DNA from: a virus
DNA: 41,929 bases
Strand: one strand, 5' to 3'
IMG/VR virus record: IMGVR_UViG_3300032797_000083
Coordinates: 1 to 41,929 of that record
The translations under genes and the position numbers were made by a program. The notes beneath the pieces were generated by a model, which worked only from the letters and a program-made list of their open reading frames with translations, did not search any database and was not told where the DNA came from. Below are positions 1-41,929 of the stretch, in pieces; the first letter of the stretch is position 1, and the number at the start of each line of letters is the position of its first letter.

Positions 1-511
1 AGCCGAATATCGGGGGGAAGAACGAATCAATGCAGTAGATAAAATTGTGGTAAGAGAAGCCAGGTTGGTTAAAAAATTAGAAACATGGAATGCAAAGACG
101 GCCAGGCTATTTGCGTGCGATTGTGCCGAACACGTACTGCCTATTTACGAGGCTAAATTTCCAGATGATAAATGGCCTAGGGAGGCAATTGAGGTGGCCC
201 GTCGATATGCCAATGGAAAGGCCACACAAGAAGAATTGAAAAAAGCCAGAGATGCAGCCTGGGACGCAGCCTGGGGGACAGATCGGGCAACCTGGACAGC
301 CAGGCAGGCAGCCAGGATCGCTGGGGACGCAACCTGGGCAGCCTGGGACGCAGCCTGGGACGCAGCCTGGGACGTAGTCGAGTACGCAGCCCGGGCAGCC
401 CGGGACGCAGCCTGGGTAGCTCGGGACGCAACCTGGGCAGCTCGGGGGGCAGAACGCAAATGGCAAACTAAGAGACTAATGCAATATCTATATCCAAGGG
501 AAAAAAGATGA
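1..511 (+). CDS. Imm-5-like / Ala-Trp-Asp repeat protein, 3' part (5' end outside window)
   Basis: The frame is open from base 2 and ends at the TGA at 509-511; the true start lies before the window. The first visible residues (AEYRGEER) align with residue 60 onward of the intact paralogue at 2284. A domain with LFACDCAEHVLPIYEAKFPDD follows; from memory this resembles the phage Imm-5-like 'putative immunity' domain. After it comes a GC-rich array of Ala-Trp-Asp/Ala-Arg units and a tail ERKWQTKRLMQYLYP. The GTG at 47 is an internal valine codon, not a start. The centre is almost identical in DNA to the minus-strand copy at 9544-10218. Function is unknown; the annotation rests on family resemblance. 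Confidence 0.75.
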   Translation, partial: AEYRGEERINAVDKIVVREARLVKKLETWNAKTARLFACDCAEHVLPIYEAKFPDDKWPREAIEVARRYANGKATQEELKKARDAAWDAAWGTDRATWTARQAARIAGDATWAAWDAAWDAAWDVVEYAARAARDAAWVARDATWAARGAERKWQTKRLMQYLYPREKR

Positions 512-618
512 ATAATACTATGGCTCTTTTAATGTTTTGGATTGGGTGTGCCATTGTTACGGCAATCATATGGCACTGGTTTTATATTGGCGGAAATGGC
601 AATTGGAAGAAACCATGA
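508..618 (+). CDS. small single-pass membrane protein (36 aa)
   Basis: ATG at 508 overlaps the upstream TGA (ATGA). The 36-residue product is mostly one hydrophobic helix (MALLMFWIGCAIVTAIIW) followed by a short polar tail ending NWKKP. The downstream ATG overlaps its stop in the same way, so it sits in a translationally coupled string. I do not recognise a family. Confidence 0.5.
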   Translation: MNNTMALLMFWIGCAIVTAIIWHWFYIGGNGNWKKP

Positions 619-953
619 GTGATATTTTATCTATCAAAAAGGAATCCATGAAAAATAAAAAAAGAAAATATGCAAAGGATTTTATTCGATTCAGTCAGCG
701 ATATGTTATTAATCAATTATTTGAGGATAACTGTGCCGAATATTCTACTCCAAGGTTCCCTATTAATATGTTGTCCTTTTTAGATGACAATGGCTGGTTG
801 AATATGGATAAAATCAAACTTGATTTGCCAGACGAACGAATCAAGGAAATTATGCGAGAGCATATAACTTATGGTGCTCGAAACGGAGGGAAAGATGAGC
901 AAATTAGCGAGGCGAGAGTTAACCCCAGACCAAGAAAGTTTTATGTCAGTTGA
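615..953 (+). CDS. hypothetical protein (112 aa)
   Basis: The start chosen is ATG 615, which overlaps the upstream TGA and follows GGAAGA; an upstream in-frame ATG at 537 would lie deep inside the previous gene. The product begins MSDILSIKKES and is basic at its N-terminus (KNKKRKYAKDF). It continues with mixed helical sequence and no visible catalytic motif, signal or membrane segment. Its last 59 bases overlap the next gene, whose own start has a good GGAGGG Shine-Dalgarno. I do not recognise the family. Confidence 0.6.
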   Translation: MSDILSIKKESMKNKKRKYAKDFIRFSQRYVINQLFEDNCAEYSTPRFPINMLSFLDDNGWLNMDKIKLDLPDERIKEIMREHITYGARNGGKDEQISEARVNPRPRKFYVS

Positions 954-1227
954 GCGTTGCCCCATTTGTAGTGATGAATGTGAAAAGGGTAAAAGGTTCT
1001 GTTGTGAGGCCCATGAATTTCTATATTACGAAGAACACGAGGCTTATTACGCTGAGGAAGATTGCAACGAAGCCGAGAAATCATTTGCCATTTTCAAGGC
1101 CAATTTAGCAGAGGGGTTAAAAGAGGTAGAAAACATAGACGGTCAGGGATTGGGCGATAGTATATTTAAAGTCTTGGGGCAAGGAATCGAAGATCATTTA
1201 TTAGACTTAAAAAAGGATCGAGAATGA
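895..1227 (+). CDS. small zinc-finger-like acidic protein (110 aa)
   Basis: ATG 895 is preferred over an upstream in-frame start because GGAGGG lies at 885-890. Near residues 21-37 it has a Cys cluster (CPICSDEC, then CCEAH) of the kind that binds zinc. An acidic Glu/Tyr-rich helix (FLYYEEHEAYYAEED) and a C-terminal helical region follow. It overlaps the start of the recombinase gene by four bases (ATGA), so it belongs to the recombination operon. Role unknown; a DNA- or protein-binding accessory is an inference only. Confidence 0.6.
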   Translation: MSKLARRELTPDQESFMSVERCPICSDECEKGKRFCCEAHEFLYYEEHEAYYAEEDCNEAEKSFAIFKANLAEGLKEVENIDGQGLGDSIFKVLGQGIEDHLLDLKKDRE

Positions 1228-2147
1228 GTGAGCAAGAAGAAGCCATCACTTCGGTTATTGTAAAAAAAGAGGATTCCCCTGCCTTGGTTACGTCAACCTC
1301 TGCCTCTTATCCCGCCACCATAGAAGAAACGGTCAGCACAGAGATAATCAAACTTATCCCGACAGCTGGAACGTTGGAGCTTATCGATGAGCAGAGGAAC
1401 ATTCTCTATGAACCTGTCCATGATGAGGACATAGAAATACGTCCAGACGGCCAAATATATTTACCTTGGGTAGAATATGCGGATAGGTTAGATAGGGCAT
1501 TTGGGGGCGGGGGCTGGACTATGGTTGAGCATGGTTCACCTAGGTTGGAGGGAAATATAGTAATTTGGGGCTTTCACTTGATAATAAAAGGACGATATTG
1601 CGGCATTGCCTACGGCGGCCAGGAGTATCACCCGAATAATCCAACTATGAATTGGGCTGACGCAATAGAGGGGGCAAAGAGTAATGCCCTAATGAGATTA
1701 TGCAAGGGAATCGGGGTCAGCAAAGAACTCTGGCGGCCATCATTCATCAAGAAATATAAAGAGAAATATGCTGAATCATATCAAGGGCAAGACAGGTACG
1801 GCAATACTAAAACTTTATGGCGAAAGAAAGCAGACCATAAAGAGCCAACCGAACCAGAAGGAGATATACCTAATCCCTTTGAACAAAAACCTAAGCCGCC
1901 CTTGATGGTTTCATTGATATGGATAGACGGAAAAAAACGTAAAGTAACCGTAACCGAGGCCATGGAAGCATTTGAATCAATGAAAAGTGATAAATATTTA
2001 GGTGAAAAACCTTATAGGGATATTTTGGGGGGTTGCGGATACGAAAATAAAGGGTCACTGGCCCATAACCCCAAGGAACTAGAGCGGGTATGGAATGAGT
2101 TAGTAAAGGAGTGGAATGAATCAATAAAAAGGAAACAAGTCAAATGA
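1224..2147 (+). CDS. Rad52/Mgm101-like single-strand DNA annealing protein
   Basis: This 307-aa protein has a disordered N-terminus (about residues 1-70) and then a Rad52-superfamily core. Visible features are YLPWVEYADRLDRAFGGGGW (79-98), a beta-rich stretch with GGQEYHPNNP, a helix with ADAIEGAKSNALMRLCKGIG (145-164) and ELWRPSFIKKY (168-178), which is typical of Mgm101/Sak3-type annealing proteins. Known members anneal complementary single strands during phage recombination. The C-terminal third looks like a linker plus a small helical domain. A PD-(D/E)XK nuclease lies two genes downstream, giving a Red-like exonuclease and annealase pair. The start overlaps the upstream gene by four bases. 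Confidence 0.85.
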   Translation: MSEQEEAITSVIVKKEDSPALVTSTSASYPATIEETVSTEIIKLIPTAGTLELIDEQRNILYEPVHDEDIEIRPDGQIYLPWVEYADRLDRAFGGGGWTMVEHGSPRLEGNIVIWGFHLIIKGRYCGIAYGGQEYHPNNPTMNWADAIEGAKSNALMRLCKGIGVSKELWRPSFIKKYKEKYAESYQGQDRYGNTKTLWRKKADHKEPTEPEGDIPNPFEQKPKPPLMVSLIWIDGKKRKVTVTEAMEAFESMKSDKYLGEKPYRDILGGCGYENKGSLAHNPKELERVWNELVKEWNESIKRKQVK

Positions 2148-2287
2148 AAATAATCCATAAACTTATATGCTTTCTATTTGGTCATCGTAGGGGAGTCATA
2201 TCCGAAGAGGGTTATGCGGTGGTTTATTGTATTCGTTGTCAACGAGTTTGGTATAACGAGAGGACATGTAAGGAAGGATTTAAATGA
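2144..2287 (+). CDS. small Cys-containing protein (47 aa)
   Basis: This short gene lies between two ATGA overlaps (2144-2147 and 2284-2287). The product starts MKIIHKLICFLFGHRRG and contains CIRCQRVWYNERTC, a C-x2-C pair plus a third Cys. It resembles small phage zinc-ribbon proteins whose N-terminus is a short hydrophobic stretch. Exact coupling at both ends supports it as a real gene. Function unknown. Confidence 0.6.
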   Translation: MKIIHKLICFLFGHRRGVISEEGYAVVYCIRCQRVWYNERTCKEGFK

Positions 2288-2913
2288 AGGAGCGATTATT
2301 TAAGTGCCTTAGAAAAGGTCGTATTGGGCCATATAGCAAGTTTAAGTGGCCCAGGCTTGGTGTCTGGGTCAAGGTCGAGGGAGAATTATCTGTCTGTCAG
2401 AATGGTATCCACCTATGCCGCGAACAAGATTTGACCAACTGGCTCAATGATGAGATTTACGAGGCGGAATATCGGGGAAGCGAACGAGTGGACACACGGG
2501 ATAAGATTGTAGTGAGAGAAGCAAGATTAAAGAAAAAACTCAAGACATGGAATGCAAAGACGGCCAGGCTATTTGCGTGCGATTGCGCCGAACACGTACT
2601 GCCTATTTACGAGGCTAAATTTCCAGATGATAAACGGAGCAGGGAGGCCATAGCGGTTGCACGCCGATACGTCCAGGGGAAAGCAACAAAAAGGGAATTT
2701 GACAAAGCCTGGGCCGCTGGGGACGCAGCCTGGGCCGCTGGGGACGCAGCCTGGGCCGCTGGGGACGCAGCCAGGGTCGCTGGGGACGTAGCTTGGGAAG
2801 CTGGGGACGCAGCCGGGGATGCAGCCAGGGACGCTGCCTGGTACGCAGAACGCAAATGGCAAACTAAGAGACTAATGGAGTATCTATATTCAATAAAGAA
2901 AATAAAGAAATAA
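2284..2913 (+). CDS. intact Imm-5-like / Ala-Trp-Asp repeat protein (209 aa)
   Basis: This is the complete reference copy of the paralogous family. Residues 1-65 form a small domain (KCLRKGRIGPYSKFKWP ... CQNGIHLC ... NWLNDEIYEAEYRG). A VVREARLKKKLKTW linker follows, then the Imm-5-like helical domain (LFACDCAEHVLPIYEAKFPDD). Residues 138-190 are an array of AWAAGDA units of seven residues (21 bp), and the tail is ERKWQTKRLMEYLY. The N-terminal part ('NGIHLC') recalls DUF7666-type phage domains. The start overlaps the preceding gene (ATGA). Function unknown; similar multi-copy proteins occur in metagenomic phages. Confidence 0.75.
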   Translation: MKERLFKCLRKGRIGPYSKFKWPRLGVWVKVEGELSVCQNGIHLCREQDLTNWLNDEIYEAEYRGSERVDTRDKIVVREARLKKKLKTWNAKTARLFACDCAEHVLPIYEAKFPDDKRSREAIAVARRYVQGKATKREFDKAWAAGDAAWAAGDAAWAAGDAARVAGDVAWEAGDAAGDAARDAAWYAERKWQTKRLMEYLYSIKKIKK

Positions 2914-2915
2914 AA

Positions 2916-3566
2916 ATGAAAATTACACAACTACCTGAACTCGCTGAATATTATATGAATCAGATTCGGAAACGAGTAGATAAAGTACGTCCAGGCATCC
3001 ATCTATCAGACATGGATTTATGTCCAGATAAAGTATTTTACCGACAGACATTAGAAGATGCCCCTTCCCTCCCCGATCAATCATGCTTATTCTTTATGTC
3101 GGGCCTCTGTATTGAGGATTGGCTTGTCCCCATCAAACAAGAGCCAGTAGAGAAAGACGGAATATTATGCTCGGTAGATGATATCACCCCCTATGGCGTC
3201 TCTGAAATTAAGTCTACTAGAAAAGGACTGAATAACTTTGATCCCAAGACTTCATATCCTTGGTGGGTATTCAGGTGTAAGGGCTATTGTTATGCATTGG
3301 GGATAACCGAAATAAATTTGGTCGTGTTCTTTTGGGTCGGCAATAGGTCTGAAATCCCCATCGCCTTGAGGGCATGGCGACTTAGTTTTGAGCAAGCTGA
3401 ATTAGATGAGCATTGGAAGGAAGTATTAAGGCGGAAGGCTATATTAGATGAGGCTTTACGAAGTGGCGAACCGCCCAAAGAAACCTGGGTTCAGCCGTGG
3501 GAATGTAATGCCTGCGAAATGACCGTGGTTTGTGCCAGATATAAAGAAAGAATAATGAAAGAATAA
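2916..3566 (+). CDS. Cas4/RecB-like PD-(D/E)XK exonuclease with Fe-S cysteines
   Basis: This 216-aa protein has the RecB-like nuclease motif series: GLCIEDWL (63-70, motif I region), SVDDITPYGVSEIKST with metal-binding D88/D89 and E97-x-K99, and a Y-rich helix CKGYCYALGI. Four cysteines are placed like the Fe-S cluster of Cas4/AddB: C36 (MDLCPDKVFY) near the N-terminus and C197, C200, C206 (ECNACEMTVVCARY) at the end. Members resect DNA ends. Next to the annealing protein it probably supplies single-stranded substrate. The Shine-Dalgarno is weak. Its last bases are duplicated in tandem (3546-3567). Confidence 0.8.
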   Translation: MKITQLPELAEYYMNQIRKRVDKVRPGIHLSDMDLCPDKVFYRQTLEDAPSLPDQSCLFFMSGLCIEDWLVPIKQEPVEKDGILCSVDDITPYGVSEIKSTRKGLNNFDPKTSYPWWVFRCKGYCYALGITEINLVVFFWVGNRSEIPIALRAWRLSFEQAELDEHWKEVLRRKAILDEALRSGEPPKETWVQPWECNACEMTVVCARYKERIMKE

Positions 3567-3567
3567 T
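3546..3567 (+). repeat. 11-bp tandem duplication across a stop codon
   Basis: The unit GAAAGAATAAT is present twice in a row (3546-3556 and 3557-3567). The second copy carries the TAA of the nuclease gene. It is one of many junction duplications in this genome. Confidence 0.85.
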
Positions 3568-3578
3568 GGAGGAATAAA

Positions 3579-3836
3579 ATGCCGTATATTAAAAAGGAAA
3601 GACGAACTGAATTGGCCTTGGGTGATAATCCTCAAGATATAGGGGAATTGAATTATCAAATTACCGTACTTATCTTATTTTATTTGGATAATTCCGAATC
3701 TGGGGAATTAAATTATGCAAAATATAACTCAATTATAGGTGTATTAGAGTGTATTAAACAGGAAATAACTAGGCGTTTAATTGTTCCTTATGAAAATAAA
3801 AAACGAGACGAACATGGTGAAGTGTTTAATATATAA
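3579..3836 (+). CDS. DUF6899-like small phage protein (85 aa)
   Basis: The product begins MPYIKKERRTELALGD, contains GELNYQITVLILFYLD and NYAKYNSIIGVLECIKQEI, and ends with YENKKRDEHGEV. This pattern is typical of a widespread phage family that I recall as DUF6899. Members are about 85-100 aa and of unknown function, often near recombination or replication genes, as here. A GGAGGA Shine-Dalgarno precedes the ATG. A second decayed copy of its C-terminus lies immediately downstream (3866-3907). Confidence 0.7.
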   Translation: MPYIKKERRTELALGDNPQDIGELNYQITVLILFYLDNSESGELNYAKYNSIIGVLECIKQEITRRLIVPYENKKRDEHGEVFNI

Positions 3837-3865
3837 TTTATCTCCTAGCTATTGTTATAAAAAAT

Positions 3866-3907
3866 TTAGAGGACAAAAAACGGGATGAAAACGGAGATGT
3901 TTATTAA
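3866..3907 (+). pseudogene. remnant of a second DUF6899-like C-terminus
   Basis: In one frame this stretch reads LEDKKRDENGDVY followed by TAA, matching the YENKKRDEHGEVFNI end of the gene just upstream. No start or body of the gene is present. It looks like what is left of a tandem duplicate after deletion. The TAA overlaps the ATG of the next gene by one base. Confidence 0.55.
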
Positions 3908-4749
3908 TGGATAAACGAGACAGAAAGCAGAAATGGATTCCCTTTTGGGCTGATAAATGGATATTTGGCTCTACCAGGTTAGAACTGTCCCCCGCCCAAC
4001 GGTCAGTTTGGATTGATCTTTTGGCGTTGGCGACAAAAGACTGCGGTTACATTCGGGCAAATAAAAACGTTCCGTATCGACCTACGCAATTAGCGGGGCT
4101 GTTGGTTGTATCAACTAGGCTCCTACTCACGACTATTCAACGATGTTTGGACACGGGTAAATTGCGGAAGGACAGGAACGGAACTCTCTACATAACGAAG
4201 TGGGATAATTATCAGATAAGCGATAGGCATAAAAGGCGTTTAATGTCCGCGAAACCGGCCATTGCGTCCTCGGCCCTGGCCTTAAATATAAATAAGATAA
4301 GACTAGATAATATAAGAGAAGATAATATAAATAATAATAGTAATATTCAAGAGAATATTACTGCCCAAAACGATTCGAAAAATCGTTTAGTGCCGTCGAA
4401 CGTTTCTACAAAATCATCCTCTACTCACTTACCTAAAATTGAATTCGATGAATATGAAGGACTTATTAATATCACCCCAAGGGACATAGAATCATGGGGG
4501 GAGGCTTATCCTGCCTGCGAGATAAAGATTGAACTGGCAAAGATGGCAACTTGGCTTAATGCTAACCCGAAACTCCGTAAGAAAAATTATAGACGATTTA
4601 TCAATAATTGGCTTAGTCGAGCACAGGATCAGGGAGGAACCAAGGGGGCCAGTCACATTCCCTCAAGGGATTCAGAGGGGGAGCAAAAGGCGATGAATGA
4701 AATTATACGTCATCGGGCTGAAAGAAAGAAAATAAGGGAGGAGGAATGA
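3907..4749 (+). CDS. DnaD-like phage replication initiator / replisome organiser
   Basis: This 280-aa protein has an N-terminal winged-helix-like region (residues 8-105: WIPFWADKWIFGSTRLELSP, then the QLAGLLVV helix and LYITKWDNYQ). It resembles phage replisome-organiser and DnaD/DnaB-type N-terminal domains. The middle is Asn/Ile-rich and coded by AT-rich DNA (4280-4370). The C-terminus has a helical region ending NPKLRKKNYRRFINNWLSRA, as in many phage initiators. Known relatives bind the origin and recruit the host helicase. No phage helicase or polymerase is visible, consistent with use of the host replisome. The AT-rich middle could itself be an origin, as in lambda O. Confidence 0.65.
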   Translation: MDKRDRKQKWIPFWADKWIFGSTRLELSPAQRSVWIDLLALATKDCGYIRANKNVPYRPTQLAGLLVVSTRLLLTTIQRCLDTGKLRKDRNGTLYITKWDNYQISDRHKRRLMSAKPAIASSALALNINKIRLDNIREDNINNNSNIQENITAQNDSKNRLVPSNVSTKSSSTHLPKIEFDEYEGLINITPRDIESWGEAYPACEIKIELAKMATWLNANPKLRKKNYRRFINNWLSRAQDQGGTKGASHIPSRDSEGEQKAMNEIIRHRAERKKIREEE

Positions 4750-4931
4750 TTAAAAGATGTCAAAATTGTAAGTTTTTTAACATCAAGGGATTCGGGTTGA
4801 TCTTTGAGCATCGTGTTTGTAATCCCCCACATTACAAACAATCCTTTCGATGTGTTGCGTTAAATAGAAATGGGGGTTGTCCATGCTACGAGCGTAAATG
4901 GTGGAAGTTTTGGGTGAAGGAAGAAGAATGA
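4746..4931 (+). CDS. Cys-rich zinc-ribbon protein (61 aa)
   Basis: ATG 4746 overlaps the upstream TGA. The product has CQNCKFFN near its start, a second Cys at RVCNPP, and FRCVALNRNGGCPCYERK, enough for a zinc ribbon or knuckle. The C-x2-C-K-F-F signature is shared with the minus-strand protein at 10215-10400, so the two are probably paralogous or at least of one fold. Function unknown. Confidence 0.6.
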   Translation: MIKRCQNCKFFNIKGFGLIFEHRVCNPPHYKQSFRCVALNRNGGCPCYERKWWKFWVKEEE

Positions 4932-5254
4932 GTGTAACGAAAGAGGAAATGCTGGCAACGCTTGCCACATTGTTAAGGGTTTACGTTGAATCAGGTCAAG
5001 AAATTCCCGAATTGGAGCGAGACTTAAAGAACGGGGCAGCCCAGGCTATCCGTTGCCTCATCGAGAACGGGCCGGAGGTAGATGACGAATGGATTGAGAA
5101 ATGGCTGGATAAGAATATGGCCTGTAATTGCCACGAAGCATTTATATCAAGAAAGATGTATGATCCAAATTGTTTTCGGCATGGTTATATTGCCGATGTC
5201 GATTGGAGATCAGCGCTCCGTGAGGCCGGAGTGCGGATTCGAGGAGACAAATAA
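4928..5254 (+). CDS. hypothetical protein with a Cys/His motif (108 aa)
   Basis: The start at ATG 4928 overlaps the upstream TGA by four bases and is preferred over an in-frame start at 4898. The protein is helical at first (MSVTKEEMLATLATLLRVY). It then has ACNCHEAFISRKMYDPNCF (a C-x-C-H and a further Cys), which could bind a metal, and ends WRSALREAGVRIRGDK. The family is not recognised. Confidence 0.6.
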   Translation: MSVTKEEMLATLATLLRVYVESGQEIPELERDLKNGAAQAIRCLIENGPEVDDEWIEKWLDKNMACNCHEAFISRKMYDPNCFRHGYIADVDWRSALREAGVRIRGDK

Positions 5255-5410
5255 ATGCCAAGAGGTAAAAAAGAAAATTCGGGATTTAAAAAACGCCGTT
5301 GCCCTTGCCATAGTCGAAAGGGCGCATCTTCAAGGAACGATAAAAGAAATGTCCTATATCGATGTCCTATAATGTCCTATATTTTTAGCGCGGTTGGCGC
5401 AAGAACATAA
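5255..5410 (+). CDS. uncertain small basic ORF (51 aa)
   Basis: ATG 5255 directly follows the upstream TAA with GAGGAG about eight bases before it, so translation could start here. The direct frame gives a basic Cys-containing peptide (MPRGKKENSGFKKRRCPC...). The +1 frame after the A6 run at 5267-5272 gives a much more natural amphipathic helix, so this reading may be the frameshifted form of a different gene. See the pseudogene entry. Confidence 0.3.
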   Translation: MPRGKKENSGFKKRRCPCHSRKGASSRNDKRNVLYRCPIMSYIFSAVGART

Positions 5411-5486
5411 AATGAATAAGGAAGTTCAAAAATTAGAAAAGGAATTAGTTAATTGGAAAGAGGCCAGAGTCCAGATACGGGAATGA
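5255..5486 (+). pseudogene. likely broken coiled-coil gene
   Basis: If one A of the A6 run at 5267-5272 is removed, ATG 5255 reads MPRGKKKIRDLKNAVALAI and continues VERAHLQGTIKEMSY, an amphipathic helix. A TAA follows at 5370-5372. The same frame then continues with LARLAQEHKMNKEVQKLEKE and ends at the TGA at 5484-5486. The stop lies inside a cluster of three ATGTCCTATA copies (5349, 5362, 5372). The simplest reading is one small coiled-coil gene with a one-base indel and a duplication-derived stop. A sequencing error in the A run, or a separate 24-aa ORF from ATG 5412, are alternatives. Confidence 0.4.
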
Positions 5487-5572
5487 TAGAACTCATATTT
5501 ATATTTGGTTTAGCCTGGATATTTTTTGTATGCATGATATTTTGGGCGACTAGGGAGAATCATAGAAAATGA
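5483..5572 (+). CDS. small single-pass membrane protein (29 aa)
   Basis: ATG 5483 overlaps the preceding TGA and the stop overlaps the next ATG. Nearly the whole product is one hydrophobic helix (MIELIFIFGLAWIFFVCMIF) followed by a short charged tail, WATRENHRK. Exact coupling on both sides is the main support. No function can be assigned. Confidence 0.45.
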   Translation: MIELIFIFGLAWIFFVCMIFWATRENHRK

Positions 5573-5706
5573 AAGCAACTGATGCCTGTCCAAGTTCTTA
5601 TGCCTCGATTATAGCCCATTCAAGGAAAAGGAGAAAAATACTTGAGGCATTATTAGAATTAGTGGAAAAAATGCCAGATAAATACCAGATAAATAAAGGT
5701 GAATAA
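5569..5706 (+). CDS. small hypothetical protein (45 aa)
   Basis: ATG 5569 overlaps the upstream stop. The product is a short Cys-containing segment (MKATDACPSSYASII), a basic patch (HSRKRRKILEALLELVEK) and a tail coded by an 11-bp tandem duplication (CCAGATAAATA, 5674-5695). The stop is followed immediately by the YopX-family start. Family not recognised. Confidence 0.45.
   Translation: MKATDACPSSYASIIAHSRKRRKILEALLELVEKMPDKYQINKGE
5674..5695 (+). repeat. 11-bp tandem duplication near a gene end
   Basis: CCAGATAAATA occurs twice in tandem (5674-5684, 5685-5695). Because 11 is not a multiple of three, the second copy is read in another frame, extending the 45-aa gene by a few codons before its stop at 5704-5706. 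Confidence 0.85.
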
Positions 5707-6087
5707 ATGAGAGAAATAAAATTTAGGGCATGGTATCCAACTGAGGCGAGGATGGGCAAATGCGCCCTCCATCAAAATGTGCATTCATCTTATGAGGGAG
5801 AATCATTGAATGACCTTATAGCTAATTGTCAAGAAGCCGGGATTGTCCTTATGCAATATACTGGCCTAAAAGATAAAAATGGTAAGGAAATATATGAGGG
5901 GGATATTGTTCAGGTCTATTATACCGATAAATTTAAGGGTGGAAAGGCGATTATAAAATATTTGGAGCGTTCTTTTTGTATGAGTCAAGGTGCAGATCTT
6001 GAAAGCGACCTGGATTGTGTTTGGTTTTATATTTGTGAGGTCATTGGCAACATCTACGAAAATCGTTACTTATTGGAGAATAAATGA
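5707..6087 (+). CDS. YopX family protein
   Basis: This 126-aa protein has the hallmark pattern of phage YopX proteins: MREIKFRAWYPTEARMG at the start, then VLMQYTGLKDKNGKEIYEGD followed by IVQVYY, a central beta-rich region and a final VIGNIYENRYLL. The family (named after Bacillus SPbeta YopX) is common in phages and of unknown function. Its ATG follows the previous TAA directly, and its end overlaps the next start (ATGA). Length and motifs are complete. Confidence 0.9.
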   Translation: MREIKFRAWYPTEARMGKCALHQNVHSSYEGESLNDLIANCQEAGIVLMQYTGLKDKNGKEIYEGDIVQVYYTDKFKGGKAIIKYLERSFCMSQGADLESDLDCVWFYICEVIGNIYENRYLLENK

Positions 6088-6704
6088 AAAAATTACTTAA
6101 AGCAACCATATTTGCGTTTGGTATGGTTATTTGTCTTTTGATTATTTTTGTATGCCAAGAGATAAGCCTACCTGGTAAGACCATGATCCCGCTCCAAAAA
6201 TGGTATAGCATGCATCGAATTATCATGGAAACCAAGGTTCCTTATGACGTTGATCCTAAATGTCCTTATGAATGGAAGTATTTTTTGCGCCTTGCTCCTA
6301 ATTTACAGGCCAAGTATATGGAACTATTTTGGAAAATAAGGCGTATGGAACAAGAAGAAATATTCAAACAGAGAATAGAATTTGCCAATAAATTCTATCG
6401 TGATCCTGGTAAAAGTATTTTCAATTCTGATAGAGCCAGATTCTTTATTATTTGCGGATATCCTGATGAGATTCAAACTGATATGGGTAAGAATCGAAGG
6501 GAAATTTGGATATATTGGTTATCGACTAGGGCGCAAGGGGTTGTTGTGACTTTTCTGGGAAATGGGATGGGAGATTGGGTATTCGACCCCTTGGGGGCCG
6601 TTAATTTAAGTGATATTGCTTATTTATTAGATTACGGCCAGGAATGGTGGAGTCCGATAGATTGGGAACTTTGGTTACAGGAATCAGGATTGATTCGAGA
6701 ATGA
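6084..6704 (+). CDS. membrane-anchored GWxTD-domain-like protein
   Basis: This 206-aa protein starts with a signal or anchor helix (MKKLLKATIFAFGMVICLLI). After a basic/aromatic linker, residues about 95-155 read FANKFYRDPGKSIFNSDRAR, FFIICGYPDEIQ and REIWIYW. This resembles the end of the bacterial GWxTD domain (RD motif, 'YGxPDxI', 'EIWxY'), though the GW-TD signature itself is not seen. Such domains occur in exported bacterial proteins and are unusual in phages. A role at the host envelope is inference. The start overlaps yopX and the stop overlaps the methyltransferase start. Confidence 0.5.
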   Translation: MKKLLKATIFAFGMVICLLIIFVCQEISLPGKTMIPLQKWYSMHRIIMETKVPYDVDPKCPYEWKYFLRLAPNLQAKYMELFWKIRRMEQEEIFKQRIEFANKFYRDPGKSIFNSDRARFFIICGYPDEIQTDMGKNRREIWIYWLSTRAQGVVVTFLGNGMGDWVFDPLGAVNLSDIAYLLDYGQEWWSPIDWELWLQESGLIRE

Positions 6705-7582
6705 CCCATGTTGACTTATTTAGCGGCATCGGCGGTTTCGCCCTTGCGGCAGAATGGGCAGGATTTACGACAATTGCCTTTGTTGAAATTGACCCCTACT
6801 GCCAAGCCGTCCTCAAAAAGCATTGGCCTGAAGTCCCGATCTTCGGGGACATCAAGGGGTTCAAGTGGCCTATGGCCGACAGTATCAACGAGGGATTACA
6901 AGGATACGGGAAATCTTGTCAATGTTCCAGAGAATTGCCTGTTGGGGCGGGCTGTCAAATTACGCTCCTCACTGGCGGTTTTCCCTGCCAACCTTTTTCT
7001 TGTGCCGGGAAGCGACGAGGCAAGGAAGATGACCGATATCTCTGGCCTCAAATGTTCAGAGTCATTTCCGAGGTCAGGCCCACTTGGGTGCTTGCGGAAA
7101 ATGTTGCTGGAATCGTCAAGATGGAGCTCGACAATTGTTTATCTGACTTGGAAAGCGAAGACTACGAAACGGAGGCGTTTATTATTCCAGCTTGCGCCGT
7201 CAACGCCCCGCATAGAAGGGACAGGGTATGGATTGTGGCCCACGGCAAGGATACGAGGGTTATTGGGCGGAAGTGGGTCGCGAGAAATGATGAGGTCAAA
7301 AATATTGAAGGGGGAAATCAAGGAAAACGAAGCTCGGGATATGATGGCGGTCAAGATGTGGCCGACACCAAGAGAATTTTGCCACAAAGACACCAATGTG
7401 GACGGGGAAAAACAGAATTTGGGAGAAGTTGTCGGTGGTCAGTTGAACCCGACGTGGGTCGAGTGGCTCATGGGGTTCCCTCTCGGGTGGACAGACTTAA
7501 ATGTCTCGGAAACGCCATTGTTCCACAAGTCGCCTTCCCGATTCTCCAAGCAATCGCACAAATTGAAAGAGAAAAAAAATGA
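6701..7582 (+). CDS. DNA (cytosine-5)-methyltransferase, orphan phage type
   Basis: This 293-aa enzyme methylates cytosine C5 in DNA. Visible motifs are DLFSGIGG (I, SAM binding, residues 5-12), FVEIDPYC (II), GGFPCQPFS with catalytic Cys96 (IV), ENVAGI (VI, 133-138), APHRRDRVWIVA (VIII, 169-180) and LGNAIVPQV (X, about 269). The target-recognition region between VIII and X is about 85 residues. ATG 6701 overlaps the upstream TGA and begins directly at motif I, so the longer upstream start is unlikely. No partner endonuclease is visible, so it probably protects phage DNA from host restriction. A second long frame overlaps the whole gene. Confidence 0.92.
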   Translation: MTHVDLFSGIGGFALAAEWAGFTTIAFVEIDPYCQAVLKKHWPEVPIFGDIKGFKWPMADSINEGLQGYGKSCQCSRELPVGAGCQITLLTGGFPCQPFSCAGKRRGKEDDRYLWPQMFRVISEVRPTWVLAENVAGIVKMELDNCLSDLESEDYETEAFIIPACAVNAPHRRDRVWIVAHGKDTRVIGRKWVARNDEVKNIEGGNQGKRSSGYDGGQDVADTKRILPQRHQCGRGKTEFGRSCRWSVEPDVGRVAHGVPSRVDRLKCLGNAIVPQVAFPILQAIAQIEREKK

Positions 7583-7589
7583 TTCATAA
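6708..7589 (+). CDS. overlapping +1 frame in the methyltransferase gene (dual-coding candidate)
   Basis: A frame of 293 codons is open across the whole methyltransferase gene, shifted by +1. It reads as motifs I recall from phage proteins encoded at C5-methyltransferase loci: LWPTVSTRDYKDTGN, PENCLLGRAVKL, ARKMTDISGLKCSESFPRSG, YLTWKAKTTKRRRLLFQL, MWPTPREF, and LNPTWVEWLMGFPLGWTDLN at the end. The same DNA coding WLMGFPLGWTDL codes AHGVPSRVDRLKCLGNA in the methyltransferase frame. Whether this frame is translated is unknown: I see no clear Shine-Dalgarno for ATG 6708. Alternatives are a conserved by-product of the methyltransferase code, or expression by frameshift. Confidence 0.35.
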   Translation: MLTYLAASAVSPLRQNGQDLRQLPLLKLTPTAKPSSKSIGLKSRSSGTSRGSSGLWPTVSTRDYKDTGNLVNVPENCLLGRAVKLRSSLAVFPANLFLVPGSDEARKMTDISGLKCSESFPRSGPLGCLRKMLLESSRWSSTIVYLTWKAKTTKRRRLLFQLAPSTPRIEGTGYGLWPTARIRGLLGGSGSREMMRSKILKGEIKENEARDMMAVKMWPTPREFCHKDTNVDGEKQNLGEVVGGQLNPTWVEWLMGFPLGWTDLNVSETPLFHKSPSRFSKQSHKLKEKKNDS

Positions 7590-7627
7590 CAAAATTATCC
7601 GCTTTATCCTGTTTAAGGAGAATATTT

Positions 7628-8386
7628 ATGATATATCAAATTAAATCACAAAAAAAATTGGATGATTTATTAAAAAAAGAACCTGGGGCAATCGTTGAAA
7701 TCATCGGATTTGTGGCCATACTCTGGGCCAACAGCCACGCCGAGCTCAGGGCCAACAGCCACGCCGAACTCTGGGATAACAGCCACGCCGTACTCAGGGA
7801 TAACAGCCACGCCGAACTCAGGGAAAACAGCCACGCCGAGCTCAGGGGCAACAGCCACGCCGTACTCTGGGATAACAGCCACGCCGTGCTTTATGATTTT
7901 TCTTCTGTTCATATGCTTGACTCGTCAATAGCAAAGAAAATAAGCCCCAAGGCGAAGATTATACAAATCAATTATCCATCCTCTATAAGTGCATGGGCAA
8001 AACTCAAGGGAATTAAAATCATTCGTGGAAAAATTCGTCTTTGGAAAATCGTACAGAATAACGGAACTGATTTTTATAAAGGACTAATCAATTACGATAT
8101 CATGGGACAAATTATTGCACCAGATTGGAATTCGGGATATAGGGAAGAATGTGGGAAGGGTTTACATCTGTCGGATACCCCATCAGGGGCAAGGTATTTT
8201 TATAATGGTGATCAATTAAAAAATGCTCGTCTCTTTGAGGTAGAGGCCAGGGTCTCTGATTGTCGAGCATTTCCTGGGACTCCATCTTATCCAATGAAAT
8301 TACGAGCTCGAGCATGTCGGAAAATTAAAGAATGGCCGATTGATTACAATTCAAATTTTGAGGACAAGAAGCAAAATGATAAATAA
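7628..8386 (+). CDS. octapeptide-repeat (NSHA) protein with DUF7666-like C-terminus
   Basis: This 252-aa protein has a short N-terminal region and then seven tandem eight-residue repeats (residues 33-88; W/R-x-NSHA-x-L, 24 bp each), likely forming a small beta-solenoid. A linker follows, then a C-terminal domain (about 130-245) with DFYKGLINYD, APDWN, EECGKGLHLSDTPSGARYF and LRARACRKIKEWP. This matches the pattern of phage DUF7666-type domains as I remember them. AAGGAG precedes the ATG. Role unknown. Repeat DNA identity suggests recent expansion of the NSHA array. Confidence 0.65.
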   Translation: MIYQIKSQKKLDDLLKKEPGAIVEIIGFVAILWANSHAELRANSHAELWDNSHAVLRDNSHAELRENSHAELRGNSHAVLWDNSHAVLYDFSSVHMLDSSIAKKISPKAKIIQINYPSSISAWAKLKGIKIIRGKIRLWKIVQNNGTDFYKGLINYDIMGQIIAPDWNSGYREECGKGLHLSDTPSGARYFYNGDQLKNARLFEVEARVSDCRAFPGTPSYPMKLRARACRKIKEWPIDYNSNFEDKKQNDK

Positions 8387-8813
8387 ATTAGCTGTATTTA
8401 GTAGTAAATGGCCGAATAGTGGGGTTGAGGTTAGTATTAATATAAACCCAAAGACTAACAAGCCTTTTCTAAAGGCTTCCTTTATAACTAAAACCCATAA
8501 AGACCCAAAACGGCCCTATACTTATTCAAATAAACAATTAACAGAAAAACAAATGACTAAAGAAATAGCTGGAAAAATAGGTTGGTATACCCCAACCCTG
8601 AGCTTTGCACCAGATGATGATTTAATCATTAAAACGGCTTATGCCATGATCGAAGTTCAGAAAAAATGGAAAGCTGAAAGTCAAGATGGCCCCCAGGATA
8701 CTAGTCAAACAGGCGAAGAAGTAGCAATCCAAGAAGCCAAGAAAGAAATAGAAGAAGAAGAAGTAAGCAAGGAAGAAGAAAATTTATTTAATGAAATGTT
8801 TGGGAAGAAGTAA
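8376..8813 (+). CDS. hypothetical protein with acidic tail (145 aa)
   Basis: The start at ATG 8376 lies 11 bases inside the previous gene; an in-frame start at 8340 is less likely. The N-terminal part is mixed beta/alpha (MINKLAVFSSKWPNSGVEVS). The C-terminal 45 residues are strongly acidic and helical, ending NLFNEMFGKK. An acidic tail after a small beta-rich domain recalls single-strand binding or other replication accessory proteins, but no OB-fold signature is clear, so this is a guess. It is the last gene of the early plus-strand block. Confidence 0.55.
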   Translation: MINKLAVFSSKWPNSGVEVSININPKTNKPFLKASFITKTHKDPKRPYTYSNKQLTEKQMTKEIAGKIGWYTPTLSFAPDDDLIIKTAYAMIEVQKKWKAESQDGPQDTSQTGEEVAIQEAKKEIEEEEVSKEEENLFNEMFGKK

Positions 8814-8825
8814 AGTATATTCCCC

Positions 8826-8939
8826 TTAAAATATATCTTTTCGCTTACTCAAGGCCAAATATAATCCAACTATAACTGACCCCACAAGGAATGTAATGAC
8901 TAATAAATCTAATGTAAGTTCGATGTATGCCCAGATCAT
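8826..8939 (-). CDS. small single-pass membrane protein (37 aa)
   Basis: On the minus strand the ATG at 8939-8937 overlaps the stop of the larger gene above it (ATGA). The product is MIWAYIELTLDLLVITFLVG followed by SVIVGLYLALSKRKDIF: one long hydrophobic helix with a basic end. It is the last gene of the minus-strand operon, 12 bases from the convergent early plus-strand gene. Confidence 0.5.
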   Translation of the reverse strand: MIWAYIELTLDLLVITFLVGSVIVGLYLALSKRKDIF

Positions 8940-9547
8940 TTTCTCGGCTCCAATGATTGCCCCAATGGTTGCACGTAACTTTTATCTCTACTATAAGTAT
9001 AACCTCGATCAAATTGGATTCTATAAGATTTCTTATAAACCCCTATAACGACCCCATCACCAAAAGCAAAATCATGCACCCTTGAACCTTTTTGAATTAT
9101 TTGATCTAATGCTTCTCTTTTGGCTTGTCTTTTTCGCTCTGCATCGCCAGCTACTATTGTTTTATAATGCATGATGTTTTCGGCACGCTTTAGTATCTGG
9201 TCTGCTTCTTTATTTAATTCTGCGGACTTATTAAAGCTCTTAAATATTTTATCTCTATAGGGTATTCGCCCAGGCTGGGTAAAAAAGGCATGATCTCCAC
9301 GCATGGCTTCTAACGGAGCGGCCTTGCTATCGGCTTCGATCTCTAATCTTGCGGCCCTTTGAATTAACTTATTTGCCTTTATTTCTGCCTTAATAGTCCT
9401 AAAATGTCTAATTTCTTCTATTTCTTTTGGTTCACATCCCAAGCAAAATATACCCATGTTTTTTTCATACATGGCAAGAGAACTAACCGCTATGTCTGCT
9501 TGACACCTCGCACAATTTCCCGGCCATTTAACAATTATTTGTCTCAT
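8936..9547 (-). CDS. DUF3560-like protein with N-terminal zinc ribbon
   Basis: This 203-aa protein starts with a zinc ribbon (NCARCQADI ... FCLGCEP, C-x2-C twice). A long helical region (residues 45-130) follows with RAARLEIEADSKAA and FFTQPGRIPYRDKI, resembling DUF3560-type phage and plasmid proteins. The C-terminus (about 150-195: GSRVHDFAFGDGVVIGVYKK ... IQFDRG) looks like a small SH3/KOW-type beta barrel. Function unknown. The start overlaps the paralogue upstream in the operon by four bases. Confidence 0.6.
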   Translation of the reverse strand: MRQIIVKWPGNCARCQADIAVSSLAMYEKNMGIFCLGCEPKEIEEIRHFRTIKAEIKANKLIQRAARLEIEADSKAAPLEAMRGDHAFFTQPGRIPYRDKIFKSFNKSAELNKEADQILKRAENIMHYKTIVAGDAERKRQAKREALDQIIQKGSRVHDFAFGDGVVIGVYKKSYRIQFDRGYTYSRDKSYVQPLGQSLEPRK

Positions 9548-10218
9548 CTTTTTTCCCTTGGGTATAGATATTGCATTAGTCTCTTAGTTTGCCATTTACA
9601 TTCTGCGTCCCAAGCTACCCGAGCTGCGTCCCAGGCTGCGTCCTTGGCTGCCCTAGCAGCGTCCCGTGCTGTCCAAGCTGCGTCCCCAGCGATCCTGGCT
9701 GCGTCCCTGGCTGTCCAGGCTGCCCGAGCTGCCCCCCAGGTTGCGTCCCAAGCTGCCCTGGCTGCGTCCCTGGCTGTCCAAGCTGCATCTCTGGCTTTTT
9801 TCAATTCTTCTTGTGTGGCCTTTCCATTGGCATATCGACGGGCCACCTCAATTGCCTCCCTAGACCATTTATCATCTGGAAATTTAGCCTCGTAAATAGG
9901 CAGTACGTGTTCGGCGCAATCGCACGCAAATAGTGCGGCCGTCTTCTCATGCCAGGTCTTGAGTTTTTTCTTCAGCCTGGCTTCCCTAACTATTATTTTG
10001 TCATCGCTATTTAGTCTTTCATGCCCCCGATATTCCGCCTCGTAGATTTCATCATTGAGCCAGTTGGTCAAATCTTGTTTGCGGCATAGATGAATACCAT
10101 TTTCGCATACAGATAATTCCCCCTCCGCCTTGACCCAAACTCCACATTTGGGCCACCTGAACCTACTAAACGGCCCGATACGACCTTCCTCTAGACATTT
10201 AAATAATTTCTCTTTCAT
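9544..10218 (-). CDS. Imm-5-like / Ala-Trp-Asp repeat protein, minus-strand copy (224 aa)
   Basis: This is a second intact family member, on the opposite strand. Domain order is as at 2284: KCLEEGRIGPFSRFRWPKCG, CENGIHLC, NWLNDEIYEAEYRG, then the LFACDCAEHVLPIYEAKFPDD domain. A longer array of AARAAWDA/AWTARDA units follows, then a KWQTKRLMQYLYP tail. The stretch coding VLPIYEAKF through KKARDAA is almost identical in DNA to the copy at the window start, which suggests recent gene conversion or duplication by inversion. It is the second gene of the operon. Confidence 0.75.
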   Translation of the reverse strand: MKEKLFKCLEEGRIGPFSRFRWPKCGVWVKAEGELSVCENGIHLCRKQDLTNWLNDEIYEAEYRGHERLNSDDKIIVREARLKKKLKTWHEKTAALFACDCAEHVLPIYEAKFPDDKWSREAIEVARRYANGKATQEELKKARDAAWTARDAARAAWDATWGAARAAWTARDAARIAGDAAWTARDAARAAKDAAWDAARVAWDAECKWQTKRLMQYLYPREKR

Positions 10219-10400
10219 TTCTTTTCCTCCTTTTTATAATATTGGCACATGGCTACCCTTATTCCTGCCACATTAGGATTAGCTAATTTAATTGGTTTTG
10301 CCCCAGGTCTATGGCATTCATTTTCCCAAAAGTCACGATCGGGCCAGCGCACAAAAAACTTACAGCTCGAGCAGCGAGGGTATCGAATAATTGTTTTCAT
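10215..10400 (-). CDS. Cys-rich zinc-ribbon protein (61 aa)
   Basis: This is the first gene of the minus-strand operon. The product has RCSSCKFFVRWPDRDFW near the start, then NECHRPG and a late Cys (MCQYYKKEE). The C-x2-C-K-F-F signature recalls the plus-strand protein at 4746-4931. GGAGGTG lies just upstream of the ATG and a promoter about 20-50 bases upstream. The four-base overlap with the next gene indicates coupling. Confidence 0.65.
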   Translation of the reverse strand: MKTIIRYPRCSSCKFFVRWPDRDFWENECHRPGAKPIKLANPNVAGIRVAMCQYYKKEEKK

Positions 10401-10420
10401 TTCTTTTCACCTCCGCAATT

Positions 10421-10449
10421 ATCTTAGCACGGATCGCCCACCCTGTCAA
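10421..10449 (-). promoter_or_regulatory. sigma70-type promoter of the minus-strand operon
   Basis: On the minus strand, TTGACA (complement of 10444-10449) is followed after exactly 17 bases by TAAGAT (complement of 10421-10426). The Shine-Dalgarno and ATG of the zinc-ribbon gene follow at the expected distance. Confidence 0.65.
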
Positions 10450-10565
10450 CTAAAATCTGCTTTTTCCCTGATTTCCTCTTATTTTTTAATTCTTTTATCC
10501 TTTTTCTTATACACGCGCACGAGCTCGGCTGGCTCACCCAGCCATTAGCGCCATCCGGGACTCGA

Positions 10566-10622
10566 GATTCCCCCCATGATTCCCCCCATCCCACTCCCTG
10601 CCTCCCTCCCCTATCCCCCCCC
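10566..10622 (-). other. G-quadruplex-prone tract
   Basis: The plus strand has eight C runs of two to eight bases here. Read on the minus strand this gives G8-ATA-G4-A-G3 and further G3-G6 runs, which satisfies the usual four-run, short-loop quadruplex pattern. The end toward 10566 is a tandem pair of the 12-mer GATTCCCCCCAT (10566-10589). It lies between the minus-strand promoter and the AT-rich region. Confidence 0.55.
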
Positions 10623-10756
10623 TAATAACTATTATAACTAATACCTAATAATATATTATTATACCATCCCAAATATATATCATATCTCCCTTAGATCTAT
10701 ATTAGATGATTATTATTATAATATATATATTAGATGGTGCAGATGGCTTTCCCATA

Positions 10757-10776
10757 GACCCATATCGACCCATATC
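10757..10776. repeat. 10-bp tandem pair
   Basis: GACCCATATC is present twice without spacer (10757-10766, 10767-10776), in the region between the AT-rich stretch and the longer arrays. Confidence 0.8.
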
Positions 10777-10832
10777 CCCCCTAGATGGATTTTGGGGCAG
10801 ATAATCATTTTAGTCATACGTGATATTTTTAT

Positions 10833-10854
10833 TGCATATGGGGTGCATATGGGG
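10833..10854. repeat. 11-bp tandem pair
   Basis: TGCATATGGGG is present twice in tandem (10833-10843, 10844-10854). The unit is unrelated to its neighbours and contains the palindrome GCATATGG/CATATG. Confidence 0.8.
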
Positions 10855-10928
10855 GAGGGATGGGGGATGATATTCCCTATAATTGCCGTATGCGTCAAGT
10901 ATGGGGATTATGAAATGAACAGAATTGT

Positions 10929-10988
10929 AGGGAATCGTACAGGGGATCGTACAGGGGATCGTACAGGGGATCGTACAAGGAATTGCAT
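10929..10988. repeat. 12-bp iteron-like array (four copies plus one degenerate)
   Basis: AGGGGATCGTAC is repeated at 10941, 10953 and 10965, with a one-base variant (AGGGAATCGTAC) at 10929 and a degenerate unit at 10977. Direct repeats of this size and spacing are typical of initiator-binding iterons or operators. Which protein binds is unknown. Confidence 0.75.
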
Positions 10989-11030
10989 GGATGCATACAA
11001 TTATATGATGGATGCATACAATTATATGCA
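10989..11030. repeat. 21-bp tandem pair
   Basis: A 21-bp unit beginning GGATGCATACAATTATAT is present twice (10989-11009 and 11010-11030), differing at the end of the second copy. It includes the six-base palindrome ATGCAT. Confidence 0.8.
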
Positions 11031-11039
11031 TGGTGTGAA

Positions 11040-11089
11040 GTTCAATTTAGTTCAATTTAGTTCAATTTAGTTCAATTTAGTTCAATTTT
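11040..11089. repeat. 10-bp array, five copies
   Basis: GTTCAATTTA is repeated four times from 11040 and a fifth copy ends GTTCAATTTT. The motif GTTCA recurs in the palindrome GTTCAC-GGATT-GTGAAC just downstream, so a common binding protein is possible. Confidence 0.8.
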
Positions 11090-11281
11090 GGGTGATGTTC
11101 ACGGATTGTGAACAAGGGGAAAAGTCGGGTTGATTCGGATGGATTCGGGTGGCGTTTTGTTAACGTATATGTTAACTATATACTAATATAATATAGAAAT
11201 ATAATATTGTATAATATATAGATAATATTAAGATAATATCAAATTGGAACCGTGTCATTTATTTTGAACCACAAAGATACG

Positions 11282-11347
11282 TTGTGTCAAGTATTTTCTG
11301 CTGAATTTTCTTCTGAATTTGACACAATAATTAAATTATTATATAAT
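11282..11347 (+). promoter_or_regulatory. consensus late promoter within an inverted-repeat operator
   Basis: TTGACA (11319-11324), a 17-base spacer and TATAAT (11342-11347) match the sigma70 consensus exactly. The -35 hexamer is part of TTGACACAA (11319-11327), whose exact reverse complement TTGTGTCAA lies at 11282-11290. A further GTGTCA half site lies near 11252. Binding of a repressor or activator to the repeat would directly affect the -35 element. The promoter faces the whole late gene block. Confidence 0.75.
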
Positions 11348-11499
11348 TTATAACATGAATTTGACAAAAATGGTATATAATATAGAAGGGAAGGGGGAAT
11401 ACTCTTTCTCCAGCAGACCGCAATTAGGCCCACGGGTCAGCAAAGGGGGCGTTGGGTGGGACGCATGCGCATTTAACGATGCCCCAGATGGAAAGAACG

Positions 11500-11526
11500 G
11501 TCAAAACAGTCAAAACAGTCAAAACA
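11500..11526 (+). repeat. 9-bp tandem triplet in a leader
   Basis: GTCAAAACA is repeated three times (11500, 11509, 11518) and runs directly into GGAG, the Shine-Dalgarno for the ATG at 11535. Confidence 0.85.
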
Positions 11527-11534
11527 GGAGTTTT

Positions 11535-11744
11535 ATGGCTAGCTCAGACGAAGAAATCCAAGAAGTCTATCTCCAAGATATCGCCAAACAGACTAAAATC
11601 ATCCGAAATCGTGGAAGACATGAGAGTTTGATATGGGGAACTCTGTTTGAAGCTGATGGATACGAAGAATTTGACCTCTGGACTAATAGAAGGTGGCGAC
11701 CCAAGGCCACTAAAATTATCCAAAATATTCAAAATTCAGATTAA
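11535..11744 (+). CDS. first late gene, hypothetical protein (69 aa)
   Basis: ATG 11535 is chosen because AGGAG lies eight bases upstream. An in-frame ATG at 11355 would sit almost at the transcription start of the late promoter and give a low-complexity extension. The product is MASSDEEIQEVYLQDIAKQT, then KIIRNRGRHESLIWGTLFEA and a basic end (RRWRPKATKIIQNIQ). It is small and mixed-charge, without a recognised domain. Its position at the head of the packaging/portal block could suit a small-terminase-like or regulatory role, but nothing in the sequence shows this. Confidence 0.55.
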   Translation: MASSDEEIQEVYLQDIAKQTKIIRNRGRHESLIWGTLFEADGYEEFDLWTNRRWRPKATKIIQNIQNSD

Positions 11745-11756
11745 GGGCCAAAATCA

Positions 11757-11858
11757 ATGAGTTTATTATCTGCATTTTTATATGCGTTAAGTATAGCCGT
11801 GGCTTTTATCGCAGGATATGAATACGGCAAGAAAATAGGAGGAGATAGGGGTGTTTAA
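11757..11858 (+). CDS. small membrane protein (33 aa)
   Basis: ATG 11757 opens MSLLSAFLYALSIAVAFIAG followed by YEYGKKIGGDRGV: one membrane helix and a basic/Gly tail. It overlaps the next gene, whose GTG start lies inside its last codons. Upstream Shine-Dalgarno is weak (AAGGG). Small transmembrane proteins are frequent in phage operons; role unknown. Confidence 0.4.
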   Translation: MSLLSAFLYALSIAVAFIAGYEYGKKIGGDRGV

Positions 11859-11997
11859 AATCATAGGTGCTATATTTGTGTTTATATTTGATATTAAGTT
11901 TATAGTCGGGGCGGTTGTGGGGGTTCTGTTCCATAACAAGCTCAAGGCATTTGGCACGTGGCTACTTGGAAAAATTAGGGTTTGGATAGGGGTCTGA
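11851..11997 (+). CDS. small membrane protein, GTG start (48 aa)
   Basis: AGGAGGA at 11838-11844 precedes GTG 11851 at good spacing. The product has hydrophobic segments (FKIIGAIFVFIFDIKFIVGA and VVGVLF) and a basic C-terminus (GKIRVWIGV). Its last codons and stop are the first unit of a six-copy 11-bp tandem array that runs to the next gene. Function unknown. Confidence 0.45.
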   Translation: MFKIIGAIFVFIFDIKFIVGAVVGVLFHNKLKAFGTWLLGKIRVWIGV

Positions 11998-12050
11998 TAG
12001 GGGTCTGATAGGGGTCTGATAGGGGCCTGATAGGGGCCTGAAAGGAGTTT
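11985..12050 (+). repeat. 11-bp tandem array, six copies, bridging two genes
   Basis: The units are GATAGGGGTCT (11985, 11996, 12007), GATAGGGGCCT (12018, 12029) and the diverged GAAAGGAGTTT (12040). The first copies contain the stop of the upstream gene, and the last supplies the AGGAG Shine-Dalgarno of the ATG at 12057. Confidence 0.9.
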
Positions 12051-12056
12051 GAATAA

Positions 12057-12278
12057 ATGTTGAGCAAAGATGATTGTAGCGGCGCAGGGATGTGTGGGGG
12101 GAGCAAGCGTAAACATACGCCAATTACCTCAAGAGCACAGAGGGGATTATTCGGAAGTGAATTAGCCAGAAGGCGAGCGGGAAAGAAGGGCAGAATGAGT
12201 GGCATCACAACCGCAGAACTGCGGAGTCACCTTCAGGAATCCAGGGGCAAAAAACTTCCTGCTAGACGTGGCGCATGA
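12057..12278 (+). CDS. DUF3008-like small basic protein (73 aa)
   Basis: The product has an N-terminal Cys/Gly segment, then ITSRAQRGLFGSELARRRAG and MSGITTAELRSHL, ending GKKLPARRG. This follows the pattern of small phage/bacterial DUF3008-type proteins (a 'S-x-AQQ-x-LFG-x-L-A-x-x-R-x-G' helix followed by 'MS...QLxE/DFA'). That resemblance is from memory and moderate. AGGAG in the last repeat copy lies six bases before the ATG spacing region. Function unknown. Confidence 0.55.
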   Translation: MLSKDDCSGAGMCGGSKRKHTPITSRAQRGLFGSELARRRAGKKGRMSGITTAELRSHLQESRGKKLPARRGA

Positions 12279-12285
12279 GAGTTCC

Positions 12286-12549
12286 ATGATGCTTCTTCCT
12301 TGTCCTCATTGTGGGAAAAATTTTGATGTAGCGAAAGAAGTTGCGGATTATATTCGGATTCAAAGGGCGATAGAAGCAGAGAAACAGATATGGCAAGGGG
12401 ATGAAAATCCAGATGCGGGCATACCATATTTTCAGGAAGAACAGGGAGAGGATGATAGCTTGCCCTCATATACTGATACATATACGGATACATATACGGA
12501 CAAGGGAAGCTATGGCATCATGTGGGGATGGCCGTTATATAAAACGTAG
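12286..12549 (+). CDS. zinc-finger protein with Tyr-Thr-Asp repeats (87 aa)
   Basis: The start is ATG 12286 or 12289, just after the previous gene. An in-frame ATG at 12199 would overlap that gene widely. The N-terminus is MMLLPCPHCGKNFDVAKE, a C-x2-C zinc knuckle. Acidic helical sequence follows, then a short array coded by a 12-bp repeat (YTDTYTDTYTD). Function unknown. Confidence 0.45.
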   Translation: MMLLPCPHCGKNFDVAKEVADYIRIQRAIEAEKQIWQGDENPDAGIPYFQEEQGEDDSLPSYTDTYTDTYTDKGSYGIMWGWPLYKT

Positions 12550-12614
12550 GCAACAATGTAGGAAATAATATGATTGGGACATGGTGGGATACGACATAAA
12601 TTTAGGGGGAACAA

Positions 12615-12863
12615 ATGGATTTTTGTAATTGTTCGGTAATAGACCAGTCAATAAGCGATTCTTCTACTGTGTGGCCGACGAGAGCGGGGAATTATTTGGC
12701 AATTCCGTATTGTCCACTTTGTCCATATTGTCCATATTGTGGTAGACCACAGCAAATTTATCCTTACTATCCCTATTATCCGTATCCATATGATACTTAT
12801 TGTCCGTATCCATATGATACTTATTATCCGCAACGCTATTATGTTTGGACAGTCACGACATAA
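12615..12863 (+). CDS. Tyr/Pro/Cys-rich small protein (82 aa)
   Basis: AGGGGGAA precedes ATG 12615. The N-terminus has Cys residues (MDFCNCSVID), the middle CPLCPYCPYCGRP (four to five Cys), and the end is dominated by Tyr-Pro repeats (YYPYYPYPYDTY) from duplicated DNA (TCCGTATCCATATGATACTT twice). Such proteins are hard to assign. Low-complexity origin by slippage is possible, but the strong Shine-Dalgarno and codon-aligned repeats favour a real gene. Confidence 0.45.
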   Translation: MDFCNCSVIDQSISDSSTVWPTRAGNYLAIPYCPLCPYCPYCGRPQQIYPYYPYYPYPYDTYCPYPYDTYYPQRYYVWTVTT

Positions 12864-12928
12864 ATTGACAATTTTATCAACATTCGATACGACTAAACAG
12901 CGTTTACTTTTCAAAAGGCAAAAGGGGC

Positions 12929-14917
12929 ATGGCAAGAAAAAAGAAGTTAGAAATACTAAGCGAAGAAACAAAAGTTGAACCAATGACGGAAACCCGTGCT
13001 GATGACCAAGAATGGCATGGAGGCTGTTCCATAAATCTTGACCGCAAACTGAAAAAGTCTGGGGGCGTGGAATTACGGGAGAAATTATCAGGAGAGTTGG
13101 CGGAATGGCTCTCCGAAGAAATAGAAAACCAGGAAAAATTAGTCAAGAAAATAGAAAAATGGGAAAAGCAGTATCTTGGCCTCAAGGCAGAAAAGATGTA
13201 TCCCTTCCCAGGTGCATCAAATGTATCCACGCAGTTAACCCGATCTAGGACGGATGCGCTTATAGTCAGATTAGAGGATGTTATTTGGGGGCAGAAGAAA
13301 GTCTGGATAGCAAAGGGAAAGAAACCGCCATTTATTGATTTAGAGGTCAAGTTTGAGGATGGACTTGATTGGTGGCAGAAAAATATCGCCAAACTGAAAC
13401 ATAAACTTCATTCTCCGTTCGCACAGGCCATAAAGACAGGGACGGGGATTATCAAATTTCAATATGCTAAGAAGAAACGGCCATTTTATACTTATGGGCC
13501 AGACGGTAAAAAAGTAGAAAAGCGGATAGTAACCTATTATGAAGGGCCGGATGTTCTTCCCATATCCAGGGAAGATTTCGTCATATCTTCTGGGGCGACG
13601 GAGATTCAGGATGCTTTTATGGTGGGCTTCAGGTTTTATCTCCGTAAGCCAGAGGTTGAGTCCAAGGTTCGGCAAGGATTATGGGATAAGGCGTGCTTAG
13701 ATACGATTACGGCCCCGCAGGATTATGATGATACAAAGAAAAAGCGGAGTGCACAACACGGCGTAGAGATACCAGATTGGCAAAAGAAAGTCTATGAATT
13801 TTATGAACTATGGTTGAAGTATGATGTGGATGAGGACGGCGAAGAAGATGATATTGTCATTACTTTCCACCCTGCCACAAAGACTATTGTTAGGGCAATC
13901 TATAATCCTCATTTTTACGGATTCAGGCCCTTTATAGCATTTAGATTTTATTTGAAGGAATTTTGTTTTGATGGCGTGGGGGCTTGTGAGATTCTTGAGC
14001 AATTTCAGGAATTGAGCGACACCATCGTCAATCAACGGATTGATAGAATGACCCAGATCAACGGGCCGATTTACATAGTCCGGCCTGGTTCTGGGCTTGA
14101 GAATAAACAGTTTGTTCCAGGTCTGGTGCTGACAACAGAATGGGATAATCCCGAAAATATCATCCATGAAGTAAAATTCAGCGATGTTTTCCCCTCTACA
14201 TTTACCGAGGAACAGAACACATATCATTTAGCTGATATGGCAATAGGTGTATCTCCACAGGTGCTGGGGCAATCTACGGCAGAACGACCCGTGGCAAGGG
14301 AGACATTTCAAGTTATTCAAGAAGCTAATAAGAAATTCAAATATGGAATTGATAATATTCGGGAAGATTTAGGCGAGGCTGGCATGATGGCATTGGAGCT
14401 GTTTGCTCAATACCAGCCGACTTATATATATCAGGCGGGAATGGGCCAGGAAATCCAGGTCAATACCCTGGAATTTCCGAGGGAATACCTGAGGGATGGC
14501 CTGTCCGTGCAATTAAGCGCATCGAGTGAGTTGCTAGATACGGAGACCAGGCGGGAACAGGACTTGATAGCTTACCAGATGCTTTCCGATATGTATACAA
14601 AAATTGGGGGGATGGTGCAGGCGGCCTTGATGCCTGGGATGAATCCAATATTCGGGCAATTTTTGATGCAGGTTGCCGAGATAAGCCTAAAATTGATGGG
14701 AAAGATACTGAATGATTTTGGCATAGAAAATCCAGAGGATTTCTTGGCAATTCCGCCAGCTGATATTATACGGCAAGCACAACAATTAGCTACGATGCAA
14801 CAACAAATGCAGGCGGTACAGGCGGTACAGGCGGTACAGGAAGGGGGCCAACCTGGACAACCTGGACAACCTGGACAACCTGGGCAGGAAGGACAACCAG
14901 AAGGACAACCACAATGA
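12929..14917 (+). CDS. portal protein (P22-like)
   Basis: This 662-aa protein has the size and pattern of P22/gp1-type portals: an N-terminal helical region (AEWLSEEIENQEKLVKKIEK), YPFPGASNVSTQLTRSRTDA typical of the portal clip/wing region, VLPISREDFVIS, then GFRPFIAFRFYLKEFCFDG and GVGACEILEQFQELSDTIVN with NQRIDRMTQINGP. The portal forms the dodecameric DNA channel of the procapsid and recruits the terminase. The C-terminus is a repeat-rich tail (QAVQAVQ, GQPGQPGQPGQ; nine-bp repeats). It stands at the head of the morphogenesis block and overlaps the next gene by four bases. No large terminase is found upstream. Confidence 0.9.
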   Translation: MARKKKLEILSEETKVEPMTETRADDQEWHGGCSINLDRKLKKSGGVELREKLSGELAEWLSEEIENQEKLVKKIEKWEKQYLGLKAEKMYPFPGASNVSTQLTRSRTDALIVRLEDVIWGQKKVWIAKGKKPPFIDLEVKFEDGLDWWQKNIAKLKHKLHSPFAQAIKTGTGIIKFQYAKKKRPFYTYGPDGKKVEKRIVTYYEGPDVLPISREDFVISSGATEIQDAFMVGFRFYLRKPEVESKVRQGLWDKACLDTITAPQDYDDTKKKRSAQHGVEIPDWQKKVYEFYELWLKYDVDEDGEEDDIVITFHPATKTIVRAIYNPHFYGFRPFIAFRFYLKEFCFDGVGACEILEQFQELSDTIVNQRIDRMTQINGPIYIVRPGSGLENKQFVPGLVLTTEWDNPENIIHEVKFSDVFPSTFTEEQNTYHLADMAIGVSPQVLGQSTAERPVARETFQVIQEANKKFKYGIDNIREDLGEAGMMALELFAQYQPTYIYQAGMGQEIQVNTLEFPREYLRDGLSVQLSASSELLDTETRREQDLIAYQMLSDMYTKIGGMVQAALMPGMNPIFGQFLMQVAEISLKLMGKILNDFGIENPEDFLAIPPADIIRQAQQLATMQQQMQAVQAVQAVQEGGQPGQPGQPGQPGQEGQPEGQPQ

Positions 14918-15168
14918 GTGAAATAGATAACCGTAAAGTGGTTGCGGATTGGAAGGTGGTTCGTGAGGGGGCATTTTGGGCCAAGTATAATGAGGAAATA
15001 GATAAATTTGTTATGAGCATATTGAAAACATTAGCTACGACTCGGAGCAAGGACATATCAGAACGAGCCTTACGGATAACAGAACTTCAGGGCATGATAG
15101 ACGGAATTAATCATATAAAACAATTACCAGATAAAGTAGTAACTGAAGCATCAAAAAAATTGGATTAA
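14914..15168 (+). CDS. small protein between portal and scaffold (84 aa)
   Basis: ATG 14914 overlaps the portal TGA (ATGA). The product (MSEIDNRKVVADWKVVREGA, then KYNEEIDKFVMSILKTLATT and LRITELQGMIDGINHIKQLP) is helical and soluble. Phages with P22-like portals often carry a small helical protein at this place. Its role (assembly accessory) is unknown and I do not recognise a named family. Confidence 0.6.
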   Translation: MSEIDNRKVVADWKVVREGAFWAKYNEEIDKFVMSILKTLATTRSKDISERALRITELQGMIDGINHIKQLPDKVVTEASKKLD

Positions 15169-15186
15169 TTATATAAGGGGGATTTA

Positions 15187-16035
15187 ATGATTGATGAAAA
15201 GGGAAACCGTCCTGGTGAAACCGCAACGGAAGTTGCATCACTAAAGGACATCCCAACAGAAACCCAGGTTCAAGAACCACAAGCGACCCCTGCGGAAGAA
15301 ATGCCCGAACGATATCGGGGAAAATCGCCAAAGGAGCTTGTAGCGATTCTTGAAGAGCGAGAAAGGCACATCGGAACGCAAGCCCAGCAGTTGGGCGACC
15401 TGCAAAACCAAACTGCCTATTATCGTAGTTTAGCTGAACAGTCTAAGCGGCAACCAGAGCCAGAACCTCAACCCGAGACAAGTCTCGATGAGGATGGGTT
15501 TTGGAAGGATTTTTCCGCAAAGCCGTTACAGACTGTAAGTAAAGTAGTAAGCCAGAGCATTAGAAGCGAACTAAGTAAGACATTTCAAGAGAATCAGATG
15601 CAGAACGCATTGATGAGTGGCGGGATGGCGAAAGAGTTTGCCAAGATGAAAGCCCCGGATTTGTTCAAGGGCCGAGAACAGGCTGTTGAACAGGCCATGG
15701 CAATCGGATTGCAGAATAAGTTCATAGCCCCGCAGAGTGTCTCTAATCCTGAAACATGGGTGCGTGTTGCTTGGCATTTGCTTGGCGAGGAACAGGGCTT
15801 TAAATATGGGGGTTCGGGCCAAGCCGTTAGACCTGTCGAGCCGACACAAACAGAAACACCATCGGGAGTTAGAACCGCCCCAGCAGAATCTTCGACTATC
15901 AATATTATCGATGATGACGAAGGAATAAACACGGAAAACATGCTCTCTTACTTTGAAAAGCAAGGTTATACAAAGGAAAAGGTGGCGGATTTGGTAAGGG
16001 GGAAGAAAAGTGGAGGAACCGGAGGAGGACAATAA
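15187..16035 (+). CDS. scaffolding protein
   Basis: This 282-aa protein is acidic, helical and Gln/Glu/Pro-rich, as scaffolds are. It has a disordered N-terminus (ETQVQEPQATPAEEMPERYR), a coiled-coil stretch (LVAILEERERHIGTQAQQLG), a helical core (about 100-190) and a disordered link to a small C-terminal helix (NTENMLSYFEKQGYTKEKVA). It ends in a basic GKKSGGTGGGQ tail. Its place between portal and capsid is the usual one. Scaffold guides procapsid shell assembly and leaves before DNA packaging. The call is by position and composition. Confidence 0.7.
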   Translation: MIDEKGNRPGETATEVASLKDIPTETQVQEPQATPAEEMPERYRGKSPKELVAILEERERHIGTQAQQLGDLQNQTAYYRSLAEQSKRQPEPEPQPETSLDEDGFWKDFSAKPLQTVSKVVSQSIRSELSKTFQENQMQNALMSGGMAKEFAKMKAPDLFKGREQAVEQAMAIGLQNKFIAPQSVSNPETWVRVAWHLLGEEQGFKYGGSGQAVRPVEPTQTETPSGVRTAPAESSTINIIDDDEGINTENMLSYFEKQGYTKEKVADLVRGKKSGGTGGGQ

Positions 16036-16550
16036 TGCTGTATTTGAAAGACATTGAAGACAAGATTGTTGATTTGACCAAATCTGTCGTTGACGTTGGC
16101 GATTCTGGAATCAAAGAAAAAGATTGGAAGGCCATAAAGAAAGCCCTTGATGAAGGAGGGGCAAAATTCGTCAAGAAAGTTTATTACGAGTATAAAATTC
16201 CGCTTTCGCAGTGTCCGTATCATTTCGGGTGGAGTGCCGTTGAGCCGTCGGGCATGACCATTAATAAATGGAAAACACAGATGGGTTATAGTTTCGTAAC
16301 AGAGAATGACCCATACTATCCTGAGGGCTTGACAAAAAACGAGGAAGGTCATTATCAGATGGGCGATTCCGTCCTGATGAGATGCCCTGTTTTGACATAT
16401 ATTCAGAGGAAAATGGAATCCATGAAACGGGCGGATGACCAACTTCGCTCCACAAAAGAGAAGTTTGCCACAACGATGAAACAGGCGGGGGCGGGACTCA
16501 CGGCAGCAGACGAGGAACTTATAGCCAGACGAGCCGGACTTATTAAATAA
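16035..16550 (+). CDS. hypothetical head-region protein (171 aa)
   Basis: The ATG at 16035 shares a base with the scaffold stop. The protein starts with a helical region (MLYLKDIEDKIVDLTKSVVD). A middle part follows with aromatic residues and two Cys (LSQCPYHFGWSAVEPSG), then a helical C-terminus (TYIQRKMESMKRADDQLRST ... EELIARRAGLIK). Position between scaffold and decoration protein suggests a head assembly or head completion role. No named family recognised. Confidence 0.6.
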   Translation: MLYLKDIEDKIVDLTKSVVDVGDSGIKEKDWKAIKKALDEGGAKFVKKVYYEYKIPLSQCPYHFGWSAVEPSGMTINKWKTQMGYSFVTENDPYYPEGLTKNEEGHYQMGDSVLMRCPVLTYIQRKMESMKRADDQLRSTKEKFATTMKQAGAGLTAADEELIARRAGLIK

Positions 16551-16659
16551 TCGCCACTCAATAAAATTCAGGACGTCCAAGAACGTCCAATAATCCTCCA
16601 CAATTTAATTCTCTTGCCGAAACGCTAGGGAAGTTTTGGGAACTTTGGGCAATTTAATT

Positions 16660-16695
16660 TTTATCGGAAAATTTATCGGAAAATTTATCGGAGGA
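16660..16695 (+). repeat. 12-bp tandem triplet carrying the Shine-Dalgarno
   Basis: TTTATCGGAAAA occurs at 16660 and 16672. The third copy, TTTATCGGAGGA at 16684, has mutated into the GGAGGA Shine-Dalgarno for the ATG at 16700. Two smaller repeats (ACGTCCAA twice near 16572; imperfect 10-mers near 16631-16650) lie upstream in the same gap. Confidence 0.85.
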
Positions 16696-16699
16696 TAAA

Positions 16700-17137
16700 A
16701 TGGCTTCTATTGTTGAACCTTATGACAGCAATGCTGTTAATGGCAGTGTTGCATGGTTTCCTGATGCTGGTTCCAGTGCTTTTGCCGCAGGCGATTTAGT
16801 ATATTTAGCCAGTGGACAATTAACCGTTTATGCTTCAGATGGAACATTGATTTTAGGGATCGCCTTAACAAAGCAAAGTGCTGTAGCCAACACAGTGTTG
16901 CCAGTTTTGGTTATCAGACCTGGCGAAAAATATATTATGACACCTTCCACGACTGCCGTGCAAGGAACCCATGTTGGAAATAGTTATGGATTAGTGGGGA
17001 CCACCACAGCAAATACAGTTGACCTTTCAGATACCACAAATGACAGAGTGATTGTTCGGGAAATTCTTGCGGATGGACGAGTTGTTGTGACATTCAGAGA
17101 ATTGAACCTCCAGTTCGGCGGCCACGTTAACGATTAA
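16700..17137 (+). CDS. capsid decoration / head-stabilising protein (putative)
   Basis: This 145-aa Ala/Thr/Val-rich beta protein (WFPDAGSSAFAAGDLVYLAS, then GTLILGIALTKQS and VLVIRPGEKYIMTP) lies just before the major capsid gene, where many phages encode a capsid cement protein of this size and composition. A DGRVVVTFRE strand is near the end. The role is inferred from place, size and beta-rich character; it could alternatively be a small head structural protein. Confidence 0.6.
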   Translation: MASIVEPYDSNAVNGSVAWFPDAGSSAFAAGDLVYLASGQLTVYASDGTLILGIALTKQSAVANTVLPVLVIRPGEKYIMTPSTTAVQGTHVGNSYGLVGTTTANTVDLSDTTNDRVIVREILADGRVVVTFRELNLQFGGHVND

Positions 17138-17139
17138 TG

Positions 17140-17161
17140 GAAGGAATAGAGAAGGAATAGA
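17140..17161 (+). repeat. 11-bp tandem pair between decoration and capsid genes
   Basis: GAAGGAATAGA occurs twice (17140-17150, 17151-17161), directly before the GGAGAAATAAT leader of the capsid gene. Each copy contains a TAG and a potential AAGGA ribosome-binding element. Confidence 0.85.
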
Positions 17162-17172
17162 GGAGAAATAAT

Positions 17173-18105
17173 ATGGCTACTTTAGGAAGTCCAATTTTAA
17201 CATCTGGCGACAACACGACTAATAAGGACGTATTTAAGAAGTTGCTTCGGGCCATATTCGATTCTACGGAGCGTGCAGCTATCGTGGAATATCCCGAAGT
17301 AATGAGAGATATTCAGGTTAATGACCTGTATGAACGTGAATTGAGAATGGCTGGACTCTATCTAGCCAATGCGGTTAATGAAGGTTCGCCGATTCAAATT
17401 CAAGCCCCAAAGATCGGGCTCACCAAGGAATTCACGCAGACACAATGGGGTACTGGTTTTAGGGTATCCCTGATGATGAAGAAATTTAACAAGTGGCAGC
17501 TCATCGAGAGCTGGACGAGAGACCTCAAAAAAGTTATGCAGGAAACGAAGGACATCACGGTTGCTAGAATCTATAATTATGCGAATGTTACAACCTATTG
17601 TACTGGCTTCGACGGCTATCAGTTGGCATACGATTCTCATACCTGCTTGGATACTGCGGCTTCGACCTGGGATAACAAAACGACTTCGGCTCTTTCATTG
17701 ACGGCCCTGGAATCGGCATATATCTACTTCGATACGCTTATTGACGATCAAGGCTTGAAATACTATGTTCGACCAACAAAACTGATTGTTCCGCCTGCAC
17801 TTCAGATTAAGGCACGGCAACTCGTTGGGACTGACAGGGTTCCGTTTACTGCCGACAATACCAAGAACATCGCCCCTGAGTGGGATTTGAAGGTTTTTGT
17901 GTATCACAGAATGACGGACACAAACGACTGGTTCTTAACTGCTCCTGATGAAAAGAATTTCGGGCCGAGAGTTTTTACTTCTATGGATGCCGACCTTCAG
18001 ACCCATGATGCCTATGATGATTCACGGGATACAGTTGTAACCTCCATGATGTTGTTCACCTACGGGTTCGGCGACGGTAGACTCGTATATGCGGGAATAG
18101 TCTAA
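17173..18105 (+). CDS. major capsid protein
   Basis: This 310-aa protein is the only candidate for the main shell subunit. Visible features are an N-terminal arm (LGSPILTSGDNTTNKDVFKK), an E-loop-like region with charged beta-strands (GFRVSLMMKKFNKWQLIESW), helix DLKKVMQETKDITVARIYNY, the central YVRPTKLIVPPALQIKARQL typical of HK97-fold capsid proteins, and a C-terminal beta region (AGIV end). It resembles gpT-like/Mu-type and related HK97-fold capsids. It has a GGAGAAATAAT leader and lies between decoration and beta-helix proteins. Confidence 0.85.
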   Translation: MATLGSPILTSGDNTTNKDVFKKLLRAIFDSTERAAIVEYPEVMRDIQVNDLYERELRMAGLYLANAVNEGSPIQIQAPKIGLTKEFTQTQWGTGFRVSLMMKKFNKWQLIESWTRDLKKVMQETKDITVARIYNYANVTTYCTGFDGYQLAYDSHTCLDTAASTWDNKTTSALSLTALESAYIYFDTLIDDQGLKYYVRPTKLIVPPALQIKARQLVGTDRVPFTADNTKNIAPEWDLKVFVYHRMTDTNDWFLTAPDEKNFGPRVFTSMDADLQTHDAYDDSRDTVVTSMMLFTYGFGDGRLVYAGIV

Positions 18106-18138
18106 GACGGGCATGGGCCTGTTATTTAGGGGGAAAAA

Positions 18139-19101
18139 ATGACTACAGTAAATGATGGATTGTATCAATATGGTGGAGTTCCCGTGGGGTCAAATGGTTT
18201 TGCGGGGTTTTGGAGCGGAAGGGCATTTTTTGTGGATTATGATAATGGTTCGGTTAACAATACCGGATTAGACCTCAATAATAAACAGAAGTATATTGAC
18301 ACGGCTATTTCATCTGCGGGGGCATGGGATGTAATTTATGTTCGGCCTCGTGTTCCTGATACGGCGGGTGGAGACCCGCAATCTATTATTCCTTATGCGG
18401 CAGCTAATTTGTCTATTCCTGCAACCAAGTATGGTCTTAATATTATTGGGGCAGCCGCAGGCTATGGCCCACGAAATCCGGGTTATATCACCACAATCGA
18501 GGGGGATGCAACCGTTACCGACACTCCCGTTATAACTGTTTTAGCACCGTATATTCATATTGAGAATCTGCACATCAAGAAAGGTGGCATGACTGGAAAA
18601 CCCCTTGTTCTATTTTACTGGGGAGCTTTTGGTAGTAGCATTGTTGGATGTAAATTTAATCAAAGTAATGGGACGGGTCATGGATACGGGGCGGTAACGT
18701 TTGATACTTGTCCCTATGGAACTGTTTACAGGAATCTTTTTGATCGTTGTAGTATTGGAGTGAGTTTAACGGCTGCTAGCTCTGATCCATACAGTTTTTC
18801 TATAGAGAACAATGATTTTATTGGTGTCCCCGGTTCTATTCGTGCGGATATTGCTTCGCTTTCTGGTTCTGCTGAAGGAAACACAAAAATCGTTATTAGC
18901 CACAATGTTTTTGGGCATGATACCCCAACTCTCGGATATGCAAAGTATATTTACATTCAGGATTCTGGGGGTGGAACCAGTACTGGTATTGTTGCGGGAA
19001 ATTACTTTGGAACGGCTACTCTTGTTACTGCTACATTGATGACTTTAAGGGGACTGGTTGAATCTGGAAGTATGTGCGCCAAGGGCTTTTTGACAAGTTA
19101 A
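18139..19101 (+). CDS. parallel beta-helix protein next to capsid gene (320 aa)
   Basis: The sequence shows the short, hydrophobic, Asn/Gly-rich rungs of a right-handed beta-helix (ITVLAPYIHIENLHIKKGGM, GSSIVGCKFNQSNGTG, TVYRNLFDRCSIGVSLTAAS, SFSIENNDFIGVPG, IVISHNVFG, GIVAGNYFGTATLV), as in pectate-lyase-like folds. The N-terminus (TTVNDGLYQYGGVPVGSNGF) precedes the helix. Directly downstream of the capsid gene, it may be a head fibre or capsid-bound carbohydrate binder. No catalytic residues can be assigned. AGGGGGGAA precedes the ATG. Confidence 0.7.
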   Translation: MTTVNDGLYQYGGVPVGSNGFAGFWSGRAFFVDYDNGSVNNTGLDLNNKQKYIDTAISSAGAWDVIYVRPRVPDTAGGDPQSIIPYAAANLSIPATKYGLNIIGAAAGYGPRNPGYITTIEGDATVTDTPVITVLAPYIHIENLHIKKGGMTGKPLVLFYWGAFGSSIVGCKFNQSNGTGHGYGAVTFDTCPYGTVYRNLFDRCSIGVSLTAASSDPYSFSIENNDFIGVPGSIRADIASLSGSAEGNTKIVISHNVFGHDTPTLGYAKYIYIQDSGGGTSTGIVAGNYFGTATLVTATLMTLRGLVESGSMCAKGFLTS

Positions 19102-19110
19102 TGATTTTTC

Positions 19111-19147
19111 GGGGGGAGGCTATGGCCTCCTCCCTTTCTTTTCTTTT
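19111..19147 (+). terminator. probable rho-independent terminator after the capsid/beta-helix unit
   Basis: GGAGGC at 19115-19120, a short loop and GCCTCC form a stem that extends with more G-C pairs, followed by a T-rich run (TTTCTTTTCTTTT, 19134-19146). Partial termination would keep capsid mRNA more abundant than the downstream genes. It lies between the stop at 19099-19101 and ATG 19158. Confidence 0.6.
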
Positions 19148-19157
19148 AAGGTGGTTT

Positions 19158-19367
19158 ATGATGGGCCTTACTCTTATTATTAGAAGTAAACTTAAAGCCA
19201 GGGGGCGTAGTGACATTGATAAAATGTTACGCAAAGAGGGTTGGGGTCAAACTATGACCGAGGAACAAGCAGATCGAGCGGAATTTATAGAAAGGCAATT
19301 GTATAAAAATGGAGTCAAGAGGCCAACGCATCTGAGTGCGCATCAAATTGACAAAGCCAAAATATAA
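19158..19367 (+). CDS. small protein with C-terminal HQIDKAKI motif (69 aa)
   Basis: ATG 19158 (or 19161) follows AAGGTGG. The in-frame ATG at 19074 would read through the terminator hairpin and is rejected. The product MMGLTLIIRSKLKARGRSDI continues with a helical region, TMTEEQADRAEFIERQLYKN, and ends GVKRPTHLSAHQIDKAKI. The end matches the end of the neighbouring protein (GVEKPTFFRQKDIDKVK), suggesting a shared binding or sorting motif. Confidence 0.55.
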   Translation: MMGLTLIIRSKLKARGRSDIDKMLRKEGWGQTMTEEQADRAEFIERQLYKNGVKRPTHLSAHQIDKAKI

Positions 19368-19369
19368 CC

Positions 19370-19603
19370 ATGAAACAATGCTCGCACTGTAAAAAAGAAA
19401 AATCCATTTCGGAATTTGGGAATAGGCAATCATGGTGTAGGCAATGTTATAGAGAACACAGCAGGGTTCATCGGTCTGCATTGAGAAGGAGTGAACGATG
19501 GCCAGATATTTTAGCAAGAAATAACGAAATAGCCAAGGCCAATGAAGCAGGGGTAGAGAAACCAACCTTTTTCAGACAGAAAGACATAGATAAAGTTAAA
19601 TAG
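19370..19603 (+). CDS. zinc-ribbon protein with C-terminal DIDKVK motif (77 aa)
   Basis: ATG 19370 follows the previous stop by two bases. The N-terminus is a double C-x2-C zinc ribbon (CSHCKKEKSISEFGNRQSWC, then QCYREH), like the zinc site of HNH-type and recycling-factor proteins, but no HNH catalytic residues follow. It ends GVEKPTFFRQKDIDKVK, resembling the end of the upstream protein. A small binding protein in the head region; function unknown. Confidence 0.6.
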   Translation: MKQCSHCKKEKSISEFGNRQSWCRQCYREHSRVHRSALRRSERWPDILARNNEIAKANEAGVEKPTFFRQKDIDKVK

Positions 19604-19611
19604 TATCAAAT

Positions 19612-19631
19612 AGTCTACTCGTAAGTAGACT
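19612..19631. promoter_or_regulatory. perfect 8-bp hairpin before 19649 gene
   Basis: AGTCTACT (19612-19619), loop CGTA and AGTAGACT (19624-19631) form a perfect stem-loop directly before the AAGGGGG Shine-Dalgarno of the next gene. There is no T run, so a terminator is unlikely. A role in mRNA end protection or translation control is possible. A 12-base match in inverted orientation occurs at 24776-24787. Confidence 0.5.
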
Positions 19632-19648
19632 GATTAAGGGGGATTAAA

Positions 19649-20368
19649 ATGTCGGGTAATACTGATATCGGTGCAAGGTTAGGGACTGATTTAGCTATAC
19701 CGACCCTTGAGGTTTTTAAGGGGCTTGTCCATACAATGACAGCCGTAGCGAACACTGGGGGGGCAATCTTGATTCCAGCATCGCCGCTGGCAAATAGAAA
19801 GGGACTCATTATCCAGAATGTAGACTCAAGCAAGGTAGTCTATATTGGCGGGTGTGTCCCACAGGCCATGACAAGTCCAACAGGCATTGGTTCATTACGG
19901 TATCCCATAAATAGGGAAGCGAAAGAACAGAAGATTAAATGGTTGCTTTCAAGTGGCGGGACAAATGAATGGTATGCTGTTGACCAAGATTTGGGCGACC
20001 CCGGATTGACTGCCGCCGTATCGGGGGCAAGTTGCTTATATTCGGCCACGATTGGCAACGCTGAAACAAAGAGGACAAACGGAACGGTGGGTGCATTGGC
20101 CTCCGCAAACGATTGGGGTTGGGGCAATGGCGATACGTTAGGATACGACACGCTTTATATTAGGACGGCGGGGTCTACGATAGCATATTCGCCAGACAGG
20201 GTTTACGAGATGATTCTGCTCTACTCTCAGCTTCCAGATACCTCTTCGACTTATGGATATAGACTTGGCCCGTATGATGCCATTTGGTTGACGCTGGATG
20301 GTTCGGCTAAGGTGTTTGCTGTGGCCTCTGCTGATTCGGCAAATCTGATAACACTTGAAGTAATTTAA
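19649..20368 (+). CDS. virion structural protein, unknown (239 aa)
   Basis: AAGGGGG precedes the ATG. The protein has an N-terminal half with beta-strands typical of phage head/tail structural proteins (HTMTAVANTGGAILIPASPL, KGLIIQNVDSSKVVYIGG, GSLRYPINREAKEQKIKWLL, NEWYAVDQDLGDPG). The C-terminal half is jelly-roll-like (TLYIRTAGSTIAYS, YEMILLYSQLPDTSSTYGYR, AIWLTLDGSAKVFAVASADS). A possible fibre or head appendage; no named family. Confidence 0.55.
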   Translation: MSGNTDIGARLGTDLAIPTLEVFKGLVHTMTAVANTGGAILIPASPLANRKGLIIQNVDSSKVVYIGGCVPQAMTSPTGIGSLRYPINREAKEQKIKWLLSSGGTNEWYAVDQDLGDPGLTAAVSGASCLYSATIGNAETKRTNGTVGALASANDWGWGNGDTLGYDTLYIRTAGSTIAYSPDRVYEMILLYSQLPDTSSTYGYRLGPYDAIWLTLDGSAKVFAVASADSANLITLEVI

Positions 20369-20378
20369 GGGGGTTATT

Positions 20379-20786
20379 ATGGGCGTTAATTTCTATAACA
20401 GGATGCAGTCTGAAGCGGCAACCCTGACAAATGTTATCCTTGATAACCTGACGATCAATAACAATACGGCCTATGATGCCGAATATGATAATGGGAATTC
20501 AGGCACGACCAAGACCATAACATGGACTAATGGAAACAGGCAGAAGGTAGTCTTAACGGGAAATTGTACATTTACGTTTGCGGCCCCGCTTGGCGTGGGA
20601 ACATTGTCTTTGAAGTTAATTCAGGAGGCGGTTGGTGCGGGGCATACGGCCACTTGGCCCGCCACGGTTCTGTGGCCTAGCGATACTGCCCCAACGTTAT
20701 CTACTGCCGTAAATGCCGTTGATATAGTTACGCTTTATTATGATGGCTCTTATTACAACGGTCAGGCCGCACTGAATTTCGCATAA
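20379..20786 (+). CDS. phage structural protein with TFTFAAP/ATWPATVLWP motif (135 aa)
   Basis: This common type of small phage tail/fibre protein shows the pattern NGNRQKVVLTGNCTFTFAAP, a LKLIQEAVGAGHTATWPATV strand pair, LWPSDTAPTLS and a final YDGSYYNGQAALNFA. I recall the same 'TFT...P / L.Q...G..TVTWP' motif in many phage structural proteins. Exact location in the virion is unknown. It lies between two large beta-rich proteins. Confidence 0.65.
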   Translation: MGVNFYNRMQSEAATLTNVILDNLTINNNTAYDAEYDNGNSGTTKTITWTNGNRQKVVLTGNCTFTFAAPLGVGTLSLKLIQEAVGAGHTATWPATVLWPSDTAPTLSTAVNAVDIVTLYYDGSYYNGQAALNFA

Positions 20787-20836
20787 ACCCACCTAGGGTT
20801 ACATGTGATACCTTTAAGGTTACATAAGGGGGAAAA

Positions 20837-22345
20837 ATGGCTACGTACTATATAGACCTCACTAATGGCACAAACGGCACGGGGACAGTTCATGACGGCC
20901 TCATGGAAAATAATTCGGGAAGTAATTATACGGCAATCGCGGGAACAGACACGACACACCTTATGGTGACGAAAAACGCTTTTGATAATGATACCGACGA
21001 TGACTACAACGGCGATTATGTCTATAACGTTACGAGGGGCGTTGGAAAACAGGTAACCGATTATGATGCCGATGATGGGAGCAATCGTTCGGTTTTAGTA
21101 ATGGCGGCCATCACGGGGCAAACAACTGGCGATACATTTTTTATCATTCGGGCATGGAGAACAGTCGAGCAGTTTACCACCACGACCACACGGACAGCGG
21201 GTGATTTGGCATATGTTAGGGCGAATACCACGGAGAACGTGGCGGCGGCGGCAATCGCCTTTGATGAGGCTGGAACAAATATAGCCTATATCGAAATAAG
21301 GGGAGCAAGTTCCACGGATGATCCATGGCATGATGCATCTAATGTGCTTCCCATTTTGAACTTTCAGGACAGTGCCGCCTCATATGCTCTAGTGAATAAG
21401 GATTTCTGGAAGTTTACTCGACTCTCGTTTATTCAAAGTGCATATGGAAGCGGGAATGTTTCACTGGCGACTAATCCTGATAAGATATATTTTTCGGGTT
21501 GTAATTTTGCAGATAATAGTCATGCTACGACAGGCTATGGATTGTATGTAAGTGGGGCGAGCGCCATAGTTGATACTTGCACCTTTGGTGGTAATCTTAG
21601 TTCTGGTATTGCCGCCGCAAGCGGATCATATGTAAAAGTTCTTAATTCCACATTCAACGGAACGGCACATACGCAATCTTATGGCATTAGGGCAATGTCG
21701 GCTGGGCGGGCAGATGTTGTTAATTGTACTTTTGGGCAAACGACGCCACATGGCACTGCAGACATGAGGAATGAATCAGGAACAATTAGAACAAGAAATT
21801 GCTTATTTAATATTGCCCCAACTTTCTTAACTACGCTTGGTGCTGGCACCACATACCATGAAGATTATAACCAGACCTATGGGGATCACAGATCGTCCAG
21901 TAGAACTGGTGATATTACCACAGAAACGACCAACATTAGAACTGGTGGGGCATCTACGTCTGCCCATGTTGTCCCAACGTCTTTTTGTGGGTTATATGAT
22001 CCAGTTACATTGAATTGGGATTATGAACTTGTTCCAGATTTCAGGGTTTGGTGTACGGCTGGAACGGCCAGAACCGTTGCCGTTTATATTAGGGCAGATG
22101 CCGCATGGTCAACCTATCCGACGGCCAGCACGCTTTATACCGAATCCAGTTATTACAGTAATGCCAGCACGTGCGCTCGATCAACGGCGGTTTCGAGTCA
22201 AGTCCTTTCCGATGGTTCAACCTGGGTTGCCTTCACGAATACTTTTACTCCACTTCGAGCAGGGTGGGTTTATATTAAAGTATATCTCAAATTGTATGAG
22301 TCGGGAAAGGGCATATATTGTGATCTGAAGCCCATAATTACATAA
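20837..22345 (+). CDS. parallel beta-helix protein (502 aa)
   Basis: An N-terminal domain (MATYYIDLTNGTNGTGTVHD ...) leads into a right-handed beta-helix. The rungs are recognisable: FWKFTRLSFIQSAYGSG, IYFSGCNFADNS, YGLYVSGASAIVDTCTFGGN, YVKVLNSTFNG, GIRAMSAGRADVVNCTFGQT, IRTRNCLFN. A C-terminal jelly-roll-like domain (from about residue 385, VTLNWDYELVPDFRVWCTAG) could bind carbohydrate. Such proteins act as fibres or polysaccharide-degrading appendages; no catalytic site is visible. AAGGGGGAA precedes the ATG. Confidence 0.7.
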   Translation: MATYYIDLTNGTNGTGTVHDGLMENNSGSNYTAIAGTDTTHLMVTKNAFDNDTDDDYNGDYVYNVTRGVGKQVTDYDADDGSNRSVLVMAAITGQTTGDTFFIIRAWRTVEQFTTTTTRTAGDLAYVRANTTENVAAAAIAFDEAGTNIAYIEIRGASSTDDPWHDASNVLPILNFQDSAASYALVNKDFWKFTRLSFIQSAYGSGNVSLATNPDKIYFSGCNFADNSHATTGYGLYVSGASAIVDTCTFGGNLSSGIAAASGSYVKVLNSTFNGTAHTQSYGIRAMSAGRADVVNCTFGQTTPHGTADMRNESGTIRTRNCLFNIAPTFLTTLGAGTTYHEDYNQTYGDHRSSSRTGDITTETTNIRTGGASTSAHVVPTSFCGLYDPVTLNWDYELVPDFRVWCTAGTARTVAVYIRADAAWSTYPTASTLYTESSYYSNASTCARSTAVSSQVLSDGSTWVAFTNTFTPLRAGWVYIKVYLKLYESGKGIYCDLKPIIT

Positions 22346-22394
22346 TCTCATTAATATGAATAACTTACCAGCCCATAATCACTTGAGGTAGAAA

Positions 22395-24221
22395 ATGGCT
22401 ACATATTTTGTTAAGTCAACCGGTAGTGATAGTGATACTGGTCTTAGCGATGCCCACGCCTGGGCTACCGTAGCTAAGGTCAACGCCACTTCTCTTGCGG
22501 CTGGAGATACAGTCTCATTTAATAAGGGCGATACTTGGCGAGAACAGTTAAACATGCAAAGTGGGACGGCGGGAAATGTCATTACTTTCAATTCTTATGG
22601 AAGCGGAGCCGCCCCGAAAATCTGGTATGTTACCCTGCTTAATACGCCAGGAAATTGGAGTGAGTATAGTCCTAATGTTTGGAAAATAACGCTCAGTCCA
22701 ATCGTTAAGCGGTCTATTCTTATTGATGGTACAAAATGCAATTTTAAGTCCACGCTTGCTGAAGTACAGTCCGATAAAGATTGTTATTATGTTACTGGAG
22801 CGGGGGTTTATTATATTTGGAATGCTGTTAATCCAGCATTGGATAGTCGTTTATTTGAATGGATTGTGCGACAAGGACATGCCGTCTATGCCAGCGGCAA
22901 AGATTATTGGGCTATAGATGGATTAGATTTAAGGGGCGGGGACTATTATAGTAACACGGTTAGGGGGGCGATCTGCCTGATTGATTGCGACCATTGGACA
23001 GTAACAAATTGTACGATTAAGGGCTCAGACGGGCCTGCCGTATATTGGTATTACGGACATGATGGGACGGTAACAAACAATACTATTTCTTATGTGGGTG
23101 GAGCGGCAGTCATCATGCTTGGGACGAATAATGCTTCTTCCATTATAGACACGTTCAATATCTCAAATAATACCATATCCTATTGTTGTAATAGCACGTT
23201 AGATGTGGATAAAGACGGTCATGCCATAGGTTTATTCGGGGATACCGATGCGGCATATACGATAACCAATGGGATTATTGCCAGCAACGACATTTCCTAT
23301 TGTGGCCTGGTGACCGTTGGGGCATTAATAGCAGCATATAATTCCTCTAATGTTATAATACGCTATAACAACATATATCATAATTATAATGGCGGAATTA
23401 CTGTTGGGGCGAGAAATATAGACATTTACTACAATATGATTTACCAGAATGTAGCCTCCAAGGCCAGCACGTGGTATCGGTCTGGAATTTTACTCAATAT
23501 GTCGAGCGGTGGGCCACCAAGTATCACCGGAATGGATAACATAAAAATTTACAATAATTTGATTGCCTACAATGATGATATTTCAGGATATACGGATAAG
23601 GGAGATAGGGCCGGAATTACCCTCGGGACTCACGGTTCCTTTGATTTGACAAACATCCTCTGTAAAAATAATATCGTTTATAATAACTATACTTCAGCCG
23701 GAACATATGGACATGAATTACTTACCTTTAAAGGAACGGGAACACTGGACGTAACATTAAACTATAATCTATACTGGCGAACCAGTAACACCGCAAATTT
23801 CATAGAATATGACGGAACGACTTATACAACGTCCCAGTTTGCCACCTACCAGACAGCCAAAAGTCAGGATGCCAACTCCCTTGCTAGTGCACCCTTATTT
23901 GAGAACGGAACTGGATTATATTCTACGGATACTGATTTTAGACCCCTACAGACATCGCCTGCCATAGACGCAGGAACGAACGTATCTTTATATACCGATT
24001 ATTTCGGGAATGATGTCTTTACTGGGGTTAATCCAGATATGGGGGCATATGAATATACGCCCACCGGCGGTACGGATGATTATGTCTGGTCATATGGTGC
24101 ACCAGTCATTATTGATAATGACCTTTTTGTTTGGTCGTATGGTGCGCCTTATGTATTATTGAAGGCTAGCGGGACATTAGCCACAGATGTCAACGCTATC
24201 TTTTTCGGGGGGGACTGGTAA
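22395..24221 (+). CDS. large right-handed beta-helix protein (608 aa)
   Basis: MATYFVKSTGSDSDTGLSDA followed by HAWATVAKVN is the typical opening of phage and bacterial beta-helix proteins. Many NosD/pectate-lyase-like rungs follow (WTVTNCTIKGSDG, GTVTNNTISYVGG, FNISNNTISYC, IIASNDISYCG, VIIRYNNIYHNYNGGI, IDIYYNMIYQN, IKIYNNLIAYNDD, ILCKNNIVYNNYTSAG). Near the end is SPAIDAGTNVSLYTDYFGND with MGAYEYTPTGG, the conserved closing seen in choice-of-anchor-Q/polymorphic beta-helix proteins. The C-terminus has two WSYGAP repeats. It is probably a virion appendage. Confidence 0.7.
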   Translation: MATYFVKSTGSDSDTGLSDAHAWATVAKVNATSLAAGDTVSFNKGDTWREQLNMQSGTAGNVITFNSYGSGAAPKIWYVTLLNTPGNWSEYSPNVWKITLSPIVKRSILIDGTKCNFKSTLAEVQSDKDCYYVTGAGVYYIWNAVNPALDSRLFEWIVRQGHAVYASGKDYWAIDGLDLRGGDYYSNTVRGAICLIDCDHWTVTNCTIKGSDGPAVYWYYGHDGTVTNNTISYVGGAAVIMLGTNNASSIIDTFNISNNTISYCCNSTLDVDKDGHAIGLFGDTDAAYTITNGIIASNDISYCGLVTVGALIAAYNSSNVIIRYNNIYHNYNGGITVGARNIDIYYNMIYQNVASKASTWYRSGILLNMSSGGPPSITGMDNIKIYNNLIAYNDDISGYTDKGDRAGITLGTHGSFDLTNILCKNNIVYNNYTSAGTYGHELLTFKGTGTLDVTLNYNLYWRTSNTANFIEYDGTTYTTSQFATYQTAKSQDANSLASAPLFENGTGLYSTDTDFRPLQTSPAIDAGTNVSLYTDYFGNDVFTGVNPDMGAYEYTPTGGTDDYVWSYGAPVIIDNDLFVWSYGAPYVLLKASGTLATDVNAIFFGGDW

Positions 24222-24222
24222 G

Positions 24223-24441
24223 TTGCCTATACGGATAGAGGATGCGGGATCGCCAGTATTGCTTGAGCAAAAGTGGTTTTGCTGTGTCGACTGTGACAGC
24301 TCGGGGACTTATAGGAAATTCCCCTTGAGTCTGATTGTAGATTACAACGGAAAGAAATACTGCCGTGAACATTTTGCATGGCGGTTTAAAAAGAAATTTT
24401 TAGACGATATAAGGTTGGATTTTAAGGACAGCGACGTATAG
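24223..24441 (+). CDS. small Cys-rich protein, TTG start proposed (72 aa)
   Basis: The frame is open from ATG 24187, which lies inside the previous gene. I prefer TTG 24223, one base after the previous stop, because G7 (24207-24213) gives a Shine-Dalgarno and the N-terminus LPIRIEDAGSPVLLEQK then looks natural. It has zinc-type residues FCCVDCDSSG and YCREHF, then a basic helix (AWRFKKKFLDDIRLDFKDS). It is followed by the GroES-like gene. No family recognised. Confidence 0.5.
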   Translation: MPIRIEDAGSPVLLEQKWFCCVDCDSSGTYRKFPLSLIVDYNGKKYCREHFAWRFKKKFLDDIRLDFKDSDV

Positions 24442-24491
24442 TCGAACGGAAGTGAGAGAGCGTCCCTAATTTAGTTTTTTGGGGGTTGTTT

Positions 24492-24770
24492 GTGAGTATC
24501 AAAATATTACCAGTCCGGGACAATCTTTTGATTGAACTTCTAGTATCTAAGGCCAAATTGATTGAATTGCCCGATGTGATGCATCGACGGTTACGGAAGG
24601 TGAAGGTCTTGGAAGTGGGGCCAGAAGTCAAGGAATATAAACCTGGCGATTTGGTGGCAATCAATTTCTATAATGGAACAGAAGTGGACTTGCTGGATTA
24701 CAGTCTAAACGCCGACCTGTACCGCATTATCAATCAAGACCAGATTATAGCAAAAATAATCGAAGAATAA
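24492..24770 (+). CDS. phage GroES-like co-chaperonin
   Basis: This 92-aa protein shows the GroES (Cpn10) fold pattern: ILPVRDNLLIEL, a mobile loop-like SKAKLIELPDV with hydrophobic contact residues, VKVLEVGPEVKEYKPGDLVA with the invariant 'G...vkxGD.V' turn, and a last strand DLYRIINQDQIIAKIIEE. Phage co-chaperonins such as T4 gp31 work with host GroEL to fold the capsid protein; this one lies in the head/tail block. GTG 24492 is chosen because GGGGG lies six bases upstream. Confidence 0.75.
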   Translation: MSIKILPVRDNLLIELLVSKAKLIELPDVMHRRLRKVKVLEVGPEVKEYKPGDLVAINFYNGTEVDLLDYSLNADLYRIINQDQIIAKIIEE

Positions 24771-24823
24771 TTATTCTACTTACGAGTATTATACTTTAGG
24801 GTATATCTTTTTAGGGGGAATCA

Positions 24824-25504
24824 ATGGGAACGAAAACCCTGACCACATTTTTGAGCGAGCTGACCTTTGAATTGTTTAACCGCACGGATTTAGCCAGTTA
24901 TACGACTGGATGGATCAACGACGCATATTTAGATTTTCTGACCCGCAGTAAATTTTGGGGGTTGCGCCTCCCGCATATGTATATGTTCCCCGAACTCGAT
25001 GTCAGGGCACTTGATACTACGGTTGCCAGCACTGCCTATATTGTCCGACCTGCCGATTGCCTAATCCCCTATTCTATCTGGGACATGACTAATGACAAGC
25101 ATCTTACTTACCGTAGTTGGCGTTGGTATATAGACCAGACTGGACGTGGGACTTCGACGGCATATGGTAAACCCGATTATTGGACACCATACGGAGATGC
25201 TTTTTATTTATACAAGACTCCCGATACCGCCTATACTTTGACTATTTATTATCGCAAGCGTCCTGCACTTTTGACTGACGGGGAACAAAAGACAGAAATC
25301 GGGGCAGAGTGGGACTTGCCGATTCTCAAACTCGCCGTCATCCAGAGTCTTATGCGCCTGAAGGACTATGAAGCCGCCGAAAAAGAAAAGAAAGAATGGC
25401 TGGCGATGATGAGCGAGAAAATCGGGGTCTATGAAGAACAAGAAAAGGATATGAAAAAGGTTTTTGGGCCAGACTATGCCTATCTTACATACAACAAGTA
25501 TTAA
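24824..25504 (+). CDS. head-tail adaptor (P22 gp4/T7 gp11-like)
   Basis: This 226-aa protein starts LTTFLSELTFELFNRTDLAS followed by the helix YTTGWINDAYLDFLTR, the typical opening of short-tail adaptor/connector proteins. Further features are a beta-rich middle (YIVRPADCLIPYSIWDM, YRSWRWYIDQTG, YWTPYGDAFYLYKTPDTAYT, LTIYYRKRPALLTDG) and a closing helix (WDLPILKLAVIQSLMRLKDY, EAAEKEKKEWLAMM). This is the pattern of podovirus adaptors which bind below the portal. It has AGGGGGAA before the ATG. Confidence 0.7.
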   Translation: MGTKTLTTFLSELTFELFNRTDLASYTTGWINDAYLDFLTRSKFWGLRLPHMYMFPELDVRALDTTVASTAYIVRPADCLIPYSIWDMTNDKHLTYRSWRWYIDQTGRGTSTAYGKPDYWTPYGDAFYLYKTPDTAYTLTIYYRKRPALLTDGEQKTEIGAEWDLPILKLAVIQSLMRLKDYEAAEKEKKEWLAMMSEKIGVYEEQEKDMKKVFGPDYAYLTYNKY

Positions 25505-25532
25505 TTCAAACCGTCCGACAACAATTTTTGAG

Positions 25533-25721
25533 ATGCGGATATATGGCCGCAATCAGACCGTAGATAAGTGGATTAATCGTCTGTTTCGTAAAAAGGCCAC
25601 CAGAGAGAAGGCATGGCACTGCGTGGCCGTATTCAACAAATACCTTTGGGCCATATTCCCTAACCTTCATAAATATATGAGGGGGGAATTAAAAGAAATT
25701 ATCATCAAACGGGAGGAATAA
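25533..25721 (+). CDS. small basic protein (62 aa)
   Basis: ATG 25533 lies after the adaptor stop; an in-frame ATG at 25464 would overlap the adaptor by 40 bases. The product MRIYGRNQTVDKWINRLFRK is basic/aromatic (REKAWHCVAVFNKYLWAIFP) and ends RGELKEIIIKREE. The Shine-Dalgarno is weak, so translation may be coupled to the adaptor. No family recognised. Confidence 0.45.
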   Translation: MRIYGRNQTVDKWINRLFRKKATREKAWHCVAVFNKYLWAIFPNLHKYMRGELKEIIIKREE

Positions 25722-25722
25722 C

Positions 25723-26091
25723 GTGGGTGTTACTAACGCCGGAAAAGCTCTTTTCGCTGATTTGGTGGGCAACGTTACGGGAGCAGCACATTTAACCTAT
25801 ATTGCCTATGGCAACAACACAACCGCCTTTGCCGCCACGCAGACGGCCTTGATAGGGACGGAATCGCAAAGGGCCGCCGCTACGGTTACGAGGGTTACTA
25901 CTACAGTAGCCAATGACACGCTTCAATTAGCGCATACGTTTTCTATTACATCAACCGAAACTATCGGCGAATGCGGAACGTTTAATGCCGCCTCAAGTGG
26001 AACGATGGCGACACGGAATGTTCTCTCGCCGACGAGAAGCGTTGTAAGTGGAGACTCTTGGACTGGAACCGTAAAAATCCAATTTGCCTAA
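25723..26091 (+). CDS. small tail structural protein (122 aa)
   Basis: This starts with GTG 25723 (CGGGAGGAATAAC leader). MGVTNAGKALFADLVGNVTG, YIAYGNNTTAFAATQTALIG TE and FSITSTETIGECGTFNAASS with GTMATRNVLSP match a very common phage structural protein type: an Ala/Thr-rich beta protein with the 'IGxGTTAFAA.TAL.xE' and 'xEaGLFNA...G.Mla...F' motifs. Likely part of the tail or baseplate-like hub. The next gene follows a tandem repeat junction. Confidence 0.65.
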   Translation: MGVTNAGKALFADLVGNVTGAAHLTYIAYGNNTTAFAATQTALIGTESQRAAATVTRVTTTVANDTLQLAHTFSITSTETIGECGTFNAASSGTMATRNVLSPTRSVVSGDSWTGTVKIQFA

Positions 26092-26124
26092 TATATGCCT
26101 AATATATGCCTAATATATGCCTAA
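26086..26124 (+). repeat. 11-bp tandem array rotating the start codon
   Basis: GCCTAATATAT is present at 26086, 26097 and 26108 with a partial fourth copy. Each junction creates ATG (26095, 26106, 26117) in a different frame because 11 is not a multiple of three. Only ATG 26117 opens the long gene; the first two lead to peptides of 9-10 residues. The first copy contains the stop of the previous gene. Confidence 0.9.
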
Positions 26125-27436
26125 ATATCAATATTTAATCAGGCCGCTGGAGCATGGGTTATCCACGGAAATCCCATCTATCCATCTGCCTGGAAGCTAC
26201 TCCCCCTCAGTCCAGAACGTAACCATTAAGCAACGTAGCATTATGAACCGGTGGGGATACGGGACGGCCTATAGGGATTTAGGTTCCAGCGCACAAGTCC
26301 AGAATATTGTCTTTTGGGACAACAAGGCGGGGTCGACCTTTACCCTTTATCTTACGGATACGGATTTATGTTACCAAGAAACAGGAACGGGAAAAACTTG
26401 GTCATTTAAGACCAATACGGGGGATTATAATTCTTCGGTTGCTTCCATTGTTACGGATACGGTGACATTCAAAGCCAGCACGATTGCGGATACGGAAGAT
26501 ATAGCCGTTGGGGATAAATTCATCCTTGACGTTGACTTAACGGCAGATGAGGAACTGGATACAAATTGGCGGGAAATAAAAACCGTCAATAAATCGGGAG
26601 GCTATTTTACCAGTGTAGTGTTGACGGCTACGTATGTTCCAGGAACAGTAGGCGATTTTACGGGAGCAGAAAAGGATTGTCTTATTCGCAGGGTTTACAC
26701 GACTCCGACGAATGAACGGTGGACGTATGCAATCGTCAACGATAATTTCTGCTTTACCAATGGTAATACCAATGTTCAGAAATGGACGGGTTCTGGATAT
26801 GCTACAGCACTTGATTCTACCAATGCGGTCAAGGCCAGGTATTGCTTGGAATATGCGAATAGATTAGTTATAGCCGATCATGGAACGACCCGTGATCCCT
26901 ATAATGTTAAGTGGTCAAAGGAGTCCGACCCGACTAACTGGACAGATACCACGGCTGGAAATATGTCCTTTCTTGAGAACGATGAATATATTACGGGATT
27001 GGCGAAAGAGGGGCCGTCCATTGTCGTTTTTAAGGAGAATTCCATGTATATCGGATATCAGCAAGGATTAGAAACAGACCCATTTCGGTTTAATGTTGAG
27101 GTTCCGGGGATAGGGTGTGTTGCGCCGTATAGTATTACCAATTATCTCAAAACTATTGTCTGGATTGGAAAGGATGATTTTTATGTCTTGGAAGGGAGTC
27201 AACCCATTCCATTGGATGCGCCAGAAAGTCGAATTAAATATGAGTTCTTTGATACGGTTACGACGGGAGAAATAAAGAAAACATGGGGTTGGCACAATCC
27301 AGGGAACTCGGAAATTATGTGGATAGCTAATACCACTAATGGAAAATACGCCTTTGTCTGGAATTATAAATGGAATGAATGGACTAAATATCTTTTTGCG
27401 CATGACATAAATTGCGGGGGCAGGGGAGGAAAGTAG
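26117..27436 (+). CDS. tail stabilisation/tubular-like beta-propeller protein (439 aa)
   Basis: This 439-aa all-beta protein matches the type found in short-tailed phages as the second tail-tube component (P22 gp10/T7 gp12-like). An N-terminal region (LPGSYSPSVQNVTIKQRSIM NRWGYG) is followed by repeating WT/W.K strands, NVKWSKESDPTNWTDTTAGN, ITGLAKEGPSIVVFKENSMY, VAPYSITNYLKTIVWIGKDD and KTWGWHNPGNSEIMWIANTT. WNYKWNEWTKY near the end resembles propeller blades. The start lies in an 11-bp tandem array. The role is inferred from position after the adaptor. Confidence 0.65.
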   Translation: MPKYQYLIRPLEHGLSTEIPSIHLPGSYSPSVQNVTIKQRSIMNRWGYGTAYRDLGSSAQVQNIVFWDNKAGSTFTLYLTDTDLCYQETGTGKTWSFKTNTGDYNSSVASIVTDTVTFKASTIADTEDIAVGDKFILDVDLTADEELDTNWREIKTVNKSGGYFTSVVLTATYVPGTVGDFTGAEKDCLIRRVYTTPTNERWTYAIVNDNFCFTNGNTNVQKWTGSGYATALDSTNAVKARYCLEYANRLVIADHGTTRDPYNVKWSKESDPTNWTDTTAGNMSFLENDEYITGLAKEGPSIVVFKENSMYIGYQQGLETDPFRFNVEVPGIGCVAPYSITNYLKTIVWIGKDDFYVLEGSQPIPLDAPESRIKYEFFDTVTTGEIKKTWGWHNPGNSEIMWIANTTNGKYAFVWNYKWNEWTKYLFAHDINCGGRGGK

Positions 27437-28227
27437 TGGCCGCACCAGTTTTAACGGCAACGGCTGGCGCAACTACGATTGAGTTGAGCTGGACGGCTGG
27501 CGGTGGGCCTCCCTATGAGGTTATTCGGAATGGTGTGACACTCGCCACCCAAACTGGAACGACTTATTCTGATTCTGCTGTCGTTCAAAATACATCATAT
27601 AGCTATGTTATCGAAGATAAAAACGAGGATGGGAACTACCCGATTACGAGGACGATATGGGCGAACACCTTAACCAATACCGGAACGGTTACTAACACCT
27701 ATTCGGATTCGGTCAGTCATGTTTCGGGGACAAGTTATTCTGATACTTTTTCAGATAATATCGTAACCTGCACGGATTCTTTGATTGAGGCCAAACTCAC
27801 CAGACAGGATTATGGATATTTCCTGGGTTCAACGGCGGGTCAGGTTTATGAATACAGTGATTCATATGAGAGTGATGCTGGCACGCAGATCGTCAGTTTT
27901 TGGCGAAGTAAAAGAATGGATTTTGCCGATTTGTATCCGCAGTTTGTAGATGACTTCAAGACCGTTGATACGATTCATCTGAGTTATGTTGACCTGGGAG
28001 AGGTAACGGTTACGGTCAGCATAAGTAATGATGGGGTGAGTTGGATCAGCCAAACTAAGACGTTCGGGACTGGAAATAAAGAGATTGATGAGAAACATTT
28101 TCATATCATTTGTCATGGTCATTATTTCTATGTTCAGGTTGAACATTCCTCAACCACCGCTAAATTCCAATGGACTGAACTCAAGGTGGAATTCAGGCCA
28201 AGTGGTAAACACTTCGACCTGGATTAA
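27436..28227 (+). CDS. tail protein with fibronectin-III-like domain (263 aa)
   Basis: The start is GTG 27436, sharing a base with the upstream TAG; GGGGAGGAAAG precedes it, so an in-frame start at 27412 is not preferred. Residues 1-60 (APVLTATAGATTIELSWTAG, YEVIRNGVTLATQTGTTYSD, SYVIEDKNEDGN) have the FN3 pattern. The remainder is beta-rich, with EYSDSYESDAGTQIVSFWRS and DFADLYPQFVDDFKTVDTIH, and ends FQWTELKVEFRPSGKHFDLD. Likely tail-associated, between the tube protein and the tailspike. Its last codons are repeated downstream. Confidence 0.6.
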   Translation: MAAPVLTATAGATTIELSWTAGGGPPYEVIRNGVTLATQTGTTYSDSAVVQNTSYSYVIEDKNEDGNYPITRTIWANTLTNTGTVTNTYSDSVSHVSGTSYSDTFSDNIVTCTDSLIEAKLTRQDYGYFLGSTAGQVYEYSDSYESDAGTQIVSFWRSKRMDFADLYPQFVDDFKTVDTIHLSYVDLGEVTVTVSISNDGVSWISQTKTFGTGNKEIDEKHFHIICHGHYFYVQVEHSSTTAKFQWTELKVEFRPSGKHFDLD

Positions 28228-28253
28228 TACCTGGATTAATATTTGGATTAATA
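28218..28253 (+). repeat. 12-bp tandem triplet across a stop codon
   Basis: CCTGGATTAATA at 28218 and 28230 and TTTGGATTAATA at 28242. Each copy includes a TAA in the same frame, since 12 is a multiple of three. The first TAA ends the FN3-like gene, and the third copy abuts the ATG at 28256. Confidence 0.9.
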
Positions 28254-28255
28254 TA

Positions 28256-29692
28256 ATGCCGATAAAAAGAATAAGTCGTTGGGTATATCCTGATAAACTA
28301 AAGGATATAAAAAGCATACAGGATTATCTACAAAAGCATTATACAGACCATGCGACTGAAAGCCAGTTAAGGGTACAGGATTTTGACGCCCTTCAAATTT
28401 CCAACTTTCCATTCGTCAATGTTAAGGCATATGGGGCAAAGGGGAATGGGGTACAGAATGATTCGCCTTATATTCAAGCGGCGATTAATTCATTGACAAC
28501 GGGCGGTATAGTTTATTTTCCACCTGGAACATATTTGTTAAAAGCGTCGCTGACATTGTCATCATATATTACACTCATGGGATCGGGAAGAAGCTCGACT
28601 ACCTTGAAATGTGACACCACCCTTGCCGATTATTCAATAAAGGCAACCGGAACATTGGGGGCCAACAAGATAGGTATTGTCATTCAGGATTTATGGATAA
28701 ATGGAGACATGAAGGCTAATCCATTGGGCGGGATTAGCATGAGTTATTGTCATGGTTGCGATATCCACAGAGTTTTGGTGTACGGTTTTGACCACGCCAG
28801 CGCAGTTGGGTTTTATGCTAAAAATTGTTACATGATGCTTTATGAATCCTGCCAATCACACTTGGGGGTTGCCGGAACGCCTAATGGAGAATCGGGATTT
28901 AAAATCGAGGTATCAGACGTATCCCCGACCGAGTTATTATTCTTGAACTGTAAAGCCCAACGTTCGCCGAAGGGGTTTTATTTTACCGGCACACCCACGA
29001 GCGTAAATAGGATTTTCTCTCCGCTTTTAATAGGGTGTGGTGTAACTGAGAATGATTATGGCTATGAGATAGATACTCGGTTAGATGGATTTACGTTGAT
29101 TGGGGGTAATCAGGAGAAGGGCGGGACATACACTCCAACCTATGGGGTTTATATTCATCCTGGAACGGCAGATTATGTACGGAATGTCTATATTGCGAAT
29201 ATAGATGTTTGGAATATTCCCGTTTTTCTTAAAGCCACGAATATGACCGGATTAAGCATAGAGCATTGTACGTTTACTGGTTCTGGAAGTGGTGGGACGG
29301 TGCTGGACATTGACCCCGCAACCTGCACCCGTGTCTTTTATCCTGATTCTAATACAAACTCTGTTTATTACAATACATTCAATGTTGCCGCAACACTAGA
29401 CCCCAGGGAACATTGGGAAGATTTAGATTTTGATAACGATGAAGTCATTACGACTGGGATTCGGGATACAGACGACGGATTAATAATGGTAAGTGAGCTT
29501 ATCGGTCACATCAACGGTTTATATCGAATTGATGATGGGGCGTTGACGGCTATTTCAGCAGAGGCCACGTTTGACCTAACGAAAGACCACGCCGCTACAT
29601 ATAACCTCTATTTTGAAGACAACCTGCTTAAGGTGCAGAACAAGGTCGGGAATAATAAAAAAATAGTCATCGAGGCTCAACGAGCTTATTAG
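28256..29692 (+). CDS. pectate-lyase-superfamily tailspike
   Basis: This 478-aa protein (from ATG 28256; an in-frame start at 28085 lies inside the previous gene) has an N-terminal segment for attachment. At about 60-105 it has FVNVKAYGAKGNGVQNDSPY with IQAAINS and GGIVYFPPGTYLL, the signature of the pectate-lyase-3 / tailspike beta-helix. Rungs continue (YITLMGSGRSSTTLKC, IVIQDLWINGDMKA, CDIHRVLVYGFDH, FLNCKAQRSPKGFYF, YIANIDVWNIPV, SIEHCTFTG). The C-terminal domain (from about 405) is an all-beta cap. Such spikes bind and often cleave surface polysaccharide. It is the best candidate for host receptor binding. Confidence 0.8.
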   Translation: MPIKRISRWVYPDKLKDIKSIQDYLQKHYTDHATESQLRVQDFDALQISNFPFVNVKAYGAKGNGVQNDSPYIQAAINSLTTGGIVYFPPGTYLLKASLTLSSYITLMGSGRSSTTLKCDTTLADYSIKATGTLGANKIGIVIQDLWINGDMKANPLGGISMSYCHGCDIHRVLVYGFDHASAVGFYAKNCYMMLYESCQSHLGVAGTPNGESGFKIEVSDVSPTELLFLNCKAQRSPKGFYFTGTPTSVNRIFSPLLIGCGVTENDYGYEIDTRLDGFTLIGGNQEKGGTYTPTYGVYIHPGTADYVRNVYIANIDVWNIPVFLKATNMTGLSIEHCTFTGSGSGGTVLDIDPATCTRVFYPDSNTNSVYYNTFNVAATLDPREHWEDLDFDNDEVITTGIRDTDDGLIMVSELIGHINGLYRIDDGALTAISAEATFDLTKDHAATYNLYFEDNLLKVQNKVGNNKKIVIEAQRAY

Positions 29693-29701
29693 GAAAGACC
29701 G

Positions 29702-29992
29702 ATGCCGAGAGGAAAAACGAAAGCTCATGTTGATTATTTAATTATGTCTGATGATGCCTGTAAGGAGGTATCGGCATTAAGTGAGGAGGCGATGTATTCA
29801 TTAAAATTGGATACTGTTTCGGATTCGGTCGTTTATGTTGGGGAGGCCGCACCAGGAAGCCCCGATTCTTCTCCTGTGTGGCGCATTAAAAAAATAACAT
29901 CAGCCAATGATGACGTTGCTATCGAATGGGCTGATGGTGTGGCGACGTTTATAAAAAAATGGACAGACCGGGCAACTTATAATTACACATAA
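29702..29992 (+). CDS. small tail/structural protein (96 aa)
   Basis: MPRGKTKAHVDYLIMSDDAC leads to a beta-rich protein with VVYVGEAAPGSPDSSPVWRI KKI and VAIEWADGVATFIKKWTDRA. I recall the 'GEAxPGSxxSxxxWRIkKI...WADGxxxFxxxWxxR' pattern from many phage proteins encoded near tail or fibre genes; function unknown. It follows the tailspike by nine bases. Confidence 0.6.
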   Translation: MPRGKTKAHVDYLIMSDDACKEVSALSEEAMYSLKLDTVSDSVVYVGEAAPGSPDSSPVWRIKKITSANDDVAIEWADGVATFIKKWTDRATYNYT

Positions 29993-30018
29993 AAATATAT
30001 ATGTATTAGGGGGTTAGT

Positions 30019-30438
30019 ATGGCTACATTCAATAAATTTCAGGATTTTGTCGAACGACTCGGAAAGGGAGTCCATGACTTTAGCACGCATACAATCAAAG
30101 TGTATCTCACAAACACCACTCCAAATGCTGCAACGATGGCGGTAAAAGCTGACCTTGCAGAGATTACCGCCCAAAATGGTTATCCTTCCGGCGGATCAAG
30201 TATTACTCCAACCTGGAGCGAAACCGGGGGTACGGCAACCCTGGGCGGAACGGATGTTGTATTCACGGCCTCTGGTGGCTCTTTCGGGCCATTTCGATAT
30301 CCCGTGCTTTACAACGATACCCCGACATCCCCCGCCGATCCTTTAATTGGATGGTGGGATTATGGTTCATCTATTAGTTGCAACAATGGGGAAACGTTTA
30401 CCGTAGATTTTGGTGCAAGTGTCTGGACTATTTCATAA
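30019..30438 (+). CDS. virion structural protein (139 aa)
   Basis: Pattern MATFNKFQDFVERLGKGVHD, HTIKVYLTNTTPNAATMAVK, ADLAEITAQNGYPSGGSSIT, SGGSFGPFRYPVLYNDTP, PLIGWWDYGSSISCNNGETF TVDF. This is a widespread phage structural protein type (the 'FN.F...v...kvaLTN..P......l.dit.iaagNGY..GG' family), likely tail- or decoration-associated. TTAGGGGGTTAGT precedes the ATG. Its C-terminal codons are duplicated in tandem downstream. Confidence 0.7.
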   Translation: MATFNKFQDFVERLGKGVHDFSTHTIKVYLTNTTPNAATMAVKADLAEITAQNGYPSGGSSITPTWSETGGTATLGGTDVVFTASGGSFGPFRYPVLYNDTPTSPADPLIGWWDYGSSISCNNGETFTVDFGASVWTIS

Positions 30439-30454
30439 TTGGACTATTTCATAA
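30424..30454 (+). repeat. 15-bp near-tandem duplication across a stop codon
   Basis: TGGACTATTTCATAA at 30424-30438 is repeated exactly at 30440-30454 (one-base spacer). The first copy encodes the C-terminus and stop of the previous gene; the second runs into AAGGAG, the Shine-Dalgarno for ATG 30465. Confidence 0.9.
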
Positions 30455-30464
30455 GGAGTAATCT

Positions 30465-31253
30465 ATGGCAATTACAACTTTAGATGGGTACATTGGTTCT
30501 TCTCGTCAACGCCTTACTTGGATGAAGACGGGTACCCGTACACTAGTTGCCGCCATGCCATATACCGTTTTTGATATTGCGGGATCACCTGGAGCGGGAA
30601 CACTTGCGATTGGCAACACTGCCAATGGGACAGTTCCGACAGATGCGATTGCGGGTTATCCAATTATAACTACTTTTTCTGGAAATACCGGATATATTTC
30701 AAGGGTAGATTTCGGGAGTAGTGTGGCATGTTGCTTTGATCTTTATGATAGATTATTTGCGGCAGGGGCATATGCGTATAATGCCGATACCTCCTTAACG
30801 GCTCAACCGAGCTATGCGAGTCGTGTCCCCGGGGCGATTTATACTGGTCTCCAATTATGGTATGAGCAGGTAACGGTTGGAACGGGCGTACAACATGTAC
30901 AGATTAATTACTTAGATCAAGATGGAAATGCTGGCGATACTGGTGACGTTACATTGATTTCAGCCATGCCAGTTGGTAGGTGTTATCCAATCCCGTTGGC
31001 TGCCGGAGATAGCGGGGTGCAACAAATTACCAGAGTTCGTGGAACAACGGCAACCGGGGGAACATTTAATGTTATGGTTCTTCGTCCATTGTGGTTCGGA
31101 AGGGTAAGAACTGCTAACGATGGTGATGTCCACGATTTATTAAGAACGGGATTTCCGCAAATTTATGAAGACAGTGCATTATACGTTTTACTTTATGCGG
31201 ATAGTACGGCGGTAGGATTACCTTTAATAACAATTCAGGTTGCGATGGGATAA
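30465..31253 (+). CDS. virion structural protein (262 aa)
   Basis: An all-beta protein (ITTLDGYIGSSRQRLTWMKT, RTLVAAMPYTVFDIAGSPGA, TTFSGNTGYISRVDFGSSVA, IYTGLQLWYEQVTVGTGVQH, VQINYLDQDGNAGDT). It has a jelly-roll-like C-terminal half (PVGRCYPIPLAAGDSGVQQI, VLRPLWFGRV, LLYADSTAVGLPLITIQVA). AAGGAG precedes the ATG. Tail or capsid surface location is likely from context; I do not recognise a named family. Confidence 0.6.
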   Translation: MAITTLDGYIGSSRQRLTWMKTGTRTLVAAMPYTVFDIAGSPGAGTLAIGNTANGTVPTDAIAGYPIITTFSGNTGYISRVDFGSSVACCFDLYDRLFAAGAYAYNADTSLTAQPSYASRVPGAIYTGLQLWYEQVTVGTGVQHVQINYLDQDGNAGDTGDVTLISAMPVGRCYPIPLAAGDSGVQQITRVRGTTATGGTFNVMVLRPLWFGRVRTANDGDVHDLLRTGFPQIYEDSALYVLLYADSTAVGLPLITIQVAMG

Positions 31254-31278
31254 ATTGGGATATAAATTGGGATAAATC
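31247..31278 (+). repeat. imperfect 10-12 bp triplet across a stop codon
   Basis: GGGATAAATT (31247), GGGATATAAATT (31257) and GGGATAAATC (31269), followed by a weaker related unit and GGGTAAATA before ATG 31299. The first copy holds the stop (TAA) of the previous gene. Confidence 0.8.
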
Positions 31279-31298
31279 AGAATAAAACCGGGTAAATA

Positions 31299-32189
31299 AT
31301 GGCACATAATATTTGGCGGGCCTCTCCTGGTACAAGACTTTGTGCAGATAACCTTCTAAGGCACTTTTCTGTTGCTGGTAGTGAATTAATCACGCTGGCA
31401 TTTTTTGAGGCGGCCTATACATTATCTGCCGAAATTGGGTCTTACTCTACTACTGGAATAGATGTTGGGCTTATTAAAATCAGTAAAGTCATTGCCGAAG
31501 AAGGAACATACGCTTCTACTGGACAAGACGCCACACTCAAATGCGCACGCAGACTTTCTATTGAAGCAGATGGTTATGCGACGGTCGGCCAGGACGTCGA
31601 TTTTCGTAAAGCAAATAAAATTATTATCGAGGAGAGTAGTTATTCTACTTCTGGTCAAACATTAAATTTATTAAAGGGTAGTAAGGTAATAGCCGATACG
31701 GAGGTTTTTACCACCACTGGATTTGAGGTAACACTCAGACTCGGCAAGGCGTTATCTGCTGAAGCGGGGGCATTTGCTACGACCGGGCAAGCCGTATCCT
31801 TCCTTTACAACAAAGTCGTTAATGCAGAAAGCGGATATTTTGTTGCTGATGGACAAAGTATCGGATTTGTTAAAACATGTATTTTAGATGTTTTGGCTGG
31901 TTCATTCGACACAAACGGGTATGACGTTAATTTACTTCGGGATTATAAAGTCCTATCTGATGGCGGCACCTATGTTATTACGGGGCAAGATGCAGGATTG
32001 GTTCATGGTTTAAAATTAGTGGCCGAATCAGGCGACTATATACTCTATGGTTGGGATGCAACATTGTCGCATGGATATAGATTGATAGCGGAAGGTGGTT
32101 ACGCTGGAAACCCAGAAGTCCCGATTATCATAATGACTACTGGGAAACTAGCCAAGAAATTATCGAATACACTTTATTTGCCAATATGA
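31299..32189 (+). CDS. repeat protein with ten 22-residue beta repeats (296 aa)
   Basis: After an N-terminal segment (residues 1-42), ten imperfect repeats of 22 residues follow. Each has the pattern [LIV]-x-A-E-x-G-x-[YF]-x-x-[TS]-G-x-[DE]-V-x-[LF] (for example IAEEGTYASTGQDATLKCAR and LSAEAGAFATTGQAVSFLYN). An eleventh degenerate unit carries the C-terminus TGKLAKKLSNTLYLPI. Two beta-strands per repeat suggest an elongated fibre or shaft. I recall similar repeats in phage tail-associated proteins. It is coupled to the endolysin by a four-base overlap. Confidence 0.7.
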   Translation: MAHNIWRASPGTRLCADNLLRHFSVAGSELITLAFFEAAYTLSAEIGSYSTTGIDVGLIKISKVIAEEGTYASTGQDATLKCARRLSIEADGYATVGQDVDFRKANKIIIEESSYSTSGQTLNLLKGSKVIADTEVFTTTGFEVTLRLGKALSAEAGAFATTGQAVSFLYNKVVNAESGYFVADGQSIGFVKTCILDVLAGSFDTNGYDVNLLRDYKVLSDGGTYVITGQDAGLVHGLKLVAESGDYILYGWDATLSHGYRLIAEGGYAGNPEVPIIIMTTGKLAKKLSNTLYLPI

Positions 32190-32545
32190 GTACCTTGAGT
32201 CGAGTCAATTTAGTCCATCTCCTTGGCCTTCTAATTAAGGAAGGCATGGAGAATGATATAGATTTTATTATTGTGCAGTTTCATAGAACCGAGGAACAGC
32301 AGAGTGTATTATATCAGCAGGGCCGGACAAAACCAGGGAAGGTTGTGACTGACTGTGATGGATATTTTAAAAAGTCTAAACATCAGAGTTGGGAGGCATT
32401 TGATATCGCCATTATCGAAGATGGACAGATTAACTGGAATTCTCCGAAGTATGATATCCTGGGCGAATTGTGGCGTGAGTTCGGGGGAACGTGGGGCATT
32501 AAACTTTCTAGCGGATATATAGACAGGGGTCATTTCGAGATTTAA
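32186..32545 (+). CDS. M15-family peptidase endolysin
   Basis: This 119-aa protein has the zinc peptidase pattern of L-alanyl-D-glutamate/D-Ala-D-Ala type peptidases: HRTEEQQSVLYQQGRT (33-48), SKHQSWEAFDIAI with zinc ligands His66 and Asp73, and RGHFEI with His116 as the third ligand. The usual G in SxHxxGxAxD is Trp here. Such enzymes cleave the peptide part of peptidoglycan. The gene overlaps the fibre-like gene by four bases. No signal peptide, so release needs a holin (39530). Confidence 0.8.
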   Translation: MSTLSRVNLVHLLGLLIKEGMENDIDFIIVQFHRTEEQQSVLYQQGRTKPGKVVTDCDGYFKKSKHQSWEAFDIAIIEDGQINWNSPKYDILGELWREFGGTWGIKLSSGYIDRGHFEI

Positions 32546-32555
32546 CGAGGTTTAA
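32536..32555 (+). repeat. 10-bp tandem pair at a stop codon
   Basis: CGAGATTTAA (32536-32545, ending in the endolysin stop) is followed by CGAGGTTTAA (32546-32555), one mismatch, immediately before TAATG at the start of the next gene. Confidence 0.75.
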
Positions 32556-32557
32556 TA

Positions 32558-33079
32558 ATGATACAAATAGAAAAAGTCCTGAACCCCTCTCCCCTATTCA
32601 GGCATTTTCAGCCAACCGAGGAAAAATTAAAAATTATCGCCCAAAAACTCATGGATGAATATTTATATATCAGTGATGAATACAGGGATTACGATATTAT
32701 CTGGAAGATTCTATTCTCATACTTTAATAATGCCGATGGCGGGGAATTATCATTGTTTTATGAAATAGGCAAGGATGGTGGGTTCGATGGGATTCTGGGG
32801 TTCACGGAAATAAGGCCAACATGGAAGGCAAGTTTGATGTTCAAGTTGTGGAATACAAAAGTATGGGGGGCGACATTCGCACGAGAGAGCAGGCAATTAA
32901 TCGAGATGGTCATGGATGGGTTGAAACTAGTGCGACTTGAAACATCTACGCCTGATCCAAGAATTTTGAAAATGGCAAAAATTTGCGGGTTTTCTTGCGA
33001 GGGGATGAAAGAATTAAATTTCGTTTGGGATAAACATTTTTACGATGAATATTTTATGGCAATTATAAAGCCAAGATAA
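32558..33079 (+). CDS. GNAT-like acetyltransferase fold protein (173 aa)
   Basis: A mixed alpha/beta protein with a GNAT-like order: N-terminal helix LKIIAQKLMDEYLYISDEYR, strands LSLFYEIGKDGG and FDGILGFTEIRPTWKASLMF, a central helical part WGATFARESRQLIEMVMDGL, then LVRLETSTPDPRILKMAKIC with GFSCEGMKELNFVWD. The order resembles phage GNAT-type proteins found near ejection genes. The acetyl-CoA loop (Q/RxxGxG/A) is not clear, so catalysis is uncertain. Confidence 0.5.
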   Translation: MIQIEKVLNPSPLFRHFQPTEEKLKIIAQKLMDEYLYISDEYRDYDIIWKILFSYFNNADGGELSLFYEIGKDGGFDGILGFTEIRPTWKASLMFKLWNTKVWGATFARESRQLIEMVMDGLKLVRLETSTPDPRILKMAKICGFSCEGMKELNFVWDKHFYDEYFMAIIKPR

Positions 33080-33112
33080 TTTATTTTTATTTTTGGCAAA
33101 AGGGGGAAAACC

Positions 33113-33508
33113 GTGTGCTGTAAGGGAAAGGAAATAAATTATAAAGACATTACACCACCTGACATTTTGGCATTAAGGAAGCAAATTATAGGAGCAATTA
33201 GTCCTTATATTGGGCAAGGAGCTACGCCTTACGGTGGGCCGATAGGGGCATATCCTGACCCGTCTATGTATTCAGCAATTAACATGATGATGAAAATGGG
33301 CGGTCAGCAACCTTATCAATTCTCGCCGTTTTTTGGCTTTCCAAGTAATCTGAATCCAATGGGTGGGACTGGTGGGCAGGCTGGTGGGCAGGCTGGTGGG
33401 CAACCTGGCGGAATGGGTGGCATGGGCGGCATGGGCGGCATGACGCTTGGTGCGCCAGGAAAACAGAAATACTACGATTACACCACGGGCAAGTGGGTAA
33501 TTAAGTGA
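33113..33508 (+). CDS. Gly/Met-rich protein near ejection genes (131 aa)
   Basis: GTG 33113 is preceded by AGGGGGAAAA. The N-terminus has MCCKGKEINYKDITPPDILA and a helical region, PSMYSAINMMMKMGGQQPYQ. The C-terminal part is a repeat of GGQAGGQ and GGMGGMGGMGGM units (nine-base repeats), ending KYYDYTTGKWVIK. Small Gly-rich proteins next to internal virion protein genes occur in other podovirus-like genomes; role unknown. Confidence 0.55.
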   Translation: MCCKGKEINYKDITPPDILALRKQIIGAISPYIGQGATPYGGPIGAYPDPSMYSAINMMMKMGGQQPYQFSPFFGFPSNLNPMGGTGGQAGGQAGGQPGGMGGMGGMGGMTLGAPGKQKYYDYTTGKWVIK

Positions 33509-33708
33509 AAAACATTCTTCCAAAACTTGATGACCTCTGGAATATTGCGCCAAAAAATCCGACCCAGACGAGATATACCAGATTTATGAAAATGCCTTAT
33601 TCTGATTTGATAACACCATTTTCTAAGGCGCAAACTAAATTTCAGGCGTTACAACGAAGATTCCAGAGGGGCATGGAAGATATGAACGACATGGAGAAAA
33701 AGCAATGA
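33505..33708 (+). CDS. small helical protein (67 aa)
   Basis: GTG 33505 overlaps the previous TGA (GTGA). The product is helical and basic (MKNILPKLDDLWNIAPKNPT, FSKAQTKFQALQRRFQRGME) and ends DMNDMEKKQ. The four-base overlap with the next gene indicates coupling in the ejection-protein cluster. Function unknown. Confidence 0.5.
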   Translation: MKNILPKLDDLWNIAPKNPTQTRYTRFMKMPYSDLITPFSKAQTKFQALQRRFQRGMEDMNDMEKKQ

Positions 33709-34541
33709 TAGACATGACAAAAATGCCAGCTAATCCAAATTATTTACCATGGGTTAATAAACCAGCCACAACTACGGCTAAAACCACGACTTCCAAGGTT
33801 GGGGTTCCATCGGGCGAAACCGTTACTCCTATTGGATCAACAGGAACTACCACTACTGGATGGGAGGGAATTATGAATCCTGATTATAGCAAAATTTATT
33901 CTGGATATGGGCAACCTGCCGCCAATTTCCCCTATCCTTCTCAATGGGGAACATCTAGCAATATTCTGAGTCAGATGGCTCAAACGGGTATGCCGACAAG
34001 TTATGCTCCCTGGTATGAAAAGGCTAAGGGCGTAGTGGCAACGGATGTTCAGGATGCCATTAAGCAAGCGATAGAACAGTCTATGGCCGGTCAGTATGGC
34101 AAGCGGTATTCTAGTCCACTGGCATGGCAGATAGGCGACCTGACCTCTAGGGCATATCAGAATTTGGGGGCGCAATATACTGGGCAGGAATTAGGCGCAA
34201 TGGAAGCGGCCAGGGGAAGGCAGATGCAGGCGGCTGGTGGGTATTTGCCGTCTTTGGGTCAGCAATATTTATCTGCTCCACAGGATTGGGCGCAATTGTT
34301 ATATGGCATGGGTAGCGGAATGACTGGGTTACAGAATCAGATGGCGAATCAGTATCAGGCAGAGTTTGGAAGATTAAGCCCAGAGGCTAGTCCATGGTGG
34401 CAGTTAGGGATGGGTGCAACACAAATGCCTGGTATGATGGCACCGCAGCAATATCAACCTTCGGGCATGAGTCAATTACTGGGTGGGGCAGGTTCGCTTT
34501 TGAGCCTAATGCCGTTTTTATTCCCATCCAAATATTTTTAA
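33705..34541 (+). CDS. internal virion / DNA ejection protein (278 aa)
   Basis: The N-terminus is Thr/Pro-rich and disordered (to about 45). The rest is Ala/Gly/Gln/Met-rich helical sequence (DVQDAIKQAIEQSMAGQYGK, SPLAWQIGDLTSRAYQNLGA, QELGAMEAARGRQMQAAGGY, QDWAQLLYGMGSGMTGLQNQ, MANQYQAEFGRLS), ending with a hydrophobic segment MSQLLGGAGSLLSLMPFLFP. This composition is typical of ejection proteins (T7 gp14 or P22 gp7/gp20 type), which leave the virion and help form the DNA conduit through the envelope. The call is by composition and context. Confidence 0.65.
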   Translation: MIDMTKMPANPNYLPWVNKPATTTAKTTTSKVGVPSGETVTPIGSTGTTTTGWEGIMNPDYSKIYSGYGQPAANFPYPSQWGTSSNILSQMAQTGMPTSYAPWYEKAKGVVATDVQDAIKQAIEQSMAGQYGKRYSSPLAWQIGDLTSRAYQNLGAQYTGQELGAMEAARGRQMQAAGGYLPSLGQQYLSAPQDWAQLLYGMGSGMTGLQNQMANQYQAEFGRLSPEASPWWQLGMGATQMPGMMAPQQYQPSGMSQLLGGAGSLLSLMPFLFPSKYF

Positions 34542-34543
34542 TT

Positions 34544-34561
34544 AGGTAAACGAGGTAAACC
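34544..34561 (+). repeat. 9-bp tandem pair before a start codon
   Basis: AGGTAAACG (34544-34552) and AGGTAAACC (34553-34561) follow the upstream stop directly and lead into ATG 34562. Both copies supply an AGG and a TAA. Confidence 0.7.
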
Positions 34562-34849
34562 ATGAGTTTCTATTCGCCAAATATGCAACACCCAGATTAT
34601 GCGGGTGGTTTACAAGATATGGTCTATCAGATTATCCAAATGATGATGCTGAAAAAGATGATGAGCCAGACGGGGCAAGGCCAGCAACCCCCACAACAGC
34701 CTTATCTTCCAGGTGGTCAATTACCAGGATTGCAAGGTTCGATGACTCCGCAGATGCCGAACATGGGGACGCAACCCTATCAGCAACAGAATCTATCATT
34801 TCAGGACTGGTGGCCGTATTTATCAATGATGTTTAGGGGACAACAATAA
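34562..34849 (+). CDS. Met/Gln/Pro-rich small protein (95 aa)
   Basis: MSFYSPNMQHPDYAGGLQDM leads to IIQMMMLKKMMSQTGQGQQP and Pro/Gln-rich sequence with LPGLQGSMTPQMPNMGTQPY, ending QDWWPYLSMMFRGQQ. Low-complexity composition resembles the linker-like small proteins encoded beside ejection proteins. No recognised family. Confidence 0.5.
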   Translation: MSFYSPNMQHPDYAGGLQDMVYQIIQMMMLKKMMSQTGQGQQPPQQPYLPGGQLPGLQGSMTPQMPNMGTQPYQQQNLSFQDWWPYLSMMFRGQQ

Positions 34850-34869
34850 GTTAAATAAGGGGGCCAAAA

Positions 34870-35619
34870 ATGGCTATTACATCATATCAGGGGCCAGACC
34901 CGACACGTTACTACATGGCACAGCAGGAACGCCGAGACGAACAGCTCCGCAATATTATGAATATGATTATGATGATGCAGAGATGGAAGGCGAGCCAAGA
35001 ACAGCAAGGGTTAGAAAACGAGTTTACAAGACGAAGGCTTGGCCTAGAACAAGAACGAATAGATTTATACAACCAGGGATTAACCCAGCGAGAAAAACCC
35101 AGCACATCGCAGGAAGAAATAGATAGATTAATAAGCATTGGTATTCCACGTGAAGAGGCGGTGAAACACGTTACGGGTTATGAAACAGAGGCGGAAAAAG
35201 ATACGAGATTAGCACGGCGGGAAGAGATAAGGGCTAAAATTGGAGCCAAATATCGTCAACCAACCAAAGAACCAGATACCACATCTACTTATAAGGCCAA
35301 ACTTTTTGATATAGAACAGCGATATGATGCGGAGCAACGTGGTTATGATAAAACGCTTGAAGGGGAAATCTCGACTTTAAACCCAGACAATAAAGATGAT
35401 GTAGAACGACATGATAGATTGGTTTTCGCCCATAAGAAATTATCGGAAAAATTACAAAAAGATAAACAAAATGCAATAGATAAACTTAATACCATTTATG
35501 AAAAGGCCAAACCAACCGCATCGATTCCAAAAGAAGTTTCAGATTATATGGGCAAGCATAAAGAAGTTACCTTGGAACAGGCGATGAAATTATATATTGA
35601 ATGGAAAGGGCAAAAATGA
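34870..35619 (+). CDS. coiled-coil internal virion protein (249 aa)
   Basis: AAGGGGGCC precedes the ATG. The protein is strongly helical and charged (YYMAQQERRDEQLRNIMNMI, QGLENEFTRRRLGLEQERID, EAEKDTRLARREEIRAKIGA, DIEQRYDAEQRGYDKTLEGE, LVFAHKKLSEKLQKDKQNAI) with a C-terminal VTLEQAMKLYIEW. It lies between two ejection-type proteins, so a virion-internal role is likely. The TGA overlaps the next ATG. Confidence 0.6.
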   Translation: MAITSYQGPDPTRYYMAQQERRDEQLRNIMNMIMMMQRWKASQEQQGLENEFTRRRLGLEQERIDLYNQGLTQREKPSTSQEEIDRLISIGIPREEAVKHVTGYETEAEKDTRLARREEIRAKIGAKYRQPTKEPDTTSTYKAKLFDIEQRYDAEQRGYDKTLEGEISTLNPDNKDDVERHDRLVFAHKKLSEKLQKDKQNAIDKLNTIYEKAKPTASIPKEVSDYMGKHKEVTLEQAMKLYIEWKGQK

Positions 35620-38600
35620 ACGGCCAAAGTTTTGGTCAAAGTTTTGGTCAAAGTTTTGAAGATTTTGCCAACAGCAAATTACAAAAGCCCAAATCTTTTG
35701 AAGAGTTTGCTGACCAAAAATTAAAACCGATGGGGGGTGAAATAGGCGGGGAAATCGGTCAAATCATCGGGGCAGAACCAGAAAAATTGACCGTAGAAAA
35801 GCCACCCAAGTTAATGCAGATGGCCTTAGAGACACCAGAATGGATGAGGTTTCCCGGCACGCCCACGCCAATACAACGTCTTGCGAAGGGCGAATTTAAA
35901 CCCATGCTGACTTCTGAATATTGGAAAACTTCGGGCAAGAATTTGATAACCCAAAGTATAGAATTTATTAAGGAATTTCCAGAATTCGTTAAGATGCTAA
36001 GTCCTGGGATGATGGGAGAAAGATTGGCCCAAAGTATAATTCCCCTTCCAGGGCAAGAAAAACAAGAGGTGAAAGGACAAACTATCGCACCGTTAAAAGT
36101 ACTCGTAGATTTGGCATTGTTCGTTCCCAGAACATTAAAATCTTTATATGATGATCCAATCGGAACGGTCAGGGATAAACCACTTGATACTCTTATGCTT
36201 ATTTCTATATTTGCTGGGCCGAAAATAAAGGCCAAAATCAAAGGCGGAGAATTACTTAGTAAGGGTGATTTGACACAAGCGTTTAATTCCATAAAAGAAA
36301 CCTTCCCTGATTTTAAGGTTACGCTAGAAATGACTGATTCTCCAGCCATGCAGAATTTAGCTGGGCAATTTAAGGAAATATCAGGAACGGTATCCGAACC
36401 AGGAAAACGGATTGCCCCCATGCCTGGATATGAAGGGGTAGAATTACCCCCTCGAATAGAAACCCCTGCGGCCCCAGAAATTCAACCCAAAATTCCGCCT
36501 ACTCCTGCACAGGTCGTAGAGCAGATTACTAAACAGAAAGAAATTCCAGGTGCTAAGGCTATGCGGTTAAGGAAGAAATTAACTGATAGATATTTAGACG
36601 AAAACATTAATTATGGCGGAGAAACAATTTCTCGCGGAGAGGCCATAGAGAGGTTACGTAAACAAGGCGCACCCCAAAAACAAATTGATGCCTATATGAT
36701 GGGGGCAAAAACAATCTCTCCGACCGAACCCGCCCTCAAAGAACCCTGGAAAGAACCAGAACGGTTAGGGTTTGATACTAGACCAGGGGTTATTACGGGA
36801 ATACCCAAAGAGGAAGCACCGATTCCTGAAATTCCCGAACCAAAGTATATTGGTGAAAGCAAAATAAAATTAGTTAGTCCAAAAGAACAAAAGGCATGGT
36901 TGTTAAAAAAGGTAGAAGATGCATTACAGGTGGCACCAGATAGAATGAATTGGAAGGGCGAAACGATTACTTTTGATGTTCCAGGAGACGGACAATTTGA
37001 AATTTACAATACGGATAAAGCCTTAACTTATTTTAAAAAACTTGCTGAACAATGGCCTGTATCCCGATTGCACCCCACTCCGCCACGCATGGAATCTCTA
37101 AAACCATTGCCCCCCGAAAAATTGCGAATAGCATTAGGGTCTACAATGGAGGAAGAACTTGCCCAAGAACGATTACGAATTTCCAGGGGCGAGAAGCTAA
37201 AAAGAATATATACAACTACTGAACAAAAAATAAAAGAAAGTATGCACCCAGATTATGTTCTTCGTATCGGAAAAACCCCAAGAGGTTTTCAGATAGAACG
37301 TAAATTTGGGGAAAAATGGGAACCCCCCAGGTCTATTCCTGGCATAGCGCAAACAAAATGGGGCTCTAAAGATATCACGTATTCTAATTTATGGAAAACG
37401 AGAGCCGGGGCAGAACCACACTTTCAAGAAACACGACAGAGAATGATATGGGATTATGAACATGCTTTACAACGAGCGAAAGAAGAAAGACGGTTAGTAG
37501 AAGAACCCACGCACCCCATCGTCTCTCCAAATATCCCCAAAGAAAAATTCTCCGCGCCTATTACATCGGCTGATATACTAGAGGGTGATACGGTATATCA
37601 TCCCAAGACATTTGAACCATTAAAGGTCATGGATACGAGCGATCCTGGTTTATTTGAAGTAAAGAGTCCAGCTGGCGCAAGATTCAAGATAGGAAAGAAA
37701 GCAGTATTACTGGAAAAACCTGGGGTAGAAGTAGAGAAATTACCACCTGGGGTAGCCTCGGATTTGGCTGATGAGATGGCTGTAAATGCCCTGAGAAAAA
37801 TAGGAACGGAAGAAATAGCCAAAGCCAGTAAACCCAGGGTGGGGCGAAAGGGTGAAGCCAGGGGGCTGACCATAAAATTTTTGAACCCCGAAGAAGCCGC
37901 CAAGATTGAACAAGCCATAGCAGACCGAAATGCAGGAAGGCCAGAAACACCAGGAACAGAGGGGGTTATCCCTGATTCCCCTGCCGTTACTAAAATTCTT
38001 GCTGTTCTTGGAGAAACTAAACGACTTAGGGGAACACAAGAAAAATTATATACCGAAGAATTGGGGCAAAGAATGGCAAGGGCGTTAAGTGCCAAGGAAG
38101 GATTAACTGGAAAGGCGGCCTTTGAAGCGAAGTTGGCCCAGTTTAGTGGGAAAATGAGAAAGGTTAAATTTGAACCACTTGAAGAAAAATTGACGTCTGC
38201 GGAATGGGACGATTTATTTAATCAAGTAGACAATAGTCCCCTATTAACAGAATGGGAAAAGCTACCCGCTGGGGAAGGCGTGCGGGGTTTAATGCGTGGT
38301 AATCTTCCTCAAGAAAAGCAATTAATATTAATGAGTCGAGTTTACGGCCCAGAATTTACGAAAGCCATCATAAAAAAATGGGATACATGGAAAAGAATAA
38401 CCGAAGGAGCATTACAGGCGGCTGGCACCCCAAGGGCAATCATGGCCTCCACTGACCTTTCTGCCCCTCTCAGGCAAGGGTTATTTTTGGGGCCGAGATA
38501 CCCGAAGGAATTTTTTAAGGCATTTAGTAAACAGTTTAAATATTTCGCCAGTGAAAAAGCTTTTCGGGCATCATTTGAGGAAATAGCAAAACGCCCAACC

Positions 38601-39527
38601 TTTAAATTGATGCGACAAAACCGATTAGCTTTAACGGAAATGGACTCTATTCTTAGACTTAGGGAAGAAAGGTTTATGTCTAACTGGGCGGAAAAAATAC
38701 CGTTGGTGAGAGCATCGGGGCGGGCCTATACTGGATTTCTTAATCAATTAAGGGCCGATGTATTTGACCATTTAGTCCATGCGGCGGAAAAGGCTGGACT
38801 TGACCCATGGAAGGATGCTCGGTTAACAGATTCTATTGCCAAATTTGTTAATTCTGGAAGTGGCAGGGGTTCATTGGGCATGTTTGAGAGAAGCGCAGTC
38901 CTTTTAAACCAGGCTTTCTTTTCTCCTCGGCTTATGGCATCAAGATTTAATTTACTTAGTCCACGTTACTATTATAAACTCCACCCTTTCGTTAGAAAGC
39001 AAGCCCTACAATCCCTAATTGCCTTTACAGGTGCAGGTCTAACTACATTAGCATTAGCAAAGGCTGGTGGATTAGAGGTTGGCTCCAATCCATTTAGTCC
39101 AGACTTCGGCAAGATAAAAATCGGCAATACCAGAATAGATATATGGGGTGGATTTCAACAGTATGTTCGCACTGCCGCACAATTATTTGGCGGAAAAACA
39201 GTTAGTGCGACGACAGGAAAAGAGCATAGGGTTGGAGAGGGCTATCCAAAATTAACATATCCTACTATCGCATTGCGATTTTTTCAGGCAAAGGAAGCCC
39301 CCATCGTGTCTTTTGCTTCGGGACTCGCCACCGCCGAAACGATAATGGGCGAACCATTCAGTTTAGGGAAAGAAGTAGCCCAAAGATTTATCCCGATGGT
39401 TATACAGGATGCTATAGATATTTATAAAGATGATCCTAAATTATTGCCAGTATCAGCATTTGGCGTATTCGGCGTTGGATTGCAGACATATAAATATACT
39501 CCAAAGTATAAAAAGGTTAAGTGGTAA
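35616..39527 (+). CDS. giant internal virion / polyvalent-type protein (1303 aa)
   Basis: ATG 35616 is favoured over 35601 because it overlaps the upstream stop (ATGA) and GAAAGGG lies upstream. The protein opens with a threefold repeat (NGQSFGQSFGQSF, 12-bp DNA repeat). A long Pro/Glu-rich linker region (about 250-600) follows. A helical C-terminal third (about 890-1300) has PRAIMASTDLSAPLRQGLFL, a segment ending KAFRASFEEIAKRPTF and RASGRAYTGFLNQLRADVFD, similar to domains in phage large polyvalent-type proteins. A membrane-like segment (LIAFTGAGLTTLALAKAGG) lies near 1140. It is probably injected with the DNA. Confidence 0.7.
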   Translation: MNGQSFGQSFGQSFEDFANSKLQKPKSFEEFADQKLKPMGGEIGGEIGQIIGAEPEKLTVEKPPKLMQMALETPEWMRFPGTPTPIQRLAKGEFKPMLTSEYWKTSGKNLITQSIEFIKEFPEFVKMLSPGMMGERLAQSIIPLPGQEKQEVKGQTIAPLKVLVDLALFVPRTLKSLYDDPIGTVRDKPLDTLMLISIFAGPKIKAKIKGGELLSKGDLTQAFNSIKETFPDFKVTLEMTDSPAMQNLAGQFKEISGTVSEPGKRIAPMPGYEGVELPPRIETPAAPEIQPKIPPTPAQVVEQITKQKEIPGAKAMRLRKKLTDRYLDENINYGGETISRGEAIERLRKQGAPQKQIDAYMMGAKTISPTEPALKEPWKEPERLGFDTRPGVITGIPKEEAPIPEIPEPKYIGESKIKLVSPKEQKAWLLKKVEDALQVAPDRMNWKGETITFDVPGDGQFEIYNTDKALTYFKKLAEQWPVSRLHPTPPRMESLKPLPPEKLRIALGSTMEEELAQERLRISRGEKLKRIYTTTEQKIKESMHPDYVLRIGKTPRGFQIERKFGEKWEPPRSIPGIAQTKWGSKDITYSNLWKTRAGAEPHFQETRQRMIWDYEHALQRAKEERRLVEEPTHPIVSPNIPKEKFSAPITSADILEGDTVYHPKTFEPLKVMDTSDPGLFEVKSPAGARFKIGKKAVLLEKPGVEVEKLPPGVASDLADEMAVNALRKIGTEEIAKASKPRVGRKGEARGLTIKFLNPEEAAKIEQAIADRNAGRPETPGTEGVIPDSPAVTKILAVLGETKRLRGTQEKLYTEELGQRMARALSAKEGLTGKAAFEAKLAQFSGKMRKVKFEPLEEKLTSAEWDDLFNQVDNSPLLTEWEKLPAGEGVRGLMRGNLPQEKQLILMSRVYGPEFTKAIIKKWDTWKRITEGALQAAGTPRAIMASTDLSAPLRQGLFLGPRYPKEFFKAFSKQFKYFASEKAFRASFEEIAKRPTFKLMRQNRLALTEMDSILRLREERFMSNWAEKIPLVRASGRAYTGFLNQLRADVFDHLVHAAEKAGLDPWKDARLTDSIAKFVNSGSGRGSLGMFERSAVLLNQAFFSPRLMASRFNLLSPRYYYKLHPFVRKQALQSLIAFTGAGLTTLALAKAGGLEVGSNPFSPDFGKIKIGNTRIDIWGGFQQYVRTAAQLFGGKTVSATTGKEHRVGEGYPKLTYPTIALRFFQAKEAPIVSFASGLATAETIMGEPFSLGKEVAQRFIPMVIQDAIDIYKDDPKLLPVSAFGVFGVGLQTYKYTPKYKKVKW
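35625..35660 (+). repeat. 12-bp in-frame coding repeat at the N-terminus of the giant protein
   Basis: CAAAGTTTTGGT occurs at 35625 and 35637 with a third imperfect copy at 35649. It encodes QSFG units. Being a multiple of three, it preserves the frame. Confidence 0.85.
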
Positions 39528-39529
39528 GC

Positions 39530-39724
39530 ATGAAACAGGTAGTCCAGACTCGGTTTAAGTTAGTCATAGGGTTAATCGGGCTTGGTTTGATAGAGGGGTT
39601 GTTAAAGACGTGGTTGATTGGCTTTCCATTGACTGAGGTATTTGCTTTTCAGGGGATGGTGGCAGGTGGATATCTCACGGTGCGGACTATAAATAATATG
39701 AAAAATAACGGGGTGGCAGAATGA
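39530..39724 (+). CDS. holin-like small membrane protein (64 aa)
   Basis: ATG 39530 (or GTG 39521) follows the giant gene. Hydrophobic segments FKLVIGLIGLGLIEGLLKTW and PLTEVFAFQGMVAGGYLTVR suggest two membrane helices and a basic C-terminus. Size, topology and position before the spanin-like gene fit a holin, though no family motif is recognised. It overlaps the next gene by four bases. Confidence 0.6.
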   Translation: MKQVVQTRFKLVIGLIGLGLIEGLLKTWLIGFPLTEVFAFQGMVAGGYLTVRTINNMKNNGVAE

Positions 39725-40368
39725 TAAAATTAATGGATAAATCGGCATGGTTTAAATATTTAAAGATAGTGGGGGTTGTGGCCGTCGTGATATGGGCAAT
39801 TATTGGGACGCAGAGGGCGTGCAGGATATACGATGAAAACAGTATCTTGAAGGGTCAGTATGATGCCATGAAGAAGGCGGCAGAGGAGAACAAGGCGGCG
39901 GCTGACCAGAAGATTGCTGAACTCCAGAAAACAATCGCAGACAAGAATAAAGAGATAGGGGAAGCCCAAGAAATCATCAATAATAAGAATAAGGATATTA
40001 GCAAGAATCATGCCAAGATAGTGGAATTGGAGAAAGAGCGAGAAGGGTTGAAGGATAAGGATGCCACCATCGTTAATCTTGATAAGCAGGTTTATTATTG
40101 GAAAGACCAGTTTTCATTATGTCAGCAAGTCATCGCCGAGAAGGATAAAATTATATTCAGCCTGACTGAAAAATATGATGCCCAAGTTAAAATCAGTTTA
40201 GAATGGTATCATCTTTATAATGAGCAGGTAAATCTCAGGGTGTTGGCCGAAAGGCGGATTGACGGACTAGAAGATAGTCTGAAAGGATTGCATTATTCGC
40301 TGAAGGTTAGCCGAACATTAGCATTAATTCTAGGCGGGATAGTTATTTATAAGTTAATAGCTAAATAA
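39721..40368 (+). CDS. spanin-like coiled-coil membrane protein (215 aa)
   Basis: An N-terminal membrane helix (KIVGVVAVVIWAIIGTQ) precedes a long charged coiled-coil (QYDAMKKAAEENKAAADQKI ... IVNLDKQVYYWKDQFSLCQQ, EKDKIIFSLTEKYDAQVKIS). A second hydrophobic helix lies at the end (LALILGGIVIYKLIA). This is Rz-like, with an added C-terminal membrane segment. Spanins disrupt the outer membrane. No separate outer-membrane partner was found, but the protease lipoprotein follows immediately. Confidence 0.6.
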   Translation: MIKLMDKSAWFKYLKIVGVVAVVIWAIIGTQRACRIYDENSILKGQYDAMKKAAEENKAAADQKIAELQKTIADKNKEIGEAQEIINNKNKDISKNHAKIVELEKEREGLKDKDATIVNLDKQVYYWKDQFSLCQQVIAEKDKIIFSLTEKYDAQVKISLEWYHLYNEQVNLRVLAERRIDGLEDSLKGLHYSLKVSRTLALILGGIVIYKLIAK

Positions 40369-40393
40369 ATTATATTGCGGCATGGGGGGTGTC

Positions 40394-41272
40394 GTGAAAA
40401 GGTTAATCGTATTTTGTTTCTTGTGTCTTTTCTTTGTTTCGACTTGGGGTTGTATAGGGCAAAAGGTAGCATTATCAACCGAATTTGCCGATAGAGCCAT
40501 CATCCAAAAGATCGAACAGCATGAGGTTGCCATAGCCGTTTATTACTATATGGACGAGCAAGAATACACAAAGCGGATGCAAAACAGGGAACCGTCTATG
40601 CCTAAATTACCAACATTGAGAAGGTCTGAAATTGCTATTCCCCTTGGCCTTAAAACATCACAGAAGGGTGGGACTTATTATACTATTTGTTATATCGGGT
40701 CTGGGATACTTCTCAAAGATAACCATATCCTGACTGTCAGGCATTTATTTGCCCATGCTGTCAATACGTTAGGGGCGAAAATATATGTCTTCAAACGTGG
40801 ATTAAATCACGTTATGGAGGCTGATATCGTCGCCATTTCAGAAGGCGTGGAATTTACCGATGATTATGCCGTCATTAAATTGAAAGAAGATTTGGGATTC
40901 CCTGGATTAAAGATAGCTAAAAAAGACACCAAAAATGAACCGAAGAAGGGTGATAATATTATTTTCGGGGGAAGTGTAGGTGGTGTTGCCTTTTTCACCC
41001 GATACGGTCACCTGACAGACTTTCATTGGTTCCTGAGGAAAGACGAGAACGATCAATTACATTTATCTACCTGGACTGATTTTCCTTTCCTGTGCGTCTA
41101 TCCTGGGGGCCCAGGAGATAGTGGCTCCTCTATTATTAATGTTAGGGGTGAAATTGTCTCATTGGTTTATATTGGAATAGAAAATTACTCCGAGGAATAT
41201 CTATTTGGTAATCCAACGAGTATGATTTGGGATTTTCTAGCAAAACACAATCTTCAATATTTAGGGGAATAA
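40394..41272 (+). CDS. trypsin-like serine protease lipoprotein
   Basis: GTG 40394 is preferred over ATG 40382 because GGGGGG precedes it and the N-terminus then is a lipoprotein-type signal (VKRLIVFCFLCLFFVSTWGC, Cys20 as lipidation site; the box is imperfect). The chymotrypsin-type triad is visible: His117 in HILTVRHLF, Asp157 in TDDYAVIKL and Ser243 in GGPGDSGSSIIN. Length (292 aa) fits a single-domain protease without PDZ. Located in the lysis cassette, it may act in the periplasm. Function in lysis or exclusion is inference. Confidence 0.7.
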   Translation: MKRLIVFCFLCLFFVSTWGCIGQKVALSTEFADRAIIQKIEQHEVAIAVYYYMDEQEYTKRMQNREPSMPKLPTLRRSEIAIPLGLKTSQKGGTYYTICYIGSGILLKDNHILTVRHLFAHAVNTLGAKIYVFKRGLNHVMEADIVAISEGVEFTDDYAVIKLKEDLGFPGLKIAKKDTKNEPKKGDNIIFGGSVGGVAFFTRYGHLTDFHWFLRKDENDQLHLSTWTDFPFLCVYPGGPGDSGSSIINVRGEIVSLVYIGIENYSEEYLFGNPTSMIWDFLAKHNLQYLGE

Positions 41273-41286
41273 ACAGGGGGATCAAC

Positions 41287-41385
41287 ATGGTATTACAACT
41301 AACCTTCAGGTTTGATACCGCTTTAGTTTTGGCCGTCATCGTTGGTGTGGCCTTGGGTTGGCTATGGAAGAAGTTTCATAAATGA
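41287..41385 (+). CDS. small single-pass membrane protein (32 aa)
   Basis: CAGGGGGATCAAC leads ATG 41287. The product MVLQLTFRFDTALVLAVIVG continues VALGWLWKKFHK: one membrane helix with a basic end. It lies between the protease and the XhlA-like gene in the lysis cassette; a holin/antiholin role is possible but not shown. Confidence 0.5.
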   Translation: MVLQLTFRFDTALVLAVIVGVALGWLWKKFHK

Positions 41386-41414
41386 GACAGTAACGAGAAA
41401 ACAATGAGGAAAGC

Positions 41415-41645
41415 ATGACAGAACATGATGACCGAGCCTTTTGGACTAACCTAGGAATTCAAATAGGGCAAACCCTGGAATGTAGTAAGCAAGTCAAAGA
41501 ACAATTAGACACGTTTATCAATAATGAATTCGCCCACCTTCAAGCAAAGGTAGATGAGGTTGTCAAGAAAGTGGCCTATATCGTAGGGGTCGGGGCGGCC
41601 CTGTGGATCGCCATCCAAATAGCCATAAAACTAATAAAATTATAA
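41415..41645 (+). CDS. XhlA-like coiled-coil membrane protein (76 aa)
   Basis: An N-terminal soluble/coiled-coil part (RAFWTNLGIQIGQTLECSKQ, VKEQLDTFINNEFAHLQAKV) precedes one membrane helix (VAYIVGVGAALWIAIQIAIK) and a short LIKL tail. This resembles hemolysin XhlA-type proteins, which act with holins in some lysis cassettes. It is the last late gene before the early promoter at 41672. Confidence 0.6.
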   Translation: MTEHDDRAFWTNLGIQIGQTLECSKQVKEQLDTFINNEFAHLQAKVDEVVKKVAYIVGVGAALWIAIQIAIKLIKL

Positions 41646-41671
41646 AAAACTACAATAAAATTAAATTCTAC

Positions 41672-41700
41672 TTGACAACTGGTATTGCTTTTTGTAAAAT
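41672..41700 (+). promoter_or_regulatory. strong sigma70-type promoter (early operon)
   Basis: TTGACA (41672-41677), 17-base spacer, TAAAAT (41695-41700). It faces the gene beginning at 41768, which has an AAAGGA Shine-Dalgarno. If the window ends are joined, this is the promoter of the early plus-strand operon at 1-8813. Confidence 0.7.
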
Positions 41701-41767
41701 ATCCTCTCAGTCTGAAAACCACCTGCACTCACCCCGCCCTAGTATTCTACTTAAAAAGGACAAAAAG

Positions 41768-41929
41768 ATGAAAGAGCGATTATTCAAGTGTCTTAGAAAA
41801 GGCCGCATTGGGCCATATAGCAAGTTTAAGTGGCCCAAATGTGGAGTTTGGATTAAGGCGAAGGGGGAATTGTCTGTATGCGAAAATGGTATTCATCTAT
41901 GCCGTGAGCAGGATTTGGTTTTCTGGCTA
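41768..41929 (+). CDS. Imm-5-like / DUF7666-like family protein, 5' part (cut by window end)
   Basis: This is the first 54 codons of another family copy: MKERLFKCLRKGRIGPYSKF, KWPKCGVWIKAKGELSVCEN, GIHLCREQDLVFWL. It aligns with residues 1-54 of the gene at 2284. The window's first base resumes the family at residue 60, so the two ends may be halves of one gene with about 17 bases missing. AAAAAGGAC lies before the ATG, and a promoter 68-96 bases upstream. Confidence 0.75.
   Translation, partial: MKERLFKCLRKGRIGPYSKFKWPKCGVWIKAKGELSVCENGIHLCREQDLVFWL

Follow-up and report, generated by a model that had tools for sequence, protein, structure and literature searches.

A viral methyltransferase locus that very probably encodes the two subunits of one C5 cytosine methyltransferase in overlapping frames

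The window analyzed here, the whole 41,929-nucleotide stretch of IMG/VR virus record IMGVR_UViG_3300032797_000083, carries portal and tail-spike genes and a cytosine methyltransferase (MTase) locus that is open in two frames of the same strand. The enzyme frame (alpha), from an ATG at 6701 to a stop at 7580-7582, specifies a C5 MTase of 293 aa. The +1 frame contains no stop from 6705 until that at 7587-7589 and, counted from its ATG at 6708, comprises 293 codons (beta), so that it does span the MTase gene as the original prediction had stated. The strings quoted in that prediction, namely, GLWPTVSTRDYKDTG, GSDEARKMTDISGLKCSESFPRSGP, and LNPTWVEWLMGFPLGWTDLN, together with AHGVPSRVDRLKCLGNA in the enzyme frame, were all found in the sequence. 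Alpha and beta overlap by 875 nt, with the beta stop 7 nt beyond the alpha stop, and nesting of this kind also occurs in relatives. Coordinates of the genes and their motifs are listed in Table 1.

Table 1. Genes and sequence features of the alpha/beta locus (positions refer to the window)
Feature	Position	Strand	Description and basis
alpha gene	6701..7582	+	Predicted C5 cytosine MTase catalytic subunit; PF00145 (Pfam; E, 5.8e-41), phrog_363 (PHROG; E, 1.7e-77), M.HhaI profile match over motifs I-VIII
beta gene	6708..7589	+	Nested frame (+1) of 293 aa; predicted subunit for target recognition and motif IX; open frame, phrog_1008, selection tests
alpha motif I, DLFSGIGG	6713..6736	+	Cofactor binding; alignment A2, M.HhaI alignment
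beta WPT module 1 (WPTVSTRDYKDT)	6873..6908	+	Within N-terminal insertion; sequence, alignment A1
alpha motif IV, catalytic Cys codon in GGFPCQPFS	6986..6988	+	Invariant in A2; aligns with M.HhaI GFPCQ
beta N-terminal conserved region (LVPGSDEARKMTDISG...LTWKAKT..LLFQLAPSTP)	6999..7217	+	Lies over alpha motifs IV-VIII; A1
alpha motif VI, ENV	7097..7105	+	Invariant in A2
alpha motif VIII region, PHRRDRVWIVA	7208..7240	+	A2, M.HhaI alignment
beta WPT module 2 (WPTAR)	7236..7250	+	Sequence, A1
beta WPTP module 3 (WPTPREFCHK)	7359..7388	+	A1; homologous to LLPTP modules of single-frame enzymes
beta motif-IX-like segment LNPTWVEWLMGFPLGW	7443..7490	+	A1; homologous to single-frame RLNPAFPEWMMGWPTGW directly before motif X
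alpha motif X, LGNAIVPQV	7505..7531	+	A2; weak alignment with M.HhaI KQFGNSVV

Such a long +1 opening had been predicted to be improbable by chance, and both null models agreed: the +1 frame was stop-free in none of 20,000 synonymous shuffles of alpha (mean, 5.3 stops) and in none of 20,000 draws based on the codon usage of the phage itself (mean, 15.2 stops). The longest +1 opening in the 21 other long open reading frames (ORFs) of the window (209 to 1,308 aa) was 105 codons. The description of the DNA as AT-leaning was mistaken, the gene having a G+C content of 51%. The ATG of alpha shares bases with the stop codon of the upstream gene (6084-6704), as ATGA, and translational coupling of the two genes is suggested because of this overlap; the upstream product has a weak GWxTD-domain match under the Pfam cutoff. 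The downstream gene (7628-8386) contains tandem 24-nt repeats coding for (A/D)NSHA(E/V)L(R/W) units and matches phrog_15773, which bears a function-unknown label. A 163-aa frame with A/S/L-rich repeats (9404-9895, + strand) lies antisense to two ORFs in 8936-10218 (- strand) and is probably a shadow of repetitive coding sequence.

Alpha was identified as a C5 MTase by the presence of motifs I, IV (PCQ), VI (ENV), VIII, and X, and it also matched TIGR00675 (NCBIfam) above the cutoff. Between motifs VIII and X, its sequence is unconserved in A2 and the M.HhaI profile match ends. Neither a recognition domain nor motif IX was found in alpha's own chain by A2 conservation or with the M.HhaI profile. 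The enzyme-frame segment originally assigned to motifs IX-X proved to be motif X only, with the motif-IX-like sequence situated in the +1 frame.

Beta had no Pfam or NCBIfam match. It matched phrog_1008, labeled "DNA methyltransferase" (E, 5.4e-32), as did all 31 aligned beta homologues. Three parts of beta are conserved: an N-terminal region (PGSxEARKMTxTSG...LTWK...LLFQLxPS), WPTP modules in variable number, and an LNPxWVEWLMGFPxGW segment, which in the window is encoded by bases that read as VEPDVGRVAHGVPSRV in alpha. The spacing of this last segment (L-x-P-x5-L-M-G-(F/Y)-P) resembles that of classical motif IX. PDB sequence searches with beta gave no direct match to any solved C5 MTase. 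An AF2 model of beta alone (32 sequences) was poor (mean pLDDT, 56.5; pTM, 0.24), with locally high pLDDT in a hairpin at 145-165, and Foldseek found no fold match with this model; therefore, no fold is claimed for beta alone.

Selection on the +1 frame was evaluated using 160 viral loci, half of them fetched with the +1 protein as the query and half with the enzyme; the loci were picked for their resemblance to the window or beta and are not a random sample. We defined the core as the region from the PCQ motif to ten codons before the LGN motif and took expectations from synonymous shuffles. Across 107 nonredundant homologues, the +1 core contained 9 stops (434 expected) and was stop-free in 101 genes (1.8 expected). 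In the same genes, +1 stops numbered 120 upstream of the core (127 expected) and 201 after LGN/motif X (128 expected). Stops in the +2 frame were near expectation (1,203 versus 1,174; enzyme-selected set).

Codon usage and protein similarity were constrained in the same part of the gene. In homologue pairs with 35 to 60% identity, the ratio of same-codon usage to expectation was 0.96 to 1.06 for alpha residues 1 to 60, 1.27 to 2.65 for residues 61 to 276 (with the bins for 61 to 84 drawn from few pairs), and approximately 1.0 beyond residue 277. The similarity of the +1 proteins in divergent pairs was 2.10 in the PCQ-VIII core (0.45 in shuffles) and 3.47 in the IX region (0.27 in shuffles), with no excess over shuffles in the N terminus and tail. 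Similarity in the +2 frame was also raised in the core, but less than in +1; some rise is expected where bases are fixed by two frames. Among closely related pairs, the freest codon position was alpha position 3 in the N terminus, in motifs I-VIII, and after motif X, and it was alpha position 1 (i.e., beta position 3) in the recognition and IX regions. Since the freest position switches along the gene, alpha dominates one part and beta another; the pattern fits dominance of the alpha frame in motifs I-VIII and X and of the beta frame in the recognition region and motif IX.

The start of beta appears to differ between groups of relatives. The +1 frame is closed upstream in 70 genes, of which 42 have an ATG with a Shine-Dalgarno sequence shortly before the core (8.1 expected). 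In 37 genes, including that of the window, beta is open up to the start of alpha; most of these have nested starts, (A/G)TGAATG, and in the window, ATG 6708 lies 7 nt after ATG 6701. Beta would be made by its own initiation rather than by frameshifting, at an ATG 4 to 7 nt past the alpha start in the window's clade and, for most other relatives, at an internal ATG that has a Shine-Dalgarno sequence. In the genes that are open to the alpha start, the conservation of the +1 N terminus was 0.99 (0.38 expected), compared with 0.88 (0.50 expected) for the +2 control. Because +1 conservation only mildly exceeds that of the control, the case for selection is less certain in the first 60 residues of beta than in the core.

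Reduced synonymous variation and stop depletion were confined to the overlap, and these comparative data support true dual coding, one of two readings offered in the original prediction. The synonymous-constraint test that it had proposed for homologous loci favored this reading, as did the excess similarity of the +1 proteins and the internal starts; frequent +1 stops with unreduced synonymous variation, which would have spoken against it, were looked for and did not occur.

Relatives that carry all of these parts in one chain were found among actinophage MTases (Mycobacterium phage Batiatus gp66 and prophiFSIL01-1 gp6). The chain of the Batiatus gp66 type runs from motifs I-VIII through LLPTP modules and RLNPxFxEWMMGxPxGW to motif X; in terms of the nested pair, the order is alpha N terminus, beta C terminus, and alpha C terminus. 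The beta C-terminal profile matched single-frame MTases between motifs VIII and X (hhalign, 96.9%; E, 1.4e-10). The beta hidden Markov model (HMM) matched 48 of 49 single-frame proteins (E ≤ 1e-3; Z = 1e5), and the alpha profile matched the N-terminal half (I-VIII) of the same proteins (E, 9.1e-49), the E values of locally built HMMs being approximate. Both halves are thus shown, by profile comparison, to be homologous to parts of one single-chain enzyme, and the assignment of motif IX to the small polypeptide comes from its homology to the single-frame enzymes. A structural model of a single-chain relative matched the C5 MTase fold of M.HhaI (E, 1.2e-13), with confidently predicted helices for LNPAFPEWMMG (340-345) and motif X (361-370). 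The N-terminal region of beta had no counterpart in the single-frame enzymes, in which matches begin at an HMM position of at least 147. Beta most likely represents the target-recognition region (WPTP modules) and a motif-IX-like segment of the same enzyme, an identity that the original prediction had not recognized.

The range of architectures was examined in 151 further loci, of which 53 were single-frame, 45 had a +1 nesting of 300 nt or more, 33 had a shorter +1 overlap with motif X outside alpha, and a few were of other kinds. The 52 measurable single-frame genes contained 321 +1 stops (414 expected), and none was stop-free; therefore, the nested open frame is not a by-product of the enzyme code. 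Beta overlaps the MTase in +1 in all but a few frame-shifted or partial cases among the first 252 loci and in 80 of 80 loci of a second subfamily. The idea of a stand-alone, nonoverlapping beta family was dropped, as all 80 loci from a scan of viral contigs were nested in +1. Essentially no beta was found away from an MTase in 332 loci, with one partial case (L242). A search for an EcoHK31I-like restriction system in E. coli gave prophage copies only; all three copies fetched have the nested +1 frame, with alpha alone annotated. Two further genes have variant arrangements: in Arthrobacter phage MidnightRain gp84, the +1 frame is open over codons 113-423 although motifs IX and X are in frame 0, and in Jinkies gp3, motif X is on beta and the +2 frame is nearly open.

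Although the nested arrangement is shared by hundreds of phages, one frame is annotated in the majority of inspected records; both are annotated in Escherichia phage K1G (gp34/gp35) and Paenibacillus phage Bloom (56/57). In an E. coli EC20 prophage, the NCBI annotation divides alpha into two incomplete pseudogene pieces; a single open frame covers both pieces, with beta nested in +1, and the recognition region was apparently treated by the pipeline as missing sequence. Simple repeats, (AG)7-(AG)19 or G9-G12, occur in the shared recognition region of 10 relatives (L061, L083, L090, L104, L124, L150, L153, L158, L160, and L196). The repeat length leaves the C termini of alpha and beta swapped in L150, L153, L158, L160, and L196, and the same swap occurs in L214, where no repeat was found. 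The repeat-length swaps suggest phase variation in which both subunits are disabled together, although some may be assembly errors.

Because the pieces corresponding to alpha and beta are joined in one chain in the actinophage MTases, a nested two-subunit C5 MTase is the most likely interpretation, and we consider it very probable, judging from the comparative sequence evidence, that one and the same DNA specifies both subunits, each in its own frame. Alpha would supply the catalytic domain, which also binds the cofactor and contains motifs I-VIII and X, and beta would supply target recognition through its WPTP modules and the motif-IX-like segment; the two would assemble into one enzyme. Orphan methyltransferases of phages generally serve to shield the phage genome from restriction by the host; by analogy, the assembled enzyme may methylate the phage's own DNA, probably as protection against host restriction.

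Three other explanations were weighed against the two-subunit enzyme. The original prediction's second reading, in which conserved enzyme motifs keep the +1 frame open with nothing made from it and so create a family of misannotated proteins, was rejected and is now highly improbable. The +1 strings over motifs IV-VIII do follow in part from conserved alpha residues, but shuffles that preserve the enzyme protein still predict 434 core stops where 9 are seen, single-frame relatives lack a comparable depletion of +1 stops, and the conserved +1 motifs fall in the recognition region, where alpha is unconserved and beta position 3 is freest. It is unlikely that a programmed +1 frameshift after motif VIII yields one chain of motifs I-VIII, recognition region, and motif IX. 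Such a chain would have the order seen in single-frame relatives, and the alpha N terminus is joined in frame to the beta C terminus in L150, L153, L160, and L214; nevertheless, conservation of the +1 frame begins far ahead of motif VIII, in sequence for which a shift product has no use; an internal ATG with a Shine-Dalgarno sequence is enriched 5-fold; and the chain would lack motif X without a second, reverse shift of the ribosome.

Slightly less likely still is that beta is a separate phage protein (e.g., one that inhibits or regulates the enzyme, or an antirestriction protein) that merely overlaps the MTase. The absence of a counterpart of its N-terminal region in single-frame enzymes and of a Pfam or NCBIfam name would fit such a protein; against it stand the homology of its C-terminal part to the recognition/IX region of single-chain MTases, the lack of a recognizable motif IX in alpha, and the scarcity of stand-alone beta genes (none in 332 loci, apart from the partial case).

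For the origin of the proposed two-subunit enzyme, a +1 frame change located after motif VIII and before the recognition region may have divided a single-chain ancestor, after which each half extended over the other. The chances are about even that the pair was born in this way by mutual overprinting, with a new beta N-terminal region and a new alpha linker. The N-terminal region gained by the recognition half would comprise approximately 75 residues lying over motifs IV-VIII; the catalytic half, for its part, would have gained a linker over the recognition/IX region, thereby keeping motif X. If so, the beta N-terminal region owes its existence entirely to overprinting, and the single-chain, partly overlapping, and fully nested forms coexist in living phages.

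To our knowledge, long same-strand gene overlaps in DNA phages are seldom well documented. The series of loci illustrates the origin and maintenance of a nested gene pair, with single-frame, partly overlapping, and fully nested versions of one enzyme serving as matched controls. For annotators, the MTase locus would encode two proteins, one of which is usually missed, and we suggest that the target specificity of many phage C5 MTases be sought in the overlooked frame. The simple repeats in the shared part of some relatives may turn off both subunits in one step.

The principle of a C5 MTase with motif IX on a separate polypeptide is already known from M.EcoHK31I. A search of the open-license literature gave no report of a nested alpha/beta family in phages. 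Within that literature, the breadth across phages and prophages, the range of forms between single-frame and nested genes, the recognition modules in the nested frame, and the coextensive genes with adjacent starts appear to be new.

M.EcoHK31I of E. coli was reportedly described by Lee, Kam, and Shaw in 1995 and recognizes YGGCCR; M.EaeI is grouped with it. The small gene of M.EcoHK31I lies wholly inside the large gene in another frame, a nesting like that of beta over alpha in +1. According to a review, M.EcoHK31I is a two-polypeptide C5 MTase with motifs I-VIII and X on the large polypeptide and motif IX on the small one, and its recognition domain belongs to the larger subunit, not the smaller. 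By this description, it is like the present locus, in which alpha has motifs I-VIII and X without IX and beta has motif IX; it differs in that the recognition modules here are in beta and in that beta covers alpha along its entire length, with adjacent starts. We noticed no gene for a restriction enzyme beside the alpha/beta locus. M.AquI (CYCGRG) is likewise a natural C5 MTase divided over two polypeptides, with motifs I-VIII on one chain and motif IX on the other (review). Unlike our locus, it is split within the variable region, has motif X on the small subunit, and is not described as having nested genes, so that it more closely resembles the actinophage pairs with partial overlap, Samora gp34/gp35 and WalterMcMickey gp78/gp77. 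M.EcoHK31I, M.AquI, and artificially split enzymes are all active; natural and artificial C5 MTases split between motif VIII and the recognition domain function by fragment complementation. Batiatus gp66 and prophiFSIL01-1 gp6 share the catalytic half and the LLPTP/WPTP and LNPxFxEWMMGxPxGW segments with the locus, whereas everything in them lies in one frame and their +1 frame has many stops. PHROGs 1008 (beta) and 363 (alpha) are both labeled "DNA methyltransferase," and the labels are silent on the shared bases. ShiLan-type phage methylases contain an out-of-frame HNH endonuclease within the gene (PMC11855218) and thus also hide a second protein out of frame in a phage methylase gene; their second frame is an inserted homing element, whereas that of the present locus would be part of the enzyme itself.
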